Source of the DNA: a virus
Direction: 5' to 3' (one strand)
Length of the DNA stretch: 42,972 bases
Virus record (IMG/VR): IMGVR_UViG_3300027896_000082
Coordinates: 1 to 42,972 of that record
Shown: piece after piece, positions 1 through 42,972 of the stretch
Position numbering within the stretch: the first letter of the stretch is position 1
How the letters are laid out: each line of letters begins with the position of its first letter
Program-made: the position numbers and the translations under genes
The notes under the pieces: model-generated
Told to the model about the DNA's origin: nothing
The model's database searches: none
What the model saw: the letters and a program-made list of their open reading frames with translations, nothing else

Positions 1-144
1 TGAATACTGCCGGTAGTATATATTTTAATATTGATAAAACATCACTGAACAACATGGTGTCTGAAAGAGAATAAAATAATCCTCTAGTTGTTTGTATTGA
101 ATCCGTGAGTGTCATTGTATCTGAAAGCGTCCGGTAATATACTG
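1..144. repeat. Terminal overlap with 42829-42972 (circularisation or terminal redundancy)
   Basis: Bases 1-144 match 42829-42972 with one difference, A at 18 against G at 42846. On the minus strand this changes an ATA codon (Ile) to ACA (Thr) in the adhesin. The overlap implies a circular map or circularly permuted genome. The mismatch looks like population variation or an assembly error. Confidence 0.9.
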
Positions 145-1306
145 CCTCTGTTTTTATTGTGTCAGTTAACGTCATTGTATCTGAAAGCGTCCGGTAATAT
201 ACTGCCTCTGTTTTTATTGTGTCAGTTAACGTCATTGTATCTGATAATGCCTTAGCCCAATCGGTTGCTCCGGCGACTTCTGCACCAAAGTTCATAAATG
301 TTCCAGGGGAATATTGATTATTATAAACAGTCGTGCAATAATCAACCGTCTTATAGACAGATAAAAATTCAACTTCTTCAATAAGACCATCCCAAGGATA
401 TTTTGCTACGTGCCAACTTTGTCCGAGTCTCATAACATTACTACCGGCAACTTCTGTTCCAGATGCAGTAGTATCTGATTTAACGTTAGCACCGTCTATA
501 TCAAGATAAAAACCAGTTGAACCATTTTGTCTTAAGGCATAATGATGCCAATTTGAAAAATCTGGACAGGCTTGCGATGGAGTATTGAAATAGTGTCCGG
601 CATCTACGCCATTACCGACATCTGGTTCTATATTATTTGTTCCGGTGATACAATCCGTTATACCGTTGTTATCTGACGAATCACCATAATTTGAATTACT
701 GAGAGGAGTTTGAAAAGTATTATTTACATGATATTGTTTCCAAAGAAAAATTGTTTTAGAGCCTGTTGATACTATTCGATTTGTTGCGTCCATATAATCT
801 GGATTTCCTCTATTAAAATTTTGACATCTACTTATGACACCTGCGGCTTCAATAGGTTTATTTGCCGAAACCTTTGTCATAGTGTTTGCATTTACTGTGC
901 TATCATGGACATGGGAAGTATCATAGTCTTTCATATGATATACGGCGGCATAATCTGAATTCCATGTCGCCGTTGTTGTTTGATTCGATTCAGACGCATA
1001 ACCATAATACATATAAATTACTTTATTTGCCGCCGTTGCCAACGTGCATTTTACATACGCATAAAGTTCACCAGTATTCGGATTATAATAAACTAATTCG
1101 TGAGATAGTTGTGTTGAATCGTCTGTATCATAAAAAATAATATCATATCCGTCACTACGACAGCAATGCCCTCCGTGTGCCGCATCCGCAAGATTTCCGT
1201 CTGTTATGTGGACCATCATTGGGAAATCTGTGATATTCTCCTTTACTTTTGATTTATCAACCGTGACGGATTTTTTATAAGCATAATTTGCATTTGCCCA
1301 CGTCAT
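1..1306 (-). CDS. Tail adhesin, DUF2341 plus LamG-like lectin fold (N-terminal part; gene continues at 42972-42437)
   Basis: The gene begins with ATG at 1304-1306, two bases after the upstream stop, and runs off the left edge. Because the ends overlap, it continues at 42828 and ends at 42437, about 565 residues in total. Residues about 15-110 resemble DUF2341 (a FPMMVHI strand and later a YMYYGYAS strand). Residues about 115-290 resemble a concanavalin/LamG jelly roll, with an IEEVEFLSVYKT edge strand typical of that fold. Then come 20-residue repeats of the type LSDTMTLTDTIKTEAVYY. The lectin fold and the position at the end of the tail module suggest receptor or glycan binding at the virion surface. 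Family calls are by eye. Host-binding is an inference. Confidence 0.75.
   Translation of the reverse strand, partial: MTWANANYAYKKSVTVDKSKVKENITDFPMMVHITDGNLADAAHGGHCCRSDGYDIIFYDTDDSTQLSHELVYYNPNTGELYAYVKCTLATAANKVIYMYYGYASESNQTTTATWNSDYAAVYHMKDYDTSHVHDSTVNANTMTKVSANKPIEAAGVISRCQNFNRGNPDYMDATNRIVSTGSKTIFLWKQYHVNNTFQTPLSNSNYGDSSDNNGITDCITGTNNIEPDVGNGVDAGHYFNTPSQACPDFSNWHHYALRQNGSTGFYLDIDGANVKSDTTASGTEVAGSNVMRLGQSWHVAKYPWDGLIEEVEFLSVYKTVDYCTTVYNNQYSPGTFMNFGAEVAGATDWAKALSDTMTLTDTIKTEAVYYRTLSDTMTLTDTIKTEAVYYRTLSDTMTLTDSIQTTRGLFYSLSDTMLFSDVLSILKYILPAVF
111..230. repeat. Two perfect 60-bp tandem repeats inside the adhesin gene
   Basis: Bases 111-170 and 171-230 are identical, and a third partial copy starts at 231 (14 matching bases). 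The unit is 60 bp, so it adds exactly 20 residues per copy without changing frame. Identity at every base points to recent duplication. Reads shorter than the array could miscount copies, and the contig ends fall in the same place. Confidence 0.95.
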
Positions 1307-1308
1307 AG

Positions 1309-2982
1309 TTAATCACAGAACTCCAGGTCCAGAGACCACTCATAAACATTTGGATAACGTGACGTTTGAACCCAGGAGAACCGAAGGATATTATAATCAG
1401 TATTATAATCGGTGTAATAGAGTCCACTAAGAGTTATCTTTTGTTGCCTTTTTGCGAGTGTCCGAATGCACGTTATTATTGTTTCACAAGTATCTGAACC
1501 GTTTGTGCATCCATCCCACATCGTTCCTGAGATAGACAATGTTTTACCGTTTCTTCCGAGACCATAAACCTCTCGTGTTCCCGAGTCGAAATTTATTGCA
1601 TTCGTGTCAAATGATTGGTTGATATTTAATGTCTCTGGTTGAGGAAGTTTACAAGCGGAAGGACTAGCCAAATGATAAAATAATTCTAAGAATGCTTGCG
1701 TGACACGTAGTTCACTTGTATCTGATTTAATGAGGACTGAATCGATGGATAATTTAGTGAGATACATATTAGCCCCGGCGTGACCTGTTGACGTGTGTTC
1801 AACTCCGAAGGATGTATGTGCCGGGTCTATGTCGGTCCAACTGGTAAAAAATCCACCCCAAGGTTTCGTTGTTAAAGCAACACTTATTAGTTGGTATGCG
1901 GCTCCAGGACTACCTGTTATGACCACTTCATTGTTCAAATAATATTTTGTTCCATCGTGAATACAGATAAGTCTGCATTTCATCGTGTTATCAAGCCAAT
2001 CTGCGGCAACCCAAGCGTTAACTGTCAATGCTTGAGGTTCACTGTTTTTCCATGCGGCATACATGCTATAATCTGCGGAATCAATTGCAAATGAACACGG
2101 AACATGTAAAGTAGACGTGTAAATATAATTTACATCTTCATTATCTACTAAATAATCATAATAATTGGCAAATGGTCCACCGGCTTTTGACCAACTTGTT
2201 ACCGCGACATCGCTTTCCCAAAACCATTCTTCGTGTGCCGGTTCACCGTAATACTGACCCATAGGAGTGCTAAAATAATTATCGTCTGAACCTGTTTTTC
2301 CGCCCAATCCAAATTGAATAGTATTGAGATTTCCCAGTGTCCAAGGCAAACCTGTCGCCGGATTAGTTGCCATATCCCAGGCAAAACCACGATAGGGATT
2401 CAATAGATACCAATACCCTGATTCATTTGGATTTTGTGCTGGAACGTAATGACCCCATTGAGAAATCTTTAATAATTCTGATGGAGAAGAATAATTATTG
2501 GTGCATCCATCCATAGAAACAATTAATTTTAAATATCCATCTTCGGGGCAACCCAACGTGCAAGGTAAATCATTGACATATATTATACCGTTTGTTGGTA
2601 AATATCCTATAACGGAAGCCTGACTCATTAAATCGTAATCGATGGCTATCCTATCCCAATAAAGATGATATTTATAATATGCTGAAAATTTTAGTTTATC
2701 TATTACAGCACCCGCAGGAATCATAGGCGCTATCGTTGAAAAAAAACTTCTTGCCTCCGCATCAGTTCTGTCATTGGTTGTAAATATATATGTAGTATCG
2801 TCATCTTTTATAAATTCCGCAATCATAGAATAATCGTCTGCGGGATTGCCATCACTTGATTCCCATTCTTCAATTGGACAAAGAGGCGCTCCAGATTGCG
2901 ACACTGGAATTAATTGAATAGAATGCGGAGGCATCGTTCCAGAGAACAATAATGAAATACAACTTACAGTTGGACCTGACAT
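1309..2982 (-). CDS. Large tail-tip / distal tail protein
   Basis: A 557-residue protein lying after the tape measure and two small tail proteins, which is the usual place of distal-tail or baseplate components. An upstream in-frame ATG at 3024 exists, but the start at 2982 is preferred: it forms a TAATG stop-start overlap with the preceding gene and has an AGAGGA sequence just upstream. The middle has glycine/tryptophan-rich beta-sandwich sequence (LPWTLGNLNTIQFGLGG). The last 110 residues look like a separate tail domain ending in EWSLDLEFCD. It is cysteine-rich, about 15 residues including a CTNGSDTCETIITC cluster. No enzyme motif was seen. The structural role is inferred from position. 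Confidence 0.7.
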   Translation of the reverse strand: MSGPTVSCISLLFSGTMPPHSIQLIPVSQSGAPLCPIEEWESSDGNPADDYSMIAEFIKDDDTTYIFTTNDRTDAEARSFFSTIAPMIPAGAVIDKLKFSAYYKYHLYWDRIAIDYDLMSQASVIGYLPTNGIIYVNDLPCTLGCPEDGYLKLIVSMDGCTNNYSSPSELLKISQWGHYVPAQNPNESGYWYLLNPYRGFAWDMATNPATGLPWTLGNLNTIQFGLGGKTGSDDNYFSTPMGQYYGEPAHEEWFWESDVAVTSWSKAGGPFANYYDYLVDNEDVNYIYTSTLHVPCSFAIDSADYSMYAAWKNSEPQALTVNAWVAADWLDNTMKCRLICIHDGTKYYLNNEVVITGSPGAAYQLISVALTTKPWGGFFTSWTDIDPAHTSFGVEHTSTGHAGANMYLTKLSIDSVLIKSDTSELRVTQAFLELFYHLASPSACKLPQPETLNINQSFDTNAINFDSGTREVYGLGRNGKTLSISGTMWDGCTNGSDTCETIITCIRTLAKRQQKITLSGLYYTDYNTDYNILRFSWVQTSRYPNVYEWSLDLEFCD

Positions 2983-3560
2983 TAGATTCCTCTGAATGGA
3001 ATACTTATCTTTATGTCTTCCCATGTTTGGTTATTTGAATGATAGAGAACCATGTAGACATCTGTTGCATTCACCGTTATTTCTAAGTAAAGTCTCTCTA
3101 AATCATACATGGGAACTTCATTCGATATTGTGATATAAAATGGAACTACAAGTTCGTCACCAACATTCAATGTTGAATCCCAATTTAATGCGTAAGATGC
3201 CATATCTATGTAACCAGTTGTTCCTATTTCCGTTGTGTTTCCAGTGGAATCTATTTTCATTAATCTGACCATATAGGTGTTGAATGTCTCATTGTCGCCC
3301 ATACAGGCAACGGTAAATTGTCCTTCTGCAACACCTTGAATATAGAATTGTTTTTTAATGAAATGAGGATAAAATAAAACGAAAGTTGAACTTCCACTTG
3401 AGCAAGCCGTTAAATCCTCCGTATAACATCCGTCATTAATATATTCCTTCACAAGTGTATAGTGACTATCTACTATTCCACCTGCGCCCCCGTATGACCA
3501 CATCCAATGTCCGATATATATTCCGTAGAAGGTTTCGTAGTAAGGCAAGTCGTTGCTCAT
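2982..3560 (-). CDS. Small tail protein, beta-rich
   Basis: A 192-residue protein between the C1q-like fibre protein and the distal tail protein. Its 5' end overlaps the upstream stop by 4 bases and its TAA overlaps the downstream ATG. The N-terminus is rich in Gly, Tyr and Trp. The C-terminal half alternates beta-strand patterns (ELVVPFYITIS, RLYLEITVNATDVYMVLYH) typical of tail-tip jelly rolls. I do not recognise a specific family. Tail location is inferred from context. Confidence 0.6.
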   Translation of the reverse strand: MSNDLPYYETFYGIYIGHWMWSYGGAGGIVDSHYTLVKEYINDGCYTEDLTACSSGSSTFVLFYPHFIKKQFYIQGVAEGQFTVACMGDNETFNTYMVRLMKIDSTGNTTEIGTTGYIDMASYALNWDSTLNVGDELVVPFYITISNEVPMYDLERLYLEITVNATDVYMVLYHSNNQTWEDIKISIPFRGI

Positions 3561-4105
3561 CGTCTTATCCCCATATTAATTATTTTTCCGCCAAAGCCAT
3601 TGTTCCATCCGCCCGTTGGGATGAATGAAATTGCAAATCTACCGTAATATATACCGTTGTTTGGGTCAAGATAAATTATTGCCCCCGTCTTCGAAGAACG
3701 GATTTGTGGAAGTATGACATCTCCGGCTTTGAGATAAAGAACTTTTGCAAGATGAAGATAACCGTATTCGTTTACACTTCCAGTTGAATAGATTGACATG
3801 ATAGCCATGCAACGTTCCATAGCATTTCCATTTATCTTGAATCGTGATTCAATTACTGCGGAATCTGGATTTGCCGCATATCGTATGGCAATATCATATT
3901 CTACAAGATACAATCCAGATGTGACGACTTTTACGGAACCATCGTTAACATTCTGAATGAAATCAGACGTGCACCACTCGAGATTATTAAAAGATACATC
4001 TGTCCAAATGGTTGCCGTAAGTGGCGGGGATGCAATCGTTGGAGACATCGCCTCGTAGAACGGAACTGCCGGGGTCAATGTCTGGTGAACTTCTGCGTTT
4101 CTCAT
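3557..4105 (-). CDS. Tail fibre-like protein with C1q/TNF-like jelly roll
   Basis: A 182-residue protein directly downstream of the tape measure, overlapping it by 4 bases. Residues about 55-170 follow the C1q/TNF pattern: a SGLYLVEYDIAIRY strand, a polar loop, a RFKINGNAMER strand, a YLHLAKVLYLKAGDVI segment, and a final YYGRFAISFIPTGG strand. Such modules form trimeric knobs in many tailed viruses, so a receptor-contact role is plausible. The fold assignment is by pattern only. Confidence 0.6.
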   Translation of the reverse strand: MRNAEVHQTLTPAVPFYEAMSPTIASPPLTATIWTDVSFNNLEWCTSDFIQNVNDGSVKVVTSGLYLVEYDIAIRYAANPDSAVIESRFKINGNAMERCMAIMSIYSTGSVNEYGYLHLAKVLYLKAGDVILPQIRSSKTGAIIYLDPNNGIYYGRFAISFIPTGGWNNGFGGKIINMGIRR

Positions 4106-7101
4106 GCTAACCTGTGCTTCGATTTTCCGGTCTTATCATCCACGAGGTTTGCCCGGAGAACGTTCTTTAAAGTCTCAGCAAGTTTTGAAACATCTTGTTG
4201 ACTATTCACTTGCGGATTATTGATATTCACAATGACACTATTTCTAATCTCACCGGCTGGCCGAACACTTTCCCCACGATGTAAGAGATAAGGTCCGGTC
4301 TCAGGAACGTAGTCGGTTCCATTTGCGTATTGCCCAAGTAGTTCTTTAAACTGAATAGGAACAAAACCTCCGGTCTGCGTCTTTGGAACTAACGTTTGAT
4401 TTGGTATTGGATTTGTTCCAACCGTGTAATTACCCGCATTGTTTGTTGCGAGAAAATCTAAGTAGTCCTGATATTTTGATTTCGCTTCATCTATCATATC
4501 GAAGCCTAAAAGTTTTTTATATGCTTCTGCGGTCTCCGGGTCTTTACTCAGAGTGACCAGAGCCTCATAGTATGAACGTTCAATTGAATTCAATTCCTTG
4601 TATTCTTTTTGAAGGGTTGTCTTATCTTTTGAAAGAATATTATTCTGTTGGTCAATAGAATTCTGTAAATCGATGACATCCTGTTGACGGGTATCTTCAA
4701 GTAGAAACATTTGATGTTGCTGATAATCAATATATGCTTGCAGTATGTCCTTCGCTTTATCGTATGCGGTCTGTTGTTCATCATTTGTCTTATCGTTGTT
4801 CTTTACTTCCTCGTCATATTGGTTTTGCATTTCCTGAATCTTTATTTTCGTGTTCTCGATTTCGAGTTGCTTCATCTCACGTTGCTCTTGTCGAGTATTC
4901 CCACGCCGTCTAATCATTCCTATAAGTTGAAGTTTAAGCATCTGAATATTGTTCTGTTCCATTGCTATCTCTAGGTCGTGATTTGCATCGGTGACTTTCT
5001 TTGTCTCTTGCTCCGTTTCCTTCAATGCGTCATTGTATTCATAGATAGTCTTGAGAACATCAGACATGTTATTTCCGTATTGGTCAAACACGTTTGTCCA
5101 TTCGTTGATATATTGTGAACCGTATTTCTCAGCCATCCCTGCGTATTCCTGGAATTCTTCGAAACCAATCTTACCTTTCTTGAGAACAAGTTCTGCATTC
5201 ATGTCTGAGATTTTCTTTGTTAAATCTGTGATATCTGATTCTAAATTAACTATATTTGTCTTATATGTATCAATCATATCAGAGGCATTGTCGAATGCTG
5301 ATTTGACATCATCCATATTTGGACGAAGTTTTGCCTCTGCATTCGTAAGAGCATCAAGTGTTCCGGTTGTCTGTGCAATCCGTGTATTGACTAAATCCAA
5401 TGTTTTGTTTAATTCTGTCATCGTTGAATTGAGTGATAACGTTGGTATTCCCAACTGGACAAGTTGCTTATTGAGCAATGTTATATATTCACCTTTATCT
5501 TTGGGTATTTTTCCGCCTTCTGGTATTGTCGGAAAAATAGCTTTACCCATGACATCGGTGACTGTTTTCTGTGAAGAATTTTTAAGATATTGAAGAGCAA
5601 TCTGAGCATTGTTCAAAGCGGTGGCTTCTGTATTCGCAGATTCCGCTTGGTCAGTTAAATCAAGATATTGTTTAATGTCTCCAAAGTGAGTGATATCCTT
5701 TAAGACGTTAAGAGATTGACCTAGGGATGATTTAGCCGGATTGAATAACTTATCGTATATCGTGGTCTCATTTGAAGATGCTGGAGAAACGATGTTATCC
5801 AAATATGCTTGTTTTATCGCCTGTGCAGAAGTATCAAATGCTTGGACTGCGGCATCTGCATTTCCACCAGAAAATAAAGTTCCCCACCACAACTGGACTT
5901 TCTTCCACCAGATATCGACACCGGACCATGCTTCACCGACAGAACGTTCAACCTTCTGCATTGATTGGTCGAGTATATCTGCAAGTTTCTGTTGCGTGTT
6001 CATCATTGAGGCAAGTGCGTCATCGGTTCTACCGGTTGCATTCTCAAGGAGACCCATATCGGTAGCCATTCCTTTTACGCCTTCGTCAGATGTTAAAGCC
6101 ATAGCCACACGTAAACTACGCATGTTTGTAATGAGTTGAGGAAGAATCTGAGAACCGTATTTCTTCGTTGCATCATTAATTTGTTGGAAGAAATCTGTGA
6201 GACCATTTACAGATAATGATGTTTCATCGACACTGATTCCATATTTAGCCATCGCTTCTTGGACTGATTTCGTAGGATTCACCAATCCTTGAATCATAAG
6301 ACCGAGACCACGAGTGACGGAATCAATGTGTTGTCCAGCACGAGTAGCCGTTGAGATTGCGGCGGCGACATCCTGGAATTGAACTCCGGCATCTGCGGCA
6401 ATGGGTATGATATATCCTAATGCGGATTGTAAACTATCCAAAGTCATGTTTCCTCGTGCAACCGTCTGAAATAATTCGTCAGAAAGATGAGAGGCATTTG
6501 AAACAGACATACCATACGCATTGAGAATCTCAGTTAATGTTGTGGTGGTTGACTCGATGGAAGCCATACCTGCGATAGCTGTCTTCGTTGCCACATTCAA
6601 TAGATTCATGGCATCCGTGACACTGAAACCGGCTTTAACAATTTCCATTAGACCGGTTGATAAATCACCAACTGATTTACCGAACTTTATTGAAAGATTC
6701 GTTATTCCCACTTCAAGTGACGGCAACGCAGTTCTTGTAGTATCTGTCAATATTGCATTTACTCCAGCCATTTGAACTTCGAAGGAACGGAACGCTTTAA
6801 CACCATCATCGATGAATTGTCGTAATTCGTGATATGCTTTTGTAGCCTGACCAATGATTGCATTAACACCAATAAACTTCATCATTGTAGAGGTAAGAAC
6901 ATTTCCTAATGCGCTATACGCCGTTGATGTCTGAGTGGTTGTCTGTTTCATCGTTGCCCAAACACCATCAGCATTTTTCACTTGCGAAGTAATTGTTCTT
7001 AACGTGCCACTATAACTTTCAAGTTGGCGGGTCATCTCCGCCATTCCTTCATTCGAATATTTTATTGTGACACTTTTTACCACGTCAGCCATTGTTCTCA
7101 C
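4102..7101 (-). CDS. Tail tape measure protein
   Basis: The longest gene (999 residues), following the tail chaperone pair, as expected for the protein that sets tail length. Residues about 90-300 carry the classic tape-measure core: a GDLSTGLMEIVKAGFS segment, TEILNAYGMSVSNASHLSDEL, and AAAISTATRAGQHIDSVTRG. Residues about 590-850 are long charged coiled coil (EQREMKQLEIENTKIKIQEM). The start is either GTG at 7101, overlapping the previous TGA, or ATG at 7092. No membrane segment was obvious. A tail of roughly 150 nm would follow from the usual 1.5 Angstrom per residue rule. Confidence 0.92.
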   Translation of the reverse strand: MRTMADVVKSVTIKYSNEGMAEMTRQLESYSGTLRTITSQVKNADGVWATMKQTTTQTSTAYSALGNVLTSTMMKFIGVNAIIGQATKAYHELRQFIDDGVKAFRSFEVQMAGVNAILTDTTRTALPSLEVGITNLSIKFGKSVGDLSTGLMEIVKAGFSVTDAMNLLNVATKTAIAGMASIESTTTTLTEILNAYGMSVSNASHLSDELFQTVARGNMTLDSLQSALGYIIPIAADAGVQFQDVAAAISTATRAGQHIDSVTRGLGLMIQGLVNPTKSVQEAMAKYGISVDETSLSVNGLTDFFQQINDATKKYGSQILPQLITNMRSLRVAMALTSDEGVKGMATDMGLLENATGRTDDALASMMNTQQKLADILDQSMQKVERSVGEAWSGVDIWWKKVQLWWGTLFSGGNADAAVQAFDTSAQAIKQAYLDNIVSPASSNETTIYDKLFNPAKSSLGQSLNVLKDITHFGDIKQYLDLTDQAESANTEATALNNAQIALQYLKNSSQKTVTDVMGKAIFPTIPEGGKIPKDKGEYITLLNKQLVQLGIPTLSLNSTMTELNKTLDLVNTRIAQTTGTLDALTNAEAKLRPNMDDVKSAFDNASDMIDTYKTNIVNLESDITDLTKKISDMNAELVLKKGKIGFEEFQEYAGMAEKYGSQYINEWTNVFDQYGNNMSDVLKTIYEYNDALKETEQETKKVTDANHDLEIAMEQNNIQMLKLQLIGMIRRRGNTRQEQREMKQLEIENTKIKIQEMQNQYDEEVKNNDKTNDEQQTAYDKAKDILQAYIDYQQHQMFLLEDTRQQDVIDLQNSIDQQNNILSKDKTTLQKEYKELNSIERSYYEALVTLSKDPETAEAYKKLLGFDMIDEAKSKYQDYLDFLATNNAGNYTVGTNPIPNQTLVPKTQTGGFVPIQFKELLGQYANGTDYVPETGPYLLHRGESVRPAGEIRNSVIVNINNPQVNSQQDVSKLAETLKNVLRANLVDDKTGKSKHRLA

Positions 7102-7292
7102 CGTTTTTGTTTATTGGCAATCATTTGTTTTTGTTGTCTTGAAAGGACACGATATTTATGTTCAGTTGGCGTATTATCATAATTCGTGACATTGACTATC
7201 CCACGGAAATCCCAATATGACAAGTCACGTATTTCTTCCATGTTACCAACTTGGATATATGTCCGATATATCCACTCTTTCAAGTTAGTCAA
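7098..7292 (-). CDS. Tail assembly chaperone, downstream (T-like) part
   Basis: A 64-residue frame with TTG as its first start codon and no good ribosome-binding site. The frame is open upstream, without a stop, back to a run of six C (minus strand) near the end of the preceding gene. It is therefore more likely expressed as the C-terminal extension of that gene by -1 frameshifting, as in the G/GT chaperones of many siphoviruses, giving a product of about 184 residues. It directly precedes the tape measure, overlapping it by 4 bases, which is the canonical place for such a chaperone. Confidence 0.7.
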   Translation of the reverse strand: MTNLKEWIYRTYIQVGNMEEIRDLSYWDFRGIVNVTNYDNTPTEHKYRVLSRQQKQMIANKQKR

Positions 7293-7300
7293 TTGTTCTT

Positions 7301-7651
7301 CTACTGTTGGGGGGCTTTGTTTTCCCCTTGCTGAAAATCCGGTGTTAGTTTTATTTCGATACCACGTTTTCCAGCAGTATACACAGCCATGAATAAATCA
7401 ATGAAATCATCTGGATGCAGTTCCAGTAAATCTTTCTCTGAAACTTTCTCATCGATATCATGCAAAGAAAGAAGAATCATGTTCAATCTATATTTCTTAT
7501 CATAATCCTTCTGAGTAATTGACTTCTCTCGAAGTTGTTCATCTATCGGCAACATCTGTTCTAAAAGGAGTTCGTGTTTACCGACTGACCAGTTCGGCAT
7601 TTTGAAGGGCTTCCCTTCTTTCACAAAACTGAGACTATATGTCTTAGACAT
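7301..7651 (-). CDS. Tail assembly chaperone, upstream (G-like) part
   Basis: A 116-residue helical acidic protein between the tail tube and tape measure genes. The size, the gene order (tube, chaperone, frameshifted extension, tape measure) and the acidic helical middle (HDIDEKVSEKDLLELHPDDF) match G-type tail assembly chaperones. These bind the tape measure during tail assembly and are absent from the virion. The sequence family is not specifically recognised. The call rests on synteny and on the frameshift signal near its 3' end. Confidence 0.72.
   Translation of the reverse strand: MSKTYSLSFVKEGKPFKMPNWSVGKHELLLEQMLPIDEQLREKSITQKDYDKKYRLNMILLSLHDIDEKVSEKDLLELHPDDFIDLFMAVYTAGKRGIEIKLTPDFQQGENKAPQQ
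7309..7314 (-). other. Probable -1 programmed frameshift site (C6 run)
   Basis: On the minus strand the end of the upstream chaperone gene reads GCC CCC CAA CAG TAG. A tRNA-Pro on CCC can re-pair after slipping back one base. The -1 frame then continues CCA ACA GTA GAA GAA CAA TTG without a stop into the downstream frame. The Gln codon in the A site does not re-pair well, so this would be a single-tRNA slip, not a canonical tandem heptamer. Confidence 0.6.
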
Positions 7652-7672
7652 GTTTCACCTGATGTTCTTCCC

Positions 7673-7732
7673 CCGGAGTTGAACCGAGTTCATTCCCACG
7701 AAAGAATTAGAGAAGGGGAAATTAATCCCCTT
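7673..7732 (-). repeat. Intergenic element after the tail tube gene: hairpin plus T-arm-like motif
   Basis: On the minus strand the tube stop codon lies in a 7-bp hairpin (arms 7726-7732 and 7713-7719) followed by pyrimidine-rich sequence. Then come GTGGGAAT and a CGGTTCAACTCCGG motif (rc of 7673-7686) shaped like a tRNA T arm. The same arrangement follows the major capsid gene at 11222-11286. It could act as an mRNA 3'-end, a stabiliser or an attenuator. Confidence 0.6.
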
Positions 7733-8615
7733 AGACGGTTGCGTATGAGATGGTCGTTCCAGTGAAGGGAGCATTCTCTTTCATTATATCTCCACTGATT
7801 CCCTCATCAACCTCACTTGACTTCCATTTGCAGTCTGCGAGAGTGATTTCAGGACACCCTGCGCCACCTAATGCGATGACCAGTGTGAATGCGTTCTGGT
7901 TTACCACATCGGCAAGGTGAACACCACCGCCTTCGTCAAGTGAAATATCACAAGACCCGGTAATATTCAATTCTCCCTCAACCGCATATTGTTTGTCAAG
8001 AGAACCGACATCGAAGTGACTCTTCACACCATTATCAATCGTTAAGTCTAGTGAATTGGTGATGTAAGCCAAATCTCCACTATTCCCCTGGATTGAACCG
8101 GCGATGTTGAATGCGCAGATATCTCCGCTAAGAGCGGCTGGGGCTGAACCTGTTGGTGTGGAACTTGTAACTACACTTTTCACATCGAAGTCCATTGTGT
8201 AAAGCCATTCGTTATTCAATGTTCCAGACACACGGCAGGTTTTACATTTTGCACCTTCGATTTTATAAATGGTCTGGTCAGAACCGAGACAGGCATTTGT
8301 TTGAAGATAGAACATTATTGAGTTCAGTGAACAATCAGACGGGTCACGTATAACAGCATCTTCAAATAATGTGTCTCCGCATTGCGGAATATACTCTAAG
8401 TGAAAAGTATAATCATCGCATTGTTCTAGTAATTCATTTGCCTCTGGTTTATCGAAACCTCGAAGTGGTTTATGTTTTGTCGAAATGCCGACTCTTGCAT
8501 CGAGCACCTTAATGGAAATAGGTAGACCCGTAGTTGTGGGGCTTGCGGCTACACCATAAGATGACTCAATATAGTATCTTATTTCCCCTTGAAAGGGAAG
8601 TCCTAGACTTGCCAT
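7731..8615 (-). CDS. Major tail tube protein
   Basis: A 294-residue protein placed before the chaperone pair and tape measure, the usual tube position. It has beta-rich sequence throughout and an N-terminal LPFQGEIRYYIESSYGVAA typical of tube proteins that begin with a G-x-x-xYY strand. It contains about 10 cysteines (among them AKCKTC and GCPEITLADC), unusually many for a tube protein. A strong GGAGGAAA-type ribosome-binding site precedes the ATG, consistent with high expression. A hairpin and a repeated intergenic element follow its stop. Confidence 0.75.
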   Translation of the reverse strand: MASLGLPFQGEIRYYIESSYGVAASPTTTGLPISIKVLDARVGISTKHKPLRGFDKPEANELLEQCDDYTFHLEYIPQCGDTLFEDAVIRDPSDCSLNSIMFYLQTNACLGSDQTIYKIEGAKCKTCRVSGTLNNEWLYTMDFDVKSVVTSSTPTGSAPAALSGDICAFNIAGSIQGNSGDLAYITNSLDLTIDNGVKSHFDVGSLDKQYAVEGELNITGSCDISLDEGGGVHLADVVNQNAFTLVIALGGAGCPEITLADCKWKSSEVDEGISGDIMKENAPFTGTTISYATV

Positions 8616-8647
8616 ATTTTTTCCTCCTTTATTTTAATCCTGATTTC

Positions 8648-9109
8648 TTACGATGCTCCGTAAGTTATCGTCCATGTTATAGTTAATGTGTCATTGATTC
8701 CTTTTACTATCCCTGCAAATACGGAACGTGCTAACATTGTTCCAGCCGCATTTGCATTAAAAAGACCGGCTTCCTTAATGGTTGCAGTTCCATCCCCTGC
8801 CGCCCAATGTCCAACATAAATGACATCGTTATCGTCAGCACCGACTCCTTGTGTTCTACTGGTCAATGCGTTCCGGTCTGTCTCAGCACCCAACGTTGTC
8901 TGAGTAGTATTGTCATTTGTGTCAACGGTTCCAATAGCCATCCAACCTACGGATGGTTCACTGGTTCCCGTCATTTTTTTAGCGACATGAGCATCTCCCA
9001 CATCCATTATTTTATTTTCAACGAACCATTCATCTTTCAATTCGCCATCCGGTCCTCTTAACTCGATATGTAATTTTCCAGTGATTCTTGGTCTCTCGAT
9101 GATTGCCAT
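8648..9109 (-). CDS. Small virion protein (decoration or tail-associated type)
   Basis: A 153-residue beta-rich protein. The pattern of an early GxLHIELRG strand, a central GWMAIGTVDTNDNTTQTTLGAETDR segment and a final DTLTITWTITYG strand is common in tailed-phage structural proteins encoded near the tail tube. Such proteins may decorate the capsid or sit on the tail. The gene has a clear GGAGGAAA ribosome-binding site. No cysteines were noted, unlike its neighbours. The exact role is not determinable here. Confidence 0.6.
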   Translation of the reverse strand: MAIIERPRITGKLHIELRGPDGELKDEWFVENKIMDVGDAHVAKKMTGTSEPSVGWMAIGTVDTNDNTTQTTLGAETDRNALTSRTQGVGADDNDVIYVGHWAAGDGTATIKEAGLFNANAAGTMLARSVFAGIVKGINDTLTITWTITYGAS

Positions 9110-9120
9110 TCTTTTTCCTC

Positions 9121-9615
9121 CTATGGGCGGTCATACCAAAGAACGTATATTTCCATATTTCTGTGAAAGACAACTTGCTTTGCATTTGTCTCGATAGCAA
9201 CTTGTCCAGTATTCGTGACATTGATAAAGTGTGTTCCGGGAACAGTTCCGCATTGATTGGTCCGTATTAAATCGTGAAGTTTGTCTGAAATTAGTCTTCC
9301 CAAGATATCTGAATCTAATTCATCCATAGAAGTCCAATAAATATTGACATCGAGTATTCCTTCATGTTTTCTGGTGGATGCGGCTATATCTTGTGGTTGT
9401 GCCGATTCGTGAATCATGCCAAATTCAATCAATGGAAGTGGCTTTAATATTCCAGATTTTGTCTCTTCGCTTAAATAGATGGGAATCTGATATTGATTTT
9501 TGTTTGTATCAATTACCGTTATAACACGAAGATTAGTTCCATTTAGGAATAAATCAACATCGGTGGTAATCACCGTTCTTATTGCTCTTCGTGGGTCAAA
9601 TGATGCAAATGCCAT
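9121..9615 (-). CDS. Probable tail completion / terminator protein
   Basis: A 164-residue protein between the connector-like gene and the tail tube gene. The position and size suit a tail terminator (gpU-like) or tail completion protein. The middle has an alternating strand-helix pattern (EGILDVNIYWTSMDELDSDILGRLISDKLHDLI) and a final EIYVLWYD strand, compatible with that alpha/beta fold. The ATG directly follows the preceding TAA. Recognition is mostly positional. Confidence 0.5.
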   Translation of the reverse strand: MAFASFDPRRAIRTVITTDVDLFLNGTNLRVITVIDTNKNQYQIPIYLSEETKSGILKPLPLIEFGMIHESAQPQDIAASTRKHEGILDVNIYWTSMDELDSDILGRLISDKLHDLIRTNQCGTVPGTHFINVTNTGQVAIETNAKQVVFHRNMEIYVLWYDRP

Positions 9616-10557
9616 TTATCGTCCACCGCCAATCATGGGAAATCCTATCTCATCGATGATTGTCATATATGGGTCCAAGAATCGTTTGGTCAATAATGCA
9701 CGGTTTGATTGAAGGTCAGCAAGAGTCGCAGTTCCAAGGTTTGCGAATGCTATTCCGACTTCATACGCCGCAAGTAAAGCAATCGCTTGTTTCATTAAAT
9801 CAAAATTATATGATTCCGATTGGGAATAATATGTGACATAAACTCCTCGTGTTGAACTTGGTAATGCCACATTTGAAGTATCAGTAATTTCAATTAATCC
9901 GGTGCTTGCATCAATTATTTTTACATTTCCTATTTGCGATGCACCCGTTGAATCAACATATACAACTGTTACATCCGTTGTGCAAGAACAATTTCCGTAG
10001 CCGGTGGTGGTTCCATCGCCGTCTGCATCTGCGATAGGATAATTCTTTAACTGGAATCGTTTATTTACACCATCTGTATATGCACAACTCACTGGGTCTC
10101 GTAAAGGTTTTTCGCCTGTTCGAAGTTCATATATTGTTTCCAGAACTTCATTGAAAGCGGTCCATCCAATCAAAGCGATTTTATAATCCGACATGTCATT
10201 TTGTTGCATGGCTCCAGATAGTCTTCGGACTTCTGATACAACATCGAATGGAAATAGAACGAAATAGAAATCAGTCAATGTATTGTAACCGGTTGTCTCT
10301 AGTTCCACTGTATAGATACCGTAGCAACCGACAGTTGGTATTGAATAATCATAATAATATGAACCAACTGTGGGTTTAGTTAATGAATCGTGAGAAACAA
10401 GAACAGAACCTAATGGACCATATATAGATAGACTTACAACACTTGGGTCGGTAGGACCGTTTGTTAGTGTGTCTTTAATATTTATATTCAAATAAATATT
10501 ATCCCCAAGTTTGTAAATTCCCTGTTCCTTTGGTTGAGTTATGATATATCGTTTCAT
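9616..10557 (-). CDS. Head-tail connector protein with N-terminal Ig-like domain
   Basis: A 313-residue protein. Residues 1-100 form a beta-sandwich-like segment (YKLGDNIYLNINIKD, GSYYYDYSIPTVGCYGIYTVEL) resembling Ig/MG2 domains. The remainder has helices flanking a beta insert (RLSGAMQQNDMSDYKIALIGWTAFNEVLETIYELR and FDLMKQAIALLAAYEVGIAFAN), resembling gp6-type head-tail adaptors. An Ig-like domain on an adaptor is an unusual combination. It sits between the nuclease-like gene and the tail completion gene. Assignment is by pattern and context. Confidence 0.5.
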   Translation of the reverse strand: MKRYIITQPKEQGIYKLGDNIYLNINIKDTLTNGPTDPSVVSLSIYGPLGSVLVSHDSLTKPTVGSYYYDYSIPTVGCYGIYTVELETTGYNTLTDFYFVLFPFDVVSEVRRLSGAMQQNDMSDYKIALIGWTAFNEVLETIYELRTGEKPLRDPVSCAYTDGVNKRFQLKNYPIADADGDGTTTGYGNCSCTTDVTVVYVDSTGASQIGNVKIIDASTGLIEITDTSNVALPSSTRGVYVTYYSQSESYNFDLMKQAIALLAAYEVGIAFANLGTATLADLQSNRALLTKRFLDPYMTIIDEIGFPMIGGGR

Positions 10558-11210
10558 TGGGAATCACCTTTATATTTCCAGTTGTAAATTGTTTGTGCCG
10601 CAAGAAAAACTGGAAAATAGTTTAACATGAGTTCCTCGTAAGATTTCTTTATGAAATCGAATTTACCGTCACGTATTTGAAGAATTCCAGCACCTTTCAC
10701 CCTTAATCCGGTGAGTTCTTCGAAAGCGTTAACGTATGCTGAAATTTGAAGCCAGTATTCGTCATATATTCCTTTACTTGTTTTCCAATCGAGGATATAC
10801 AAATCCCCATCAAACAATCCAACGTAATCTGCGGTTCCGGCGTATTTGTATTTTTCACTCCACAAATGTTGCTCGAGTGCGTGTGGAATAACCGAATGAC
10901 TCTTTGTCCAATCGTTAAATATAGTCATACTTTCCATTAGAAAAGAATCATAATTATCAGAACTTATTTTTTCTCCTTTCAAAGTTACTTCGATAAGTTT
11001 ATGTAATGTGGAACCGAAACCTGCACGTTTCTTTAGAATCTCCTTTGATTTCTCAGGTCCAGTTTTTGCATACCAATTTCGAAGTTCTGGTTTGTCAATA
11101 ATACTATTAATCCGAGTCACCCTAGCATATTTTTTTCCTCGGATGAGATAATAATTATCCGTGCAGATGAACTCGGCTGGAGTATTAATTGACCACGAAA
11201 CTTCGGACAT
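10554..11210 (-). CDS. PD-(D/E)XK nuclease (RecB/Cas4-like fold without the iron-sulfur cysteines)
   Basis: A 218-residue protein. The core follows the RecB-type nuclease pattern: helix FGSTLHKLIEV with His, GTADYVGLFDGDLYILDWKTSK (the D and the D-x-K active-site strand), then YDEYWLQISAYVNAFEEL, the QxxxY motif of this clan. The four cysteines of Cas4 are absent. Such enzymes are Mg-dependent DNA exo- or endonucleases. It lies, oddly, between the major capsid gene and the head-tail genes. It could act in recombination, packaging or host DNA degradation. Confidence 0.8.
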   Translation of the reverse strand: MSEVSWSINTPAEFICTDNYYLIRGKKYARVTRINSIIDKPELRNWYAKTGPEKSKEILKKRAGFGSTLHKLIEVTLKGEKISSDNYDSFLMESMTIFNDWTKSHSVIPHALEQHLWSEKYKYAGTADYVGLFDGDLYILDWKTSKGIYDEYWLQISAYVNAFEELTGLRVKGAGILQIRDGKFDFIKKSYEELMLNYFPVFLAAQTIYNWKYKGDSQ

Positions 11211-11221
11211 AGAGCCTCATA

Positions 11222-11286
11222 CCGGAGTTGAACCGGCTATATTCCCACTGAGACATTAAAGAATGAAAGAAGGGAGAATCCCCTCT
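11222..11286 (-). repeat. Intergenic element after the major capsid gene: hairpin plus T-arm-like motif
   Basis: On the minus strand an 8-bp hairpin with a 3-nt loop (arms 11279-11286 and 11268-11275) overlaps the capsid stop. It is followed by a TTCTTT-rich stretch, GTGGGAAT, and CGGTTCAACTCCGG (rc of 11222-11235). The same order is found after the tail tube gene at 7673-7732. No complete tRNA fold fits upstream. Confidence 0.6.
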
Positions 11287-12481
11287 AACATTGCACTGGA
11301 GTCTTGATAAGATAGATAGCCCCGGTATCCAATTCGTCAATACCGACATACATGTGAATTGCGACAGTTGTTGAGTCACAATCAATGTCACGGTCTTGCT
11401 CCATCTTGGGCTTCATACCCCATCCTTCACCAACGGCACGGCTGGAATCAACAACGATTGCAACAACGGTATCCGTGACGGTTGAACAAGCGGTGGCACA
11501 TGGGTATTCGATGACTTCCATGCTACCGATTTTTCCGAGTTCATTTCCATTGAACGAAATGTTGAATCCCTGTTGGCTAAGAGCCTGTTGGTATTTGAAG
11601 AATGCGGCGAGAGCCGGACCCATGATAACGTAGTCAGGGTGGTATCCGTTGGTTCTCATCGTGGCTTCGATATCAATCAATATGTTATACAAGTTGATTT
11701 TCTGGAAACAACATGAGTCAAGGCTAGGTCCGGAGCAACAGGTATCCAGATGAACGTGCGAAGCACCAGAACCGGCTAGTTGAGACCAAATCTCGGAATC
11801 AACCTGTTCTGCGAGAGCATCAGCCATATCTTGAAGAATGCCATCCTTCACGACATCGCCAGCAAGTTGCAGGTCGAGTTCACAAATCTCAGCAAGGTCT
11901 CCGTATGAATCCAGAGTCAATTGGTATTTAGTGAATGAACTGGAAACACAACTGAGACACTCACATGGGTTCAGTGGTCCTTGGGCGGTTCGCTTTCCAC
12001 GGACACGGATAGAAACGGTATCTCCAGCACCACGGGCAAAGTCAACACCACGAACAGTGATTTTACCGGCAAGATATCCCTTGCAGTAGAATGCGCCCCA
12101 AATCAAATTTGCGAAGACTTCATCGGGAGTCCAGTCGGAAACATCGTTGTCACATCCACTATCTGAATCACTGAATTCATATCCGGTGATATAGTTGGTG
12201 CTACCATATTCAACTGGCTTGTAGCCATGACGTTTGTTGAATCCTTCGGCAAACTTCGATAGGTTGTTCTTGGGTGCTTTTGTTTTGTTCGGCGTGAGGT
12301 CAATACCGGAAGGTTGCTTTGCGTTCATTTCGGACAGGACTTTCTCCCGGACTTTGGCTTCGAGAGCCTTCTCCGCTTCAATCCGAGCAGTCTCAGCCAT
12401 TTCAGCCTTTAGTTTATCAGCCTTTGCCTTCGTCAGAGCAAGTAGTTCTGCCTCGGCTTTGGCAAGTTCCTCGTTTGTCAT
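11285..12481 (-). CDS. Major capsid protein, HK97 fold
   Basis: A 398-residue protein directly after the maturation protease gene. Residues 1-60 are charged coiled coil, like the scaffold or delta domain removed by the protease. The rest suits an HK97 shell protein: a strand-rich central region, the long helix DGILQDMADALAEQVDSEIW, and a P-domain segment NGYHPDYVIMGPALAAFF. It has 14 cysteines (CECLSC, TCCSGPSLDSCC, CATAC), far more than usual, which suggests disulfide-stabilised capsids. The ribosome-binding site is GGAGGAAA. It is followed by a hairpin element. Confidence 0.85.
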   Translation of the reverse strand: MTNEELAKAEAELLALTKAKADKLKAEMAETARIEAEKALEAKVREKVLSEMNAKQPSGIDLTPNKTKAPKNNLSKFAEGFNKRHGYKPVEYGSTNYITGYEFSDSDSGCDNDVSDWTPDEVFANLIWGAFYCKGYLAGKITVRGVDFARGAGDTVSIRVRGKRTAQGPLNPCECLSCVSSSFTKYQLTLDSYGDLAEICELDLQLAGDVVKDGILQDMADALAEQVDSEIWSQLAGSGASHVHLDTCCSGPSLDSCCFQKINLYNILIDIEATMRTNGYHPDYVIMGPALAAFFKYQQALSQQGFNISFNGNELGKIGSMEVIEYPCATACSTVTDTVVAIVVDSSRAVGEGWGMKPKMEQDRDIDCDSTTVAIHMYVGIDELDTGAIYLIKTPVQC

Positions 12482-12482
12482 T

Positions 12483-13646
12483 TTAATTTTCCTCCTTTAA
12501 TTGTTTAATTCGTTTATTGATTTCCGCCAAATAATCGGCGTTCTTTTTATCCTCGTCAGCACCGCTAACGGGGGTCTGATTGCATTTACATGAGTCGCAA
12601 TCGCATTTTTCGGCATAATCCCCTATACCGGCTTCTTTTGCCGCCGCACGTAGTTTGTTCATTGCTTTTTCACCGAATGGTGACTGCGGAGCACGAGCCA
12701 GGGCATTTCTTAGATGAGGCAAATCCACTTTACCGTCACTGCCTTTATATGGGAAATGTCTCAAACTGCGGGGAACTGTTTTATTCTCTTCGTCTTTTGA
12801 ACCACCCGATTCAATATAGGCGAAAGCGGAATCCGGCAAGTTGTTAACGTATGCCGTATCCCAAACAGAGAACTCTTTCTCGGTCATATTTTCCTCCTCG
12901 GAATGTGTGCAAAGACCGCAACCTTTTGCGTCACTACACACGCCTTTCAAACAAGTTGTCAAAGCAACGGGAATGATACTCATTAGACTTGGAACCATTT
13001 CATCCTGTGCTAACGCGGATGCTTCGCAATCACTTGCTCTTATCATTTTTGACTTAGCCTGGACGGACATACTCACATTAGGTATTTTACCTGCGGCTTT
13101 ATTGATGTCAATAAATGATTTCCAAGCAGAGTATTTTGGAGAATTTTTATTAACGTGAACATCCATTGTTATTTCTTTTGTCTGGTCATTTGCGTGTGAA
13201 TTGTCTTGATATCCAACAACGTATTCTAGATTCTCACGAGACATGAACCCACCAGGATATGATGTTCCAAGGTGACTTAAATCGTGATAGGTTCCGTTCC
13301 ATAGGTTTACTGATTTTTTCAGTTCATTATATGGAACGTAGACACCATTCATCATTCTATCCCCGATGACGGCAGTTGCCCGCATGTGAATCCAGTTTTC
13401 GTCCTCTCGAAGTTTTCCATCCGATGTATTTTCGACAGGTTGTAAATTTGCGGAATTCTCAATGACATGCAACTCGGCGGTGAATGTATATTCAGAATAA
13501 TTTGTTCCTTTCTTTATATGTTGGTCATACATTCCTTCGCATTTCCCCTTTGCGGCTTCCGGTGTCATCCCTTCACTATCTACGCAATAAGGAATACATC
13601 GTTTTAAATAATCGTCACGACTTTCGCCTTTTTTTATTGCTGGCAT
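12483..13646 (-). CDS. Capsid maturation protease with C-terminal accessory domain
   Basis: A 387-residue protein upstream of the capsid gene. Residues 50-200 resemble head maturation serine proteases: His in NGTYHDLSHLG (H121) and Ser in IPNVSMSV (S192 or S194) are candidate catalytic residues. Residues about 265-345 match a domain often attached to phage capsid or protease proteins (PDSAFAYIESGG, VPRSLRHFPYKG, LPHLRNALARAPQ). Residues 10-45 and the KCDCDSCKC tail add metal-binding-like cysteine clusters, 12 Cys in all. It would cleave the capsid N-terminal scaffold region in the prohead. Confidence 0.75.
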   Translation of the reverse strand: MPAIKKGESRDDYLKRCIPYCVDSEGMTPEAAKGKCEGMYDQHIKKGTNYSEYTFTAELHVIENSANLQPVENTSDGKLREDENWIHMRATAVIGDRMMNGVYVPYNELKKSVNLWNGTYHDLSHLGTSYPGGFMSRENLEYVVGYQDNSHANDQTKEITMDVHVNKNSPKYSAWKSFIDINKAAGKIPNVSMSVQAKSKMIRASDCEASALAQDEMVPSLMSIIPVALTTCLKGVCSDAKGCGLCTHSEEENMTEKEFSVWDTAYVNNLPDSAFAYIESGGSKDEENKTVPRSLRHFPYKGSDGKVDLPHLRNALARAPQSPFGEKAMNKLRAAAKEAGIGDYAEKCDCDSCKCNQTPVSGADEDKKNADYLAEINKRIKQLKEEN

Positions 13647-13652
13647 ATTAAT

Positions 13653-14168
13653 CTACCTTCGAATTTCTTCTTTAGCAATCTTTTCCAAACGTGATTTTTG
13701 TATTGCCGGAACATGTATGGACTCCGCATGAGAAACGGTTCCACTCAATATTTCTCCTTTCTGTATTTGTTGTGCCGTTATCTCTTTTGATTCAGCCCAC
13801 ACATTTACGTGCCAATCTTCCGGTTTTTTAACGTAAGGGGCGATATCTTTTCGTATTTGTTCTGCGTTCTTCAATACATTGTCTAATATATAAAAGAACA
13901 CATCACGATAAGCCGTGTCCTTATAGCAAATCCATAAACCAAGTTCCGTGATATCATTTACCACGGCTTTTTGGTATGGACACTTAATTAAGGAAGATGA
14001 CTCATTTACTATCTTAGCCAACTCTGCGACACCCAGGTTTCCGCAATTGGTCATATCATCGTGAATGGCATTCTTGTTTGCCTGTTCTCCCAAATGTTTG
14101 CGGAGTAGGTAAACCGTCCACTTCACAATTCTCTTCTGACTTTCAGACAGTAATATTTCCATGTTCAC
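13653..14168 (-). CDS. Unknown head-region protein
   Basis: A 171-residue mainly helical soluble protein, overlapping the preceding gene by 4 bases, upstream of the protease gene. I do not recognise a family. The N-terminal third is basic and helical (SQKRIVKWTVYLLRKHLGEQANK); the middle has YRDVFFYILDNVLKNAEQIRKD. A SHAES motif occurs both here (VSHAESIHVP) and in the next gene upstream (ISHAESDKNK), perhaps by chance. A head assembly role is inferred only from position. Confidence 0.4.
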   Translation of the reverse strand: MNMEILLSESQKRIVKWTVYLLRKHLGEQANKNAIHDDMTNCGNLGVAELAKIVNESSSLIKCPYQKAVVNDITELGLWICYKDTAYRDVFFYILDNVLKNAEQIRKDIAPYVKKPEDWHVNVWAESKEITAQQIQKGEILSGTVSHAESIHVPAIQKSRLEKIAKEEIRR

Positions 14169-14737
14169 GCCTTATCTTTAGACATGAGTTCTTTTAGTTC
14201 TTTGTCCATTGTGTTCTGTTCGGCTTTATCGATATCTGTATCGCCACATCGGACACCTTGTATTTTCTTGATTGCGTGCCCTTTCACTTTTGCCTCTAGA
14301 ATTTTAGAAACACGAAGAACGCTTTCAACATATTCATCCTGGCGATGGTCTAAAGTTCCAATGATTCCTTTTTTTGCAACTTCTAGATTTTTAATTTCAT
14401 CATCAAGATGTTTAAGAACTTTATTTTTATCTGACTCGGCATGTGAAATCGTTCTTGTTACTTGAATCATTACTGGCATACCAATCGTGCCGTCTTCTAT
14501 TTTCTTTTTCTGAATTTTTAACATAAGAATGGCGGCTTCGTATTGACCTACTTGTTTCAGTAATGCGCTAAACGTATTGTTAAGGTCAATCATTTCCTGA
14601 ATTCTTGCACCGTCCACATTGGACAATGCCACAACTTTCGGGGGCGAAGAGGGAACTTGTCGTGCGTCAAATGGGTTTATCTCAACCACTGGTGCTTTCG
14701 ATTGTTCAACCTTTGCGGTTCCATTTGCGTGACTCAT
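14165..14737 (-). CDS. Unknown coiled-coil protein in the head module
   Basis: A 190-residue protein with a proline-rich N-terminus followed by about 140 residues of strongly helical, charged heptad-like sequence (residues 45-150) and a lysine-rich C-terminus ending ELKELMSKDKA. The composition resembles scaffolding or head morphogenesis accessory proteins. It overlaps both neighbours (TAATG at the 5' end, ATGA type at the 3' end). No enzyme motif was seen. Confidence 0.4.
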   Translation of the reverse strand: MSHANGTAKVEQSKAPVVEINPFDARQVPSSPPKVVALSNVDGARIQEMIDLNNTFSALLKQVGQYEAAILMLKIQKKKIEDGTIGMPVMIQVTRTISHAESDKNKVLKHLDDEIKNLEVAKKGIIGTLDHRQDEYVESVLRVSKILEAKVKGHAIKKIQGVRCGDTDIDKAEQNTMDKELKELMSKDKA

Positions 14738-14892
14738 TAGAGCACCTTCGATATGGTTTCACCCAAGACACGTAGTTGGTCTTTTGTGAAAAGGACTTCT
14801 TTTCCCTTGTCGCTGATTGAATATTTTCTGCCTTTTTTGCTCAATACCGGGCAACATCGCCCTGGTTTTCCACATAACGTAATGGCTTCCAT
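14737..14892 (-). CDS. 51-residue cysteine-containing protein
   Basis: A short gene with ATG at 14890-14892 and TAA overlapping the next ATG (TAATG). The N-terminus is MEAITLCGKPGRCCPVLSK, with three cysteines in a CGKPGRCCP motif that could bind metal or form a disulfide. The rest is basic and helical. Its tight packing between the connector and coiled-coil genes supports it being real. No family is recognised. Confidence 0.55.
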   Translation of the reverse strand: MEAITLCGKPGRCCPVLSKKGRKYSISDKGKEVLFTKDQLRVLGETISKVL

Positions 14893-14894
14893 TA

Positions 14895-15323
14895 CTACAC
14901 AACTCCTTGAGTTACTACTTTACCAAAAAATATGGTATTAATTATTTCTGGTAAATCTTCTAATGTTTGATACAATGCTGGACGCATGAATGGACGATAT
15001 GCTGATTTTCCACTCGTGCTAGTGATTGCCAATGGATTGGTTTCACTTCCAACTGGCATACAATAAGTTCCGTATTCATTGTAAATCGCATAATCTTTTC
15101 CAGAACCATTTTTCGGGTCACAAATAACAAGATAATTATTTCCTTGTTTTTCAACTCGGATATCCCGTTCCATTTTTCCGGTGTCTTCTGGACAAAGAAT
15201 GAATGCCTTTCTTGCCGTTTTAACAGCAAGCATTTGAATAACTTGGTCTGCCTTTTTATCACTGGAAATATCTTTAAGGAAAACAATCAATTCTTCTACT
15301 CCAGTGATTTCAACGGATACCAT
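14895..15323 (-). CDS. HK97 gp10-like head-tail joining protein
   Basis: A 142-residue protein directly downstream of the portal. It follows the HK97-gp10 family pattern: a predicted N-terminal helix region (GVEELIVFLKDI), a CPEDTGKMERDIRVE segment matching the family's P-x-DTG-x-L motif, YAIYNEYGTYCMP, and a C-terminal RPFMRPALYQT. Members sit at the head-tail interface or help complete the tail. Its separation from the other connector genes is slightly unusual. Confidence 0.75.
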   Translation of the reverse strand: MVSVEITGVEELIVFLKDISSDKKADQVIQMLAVKTARKAFILCPEDTGKMERDIRVEKQGNNYLVICDPKNGSGKDYAIYNEYGTYCMPVGSETNPLAITSTSGKSAYRPFMRPALYQTLEDLPEIINTIFFGKVVTQGVV

Positions 15324-16804
15324 TATTTCTCTTCCTTATCTTCCTGTTCTTTCAGGATGGCTTCTCCAAGTTTTCGTTCTTTCAAGGCGACAGAATTACG
15401 AAGTTCTATTAAGGCGGAAATAGCCTCCTTTTCCTCCGGCGTGTTTTGACGGATGACCGGTTTTACTTGTCTCTCTGGAGGTTGCGGCGGAGTCGGCAAT
15501 GGATTCTTTGGCGGGGGAATGTTTGGATTTTGGACAAGTGGAGCAACTGGTTTTGGCGGTTCTTCCGGTGCGTTTGGGTCCAATTCTACCTGTCCTTCGT
15601 TCAACATTCTTCTAGCCTCCGCAACTGAAATTATTGGGGGATTTGAAGACCGGGCATTGACGGCGGCGGCAGTCCGTTTTCCTAATAGTTCCGCTTCTGC
15701 CATTTCATCAATGTAGGTCACTTCCCACTCTATATCATATCGACTAAAATCACGGTTCTCAGATTTAGCCAGTAAATCATAGAGTCGAAGGAGCAACGGA
15801 GTATAAACAAGTTCTTGGTTATCTTTAATATCACGATAGTAGTCCGCAAATCCTATTTCAGCACCAGTGACACGACCAACTTCTATACCAAGTAGAACTT
15901 GACGTGGTATAATCAATGCGGCAGAAATAGCCTCAGTGATGTGGTCATAGAAAGGCGTAGGATTAATTGCGGTAGGATTTTTAATATCAAATGTATATTT
16001 TTCTGAAAATGCAAAAAAGTTTGGATGCTCTGCCATCAATTTCAATGCCTTTACTCTCTCGTTTCTTGTCATACCGGTTTTACTCAATATCTGAGTTCCG
16101 TGGGAGAACCATTTTAGAATCTCACCGGTGGCAATATCTATATCAGCAGATGACAGTAAAATATTTCTTAGTATATCGACTTTTGATACTCCGAAGAAAT
16201 CGAATGGCAGGTCTATTGTTTTAATATGAAGAATACGGTCAGGGTGAATAAGTAAGTCTTCACCTTTCTCAGTGTTCTGATAATGATAATAATACTGTTC
16301 TTTATCATCAAGATATTTAACTTCTGTAATCCACTCGGGATTAAGAACTATTAGGTCAAGTGGTTGAAGACCTGATTTTGGTTCCGATGCTAATTTATTT
16401 TGAACATCGGGTTCAAAGAATTTAATGAGAAGATAGCCATCTCCCCAAATATCTGCACACATTCCAGCAATTTTGAATTTCTTTTTAATCTGACTACGCA
16501 GTTCGAAACTACGGATAAGTTTCAAATCTTCTACTGCAACTTTCTGACCTTCAATTCCTTTGAACTTAAACCAAGCACGGAAGGTATCGGAATTCTTTTT
16601 CGTAATACCTTTCATAAATAATGAAGATTGAAGAGCCAATTCACGGCGTTTCTGCGGCGACATTGTTCCGTATTTCGTTCTGGACGAATAATACTCTGGA
16701 GGAAGGGCTAAGTCGTCTTCCTGTGTTTTCTCATCTTCTTTTTTAGCCGGTGTTCTCCGTATATACTTTTGGCTGAAATTATATGCTCTGTCGCCAATGG
16801 TCAT
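15323..16804 (-). CDS. Portal protein
   Basis: A 493-residue protein right after the large terminase gene, which it overlaps by one base. The central region has portal features: ADIWGDGYLLIKFFE, a VLNPEWITEVKY strand, PDRILHIKTIDLPFDFFGVSKVD, and the long helical stretch IPRQVLLGIEVGRVTGAEIGFADYYRDIKDNQELVYTP common in DUF1073-type portals. The C-terminus is proline-rich (residues about 410-445), then a charged helix. The protein forms the dodecameric DNA channel at one capsid vertex and docks terminase. Confidence 0.85.
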   Translation of the reverse strand: MTIGDRAYNFSQKYIRRTPAKKEDEKTQEDDLALPPEYYSSRTKYGTMSPQKRRELALQSSLFMKGITKKNSDTFRAWFKFKGIEGQKVAVEDLKLIRSFELRSQIKKKFKIAGMCADIWGDGYLLIKFFEPDVQNKLASEPKSGLQPLDLIVLNPEWITEVKYLDDKEQYYYHYQNTEKGEDLLIHPDRILHIKTIDLPFDFFGVSKVDILRNILLSSADIDIATGEILKWFSHGTQILSKTGMTRNERVKALKLMAEHPNFFAFSEKYTFDIKNPTAINPTPFYDHITEAISAALIIPRQVLLGIEVGRVTGAEIGFADYYRDIKDNQELVYTPLLLRLYDLLAKSENRDFSRYDIEWEVTYIDEMAEAELLGKRTAAAVNARSSNPPIISVAEARRMLNEGQVELDPNAPEEPPKPVAPLVQNPNIPPPKNPLPTPPQPPERQVKPVIRQNTPEEKEAISALIELRNSVALKERKLGEAILKEQEDKEEK

Positions 16805-18237
16805 TATGTTGACCTCCGTAATCGTCCATTTCTATCAGTGAATTGTCCACATCCCATTTCAACTTCATCCGGGATGGGATTGTAATCGGTGAGAGAGTAT
16901 CGAAGTGCATCTGCGGCGTGGTCATCATCTTTCAGTGGGGTTTCACCATCGCCTTTATATCGATAAGCAAGTAGACTCCTAATAAGATTAATACAAGAAT
17001 TACTAATGAATATTTTGTTGTTCTTGAATGTGGATTGAAGTTTTGCGATTCCTGGAGACACGGAATTATTGGCGTATGATTTCACTTCTCCATCGTTAAA
17101 ATTTCCAGTTGGAAGACCCAAATTGAACGCCTTCGTAATCAAATCAACCGCACTTGGGTCAATATAAATTTTTGAGAAATTATACTGTTTATGTAATTGG
17201 GCGAGATAGTGGGCGACTTCATCAGATGTCCGTTCACTTTCGTAATACTCTTCAATGACATAAAGATTATTGTCCTTTGTCTGCATGAGTGTTAAAATAC
17301 AACATGGGTCACGGATACCCCAATCGACACCGGCGATGTATTTACTTATCAAATCTTTTCTATTTAAAAATGATTTGTTGATGTCTCGTGAAATGACGTG
17401 TTTATCTGGATTGAAGACTTTATAAATTTGACCAGAAAATGCCCCCCATTTTCCTTTCAGATATCTTCGGACCCAATCAGCATCATAACGTGATTCCATA
17501 CTTTTTATATATTCTTCATAGTTGGGAATGAGCACATTATCATACGTAGATGTGTCAACGTGGAAGTATCCTGGTTTTGGGTCAAGATAAAAGTATTTGT
17601 AAAGCCAATGGTTCTCTGCACCTGGGTTTGTGGCTAGAAGACCGAAATGGAATGGCATCGCCTCACTTCGAAGTCTTCCGATTAATTGTGTCATTACACC
17701 TTCGGGAATATCGACAGGTTCATCCAATGCAAACCAATCTAGGTCTTTCCCCGCCAAGTTCCGTTCATTATCACAAGACCGGAACCATATTTCAGAACCA
17801 TTGTAAAAAACGATGTTCATTTTACCGGGTGAAATCGTTGTATGAGCAAGTTGAATAGGAATATAATTATTATTTAATACCGCCTGATATCTTTCTAGTT
17901 CTGTGCAGAACTTTCTAAAAACGACATCCCGTATTTGGTTGTAAGTCAAAGACCCAACGAAACCAATACTTCCTGGATAATCAAGGGCGGCTTTTATTCC
18001 AACATGTGCAAGCAACATTGTTTTACCTGCGCCAAATGCGCCGGAATAGATGCCATAGTTATTTATCGGTAGACCATTGGAACCAATATTTTCTTTAAAA
18101 ATTAAATCGAAAACAAGTTTCTGTTTTGGGAGGAATTCCCTAGGTCGTTTCAAAATAATTTCTTCCGATAAAGACATAAGACAAATGACTCCGTGCACGG
18201 ATATATTGTCTTTTATGGATAAACTATGTATCCTCAT
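16804..18237 (-). CDS. Terminase large subunit
   Basis: A 477-residue packaging motor. The ATPase domain has Walker A SGAFGAGKT (residues 65-73) and Walker B LDWFALDEP (166-174, with D172 and E173). The RNase H-like nuclease domain has GVDWGIRD (D305), KIYIDPSA (D360) and DDDHAADALRY (D437-D443). This is a complete catalytic set, so the enzyme should translocate and cut DNA. The start may instead be the internal ATG at 18177 (residue 21), because a TATA-like TTATATAT overlaps the first ATG. Portal follows immediately. Confidence 0.93.
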   Translation of the reverse strand: MRIHSLSIKDNISVHGVICLMSLSEEIILKRPREFLPKQKLVFDLIFKENIGSNGLPINNYGIYSGAFGAGKTMLLAHVGIKAALDYPGSIGFVGSLTYNQIRDVVFRKFCTELERYQAVLNNNYIPIQLAHTTISPGKMNIVFYNGSEIWFRSCDNERNLAGKDLDWFALDEPVDIPEGVMTQLIGRLRSEAMPFHFGLLATNPGAENHWLYKYFYLDPKPGYFHVDTSTYDNVLIPNYEEYIKSMESRYDADWVRRYLKGKWGAFSGQIYKVFNPDKHVISRDINKSFLNRKDLISKYIAGVDWGIRDPCCILTLMQTKDNNLYVIEEYYESERTSDEVAHYLAQLHKQYNFSKIYIDPSAVDLITKAFNLGLPTGNFNDGEVKSYANNSVSPGIAKLQSTFKNNKIFISNSCINLIRSLLAYRYKGDGETPLKDDDHAADALRYSLTDYNPIPDEVEMGCGQFTDRNGRLRRST

Positions 18238-18252
18238 ATATAAGGGGAACAG

Positions 18253-18495
18253 TTAGAAGTTCTCCCTATATCTTCGGTCTTCTCGAGCAGTTTTCTCCCG
18301 TAGAAACCTAATTATTGCCTCATCCTGACGTTCATTACCTAATTGTTCTTTTGAATTACGCATTTTATAACGTTTTCTACCTAATACTAAGTCATTTCTT
18401 CTCTTTTTTATGTAACAATCGGCACATAATTCTTGCCGATTGCTACGTGCCTCAAATAAAATACGACATTGAGGATTTTTACATTCCTTGAACAT
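18253..18495 (-). CDS. Small zinc-finger protein
   Basis: An 80-residue very basic protein. CKNPQC near the N-terminus and ELCADC about 15 residues later form a four-cysteine zinc site of treble-clef or ribbon type. The C-terminal half is arginine/lysine-rich helix. Its ATG overlaps the stop of the exonuclease gene and it precedes the terminase gene. HNH-like histidines are not seen. It may bind DNA or RNA. Confidence 0.6.
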   Translation of the reverse strand: MFKECKNPQCRILFEARSNRQELCADCYIKKRRNDLVLGRKRYKMRNSKEQLGNERQDEAIIRFLREKTAREDRRYRENF

Positions 18496-19154
18496 TAAAT
18501 TGACCTGCTTTGGTCCTTGACATATTCCTCAAGGCGATGATACAACTTCTCGAGAATTTGGCAGTCTTTACGATTATGGTCCAGAACATATGCCAATGCA
18601 ACGGGGTCTCCCACCTTTGCTCTCATCCAATAATTTCCCTTGATGTGGTTCTTTCCCTTGATTCCCAAAGCGGCACATGCTGAGTCCAACGAATTACGCC
18701 CTAACTTCATGCGATGTTTAACCATAAAATAAACATCTTTGTGCTGAACAGAACCAAACGGTAGAAAATTAAGTTTATGAGACATAGCACGAGTCCGAAT
18801 GAACGGTATATCAAAACGTGCTCCGTAATATGTAATAAGAACATCGTAATCTTTAATTGCATCGATAAGTTCTCTTATCAGTTCTTTATCGAAACGATAA
18901 TCAAGAATATCGCCTTGGGCTATCACACCTTCCTTGTATTCCTCTTTATTTTCTGTCTTGATTACCCACGTTAACATGTAATCAAAGTTTGCATTCAACC
19001 CACCGGATTCAATATCTAGGAAACCCACTTTATAGTTTCCACGTTTCTCAACATCATAACAATTCGGATGGCTGATATATGAATGTCGATGACGGCAGGT
19101 GTGGGTTGACATATATAAAAGTTCATCTTTTTTATATTTGCTATAATTGGTCAT
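18495..19154 (-). CDS. DnaQ-like 3'-5' exonuclease (RNase H-like fold)
   Basis: A 219-residue protein with DEDD-type motifs: Exo I FLDIES (D47, E49), Exo II TYYGARFDIPFI (D115), and Exo III HNRKDCQILEKL (D197). This arrangement matches the predicted YprB/RNase H-like exonuclease group. N-terminal CRH and NC residues form a possible metal-binding region (residues 20-32). It would act as a DNA or RNA exonuclease in replication or repair. It is not fused to a polymerase and no family A or B polymerase gene is present in the window. Confidence 0.8.
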   Translation of the reverse strand: MTNYSKYKKDELLYMSTHTCRHRHSYISHPNCYDVEKRGNYKVGFLDIESGGLNANFDYMLTWVIKTENKEEYKEGVIAQGDILDYRFDKELIRELIDAIKDYDVLITYYGARFDIPFIRTRAMSHKLNFLPFGSVQHKDVYFMVKHRMKLGRNSLDSACAALGIKGKNHIKGNYWMRAKVGDPVALAYVLDHNRKDCQILEKLYHRLEEYVKDQSRSI

Positions 19155-19166
19155 ATTTTTATCTCC

Positions 19167-19430
19167 TTAACTGAACATTTTATCATCGTTTGCTTTTTCT
19201 CTATTACTAGATTGTGTGGTTCCACTTTCTTTCAATTTTCTGATTTCTTCCATCGTGAATTTTTCTGTCTTATAATGTTGCAAATCGCTTTCCCTCATTC
19301 CATCTAATATGACAACAAGATTTTGTTGCAGATGAAGGAATTCGCTTTTTGATACTGGTCTCCAGCATGTCAACCAATACCAAATTCTACGTGCTCTACT
19401 GTTTTCATAGAACTCCGAGTCTTTCTTCAT
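19167..19430 (-). CDS. Unknown small protein
   Basis: An 87-residue protein with a tryptophan-rich N-terminal stretch (ARRIWYWLTCWRP), a helix (LHLQQNLVVILDGM) and a charged C-terminus. It overlaps the upstream gene by 4 bases. No family is recognised. It may be helical and peripheral to membranes, but no clear membrane segment is present. Confidence 0.45.
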   Translation of the reverse strand: MKKDSEFYENSRARRIWYWLTCWRPVSKSEFLHLQQNLVVILDGMRESDLQHYKTEKFTMEEIRKLKESGTTQSSNREKANDDKMFS

Positions 19431-19963
19431 TCTTTGGTCTCCGTTTCTTTAATGGGCAATGGTTTTTGTTTATCATCCGTTTTGAACAAAGGCTTCGCTT
19501 TATCTATTACTTTTGGTTCTCCGAATGTGATAATGTATTGAGCCTTGTCGCTATTCCTCTGCAACATCTCCGCTTCTTTCAATGTTTTTTTCATCCGAAG
19601 TTTTGATTCCTGTGTAGAATTAAGTTCATTACTTATTTTACATTTGTCTGCAACGGACTCGGCGTGTTTAAAGTCTTCTTTGAGAACTTCGATTCGTGTA
19701 TTTATTTCTTTTATTTCGGGGTGGCCCTCATATTCAAGTGAAATAACAGAATTGCCTGTGTCCGATTTTGTTTGTGTTAATGATGCTGAAAGAGAATTGA
19801 TTATGTTTAATAATGATTGTTTCGATATGTTTTCATTATATTGCTCTTTTAGAATCTGATTAATCTTCGCTGGACTAGACGTTGATTCATCCAACATAAT
19901 CTTTTTTATAAGATTATTCAAATGTTCCATTTGCTCTATTGTTCGTCTTCCCACTATTGACAC
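19427..19963 (-). CDS. Candidate terminase small subunit or DNA-binding protein
   Basis: A 178-residue protein. Residues 5-65 look like a helix-turn-helix (SPAKINQILKEQYNENISKQSLLNIINSL). A long charged coiled coil follows at about 85-140, then a basic-acidic tail. An N-terminal HTH plus coiled-coil oligomerisation region, upstream of the large terminase, is the plan of small terminases, but three genes lie between. No sequence family is recognised, so this is an inference. Confidence 0.4.
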   Translation of the reverse strand: MSIVGRRTIEQMEHLNNLIKKIMLDESTSSPAKINQILKEQYNENISKQSLLNIINSLSASLTQTKSDTGNSVISLEYEGHPEIKEINTRIEVLKEDFKHAESVADKCKISNELNSTQESKLRMKKTLKEAEMLQRNSDKAQYIITFGEPKVIDKAKPLFKTDDKQKPLPIKETETKE

Positions 19964-20253
19964 CCCCTTTTTCTTACCGCCACATTTTGAAGTTTTTCGT
20001 AAATTTTAATTAATTGACTATTGGTTAATTTATCGTATGATGTGATGATTGTAACCGTATATGATTCTGCGTTTGTCACAAGTTCTTTTTCATCATTGCT
20101 GATTGTTTGTTCGAATTCAACTTTTTCCACATTTATTACGAGAGTATTAATATTTTTATCGAGCCTTTTTAGAAAACTGTGAATAACCATAGCAACTTGG
20201 TCTAAGTTCAAATCACAACGGATATTAGTCTTATAATCGGGAATCTTCATCAT
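19954..20253 (-). CDS. Unknown small protein
   Basis: A 99-residue alpha/beta protein overlapping both neighbours. It begins MMKIPDYKTNIRCDLNLDQVAMVIHSFLKRL, has strands (TLVINVEKVEF, YTVTIITSY) and a C-terminal helix. There is no recognisable family or active site. It is probably expressed with the downstream candidate small terminase. Confidence 0.4.
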   Translation of the reverse strand: MMKIPDYKTNIRCDLNLDQVAMVIHSFLKRLDKNINTLVINVEKVEFEQTISNDEKELVTNAESYTVTIITSYDKLTNSQLIKIYEKLQNVAVRKRGCQ

Positions 20254-20468
20254 ATTTTATTCTCCTGTTTCATTCGAATTAATCTCTTTACGCAAGTTAT
20301 CCGTCCTTCAACTTCTAGGTATGGATACTTTCTATTTGCCCACCTTGTTTTATCTATTAATACGGTATATTCTATTTCATATTGTTTTAAACTATTAAAT
20401 AGCCACGAGCATGGTTCCTTATCTTGCTCCGTCCTTAAATGGACGACAACTCTTCCGTGTTGTTTCAA
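20250..20468 (-). CDS. Unknown small protein
   Basis: A 72-residue basic protein with two strand-like segments (GRVVVHLRTEQ, IEYTVLID) and a C-terminal basic helix. It overlaps both neighbours by 4 bases, so it belongs to the same translationally coupled series. No family is recognised. Confidence 0.4.
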   Translation of the reverse strand: MKQHGRVVVHLRTEQDKEPCSWLFNSLKQYEIEYTVLIDKTRWANRKYPYLEVEGRITCVKRLIRMKQENKI

Positions 20469-20641
20469 TTATTCTGCCTCCCAAGGTTCCGGTCCACCCA
20501 CTTGTTCTGTTCTTCCATTGTCCAAGGTGTTTGTAAATCGTATAGTAATTGTGCATCGCACAACACACATAGAAGTGTTCCCTTCACCCACGTCATTTTT
20601 CGACCACATCGCCCACACCGGGGCATATCGTCTTCGGTCAT
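20465..20641 (-). CDS. Zinc-ribbon miniprotein
   Basis: A 58-residue protein with CGRC at residues 9-12 and CVLC at 25-28, a compact zinc ribbon, then a short acidic/aromatic helix. ATG at 20639-20641 overlaps the upstream TGA (ATGA), and its own TGA overlaps the next gene. The coupled overlaps and intact Cys pairs support a real gene. A nucleic-acid or protein adaptor role is possible. Confidence 0.6.
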   Translation of the reverse strand: MTEDDMPRCGRCGRKMTWVKGTLLCVLCDAQLLYDLQTPWTMEEQNKWVDRNLGRQNN

Positions 20642-20805
20642 AGGATATCATCATTACCATCGTCCTGAATATTGTTCTTCTTTTTCATGTATTCCTCACG
20701 GTAATTCATATAACAGAACACGCAACCGTGACGAAGTTGCCCCTTTTCGAACCACCACTTCTCACGTTCCATTTTTTTATGGCATATTGGGCAAATGTAA
20801 CGCAT
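20638..20805 (-). CDS. Zinc-ribbon miniprotein
   Basis: A 55-residue protein with CPIC at residues 5-8 and CVFC at 28-31, forming a zinc ribbon, followed by a basic then acidic tail. Its ATG overlaps the stop of the helicase gene (TAATG). It is one of two adjacent zinc-ribbon miniproteins after the D5 helicase and may be a cofactor for it. That link is inferred only from coupling. Confidence 0.6.
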   Translation of the reverse strand: MRYICPICHKKMEREKWWFEKGQLRHGCVFCYMNYREEYMKKKNNIQDDGNDDIL

Positions 20806-22448
20806 TACGCACCCGCCCCGACTTTGCCATTCGATTTAATATGAATTATTTTCCTATTGATACACTCATCTATGAACTCATACGAAAACCCTTCGCCTTC
20901 TAATCCCTCTCTCGTTATTCCCTCATCGTGCATTTCTATACAAGTGAGAATACTATTTACCTTATCTTCCAATGATATGTCTGTCGTAAGAGTCTGTTGT
21001 GGTGATTTGTTCTCCGTCTTTTTTTGTTCTGGTAATCTTAATGGTCCGTCTTCTTTAAAGGCAATGTTCATATAAACATGCCGTCTGTCTGTGTCTGATT
21101 GCACCCTAGTCGGATAACAGGATGGAACGGCATCCATTAATTTTTTAGTTATCTGGTTTGCCGGAACCTGACGAACTTTATTTTTTATACACCAATCCCG
21201 CAACCTTGTGGTAAATACTTCTTTGAATATGAATGCGCCCTCTACCTCATCAATATGAGCTTGAGCAAATGCCAACACCGGACTCGATTTCCTGTCGTAT
21301 TCTTTTAGATTTTCATCAACAGTTTTACTATATGTGAATCCACCTTGCTTTTTTAGACGAAGCAACCCTTCAACCGCCCAATTAAACAAACCGGATAATT
21401 CCTCTTTTGTTTTCAATTTGTTTATTAGGTCCGGGTCTGTTCCCTGCGCCTTATCTAAAAACTGATTAGGAAAATCGATATAAATCATTCTATCCCACAT
21501 GGCATTACTTTTATCTTTGATTTCAGGTGGGTCATTTGTGCAATAAACAAGTTTTGCAAAATTTGTGAATTCAAAAGGTTGACCGAATTTTCTATTGGCG
21601 TTAATGATATCTTCCCCGGTTAACTGTTTGAGAACTTGTGTATTCTCTATCGGTTCATTACCGACTTCTCCACAAATATTAGCAAGTTTCCCAAACAATT
21701 CTGCCGGGTGGTGAGGGTCGTTTGTTAAGTTGGATATGGAAACAGCAGTTACATTCCTCTTTCCAAGCATTGCTTCCATTAGACGTGTTTCTGTTCCTTT
21801 TCCGTTTCTACCATTTCCTATAAAGAAAAATAATTTATGGTAGCAATATTTTGGATATAGGCAATACCCGAAAAGTTCTTGTATAACGGGGATATCCTCA
21901 GGTTTATGAACTTCCGTTAAGAACTTACGTATTCGTGGACATGTTGCATCCTTAACATATTCAATGTCTAATTTATGAGTAAAATAATATTTCTTATCGT
22001 GTGGAAGTAATTGTCCAGTATCCGTATTGAACACACCATTTTTCATATTAATTAAATTAACATAATTATTGAATTCATCTATATCAACTCGGATGTTCAA
22101 GAAGAACTGAACAGCATAAACAACCTCATTGAGCATCGTATTCGTTGCCCTGTCTCCCAATACCTGACGAGCAACAGCACGAATGACATCTTCACCATAG
22201 GGAACGTATACGCCATCGTGATAATAATAGATATCCAAGTTCTTGTCATTAGTAACGATGAACCCACGGTTTTCTCCAGTGAAGTTCACACAGTCGAAGT
22301 TATCGAATATGATATCTCCGGCAAGGGCATTGGCGATGAACTTCTTGCCATCTAAATAAATATTTAACTTTTTCTTTAACAACAGGGCGAATTCCTTTGA
22401 TTTCGGGAATATCTCCGCCATGATGTTTTGTTTTATTTCGTCTGACAT
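20805..22448 (-). CDS. D5-like superfamily 3 replicative helicase
   Basis: A 547-residue protein. Residues about 205-310 hold the SF3 ATPase core: Walker A GNGRNGKGT (211-219), Walker B near KLANICGE (254-261), and sensor KLVYCTNDPPE (299-309). The upstream part resembles the D5 N-terminal region. A C-terminal winged-helix-like tail follows. No primase active site is fused. The primase-polymerase is a separate gene on the opposite strand (34910-35752). Hexameric D5 helicases unwind DNA at viral origins. Confidence 0.9.
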   Translation of the reverse strand: MSDEIKQNIMAEIFPKSKEFALLLKKKLNIYLDGKKFIANALAGDIIFDNFDCVNFTGENRGFIVTNDKNLDIYYYHDGVYVPYGEDVIRAVARQVLGDRATNTMLNEVVYAVQFFLNIRVDIDEFNNYVNLINMKNGVFNTDTGQLLPHDKKYYFTHKLDIEYVKDATCPRIRKFLTEVHKPEDIPVIQELFGYCLYPKYCYHKLFFFIGNGRNGKGTETRLMEAMLGKRNVTAVSISNLTNDPHHPAELFGKLANICGEVGNEPIENTQVLKQLTGEDIINANRKFGQPFEFTNFAKLVYCTNDPPEIKDKSNAMWDRMIYIDFPNQFLDKAQGTDPDLINKLKTKEELSGLFNWAVEGLLRLKKQGGFTYSKTVDENLKEYDRKSSPVLAFAQAHIDEVEGAFIFKEVFTTRLRDWCIKNKVRQVPANQITKKLMDAVPSCYPTRVQSDTDRRHVYMNIAFKEDGPLRLPEQKKTENKSPQQTLTTDISLEDKVNSILTCIEMHDEGITREGLEGEGFSYEFIDECINRKIIHIKSNGKVGAGA

Positions 22449-23122
22449 GATTGGTCTCTGTCACACTTGATTGCTTCATCGATTAAAAAGGCTACTGTTT
22501 GATGTCCGGCTTTTGATAAGTGTTGTCCATCCGTGTGCCTAATCAATTTCACACTCTTTGAAATCTCATTGATGTCAATAAGTATACACTTATACAATCC
22601 TGAGTAATATTTCAATACTAGATTATATTTTTCTATGTTATCATTGACACCATAATTACGCTTTTCAACTTCCTCATCTACATCCATGATGGTCACAATG
22701 ATTGGAGTGATGCCCCAGGACCATAATTGCTCAATCATCGTTTTAATATTTCTGGAAAAAACATCGACATCCACGGAAGTTCTCCGAAATGTCCTCGTCA
22801 TGTGATATCGATTCAATGTGAATGGAAGCATTATTATTTTTCTTAACTGATTTGGAAGAATTCTTAATGTGTTTTTTACTTTATTAGGAAATAATCTCGG
22901 GAAGCAATCAACCAAACCGAGATGAATAACAACGTAATCTACTGATTCCACATTGAACGTGGTTTTCGTTGTATTTCCATAATTTGCCGAACATTTGACT
23001 GAATATCCGTATTTTCTACTTAAAATATGCGGATATGACTTAACTCGAGGTATGCCTTCTTCCGGTCTCGGCATAGCCAAAGAATCCCCGGTCACTTGGA
23101 TGCTGATTTGTTTTTCTGCCAT
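22433..23122 (-). CDS. SGNH/GDSL hydrolase
   Basis: A 229-residue enzyme. Block I is QVTGDSLAMPR (Ser of GDS near residue 13), a block III-like Gly-containing motif is VIHLGLVDCFPR, and block V is DGQHLSKAGHQ carrying the catalytic Asp and His. These are esterases or deacetylases acting on acyl groups, often on glycans. The gene overlaps the preceding glycosyltransferase-like gene by 31 bases, and the two may modify and trim a common glycan. No signal peptide, so it is probably cytoplasmic. Confidence 0.78.
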   Translation of the reverse strand: MAEKQISIQVTGDSLAMPRPEEGIPRVKSYPHILSRKYGYSVKCSANYGNTTKTTFNVESVDYVVIHLGLVDCFPRLFPNKVKNTLRILPNQLRKIIMLPFTLNRYHMTRTFRRTSVDVDVFSRNIKTMIEQLWSWGITPIIVTIMDVDEEVEKRNYGVNDNIEKYNLVLKYYSGLYKCILIDINEISKSVKLIRHTDGQHLSKAGHQTVAFLIDEAIKCDRDQSCQTK

Positions 23123-24303
23123 TCTACCACCGAATGAATAACTTTCACCGTTCTAATTGCACTAGTTCCAAAATTATGCAATTTGCGTTCAATATATCTT
23201 TTCCTATCCTTTTCGAATTCTCTTCGGTACGTTTCCATAGAATATCTGTCAAGATATCTATTTAAGTCATATAAATTCTGGACATGCGGCATTCCTTCGA
23301 ATTGCTCAAAATATCCAAGGAATTCGGGATGCAAGAGAATGACAGGCACACCCATCACAATAGCCTCGAAGGAAGCATAAGAAGCCATTGATATTTGTAT
23401 GTCAGCCCGTAGACATAATTCTTGAAAATCAACTTCATTTGATACTATGGCAACGTTAGTGCAACCATGCAATAATTTCTCATACCTATCATACCCGTCA
23501 TATTCAGAGGGATGAAGTTTAATTAAAAATATTTTATCAGGATTGCTTCTAACCATACCGGAAATGATATTATACATTTCACATCTCTGATATTGCGTAA
23601 GTAACCCTAATTCAACTAGTTTATCATACGGTTGGGAACAATAAAGAACAACCGGTTTAACGTCAATATTTGTTTTCACCGTGTTCTCCGAAAATTTGTC
23701 CAAGGCGGGGTTTCCTACTAAAAATGAGTGTTTTAGTATTTCCGTGTCTTTCACTTGGCACAACTGGTCTTTACCCCACACCAAAAGATAGTTCTTCGGG
23801 TTCTCACATCCGTAATACCATTGACGGGATGATGTATTCAAACCTAAGATAACATCGAATATGGTATGTCTAGCCTTCGCCCTAAACATACCATATACCG
23901 ATGCCGGTGGGTTCTCTAGGAAAGATGGCTGAATAATGAAATAAGGAACCTCATGCTTCAATGCCCACTGATTGCACATCCTATTGACCAATCCTCCCAT
24001 GTCAGATGTTGATACGATAGCGTCAGGCTCCGTAATATCCAACATGTTCCACACGTATGTCTTCAATTCACGGATATAGAAGAATGCCCTCGGGTCACGC
24101 CGTTTAATGGCATCTAAAACATTCAGCATCATTTCTGTCTTCGGAATAGACATGCAAACCGGCACATCGCCTGGAGTATTCTCAATAGGAGCAGATTCGT
24201 GACATCGCAACACAATGTTACAGTCGTCCTTCGCCGCCTTCGCCACAGCTCCGATGATTCCATTACTCAAATACTCGGGTGTGGATAGATACATAATCTT
24301 CAT
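23092..24303 (-). CDS. GT-B type glycosyltransferase / glycerophosphotransferase-like protein
   Basis: A 403-residue soluble protein. The C-terminal half fits GT-B enzymes of the CDP-glycerol transferase and capsule-transferase group: VVLYCSQPYDKL, FLIKLHPSEYDGY (the KLHP motif), and SMASYASFEAIVMGVPVILLHPE, the donor-phosphate region. The N-terminal half is Rossmann-like (PDAIVSTSDMGGLVN). ATG overlaps the upstream TGA. With the adjacent SGNH hydrolase it probably acts on a sugar or polyol-phosphate polymer, or on viral or host glycoprotein. Confidence 0.7.
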   Translation of the reverse strand: MKIMYLSTPEYLSNGIIGAVAKAAKDDCNIVLRCHESAPIENTPGDVPVCMSIPKTEMMLNVLDAIKRRDPRAFFYIRELKTYVWNMLDITEPDAIVSTSDMGGLVNRMCNQWALKHEVPYFIIQPSFLENPPASVYGMFRAKARHTIFDVILGLNTSSRQWYYGCENPKNYLLVWGKDQLCQVKDTEILKHSFLVGNPALDKFSENTVKTNIDVKPVVLYCSQPYDKLVELGLLTQYQRCEMYNIISGMVRSNPDKIFLIKLHPSEYDGYDRYEKLLHGCTNVAIVSNEVDFQELCLRADIQISMASYASFEAIVMGVPVILLHPEFLGYFEQFEGMPHVQNLYDLNRYLDRYSMETYRREFEKDRKRYIERKLHNFGTSAIRTVKVIHSVVEWQKNKSASK

Positions 24304-24941
24304 GCGGTGTTCTCCGAATAATCCAAACGTATTCGAAGACGAGCAAGTTTCTCTTTTACTTTATCTTCAACCAAATTAGGACCAAAAATAAGTGTCAACT
24401 GTTCCATCATAATTTTTACATCGGCTATCTCATTTATTACCTCATCCTGTGTAGACCCATTACTATATCTATTCAGTTTCACCAGTTTCACTATAAGTTC
24501 TCCGCATTCCTCGATAGCCATTTTTAATTGTGCCTCACGACCCCACACATTAATAGCACGTTGATAAACAGATGATGAAAGTTTTGTTGTTGTTTTAACA
24601 TCAAAACAATTAACAGGGTTTCTAATTTGTTTATCTTCTACTTCGCCAATTCCATTGCATTTCGTGCATTCATCCTCACGATGATGGTCTCCGTCTTCGA
24701 ACTCGTGGACACCTGAACCGTGACAGCAACCGCAAGGAACTTTTCCAAATAAAAATGTTCCTTCTCCATTGCAACCTGAACATTTCTTCTTAGTATCCAC
24801 TTCAACCCTTCCCGTTCCCTTACACACCGAACAGTTAACCCAAAAAGGTTCATCCAAGTTATCCGTTGGACTATCGTGTAACCATGCGCCCTTGCCCCCG
24901 CACACCGGACAAACCGTTGTCTGAGTAGGAATATCAGTCAT
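24300..24941 (-). CDS. DnaJ-type zinc finger fused to a MazG-like pyrophosphohydrolase
   Basis: A 213-residue protein. Residues 11-99 have five CxxCxGxG repeats (CPVCGGKG, CSVCKGTG, CSGCNGEG, CGCCHGSG, CTKCNGIG), one more than the DnaJ standard. Residues about 125-205 look like an all-helical MazG domain with IEECGELIVKL (E144, E145, E148) and NEIADVKIMM (E171, D174) as the metal-binding pattern. MazG enzymes hydrolyse NTPs or ppGpp-like nucleotides. There is no J domain. The fusion is unusual; the finger may bind nucleic acid or fold the enzyme. Confidence 0.8.
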   Translation of the reverse strand: MTDIPTQTTVCPVCGGKGAWLHDSPTDNLDEPFWVNCSVCKGTGRVEVDTKKKCSGCNGEGTFLFGKVPCGCCHGSGVHEFEDGDHHREDECTKCNGIGEVEDKQIRNPVNCFDVKTTTKLSSSVYQRAINVWGREAQLKMAIEECGELIVKLVKLNRYSNGSTQDEVINEIADVKIMMEQLTLIFGPNLVEDKVKEKLARLRIRLDYSENTA

Positions 24942-24943
24942 TA

Positions 24944-25114
24944 TTATTCACCCTTTTTTATCCGGTAATAATTCAATCGTCCTGTGGTCATCGTCACACG
25001 ATAAAAATCATATTCACCAGAAGTGAATATATATTGACCATCTCTTCGGACCTGGAAATTAGTTTTATAAGAGTGACCCCACGTTCCATTACATTCATCT
25101 AATAGTGCCGCCAT
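24944..25114 (-). CDS. Unknown 56-residue protein
   Basis: A short gene starting MAALLDECNGTWGHSY and ending in a basic strand-rich region (GRLNYYRIKKGE). The pattern DGQYIFTSGEYDFYRVTM suggests a small beta-sheet fold. It lies in a closely spaced minus-strand series, two bases after the previous stop. No family is recognised. Confidence 0.5.
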   Translation of the reverse strand: MAALLDECNGTWGHSYKTNFQVRRDGQYIFTSGEYDFYRVTMTTGRLNYYRIKKGE

Positions 25115-25116
25115 AT

Positions 25117-25218
25117 TTAATCACTTCCCTCACTTGAATTAATATCTTTCAACTTATTCTCCTTCAACCGGACCTGGACTTTATCAGCCTTCACCAAAAC
25201 AACATCAGAATCACTCAT
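25117..25218 (-). CDS. 33-residue miniprotein
   Basis: A tiny charged ORF, MSDSDVVLVKADKVQVRL to its end, placed between two other small genes. A TAA two bases before the next ATG suggests coupled translation. No motif is visible. Reality rests on packing alone. Confidence 0.35.
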   Translation of the reverse strand: MSDSDVVLVKADKVQVRLKENKLKDINSSEGSD

Positions 25219-25220
25219 AT

Positions 25221-25355
25221 TCAGTCCTTAATGTATTTATGGTTTTTGTTCTTACGATTTGGAGAACACCGAAGACGCTTTCCCGTTCTCCGTTTATACC
25301 TTTTAATGTAACTCTCAGTCCACCTGCAATAATAACAATATCGATATCCGTCCAT
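25221..25355 (-). CDS. 44-residue basic zinc-knuckle protein
   Basis: An ATG at 25353-25355 directly abuts the previous TAA, with GGAGGGATTAA upstream as a good ribosome-binding site. The N-terminus MDGYRYCYYCRW has a CxxC, with a further Cys at residue 30 and His at 39, a possible zinc knuckle. The rest is lysine/arginine-rich. It may bind nucleic acid. Confidence 0.5.
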   Translation of the reverse strand: MDGYRYCYYCRWTESYIKRYKRRTGKRLRCSPNRKNKNHKYIKD

Positions 25356-31296: not shown

Positions 31297-31482
31297 TTAA
31301 TTATATCTGAAATGAAAATAAAAAAATCCTAGGGGCGGTTGTCGTTTGGCGTATTTATTTAAGTCAAATTTTTTTTTATTTTTATTTGGTGGTCTTTTGT
31401 TAATCGTCAGTGATAACGGACATTTATCACAGAAGATATATATTGTTTTGTCCGTGTTATTGGTTACTTTACATTTTGACAT
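31297..31482 (-). CDS. Small basic protein with CxxC
   Basis: A 61-residue protein from ATG at 31480-31482: MSKCKVTNNTDKTIYIFCDKC, then a lysine/asparagine-rich stretch and an aromatic end (GFFYFHF). A GTG at 31557 would add 25 residues, with no better signals. Three cysteines could make a metal site. It is the first gene of the minus early arm, divergent from the plus operon. Confidence 0.45.
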   Translation of the reverse strand: MSKCKVTNNTDKTIYIFCDKCPLSLTINKRPPNKNKKKFDLNKYAKRQPPLGFFYFHFRYN

Positions 31483-31649
31483 AATTACACGGAACTGATA
31501 TAAAGTCGGAATGCTATAATAGAGGTATGGCGAAATGCCACAATAGGAATATGACACAATGACTAATAAACAAACCGGAAGTCAACCATTAGCATGTTAC
31601 ATATTGGCATGGTGGGAGAACTTCCGCCAATGAAAACGCAAAACCGTTT

Positions 31650-31746
31650 GGACAAATTGACGGACAAATTGACGGCTTCGACAATTGCCGATGAAAACTT
31701 CGGCAGTTTTATCGAAGGTAATATAAACTAGGACAGACAATATAGT
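31650..31746 (+). promoter_or_regulatory. Repeat-rich operator/promoter of the plus operon
   Basis: Two adjacent copies of GGACAAATTGAC (31650-31661 and 31662-31673) are followed by a nested inverted repeat (CTTCGA 31676-31681 with TCGAAG 31712-31717; TGCCGA 31686-31691 with TCGGCA 31700-31705). The TATA core TAATATAAAC (31719-31728) is about 24 bases before the ATG, and no ribosome-binding site is present. This looks like a regulated leaderless promoter. Confidence 0.65.
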
Positions 31747-31998
31747 ATGGAGGACGAACCAACATATATTAATGCAATAAAATCAACAGTAAAAAAAGGA
31801 TACGTTATCATAACATTTAAAGACGGTCATCAACTGGAAATAAGCCCGGTTGATTTGGCGACCATGTTATATGGAGCAGACCATTATAAATTTAGACCGT
31901 CTATGATATCCATAACACAGCATAACGTCCTTTATCGATTGAAAAGAAACCCTCCAAATGAATCAACGTTTAAAATCAACGTGAGGGTTAAAAAATGA
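31747..31998 (+). CDS. Unknown first gene of the plus operon
   Basis: An 83-residue protein translated from what appears to be a leaderless message. The pattern VKKGYVIITFKDGHQLEISPVDLATML resembles small DUF2442-like beta proteins, but that is weak. As the first gene under a repeat-rich promoter it might autoregulate. No helix-turn-helix was seen. Confidence 0.5.
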   Translation: MEDEPTYINAIKSTVKKGYVIITFKDGHQLEISPVDLATMLYGADHYKFRPSMISITQHNVLYRLKRNPPNESTFKINVRVKK

Positions 31999-32189
31999 AC
32001 GAACTAGATGGAATAATGGCATTTGAAGCCGGAGAACTTTCACAGGATAGCATCCTGGAGTTGTTCTCGATGCTGATTAAGAACGGTCACGCCTGGACTT
32101 TGCAAGGATATTACGGGAGAACTGCCCGGTCTTTGATTGAGGGCGGCTGGCTGACAAAAGACGGAGAACTCACCGGGAAACAACTTTAG
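31995..32189 (+). CDS. Small conserved phage-type protein (DUF7417-like)
   Basis: A 64-residue protein. FEAGELSQDSILELFSMLIK, then WTLQGYYGRTARSLIEGGWL, follows a small family I have seen widely in tailed phages, which I believe is annotated DUF7417. Its function is not known. It overlaps the first gene by 4 bases. Confidence 0.6.
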   Translation: MNELDGIMAFEAGELSQDSILELFSMLIKNGHAWTLQGYYGRTARSLIEGGWLTKDGELTGKQL

Positions 32190-32199
32190 GAGGACAAAC

Positions 32200-32337
32200 A
32201 TGAATGACTTGATGAGACAAAAGAAAATCCAACGAAACAAAGAATACATAAACATAACCAAAGGACAATTGGACCCAGGCACAGAGGCAATGTTACTTAG
32301 AGGTTTGATTGTCGATATGTTAACGGAGGATTACTAA
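32200..32337 (+). CDS. 45-residue miniprotein
   Basis: A strong AGGAGGACAAAC precedes ATG. The sequence is a basic helix (MNDLMRQKKIQRNKEYIN) then an acidic helix ending LTEDY. Its last codons GAGGAT TAC TAA supply the ribosome-binding site for the next ORF, and TAATG overlaps the next start. No family is recognised. Confidence 0.45.
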   Translation: MNDLMRQKKIQRNKEYINITKGQLDPGTEAMLLRGLIVDMLTEDY

Positions 32338-32375
32338 TGGTAGACGTAATTGAAATCAACCGGGAGGATTATTAA
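32337..32375 (+). CDS. 12-residue mini-ORF
   Basis: MVDVIEINREDY, with GAGG before the start, TAATG at each end, and GGGAGG inside its last codons. It may be a translational relay, not a protein gene. Confidence 0.3.
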   Translation: MVDVIEINREDY

Positions 32376-32452
32376 TGGAGACCCCGCCGCCGAAACCCAT
32401 TAAACGACCACCGCACATATTCACTACCGTTGATTTGCGGGAGGGATGTTAA
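32375..32452 (+). CDS. 25-residue proline-rich mini-ORF
   Basis: METPPPKPIKRPPHIF to REGC. It begins in a TAATG overlap and its final codons contain GGGAGGG, the ribosome-binding site of the next gene. The third link of the same relay. A short proline-rich peptide could also be functional. Confidence 0.35.
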   Translation: METPPPKPIKRPPHIFTTVDLREGC

Positions 32453-32676
32453 TGAGTTCATTAGTGGACCCGTATCTTCAAGCCGGAGAACTATGGAAGT
32501 GCCCTAGGTGCAATGCTATCATCGACCTGGATGTAGAACACTCCCGATGCCCCCATTTGACTATGGCGGATATGAAGGTTCTTAGATTCTTGAAAGAGAA
32601 AGAACGGCAAGCGGACAAACAGTATTTAAACCGACAATCGCAAGGGTTAAATACGGACAAAACTGATGAGAGGTAA
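32452..32676 (+). CDS. Zinc-ribbon-containing protein
   Basis: A 74-residue protein starting at ATG 32452 (seven bases after GGAGG; an ATG at 32446 is less well spaced). CPRC at residues 17-20 and CPH about 15 residues later make a partial zinc ribbon. The C-terminal half is basic helix. No family is recognised. Confidence 0.5.
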   Translation: MSSLVDPYLQAGELWKCPRCNAIIDLDVEHSRCPHLTMADMKVLRFLKEKERQADKQYLNRQSQGLNTDKTDER

Positions 32677-32680
32677 GACC

Positions 32681-32902
32681 ATGAATCACGAGCACGTCCA
32701 TTGTGGCGGAGAACTTACGCCACGGAAGTCGACACCCGAGGAACTTCACGCTATCAATAAGCAACGGAAGAAAGAGCACAAGCGTCCTTGGGAGTCTCAG
32801 GATTTGTATTTCTGTGACAAATGCAAGGAATTCGTAAGCGTGTTCACCGGGCAGACGTATAAGGATTACGTGAAGAACGGGTGGATTAAAGAGGTAAATT
32901 AA
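32681..32902 (+). CDS. Small zinc-binding protein
   Basis: A 73-residue protein from ATG 32681 with GAGGT seven bases upstream (ATG 32666 is an alternative). A CGG near the N-terminus and CDKC about 40 residues later could bind zinc, with neighbouring histidines (NHEHVHC). It is charged and soluble. Function unknown. Confidence 0.5.
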   Translation: MNHEHVHCGGELTPRKSTPEELHAINKQRKKEHKRPWESQDLYFCDKCKEFVSVFTGQTYKDYVKNGWIKEVN

Positions 32903-32998
32903 ATGCCATATCAAATAATCGCCGTAGCCCTCGGGATATTATTTGCAATATTCATAGGCATATTGAAATGGCTTACGGGGTATTACGATGAACATTAA
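32903..32998 (+). CDS. 31-residue membrane peptide
   Basis: MPYQ followed by one hydrophobic helix (IIAVALGILFAIFIGIL) and an aromatic acidic end. The ATG abuts the upstream TAA and its end overlaps the next ATG by 11 bases. Another tiny membrane protein like those of the late operon. Confidence 0.45.
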   Translation: MPYQIIAVALGILFAIFIGILKWLTGYYDEH

Positions 32999-33323
32999 CG
33001 ATATGATAGGTAAACCAATCGGCTTCATTGACAAGCAAGGCGCAACTAGGATTAATGTTGTCATCGCCGTGCATGGGAACACGATTACCACGGAGAACAT
33101 CCTCCACGATAAGGAACGAATCCACCCACAGATTAATAAAATATTCGGTCATTATCTTCGGACTGAGAATAACACGGCAATCTACGAGCCTATCGAGTTC
33201 AACCAGGAACGGGTGGGAAAACGGATGAAAAGCAAGATTGCCTTAAAGGAAATCAAGAACGCCGGTCTGAAATCTTTGAAAGGAAAAAGACGTAGACCGG
33301 GCAGACCACGGAAGGTGAAATAA
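32988..33323 (+). CDS. Protein with C-terminal AT-hook
   Basis: A 111-residue protein. The N-terminal part is beta-rich (IGFIDKQGATRINVVIAVHGNTITTEN). The C-terminus KGKRRRPGRPRKVK contains the GRP core of an AT-hook, which binds the minor groove of AT-rich DNA. With the AT-rich origin region in this genome, a DNA-binding or replication-accessory role is plausible. Confidence 0.6.
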   Translation: MNINDMIGKPIGFIDKQGATRINVVIAVHGNTITTENILHDKERIHPQINKIFGHYLRTENNTAIYEPIEFNQERVGKRMKSKIALKEIKNAGLKSLKGKRRRPGRPRKVK

Positions 33324-33518
33324 ATGCTTACGAAAGACGGTTTGGTTGATTCACATTGGTTACTGGTCGGGGGGAATTCAGACGATTGCTTTTTTAATAT
33401 CGTCTTACGAGAGCATTCGCTTCTATTAATATTCGGTCCACTGGATGAAAAATATTTATCTCCAGGCAAATATCCAAGGAACCGAAAAATATTCGCAGAC
33501 GTGATTTTGGAGTCGTGA
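33324..33518 (+). CDS. Unknown small protein
   Basis: A 64-residue protein, MLTKDGLVDSHWLLVGG to VILES, with mixed strands and a hydrophobic centre. The start abuts the previous stop. No family is recognised. Confidence 0.4.
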   Translation: MLTKDGLVDSHWLLVGGNSDDCFFNIVLREHSLLLIFGPLDEKYLSPGKYPRNRKIFADVILES

Positions 33519-33520
33519 AC

Positions 33521-33826
33521 ATGGCAATCACTGACATAGTTATCAATGTGGAACGAGTCCGTCATCTATTCGGTGATTATCAATATTACCGATTCAAGCA
33601 ACGGATGTATGCCGCAAAGCAAGACTTAGTAGAACGTATATTTCTGAACCTCACATTAATATTCAAAGAGAACAATGATTTAGAAATAAAAGACCCATAT
33701 AAATTTCTCTGTCATTGTATTTCTCACGAAGAAATTCACAATTGGCTTGAAGATAATTTCGACCTCCACACAAGTAAAATGTTTGATAATATATCTTACC
33801 AAATAGATTTAGGTGAGGAACTATGA
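33521..33826 (+). CDS. Unknown protein, paralog of the minus-strand gene at 30788
   Basis: A 101-residue protein from ATG 33521 with GGAG eight bases upstream (a GTG at 33515 is an alternative). MAITDIVIN at the start and LCHCISHEEIHNWLED plus HTSKMFDNI near the end match the 30788-31228 product. A C-x-C and HEE lie in the shared motif. No known family is recognised. Confidence 0.55.
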   Translation: MAITDIVINVERVRHLFGDYQYYRFKQRMYAAKQDLVERIFLNLTLIFKENNDLEIKDPYKFLCHCISHEEIHNWLEDNFDLHTSKMFDNISYQIDLGEEL

Positions 33827-34092
33827 TTGATTACAAGCGGGGGCACAACGGCAACCGGCATGTGGATGAGACAAAACTGGATAAAGAGGAAGCCGTTGCT
33901 TTCATAAAATTTTTGGAGGCAGAGGTTCAGCGTCATAAGACCGCAATCCGTGACAATTACGACATGCTATTACGGAATCATTTGCCGGAAGTCTCAAAGA
34001 TTGCTTACGAGTCTTCTATTGCCGGTCATCAAGACGATGTGAAGAATACGCAGAGGACAATCGATTACTTGAAAGACAAATGGAAGGTGTGA
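33823..34092 (+). CDS. Unknown helical protein
   Basis: An 89-residue charged protein with two long helices (KEEAVAFIKFLEAEVQRHKTAI and the C-terminal QDDVKNTQRTIDYLKDKWK). It is likely a coiled-coil hairpin. It overlaps the previous gene by 4 bases. Confidence 0.4.
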   Translation: MIDYKRGHNGNRHVDETKLDKEEAVAFIKFLEAEVQRHKTAIRDNYDMLLRNHLPEVSKIAYESSIAGHQDDVKNTQRTIDYLKDKWKV

Positions 34093-34093
34093 T

Positions 34094-34735
34094 ATGTCAA
34101 AAGAAAAACCGTTGATTAAAGACGAGATAACTAACGGAATCTCCCCGTCTATTGCTGAGTGTGAACGTTTTATAGTTTTCCTAAATAAAAAATTCTCCCT
34201 TGGTCTACCGGATGATATCGTAGTGAACATCCAAGACACGAATAAAACAATCAAGGGTTTTTTCATGGGTAAGAACCACCCGAAGACCTACGAAACAGAC
34301 CGTGGTTCATTGAACCGTATCTGTATCTCATCATATCATTTGAAGGACACGCCTTACGAGACACTTGCCCACGAGGTTGCCCATTTCTGGAATGAGGCTC
34401 GAGGAATCGAAGACTGCCGTAGTAATCAATACCACAACAAACATTTTAAGACGGCGGCGGAAGCCTTGTTATTAAAAGTCGAGAAAAGCACACGAGGCTA
34501 CGCTTACACGAATACTACACCGGAGTTCAATGCGATGTTAAAAGAATTCAAACCGGACCCTCGGGCATTTACCGTGTTCCAGGTTATCACGGAGACCGCC
34601 ACTAAATCACCGAACCGTAACCTATTATATGAGTGCGGTTGCGGTGTGAAGATTAGGACGGCACGAAATGAAGATAAACCGTTGCAAGCAATCTGTGGTT
34701 ACTGTAAACAACCATTTGAATGTAAGGACGATTAA
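34094..34735 (+). CDS. SprT-like zinc metallopeptidase
   Basis: A 213-residue protein. The active site is LAHEVAHFWNEA (HEVAH, residues 93-97), with downstream YHNKHFKTAAEAL giving the third ligand candidates (H114, H117). The C-terminal 35 residues form a zinc ribbon (ECGCGVKI, ICGYCKQPFEC). This plan matches SprT/Spartan-like proteases, which degrade DNA-protein crosslinks in cells. In a virus it could clear crosslinks or process a protein on DNA. Confidence 0.85.
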   Translation: MSKEKPLIKDEITNGISPSIAECERFIVFLNKKFSLGLPDDIVVNIQDTNKTIKGFFMGKNHPKTYETDRGSLNRICISSYHLKDTPYETLAHEVAHFWNEARGIEDCRSNQYHNKHFKTAAEALLLKVEKSTRGYAYTNTTPEFNAMLKEFKPDPRAFTVFQVITETATKSPNRNLLYECGCGVKIRTARNEDKPLQAICGYCKQPFECKDD

Positions 34736-34746
34736 GGAGGACAAAC

Positions 34747-34941
34747 ATGGCGAAAGGAAATAGAAAGGCTCGAAATAAGATTGACATGGAACTTGTGCTT
34801 TACGGCAAGATTTTACACCCGACAAAACAACAGGTGAAACAGACTAACGCCGACATTAAAGCACGGAAACGCCGAGACCAACGTAACCTGAATTTATCGA
34901 GGTTCCAGCATGGAAATACCAAAGCAACTTCTGTGGCATGA
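34747..34941 (+). CDS. Small basic protein
   Basis: A 64-residue very basic protein (MAKGNRKARNKID, then ARKRRDQRN). AAGGAGG six bases before ATG gives one of the strongest ribosome-binding sites in the plus operon. Its 3' end overlaps the primase start by 32 bases. It may bind nucleic acid. No family is recognised. Confidence 0.5.
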   Translation: MAKGNRKARNKIDMELVLYGKILHPTKQQVKQTNADIKARKRRDQRNLNLSRFQHGNTKATSVA

Positions 34942-35752
34942 ATTCCGTTTCATCCGTATAGCAATGGATGGACCTGCCGCTAGGAAGCGTCCATTGGATA
35001 CCGATTGGCAGAATACCAATAATTTCGAATACCACGATGTAAACCTTCTTAATTGGCTTCGTGATAATCGTAATTATGGAATCGTCTGCGGTTACGGGAA
35101 CCTTGCCGTCATCGATGCCGATACTGAGGAGATTGCTTTCTTGGTTGAGAATCGTTTACCGAAGACTTTCACGATTAAGACAGGAAGCGGTGGAAGGCAT
35201 TATTATTATATCATCCCGGACCTGGAAAAGAAAATCGTGCTCAAGGATGCCGATAATAAACATTACGGAGAAGTGCAATGGCGTGGCTCTCAAGTCATCG
35301 GTCCTGGGTCAATTCACCCCAACGGAACGCCCTACCGTGTCTTGTCTGATTCACCAATCGCCACGATTTCGGCACAACACATCAAAGAGGTCTTCGGTAA
35401 ATACATCAAACCAGAACGTGAAATAAGACCGTCAACTCAGACAAGTTTCAAATGGATTGACATGGGTAAAATAATTGATTTATCGAAGATGCGCCGTGTC
35501 GGAAACGAATATCAAGGTTCTCACCCGGTCCACGGTTCAACCACCGGAATGAATTTCAGTGTCAATATGGACAAGTCGTTGTGGCATTGTTTCCGGTGTG
35601 GAAGCGGCGGTGGTCCTGTCGCCCTCATTGCCGTCTTAGAAGGATTCATTACATGTGACGAAGCAAAAGGCGGTGCAATAAACAACGATATATACCAGAA
35701 AGTAGTGCAGATAGCAAAAGAAAAATATGGTGTCGTTATTACCGATGAATAA
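34910..35752 (+). CDS. Primase-polymerase (archaeo-eukaryotic type) with CHC2-like zinc finger
   Basis: A 280-residue protein. The prim-pol core shows GNLAVIDADTEE (metal-binding D69 and D71), TGSGGRHYYY (93-99), EVQWRGSQVIGPGSIHPNG (121-139), as in bifunctional primase/polymerases. Residues 205-236 form a HPVHG and WHCFRCGSGGGP finger with His, His, Cys, Cys, resembling the CHC2 finger of DnaG-type primases. It should synthesise primers and perhaps replicate DNA with the D5 helicase encoded on the other strand. Confidence 0.88.
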   Translation: MEIPKQLLWHEFRFIRIAMDGPAARKRPLDTDWQNTNNFEYHDVNLLNWLRDNRNYGIVCGYGNLAVIDADTEEIAFLVENRLPKTFTIKTGSGGRHYYYIIPDLEKKIVLKDADNKHYGEVQWRGSQVIGPGSIHPNGTPYRVLSDSPIATISAQHIKEVFGKYIKPEREIRPSTQTSFKWIDMGKIIDLSKMRRVGNEYQGSHPVHGSTTGMNFSVNMDKSLWHCFRCGSGGGPVALIAVLEGFITCDEAKGGAINNDIYQKVVQIAKEKYGVVITDE

Positions 35753-35936
35753 ATCCGTAGTGCTTGCAGTTGCATTAATGACTTTGATTTTGGTTGTTAT
35801 AACACCAATATCAATTCATGGAGTGACTATGACAACCAATAGCACGATATCCATATATTATATATATAGATATGTGAATTGTAATAGTATTACTGCACCA
35901 ATATCTATATATATGCCATCTACTGATATAGAGTGA
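35745..35936 (+). CDS. Small exported or membrane-anchored protein
   Basis: A 63-residue protein from ATG 35745, overlapping the primase stop. An N-terminal hydrophobic segment (VVLAVALMTLILVVITPI) reads as a signal anchor. The exposed part has a Tyr/Ile/Asn/Thr-rich sequence with two ISIY motifs. A secreted or surface role is inferred. Confidence 0.5.
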   Translation: MNKSVVLAVALMTLILVVITPISIHGVTMTTNSTISIYYIYRYVNCNSITAPISIYMPSTDIE

Positions 35937-35943
35937 GGATACT

Positions 35944-36129
35944 ATGAAAGTTAGCAAACGTATTACAATTTTCCCGCAGAAGTTCAAGGCAGTCACATTA
36001 GCCGTAGATGACGTTGATTCATTTGAGGATGCCGACAAAATCTTAGCCTCGGAAGTCATTCGGTATGCCGAACTGTTGGAACCGGAAGACATTGCCATCC
36101 TTAAACGGACAATCGGATTGGTGGTTTAA
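35944..36129 (+). CDS. Unknown small acidic protein
   Basis: A 61-residue protein with GAGG upstream. MKVSKRITIFPQKFKAVTLAVDDVDSF then helix EVIRYAELLEPEDIAILKR. No family is recognised; a small alpha/beta fold is likely. Confidence 0.45.
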   Translation: MKVSKRITIFPQKFKAVTLAVDDVDSFEDADKILASEVIRYAELLEPEDIAILKRTIGLVV

Positions 36130-36411
36130 ATGGTTGACCATAAATTAGACTTGAATGACAACCTAGGAATGAAAGACAAGGCGTCAACGGAGACCGTGAC
36201 CCCGGAGCAAATTGCTACCGTAGAAAAACAGATTATCGCTTTCCTTTTGAGTCTCCGAAAACAACTTTATCTAGCCAAGGGGATTACCGACAAATTAGGT
36301 TTGAAACAACTCGGTGTCTCATTGAATGCTAGTGCTGAGAGTATCAGTGTTTACCTAAAAGAATACGAAGAACAAAAGGTGAAGACGGATGGAAAAAAGG
36401 GATATAATTAG
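36130..36411 (+). CDS. Unknown helical protein
   Basis: A 93-residue protein with mainly helical sequence (PEQIATVEKQIIAFLLSLRKQL and SAESISVYLKEYEEQK). The ATG follows the previous stop directly. No family is recognised. Confidence 0.4.
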   Translation: MVDHKLDLNDNLGMKDKASTETVTPEQIATVEKQIIAFLLSLRKQLYLAKGITDKLGLKQLGVSLNASAESISVYLKEYEEQKVKTDGKKGYN

Positions 36412-36592
36412 AATAGTATCATCTGCATTAAGCGCAGAAGATACAAAAAGTCTCTATTGGGCTACGGTTGAATCCGTGTATCAATTATGGGATGATGTGG
36501 CAAACCAGGAGATAAAAGGAATACCGACAATATCAAACACTCAGAAAATGAATCTTGCCGCTTCATTATTCGCTTTCTTATATGGTGTCTAA
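36389..36592 (+). CDS. Unknown small helical protein
   Basis: A 67-residue protein overlapping the previous gene by 23 bases, starting MEKRDIIRIVSSALSAED. It is helical with an aromatic middle (YWATVESVYQLW). It ends one base into the resolvase start. No family is recognised. Confidence 0.4.
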   Translation: MEKRDIIRIVSSALSAEDTKSLYWATVESVYQLWDDVANQEIKGIPTISNTQKMNLAASLFAFLYGV

Positions 36593-36906
36593 TGCCAAAC
36601 AAGAACTACATCAAAGGACGAAATTTCGAATACCGAATAAAGAAGATGTATGAACATGATGGTTATCTGGTGTTCAGGACCGCCGGTTCTCATTCACCTG
36701 CCGACCTCATTGCCTTTCCCTTTCCGGGAACTGATAAACCCATCTTAATTCAATGTAAAGCAAGCGACAAAAAAGTATCATCAAAAGAATTAAGCACCCT
36801 GAAACATTTCGCATATCAATATAACCTTCGTGCGGTGCTCATCACAAAAATAGGACCAGGGATTCGTTTAGTGTGGGTTGAAGGACATGACAAAAAAAGA
36901 AACTGA
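36592..36906 (+). CDS. Hjc-type Holliday junction resolvase
   Basis: A 104-residue nuclease. YIKGRNFEYRIKKMYEHDG carries E13, FRTAGSHSPADLIAF carries S33 and D38, and ILIQCKASDK carries K56. This is the archaeal Hjc plan (E, then pD, then x-x-K). The usual Glu before the Lys is replaced by Gln-Cys, as in some viral and archaeal homologs. It would resolve branched DNA during replication or before packaging. Confidence 0.85.
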   Translation: MPNKNYIKGRNFEYRIKKMYEHDGYLVFRTAGSHSPADLIAFPFPGTDKPILIQCKASDKKVSSKELSTLKHFAYQYNLRAVLITKIGPGIRLVWVEGHDKKRN

Positions 36907-37369
36907 ACCAAACGTGTGTCTTATTCCGGTTGACGCACAACCGCCGACCTTCGGAATGGTATTGAGTATCATGGCAATTGCTGACAATTACGATGAAATC
37001 GTTATTTGCGTCAAAGACCAACCGATTGTCCAAGAGACAGACGTTGTTGTAAAACTACTTCAAATAATCTTCAAGTTACCTAAATATATGGTAATATCAA
37101 ATAAAACATCATTTGAAACAATAGCGGAATTCCCGGAAGGTTTACCGTTCTTTAACCACATGGCAACACTTTCGGAACGGGTGTATGCCAATCTTTTCGT
37201 GAAAGGATTCGGGTGTCTATTGATACCACGGCTCATCGGATACGATGATATGTTTTCCAGGAACGCATGGAAACAAAGTTGCGCCTTGGATATCTTACGT
37301 GCCAATAGCCGACAAGTTCCACTTAAAGACGACAAACCCGCACCATCGGCGGAGGAGGATGATGAATAG
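36887..37369 (+). CDS. Nucleotidyltransferase-fold-like protein, active site degenerate
   Basis: A 160-residue protein from ATG 36887 (TTG 36878 possible). Its N-terminus AQPPTFGMVLSIMAIADNYDEIVICV resembles the NMN/cytidylyltransferase pattern F-x-P-x-x-x-GH followed by a helix and a D-E-I-x-I strand. The GH of the catalytic HxGH is read here as GM, and no ISSTxxR motif is seen. It may be an inactive or diverged relative. The C-terminus is Pro/Asp/Glu-rich. Confidence 0.4.
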   Translation: MTKKETEPNVCLIPVDAQPPTFGMVLSIMAIADNYDEIVICVKDQPIVQETDVVVKLLQIIFKLPKYMVISNKTSFETIAEFPEGLPFFNHMATLSERVYANLFVKGFGCLLIPRLIGYDDMFSRNAWKQSCALDILRANSRQVPLKDDKPAPSAEEDDE

Positions 37370-37744
37370 ATGGCATTTACAGAACAGCGTGAGGAGATTA
37401 TCTTCGCCGTATTCGGAAAGGAAAAGGTCAAACCCGGTCAAGAAAAAAGTTCCTACATTGTAGAACCTAATCAGACTGTTGAGGGTCTGGTGGTAAATAT
37501 CACCGATTCTCCCATGTATAAAAAGGTCTACAAGTTGCAGGTGAAAGGAGTAGTTGATTCCAAGGGCGCACCTTGTCCATTGGTTGTCACTGGTAAGACC
37601 GCCTTGAATGACGCAATGGGCTACGGTAGTAAACAAGTTCCTCCTGTGAAAGAAGGAGACCTAATCCGGCTTACTTATCTCGGTATGCACAAGACCGGAA
37701 AAGGAAAAGAAGCCTACAAATTTAAACTTGAGGTAGACCGTTAA
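37370..37744 (+). CDS. OB-fold-like, probable ssDNA-binding protein
   Basis: A 124-residue protein. Residues 30-124 show strand pattern YIVEPNQTVEGLVVNITD, VYKLQVKGVVD, then VKEGDLIRLTYLGMHKTGKGKEAYKFKLEV, typical of small OB-fold proteins common in phage replication modules. Several such genes act as ssDNA-binding proteins. Its place between the resolvase and metabolic genes supports a DNA role. Confidence 0.55.
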   Translation: MAFTEQREEIIFAVFGKEKVKPGQEKSSYIVEPNQTVEGLVVNITDSPMYKKVYKLQVKGVVDSKGAPCPLVVTGKTALNDAMGYGSKQVPPVKEGDLIRLTYLGMHKTGKGKEAYKFKLEVDR

Positions 37745-37776
37745 ACTACCTCTCATTTCTTTATTTCAGATTTACC

Positions 37777-38079
37777 ATGTCACAAGATAATCTCAACATC
37801 AAGGAAACAGAGACCGTTCAACCTTCGGAACCGAAGAAAGATGAACCTATTGTTTACAAGAATTGGCTTATCATCTACTGGTCAAAAAACAGAAAACCAG
37901 AACTATTAAATAATATCTACGTTGACGAGGCTACCATCACCGGAACTCGTCTGTATATCAAACAACCGGATGTTGATGGCGTGATTGAATTCTGCCGTCT
38001 GAGAGGAATTGATTGTTATTGCGTTTTCAACGATAAACATATTCAAGTTGCGGTCGATGGGAGGCGTTTGAAGATATGA
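37777..38079 (+). CDS. Unknown protein
   Basis: A 100-residue protein with an acidic disordered N-terminus and a compact alpha/beta part (NWLIIYWSKNRKPELL, VIEFCRLRGIDCYCVFNDKHIQVAV). It overlaps the cysteine synthase start by 4 bases, so the two are translationally coupled. A gap of 32 bases precedes it with no clear ribosome-binding site. Confidence 0.45.
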   Translation: MSQDNLNIKETETVQPSEPKKDEPIVYKNWLIIYWSKNRKPELLNNIYVDEATITGTRLYIKQPDVDGVIEFCRLRGIDCYCVFNDKHIQVAVDGRRLKI

Positions 38080-39026
38080 TTAAGCCCGGTAATACTCCAT
38101 TAGTTGAATTGGAGACATTCAAATTGGGGAACGTTCACATTTACGCCAAAGTTGAAGGATGCAATCCCGGTGGGTCAATAAAGGACCGAGTAGGCTTTTG
38201 GCTCGTTAAGAAATACATTGATTCTTGCGTGAAATCAAATACGAGTTCGAAGACCAAGACAATCATCGAGGCTAGTTCAGGAAATACAGGCATCGGTGTC
38301 TCCATCGCTTGCTCTATCTACGAATTAAAATGCCTTATTTGCGTTCCTAAATCCACGTCACAAGAGAAGATATCAATTATGAAATCTTTCGGTGCAACCA
38401 TCTATCAAGTCGATGGAACCACGGATGATTGTATTAAGTGGTGTGAGTTCACCGCTAAACTTAATCCAGATAACATAGTTTGGTTGAATCAATTTGATAA
38501 TCAAGAATGCGTGGAGTGCCATTATAAAACAACGGCAATAGAATTATATAATGATTCAATCCAGTATACTCACGACACATTTGGAAAAGGTGTTTGGAAA
38601 GAACGAGATGACCGAAATATCATCGTTTGTTCTATGGGAACCACCGGAACCATCATGGGATTAAGTAAGCGATTCAAACCGTTGGGATGGGCAATAGTTG
38701 GCGTGATGCCACAACCAAATGTAAGAATCGAAGGATTAAAAAATCTTCAAGTTCAAAGAGTTCCTAAGATATGTGATATTAAAGAAATTGACCAGATAAT
38801 TCAAATATCAGATGTTGATGCTTTGATTACTATGCGTGAACTTGCACGGTCTGAGGGAATCATGGCTGGACCAAGTTCCGGTGCGGCATTATATGTTGCA
38901 TCGATTATTGCAAAACAATATTCGGCAGAGAAAAGACGGACCAATATTATTGTCATTCTCCCTGACCGTGGACAGAACTATCTCAGTCAAGGCGTGTGGG
39001 ATGAAAAAGGAGTAATGCCTAAATGA
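38076..39026 (+). CDS. Cysteine synthase (PLP-dependent, CysK/CysM type)
   Basis: A 316-residue enzyme, full-length for the family. NPGGSIKDR contains the PLP lysine K36. SSGNTG (67-72) is the substrate loop, GTTGT (188-192) the phosphate-binding loop, and PSSGAAL (266-272) the Ser that contacts the pyridine nitrogen. The conserved PDRGQNYLSQG is near the end. It would make cysteine from O-acetyl- or O-phosphoserine and sulfide. An unusual metabolic gene for a virus; it sits coupled to an unknown gene and a membrane protein. Confidence 0.93.
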   Translation: MIKPGNTPLVELETFKLGNVHIYAKVEGCNPGGSIKDRVGFWLVKKYIDSCVKSNTSSKTKTIIEASSGNTGIGVSIACSIYELKCLICVPKSTSQEKISIMKSFGATIYQVDGTTDDCIKWCEFTAKLNPDNIVWLNQFDNQECVECHYKTTAIELYNDSIQYTHDTFGKGVWKERDDRNIIVCSMGTTGTIMGLSKRFKPLGWAIVGVMPQPNVRIEGLKNLQVQRVPKICDIKEIDQIIQISDVDALITMRELARSEGIMAGPSSGAALYVASIIAKQYSAEKRRTNIIVILPDRGQNYLSQGVWDEKGVMPK

Positions 39027-39298
39027 TTGCGGATATTATTTTGGTGTTTGCATCATTGGGTTTCGTGAGTGCCGACCTTAAACAAGTATGGAAATTGTTT
39101 AAAAATGGTCAACACGATATGCAGATTTTAAGTAAGACACATTTCCGTTTGAAAATATTATCTCTTTGTTTGACCGTGGTTGCGTATGCTATGTTAGGTG
39201 TTTATATGGCTCTATGCGTGGCATTCACTCAATTACTATTGAATATCTGGATTCATAATAAGATTGGATGGAGACATAAACAGGGGGATATCCGATGA
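39023..39298 (+). CDS. Three-helix membrane protein
   Basis: A 91-residue protein overlapping the cysteine synthase by 4 bases. It has three hydrophobic segments (IADIILVFASLGFVS, RLKILSLCLTVVAYAML, VYMALCVAFTQLLLNIW). The layout recalls half-transporters of the PQ-loop/SemiSWEET type but no PQ motif is present. Tight coupling to the cysteine synthase hints at transport of an amino acid or sulfur compound. This is speculative. Confidence 0.5.
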   Translation: MIADIILVFASLGFVSADLKQVWKLFKNGQHDMQILSKTHFRLKILSLCLTVVAYAMLGVYMALCVAFTQLLLNIWIHNKIGWRHKQGDIR

Positions 39299-39420
39299 AT
39301 AAATCAGCATGGTATAAAAATTATGGGCATACTGAATATATTATCTTTGCGCCAAATTATTCATTTAAATTAATGCCATTGATTGTAGAAGGTTATCAAT
39401 GGTTAGGTGATTGTGAATGA
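39295..39420 (+). CDS. Unknown 41-residue protein
   Basis: An aromatic-rich miniprotein, MNKSAWYKNYGHTEYIIF to the end, with ATGA overlaps at both ends, which supports translation. No family is recognised. Confidence 0.45.
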   Translation: MNKSAWYKNYGHTEYIIFAPNYSFKLMPLIVEGYQWLGDCE

Positions 39421-39554
39421 AGAAAGCAATGAGTTATGTTTTAGATATTGATGATTGGATTTCTCACATGAATTATTCAGAGTTATTTGATATACGAGAA
39501 ATAGCCAACAAAGAAATTAAAAAAAGACAAGATGAGGAGAGGTATAAATATTGA
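39417..39554 (+). CDS. Unknown 45-residue acidic helical protein
   Basis: MKKAMSYVLDIDDWISHMN then a charged helix. Its last codons contain GAGGAGAGG, the ribosome-binding site for the following TTG-start gene, and the TGA overlaps that TTG. No family is recognised. Confidence 0.4.
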   Translation: MKKAMSYVLDIDDWISHMNYSELFDIREIANKEIKKRQDEERYKY

Positions 39555-40030
39555 CGAAGAAACTTGACCTTTACCTTGCCCATTCATTTGACCGAAGACA
39601 CGAATTCAGGATTTTGGAATTGGATTTAGAGAAACAATATAATATTAATCTATTCAATCCGTTTTTCGATTTAATGAACAGAAAGGACCGCAGATTGATT
39701 CTATCCAAGATAAATCGTAGTTCTAATGGGGATACAAAACTGTTCCACCGGACACAAAAAGAATGCGAAGAACTTGTTTACCGAGACCTTTCAAACATCG
39801 ACAACCGGGATGGTTTGCTTACAATTATTCACGAGCCTAGCCTTGGCACAGCATTCGAGATTTCTCATGCCCATAAGACCGGTAAACTTGTGTTCGTAAT
39901 AAGTGAGAAATATTGCGAACACCCCTGGGTGAGAGTCTACGCCAATTATCGGTTTAAAAGCATTGATGAATTCATTTCTTGGCTGGAGAAGCATGGCTAC
40001 CGCAAGAAAAAAGAAGCCCGGTTTATATGA
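39551..40030 (+). CDS. Nucleoside 2-deoxyribosyltransferase-like protein
   Basis: A 159-residue protein. LYLAHSFDRR at the start, RDLSNIDNRDGLLTI (aspartates at 79 and 84-87) and EPSLGTAFEISHAHKTGKLVFVI (E103) fit the nucleoside 2-deoxyribosyltransferase fold. Family members exchange or remove bases on deoxynucleosides, and some phage copies act in base modification or salvage. TTG start with GGAGAGG upstream. Confidence 0.7.
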   Translation: MTKKLDLYLAHSFDRRHEFRILELDLEKQYNINLFNPFFDLMNRKDRRLILSKINRSSNGDTKLFHRTQKECEELVYRDLSNIDNRDGLLTIIHEPSLGTAFEISHAHKTGKLVFVISEKYCEHPWVRVYANYRFKSIDEFISWLEKHGYRKKKEARFI

Positions 40031-40232
40031 TGGCTTACAAATCATCCATAAATGTGATGAACTCTTTCCATTTGCACATTTCAAAGAACCGAGAATTTGG
40101 ACCGATATATCGAAAGAATGGGATAATATCATAGAACAATACGGACATCTTTTCCCAAAGGATGCACCGACACCAAACGAATACTTTGTCCATACAAAGA
40201 AAGGTATGAAGAAAGTTCGGAGGAACCAATGA
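39993..40232 (+). CDS. Unknown small protein
   Basis: A 79-residue protein from ATG 39993, with GGAG five bases upstream inside the preceding gene (an ATG at 39963 is less well placed). MATARKKKPGL is followed by an aromatic acidic middle and a basic tail. No family is recognised. Overlap with the preceding gene is 38 bases. Confidence 0.45.
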   Translation: MATARKKKPGLYDGLQIIHKCDELFPFAHFKEPRIWTDISKEWDNIIEQYGHLFPKDAPTPNEYFVHTKKGMKKVRRNQ

Positions 40233-40717
40233 CATTCGAATACGGTAAGTATCACCAGAATCTCGAGCATTATACTAATCAAATGGATTTCGATGATTCT
40301 GTCACTACGAAGAGGCGCGGTAAACGTAAGATAAGGGATATGGCTCTTACCATAGAACGTTATTATTCCGAAGGAAACCATTGGGTAGGATTGGTCATTT
40401 CTTTTATCACCAGTATTGTTACCATCACCGCCTTATCAAATATGGCAGTAGCGAACTTCAATATTTGGTGGGGATTGCTCTATCTATTTTTAGTTGTTAT
40501 AACAACATTCTTTGGGTATCTTTCTTATACCAAGTTAAAACTTGTCGGTAGATACAATGAACTCATGTCCACCACAGATAGCGGAAGATTCCAGTTGTGG
40601 GGTGAAATCCAGGACGTGAAGGCTCAGAATATCGCCCTACTGAAACAAAATGCCGAATTGATTTCTTACCACAAAGAACTAGCACGAAGGCAGACGAAAC
40701 GGAGACCAAAACAATGA
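40229..40717 (+). CDS. Two-helix membrane protein with C-terminal coiled coil
   Basis: A 162-residue protein. A charged N-terminus is followed by two membrane helices (LVISFITSIVTITALS and LLYLFLVVITTFFGYL, about residues 54-102). Then comes a coiled-coil segment (EIQDVKAQNIALLKQNAELI) and a basic tail. Both ends are probably cytoplasmic. Its function is unknown; coupling by ATGA. Confidence 0.5.
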   Translation: MTFEYGKYHQNLEHYTNQMDFDDSVTTKRRGKRKIRDMALTIERYYSEGNHWVGLVISFITSIVTITALSNMAVANFNIWWGLLYLFLVVITTFFGYLSYTKLKLVGRYNELMSTTDSGRFQLWGEIQDVKAQNIALLKQNAELISYHKELARRQTKRRPKQ

Positions 40718-41136
40718 AGATGTTATTGCCGCCGAAGAGCACATGCCGAAAGATTGATAAGTTTCTCACGAAGTTCTACGAGTTGAATTGTGACGATTGC
40801 GCCTCAATAGTCCACAAGGATTACTTTGAGAATGCCATCTTCTTATTGTGTATGTTCTACGACATTGATTATCCGAAAATACGAATAATAAATTCATTTA
40901 AACCATACCACAAGAAAGGTTGCAATGGTCTCTGTTATGAGTCTGGATTTATCTTGTTATTACATCCAGCAAAATTCAAAACACATTACTGCAATTATTC
41001 TTGGGAGTCAATGGTCTATCACGAATTTGGACATTATTGTTATTATGCCAATGCCGAAGAAAAAGCAAATTGTTTCGAAAGACAAATGCTAGGGAGATGT
41101 GTAAATGCCATATATCACAGAACAAACAAGAAATAA
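40714..41136 (+). CDS. HEFGH zinc metalloprotease-like protein
   Basis: A 140-residue protein. VYHEFGHYCYY (HEFGH, residues 103-107) is a zincin motif, and EEKANCFERQM 10 residues later offers a glutamate third ligand, like gluzincins. It has 9 cysteines, including CDDC and CNGLC. The protein is small but complete. It is distinct from the SprT-like gene, so the virus carries two predicted zinc proteases. No signal peptide, so an intracellular target is likely. Confidence 0.7.
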   Translation: MKMLLPPKSTCRKIDKFLTKFYELNCDDCASIVHKDYFENAIFLLCMFYDIDYPKIRIINSFKPYHKKGCNGLCYESGFILLLHPAKFKTHYCNYSWESMVYHEFGHYCYYANAEEKANCFERQMLGRCVNAIYHRTNKK

Positions 41137-41380
41137 ATTTATTCCAGTGAAAGTTCCATTTAAAACATTAGATAATTTACAGAACCTTAGTGCTGGAGAA
41201 ATAAATTATATCATCACTTGGCTTCTTATTAGACAAGCCGGACCTTCACCTAATTATAAACGGTTCAATGAACTCATCGGTGCATTGGAATGTTGCAAAC
41301 TTGAACTGTATCGCCGTATTATTTCCCCGTATGAAGATAAAAAAATAATTGAGAACGGCGATGTCTATCCAATAGAATAA
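41105..41380 (+). CDS. Small conserved phage protein (DUF6899-like)
   Basis: A 91-residue protein. MPYITEQTRNKF, AGEINYIITWLL, YKRFNELIGALECCKLELYRR and SPYEDKKIIENGDVY follow a family I have seen repeatedly in tailed phages, probably DUF6899. Its function is unknown. It is the last gene of the plus operon, overlapping the protease by 32 bases and followed by a terminator hairpin. Confidence 0.7.
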   Translation: MPYITEQTRNKFIPVKVPFKTLDNLQNLSAGEINYIITWLLIRQAGPSPNYKRFNELIGALECCKLELYRRIISPYEDKKIIENGDVYPIE

Positions 41381-41388
41381 CCGGAGTC

Positions 41389-41418
41389 GATGGGGTGTGC
41401 TTCCTCCCACACTCCATC
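41389..41418. terminator. Shared hairpin terminator between convergent operons
   Basis: An 11-bp near-perfect stem (41389-41399 with 41408-41418, one G-T pair) and 8-nt loop lies between the plus operon's last stop and the minus-strand late operon's last stop. The minus side is followed by few T residues. It can serve both directions. Confidence 0.7.
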
Positions 41419-41669
41419 TAATCCTTTTGATTGAATAATAAATTATAGAGAATTCTCATTGGCGTGGATGCCGTGATAGTGTGTTCCATGATGTCATCAA
41501 CCAATAGATATACACCGATTCCGGCAATCCCCAGCCACATTTTAGACAATACTGATAGATTACCATTATCCAATCCGAGGTAGTATTGCGAGATTCCGAA
41601 TAGTATAAAGGCAATTCCGTAATACGCATGATGATTACCCTTTGGAACAAATTTAACTGGCGGTTTCAT
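41418..41669 (-). CDS. Two-helix membrane protein, last gene of the late operon
   Basis: An 83-residue protein with two hydrophobic segments (YYGIAFILFGISQYYLG and KMWLGIAGIGVYLLVDDIM). It follows the holin-like gene. Small membrane proteins after the adhesin suggest a virus-exit cassette. No enzyme motif is present. Confidence 0.5.
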   Translation of the reverse strand: MKPPVKFVPKGNHHAYYGIAFILFGISQYYLGLDNGNLSVLSKMWLGIAGIGVYLLVDDIMEHTITASTPMRILYNLLFNQKD

Positions 41670-41690
41670 AAAGAAAGAAACAGATGACCT

Positions 41691-41897
41691 TTAACGGTCA
41701 TCGTGTAGGGTTAATTTGTCTTTGGATACTGCACGTAATAGCAAATTGGCTAATACGATGATTGCGGCTTGCTCATCTACGGCTATGATGAAACCGTAAT
41801 GCGCCTGGATTATCATCGCAAGACCGGCGATGACGTTCACCCAAAGAGTTTTGCTCAAATACCACGGCTTAGTATCCGTGTCATTTACGTCTGCCAT
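41691..41897 (-). CDS. Holin-like membrane protein
   Basis: A 68-residue protein. KPWYLSKTLWVNVIAGLAMIIQ, then AAIIVLANLLLRAVSKD, matches a pattern frequent in proteins annotated as phage holins (short N-terminus, K-x-W-x-S-K-T-x-W-x-N, two membrane helices, basic tail). It probably forms membrane lesions at the end of infection. Confidence 0.6.
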   Translation of the reverse strand: MADVNDTDTKPWYLSKTLWVNVIAGLAMIIQAHYGFIIAVDEQAAIIVLANLLLRAVSKDKLTLHDDR

Positions 41898-41898
41898 A

Positions 41899-42168
41899 TT
41901 ATTTACCTCTGATTTTCTTTATGATTATGTTTAAATAAGGAATTGTTGTGTAAATTATGAATGGTAATCCCATAGCCGCAATGAATTGATTTGATGTTTT
42001 AACACCAATTACCGTTAGAACCAGAAACATGGAATAACAGAATAACAGGTCTTCTCCAGACCAAACAATTAATCCTTGTTTCTTATAAAGATAATTCCTA
42101 ACCGTTAGTAACAACGGTATGAAAAAGAAAACTATCACAATTGATTCTAATTCCACGATGTTCATCAT
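41899..42168 (-). CDS. Three-helix membrane protein
   Basis: An 89-residue protein from ATG at 42166-42168, overlapping the upstream stop (ATGA). Three hydrophobic stretches (SIVIVFFFIPLLLTV, LFCYSMFLVLTVIGV, FIAAMGLPFIIYTTIPYL) suggest a membrane protein of the exit cassette. An upstream in-frame start at 42225 would add 19 unlikely residues. Confidence 0.5.
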   Translation of the reverse strand: MMNIVELESIVIVFFFIPLLLTVRNYLYKKQGLIVWSGEDLLFCYSMFLVLTVIGVKTSNQFIAAMGLPFIIYTTIPYLNIIIKKIRGK

Positions 42169-42437
42169 AATTTGAATATCCCGATACCTACACTTATTAC
42201 AGCCAATGCAATACCAGTAAACCACATGAGCATTTTTAATTCTGTTTCTATTCTATCAACACGTTCACATAATGTTTGGTGTTGAGTGAGATAATAAAAC
42301 AAAATATCTTTACTGGTCAATCGTGAGGATTCCGCAATCGCCTCATCGTCCTTTGTATCCTTAGTAAATTGTTTTATTGCTTTAATCAATTCTTGTATGT
42401 CGTCCTTGTCTATCTTTTTCATTGGTATCTGTCTCAT
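42165..42437 (-). CDS. XhlA-like membrane protein (holin-associated)
   Basis: A 90-residue protein with a charged helical N-terminus, coiled-coil-like CERVDRIETELKML, and one C-terminal membrane helix (MWFTGIALAVISVGIGIF). This plan resembles haemolysin XhlA proteins, which assist holins. TAATG links it to the adhesin gene upstream. Confidence 0.55.
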   Translation of the reverse strand: MRQIPMKKIDKDDIQELIKAIKQFTKDTKDDEAIAESSRLTSKDILFYYLTQHQTLCERVDRIETELKMLMWFTGIALAVISVGIGIFKL

Positions 42438-42972
42438 TATGAATCCCTCACATATCGCAATGTGATTCTGTATTCGAAGACATCGATTCCAATTGGATTA
42501 ATGGATATGTTCTCAATGACGTAGACACCATTGTAAATCGAAGATAGACCGGATACCGTCACTGTGCTACCTTCATCAGCAACGGACCCAAGCATTGTGA
42601 ATTTTGGCATCGGAGAAACGGCATCATACCCGGCAAGGACCACTCTTTCATCATTCACACTTTGTATATATGAGACATAATTTGTCGAGTGGCATCCTTC
42701 GAATGATAGATTCATTAAATCGAAATTCAAATCTCCCTGTTGTCCGTTCCAATATGGCATGTAAATACTTATTGAATTTGCAGTGATGCAATTAGACGCA
42801 CCAACAGGAGAATCCCCCCAGGCTATTGTGAATACTGCCGGTAGTGTATATTTTAATATTGATAAAACATCACTGAACAACATGGTGTCTGAAAGAGAAT
42901 AAAATAATCCTCTAGTTGTTTGTATTGAATCCGTGAGTGTCATTGTATCTGAAAGCGTCCGGTAATATACTG
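42437..42972 (-). CDS. Tail adhesin, C-terminal part (N-terminal part is 1306-1)
   Basis: This is the 3' end of the gene that starts at 1306. Residues after the 20-mer repeats read LSDTMLFSDVLSILKYT, then a beta-rich domain of about 130 residues (ISIYMPYWNGQQGDLNF, TVTVSGLSSIYNGVYVIENI, EYRITLRYVRDS). Bases 42829-42972 duplicate 1-144. The ACA codon at 42845-42847 (Thr) is ATA (Ile) in the other copy. Confidence 0.8.
   Translation of the reverse strand, partial: VYYRTLSDTMTLTDSIQTTRGLFYSLSDTMLFSDVLSILKYTLPAVFTIAWGDSPVGASNCITANSISIYMPYWNGQQGDLNFDLMNLSFEGCHSTNYVSYIQSVNDERVVLAGYDAVSPMPKFTMLGSVADEGSTVTVSGLSSIYNGVYVIENISINPIGIDVFEYRITLRYVRDS

Follow-up and report, generated by a model that had tools for sequence, protein, structure and literature searches.

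Why should a tailed virus carry a gene for making cysteine? An initial annotation of the DNA discussed here recognised a cysteine synthase gene and proposed that the enzyme meets a viral demand for cysteine, created by unusually cysteine-rich virion proteins. The window, by which we mean the whole stretch of DNA analysed, comprises the 42,972 nucleotides of IMG/VR record IMGVR_UViG_3300027896_000082. A direct repeat joins its ends, and the record is therefore regarded as a closed, essentially complete genome of ~42.8 kb. With genes for terminase, portal, HK97-type capsid protein, tape measure and primase-helicase, it belongs to a tailed dsDNA virus, of which no close isolate was found in the phage collection searched. 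The gene and the repeat are located as follows:

38076..39026, + strand, CysM-like cysteine synthase (fold type II PLP enzyme), 316 aa, intact ORF, assigned by profile, PDB matches, alignment and model
1..144, direct terminal repeat of 144 bp, 99.3% identical to 42829-42972

The family of the encoded enzyme is clear. Its match to Pfam PALP (PF00291; E 1.8e-58, 198.7 bits against a gathering cut-off of 35) is far beyond chance, and its best PDB sequence matches are CBS and OASS/CysM enzymes. Cysteine synthase models are also its top scorers in NCBIfam, cysKM and CysM highest, yet all four remain under their curated cut-offs: 218 of 344 bits for TIGR01136 (cysKM), 209 of 413 for NF008735 (CysM), 189 of 394 for TIGR01138 and 188 of 351 for TIGR01139 (CysK). 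For this reason the protein is filed as CysM-like, and scores of this kind do not guarantee its exact reaction. The complete set of PLP-enzyme motifs that had been reported for the gene is indeed present, each at the position given: GGSIKDR (32-38) with K36, the predicted Schiff-base lysine; EASSGNTG (65-72) with the SSGNTG loop at 67-72; NQFD (138-141); GTTGT (188-192); and GPSSGA (265-270), with SSGA at 267-270. In an alignment of 30 sequences, drawn from the virus family, other viruses, and bacterial and archaeal homologues, T7, P8, K25, S34, K36, D37, R38, S68, G69, N70, Q139, G188-T189, G191-T192, S267 and others are invariant. None of the key residues has been lost, since the PLP lysine, the SGN substrate loop, Q139, the phosphate loop and the C-terminal Ser are all kept.

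Structure prediction, which the initial annotation had suggested as a check, gave a confident model (pLDDT 90.5) whose nearest solved structure is E. coli CysM (2bhs, rank 1, E 4e-26, TM 0.80/0.86). With the CysM/OASS-B enzymes of E. coli (2bhs) and M. tuberculosis (3dki) the viral protein shares the fold, the PLP lysine, the substrate loop, the GTTGT loop and the closing PDRG..YLS; it differs from them in its overall sequence (~30% identity), a shorter N terminus and a variable insert at about residues 157-178 (window 38544-38609 approx.). This insert is poorly predicted, with residues 171-176 below pLDDT 50. In two otherwise near-identical relatives, G006 and G007 (L023 and L024), it coincides with a sharp patch of DNA divergence that looks like recombination or rapid change. 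The gene is under purifying selection, as dN/dS is ~0.10-0.14 in the pairs window-G008 (for which dS is saturated), G006-G008 and G007-G008, and 0.37 in G006-G007 with the divergent patch included. Taken with the motifs and the CysM-matching model, these ratios agree with the activity first proposed from the motifs, and the enzyme is probably catalytically competent. As to its substrate, K222 ('GLKN') aligns with R220 ('ALRN') of M. tuberculosis CysM, a basic residue that we take to be tied to the use of O-phosphoserine. Since the bacterial CysM relatives compared usually have Lys here as well, K222 cannot separate OAS from OPS use. For Campylobacter jejuni CysM, OAS is the sole substrate (PMC9855970).

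Cysteine desulfhydration and other beta-replacements also use this fold. An enzyme of the former type would release sulfide from cysteine and so alter host physiology, and the H2S-producing Fn1220 is found among the structural matches of our model. However, it ranks below the CysM and CysK enzymes at the top, and extra sulfide seems pointless in sediment, which is already rich in sulfide. We regard a desulfhydrase as unlikely here, even though a Lactococcus phage cysK offers a precedent: in a phage-host model, degradation of cysteine by the virus leads to sulfide production, according to a review (PMC12713726, citing Kieft et al., 2021).

The setting of the gene bears directly on the idea of virion demand. 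The synthase had been described as lying next to the cysteine-rich virion genes. Instead, it sits in a + strand block of early and replication genes (Prim-Pol, Hjc-like, OB-like), joined to the genes on both sides by 4-base overlaps:

36592..36906, + strand, Mrr/Hjc-like nuclease, same operon as the synthase
36878..37369, + strand, nucleotidylyltransferase-like protein (weak match), same operon, TFGM replacing T/HxGH
37370..37744, + strand, small protein, possible OB-fold guessed from the sequence alone, same operon, common across the virus family
37777..38079, + strand, small protein with no function assigned, sharing 4 bases (ATGA) with the start of the synthase, confined to the window's subclade
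39023..39298, + strand, small membrane protein overlapping the synthase stop, present in genomes without the synthase too
39551..40030, + strand, nucleoside 2-deoxyribosyltransferase-like (NDT-like) protein (weak match), kept in the family whether or not the synthase is there

The - strand carries every virion gene identified (portal, capsid, tube, tail); the major capsid protein (MCP) gene is ~26 kb away, and the closest tail genes, counted over the circular join, are roughly 4-7 kb away. In the nucleotidylyltransferase-like protein, the second His of T/HxGH is Met in the window's subclade. The membrane protein is kept in nearly the whole virus family, and its orthologue in genome G037 (5667-5960) matches the Pfam PQ-loop family (E 6e-5).

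The virion proteins in question are indeed rich in cysteine:

11285..12481, - strand, HK97-type MCP, 14 Cys, all kept in those subclade members whose sequence covers them
7731..8615, - strand, putative tail tube protein, 10 Cys (assignment of the initial annotation, no family match)
12483..13646, - strand, putative prohead protease, 12 Cys (assignment of the initial annotation, no family match)

Of the counts given earlier, those for the MCP (14 in 398 residues), the tube (10 in 294) and the protease (12 in 387) hold, whereas in the distal tail protein we count 13 Cys among 571 residues rather than about 15 among 557. Cysteine is unevenly spread among the virion proteins of the window, with none in the 999 residues of the tape measure and one in the 493 of the portal.

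Relatives with and without the gene were needed for a comparison. The window virus is a member of a family of uncultivated tailed viruses, which was assembled by terminase and capsid searches, close relatives first and the wider family after. When the synthase alone was used for a pattern scan of IMG/VR, nothing was returned, which is explained by the relatives being only 50-55% identical; they were found when the relatives' records were searched directly. One candidate member, G015, was dropped because all it shares is a terminase at 24%. A PALP gene is present in 11 of 17 near-complete family genomes, nine of them CysM-like and two very divergent (G013 and G040). All near-complete relatives in the window's own subclade carry one: each of the four near-complete close relatives has an orthologue in the slot that the synthase occupies in the window, and a fifth, G013, has a divergent PALP there. 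In the wider family the CysM-like genes lie outside this slot, adjoining the primase gene in G019, G041 and G043 and the DNA polymerase gene in G054. The remaining six genomes (G037, G044, G048, G018 and the more distant G058 and G060) have no PALP gene. G037 is closed by a 92-bp repeat, and the absence in G044 is unlikely to be a gap, as this genome (42.1 kb) exceeds the length of its closed sister G041 (41.6 kb). A methyltransferase and DNA polymerase A are found at the counterpart of the window's slot in G018 and G037. This patchy distribution requires at least three changes between presence and absence of any PALP gene on the terminase tree. The synthase is thus a viral auxiliary metabolic gene (AMG): it is of cellular type, lies in a closed genome that also encodes terminase, portal, capsid protein and tape measure, and is accessory. 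Two observations may be added on individual genomes. The PALP of G013 (L025 1498-2322) lies in exactly the window's operon slot and groups with that of G040, and G044 encodes, downstream of its primase, a sulfotransferase-like protein (38603-39253, L309 603-1253; PF13469, E 2.5e-9) in the stretch that holds the synthase in G041.

If the enzyme were carried to satisfy an exceptional need of the capsid and tail proteins for cysteine, relatives without it should have less cysteine in these proteins. They do not. The comparison rests on four genomes without a PALP gene, G037 (closed), G044, G048 and G018, all outside the window's subclade and related to the window at family level (terminase ~45% identical). 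Their capsid proteins have 15 Cys each (15/419, 15/411, 15/447 and 15/451) and their tube proteins 8-12. With the two most distant members excluded, mean MCP cysteine is 3.49% with the gene (range 2.73-4.65%) and 3.48% without it (3.33-3.65%; Mann-Whitney p = 1.0), and mean tube cysteine is 3.06% and 3.15%, respectively (p = 0.95), even though treating genomes as independent biases such tests toward finding a difference. Genome-wide cysteine is 1.74-1.99% with the gene and 1.71-1.96% without. The sharpest case against the demand link is the sister pair G041, with the synthase, and G044, without it. Their MCPs are 93% identical, and their cysteine counts are equal in the MCP (15), tube (9), adaptor (6) and portal (4). 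Moreover, 11 MCP cysteines are invariant across distant family members with and without the synthase. From the equal counts and these invariant residues it follows that cysteine-rich virions are a trait of the family and do not require the synthase. The presence of the synthase is not explained by how much cysteine the virion contains, and the demand proposed at first, for which the cysteine-rich proteins of the window and the conserved capsid cysteines of its subclade had spoken, is now very unlikely to be why the gene is carried. This is a clean comparative test, with a negative outcome, of the tempting idea that a metabolic gene is carried by a virus to cover the cost of its virion composition. 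The very cysteine-rich HK97-type capsid protein of the family is left unexplained and may merit structural study; a disulfide or metal network formed by its cysteines is possible.

Could the enzyme then serve another chemistry? It might make a non-protein amino acid or a thioether by beta-replacement (SbnA-, CBS- or modification-type), perhaps for nucleotide or protein modification. The NCBIfam scores under cut-off would fit this, the NDT-like and nucleotidylyltransferase-like neighbours weakly hint at nucleotide chemistry, and in G013 the slot is taken by a second, very divergent PALP lineage. However, the active-site motifs are sulfhydrylase-like throughout, and a dedicated pathway of the synthase with its membrane and NDT-like neighbours was rejected because both persist in genomes without it. 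Such a role is therefore quite improbable. The presence of two distant PALP lineages in one slot, that of the window's clade and that of G013, has also led us to consider that the family is selected for an early-operon fold type II PLP activity other than ordinary cysteine supply. We give this little credence. If it were true, the sulfotransferase-like gene in the corresponding stretch of a sister virus would suggest a sulfur-linked early function, for example thiol-based modification or counter-defence.

The reading that we consider probable is a functional CysM-type enzyme, carried as accessory early cargo and gained and lost independently of virion cysteine. The synthase would be made early in infection from the polycistronic replication operon, and would act as a CysM-type O-acetylserine/O-phosphoserine sulfhydrylase. 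By the usual ping-pong PLP route, starting from the K36 aldimine, beta-elimination of acetate or phosphate from host O-acetyl- or O-phosphoserine would give alpha-aminoacrylate, and attack by sulfide would yield cysteine. The sulfide may come from an anoxic sediment habitat, where it would be plentiful. More cysteine would then be available in the infected cell generally, for protein, Fe-S and zinc proteins and redox thiols, and within the virus family the gene could be gained, lost, moved or replaced regardless of virion cysteine.

Viral cysK is already established, and the window gene is a new, well-separated example of it. Our search met 63 such loci in IMG/VR, and Lactococcus P087-type phages carry a cysteine synthase. 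These phage synthases (P087 and relatives, many IMG/VR contigs, phrog_11528) belong to the same enzyme family and likewise occur in tailed viruses, in P087 also within a non-structural gene block, but on a quick tree they represent a separate acquisition. In this tree the nine CysM-like genes of our family form one supported group (96*) near or beside bacterial (Thermodesulfobacteriota) CysM, and the other viral cysK genes make up a large group elsewhere; the PALPs of G013 and G040 sit on a long branch of their own, with unsure placement. The nearest cellular matches of the synthase are from Thermodesulfobacteriota and other anaerobes (39-40%); as the cellular sequences in the tree are best matches only, no donor is named. 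Viral cysK, together with cysH, has been reported as auxiliary genes in marine sediment surveys of the Mariana Trench and of seamounts (PMC8725595, PMC11018836), whose sections on these genes give neither a family-level distribution nor a link to virion composition.

For the host, a terminase scan of GTDB contigs gave no provirus, and a terminase search of the phylum to which a Thermoplasmata MAG belongs (390 genomes) was likewise empty; in the phylum of a Desulfohalobiaceae MAG (395 genomes) two distant terminases turned up, neither accompanied by further genes of the family. Within the window, the Hjc-like nuclease and the lack of a recognised endolysin may point to an archaeal host, and RadC and holin-like genes to a bacterial one. 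The RadC gene is the following:

28042..28452, RadC-like JAB protein, present in one of five close relatives (G013)

It brought to mind the CysM/CysO/Mec pathway of the M. tuberculosis type, which was rejected, as G013 is the one close relative with RadC and inspection by eye showed no ThiS-like partner. Elsewhere in the window, positions 25000-28000 combine strong GC skew (~ -0.3 at 24-26 kb) with no convincing genes and are possibly an origin or non-coding region. Finally, a putative tail fibre gene crosses the circular join and contains tandem 'LSDTMTLTDTI' repeats (1-250 and 42829-42972).
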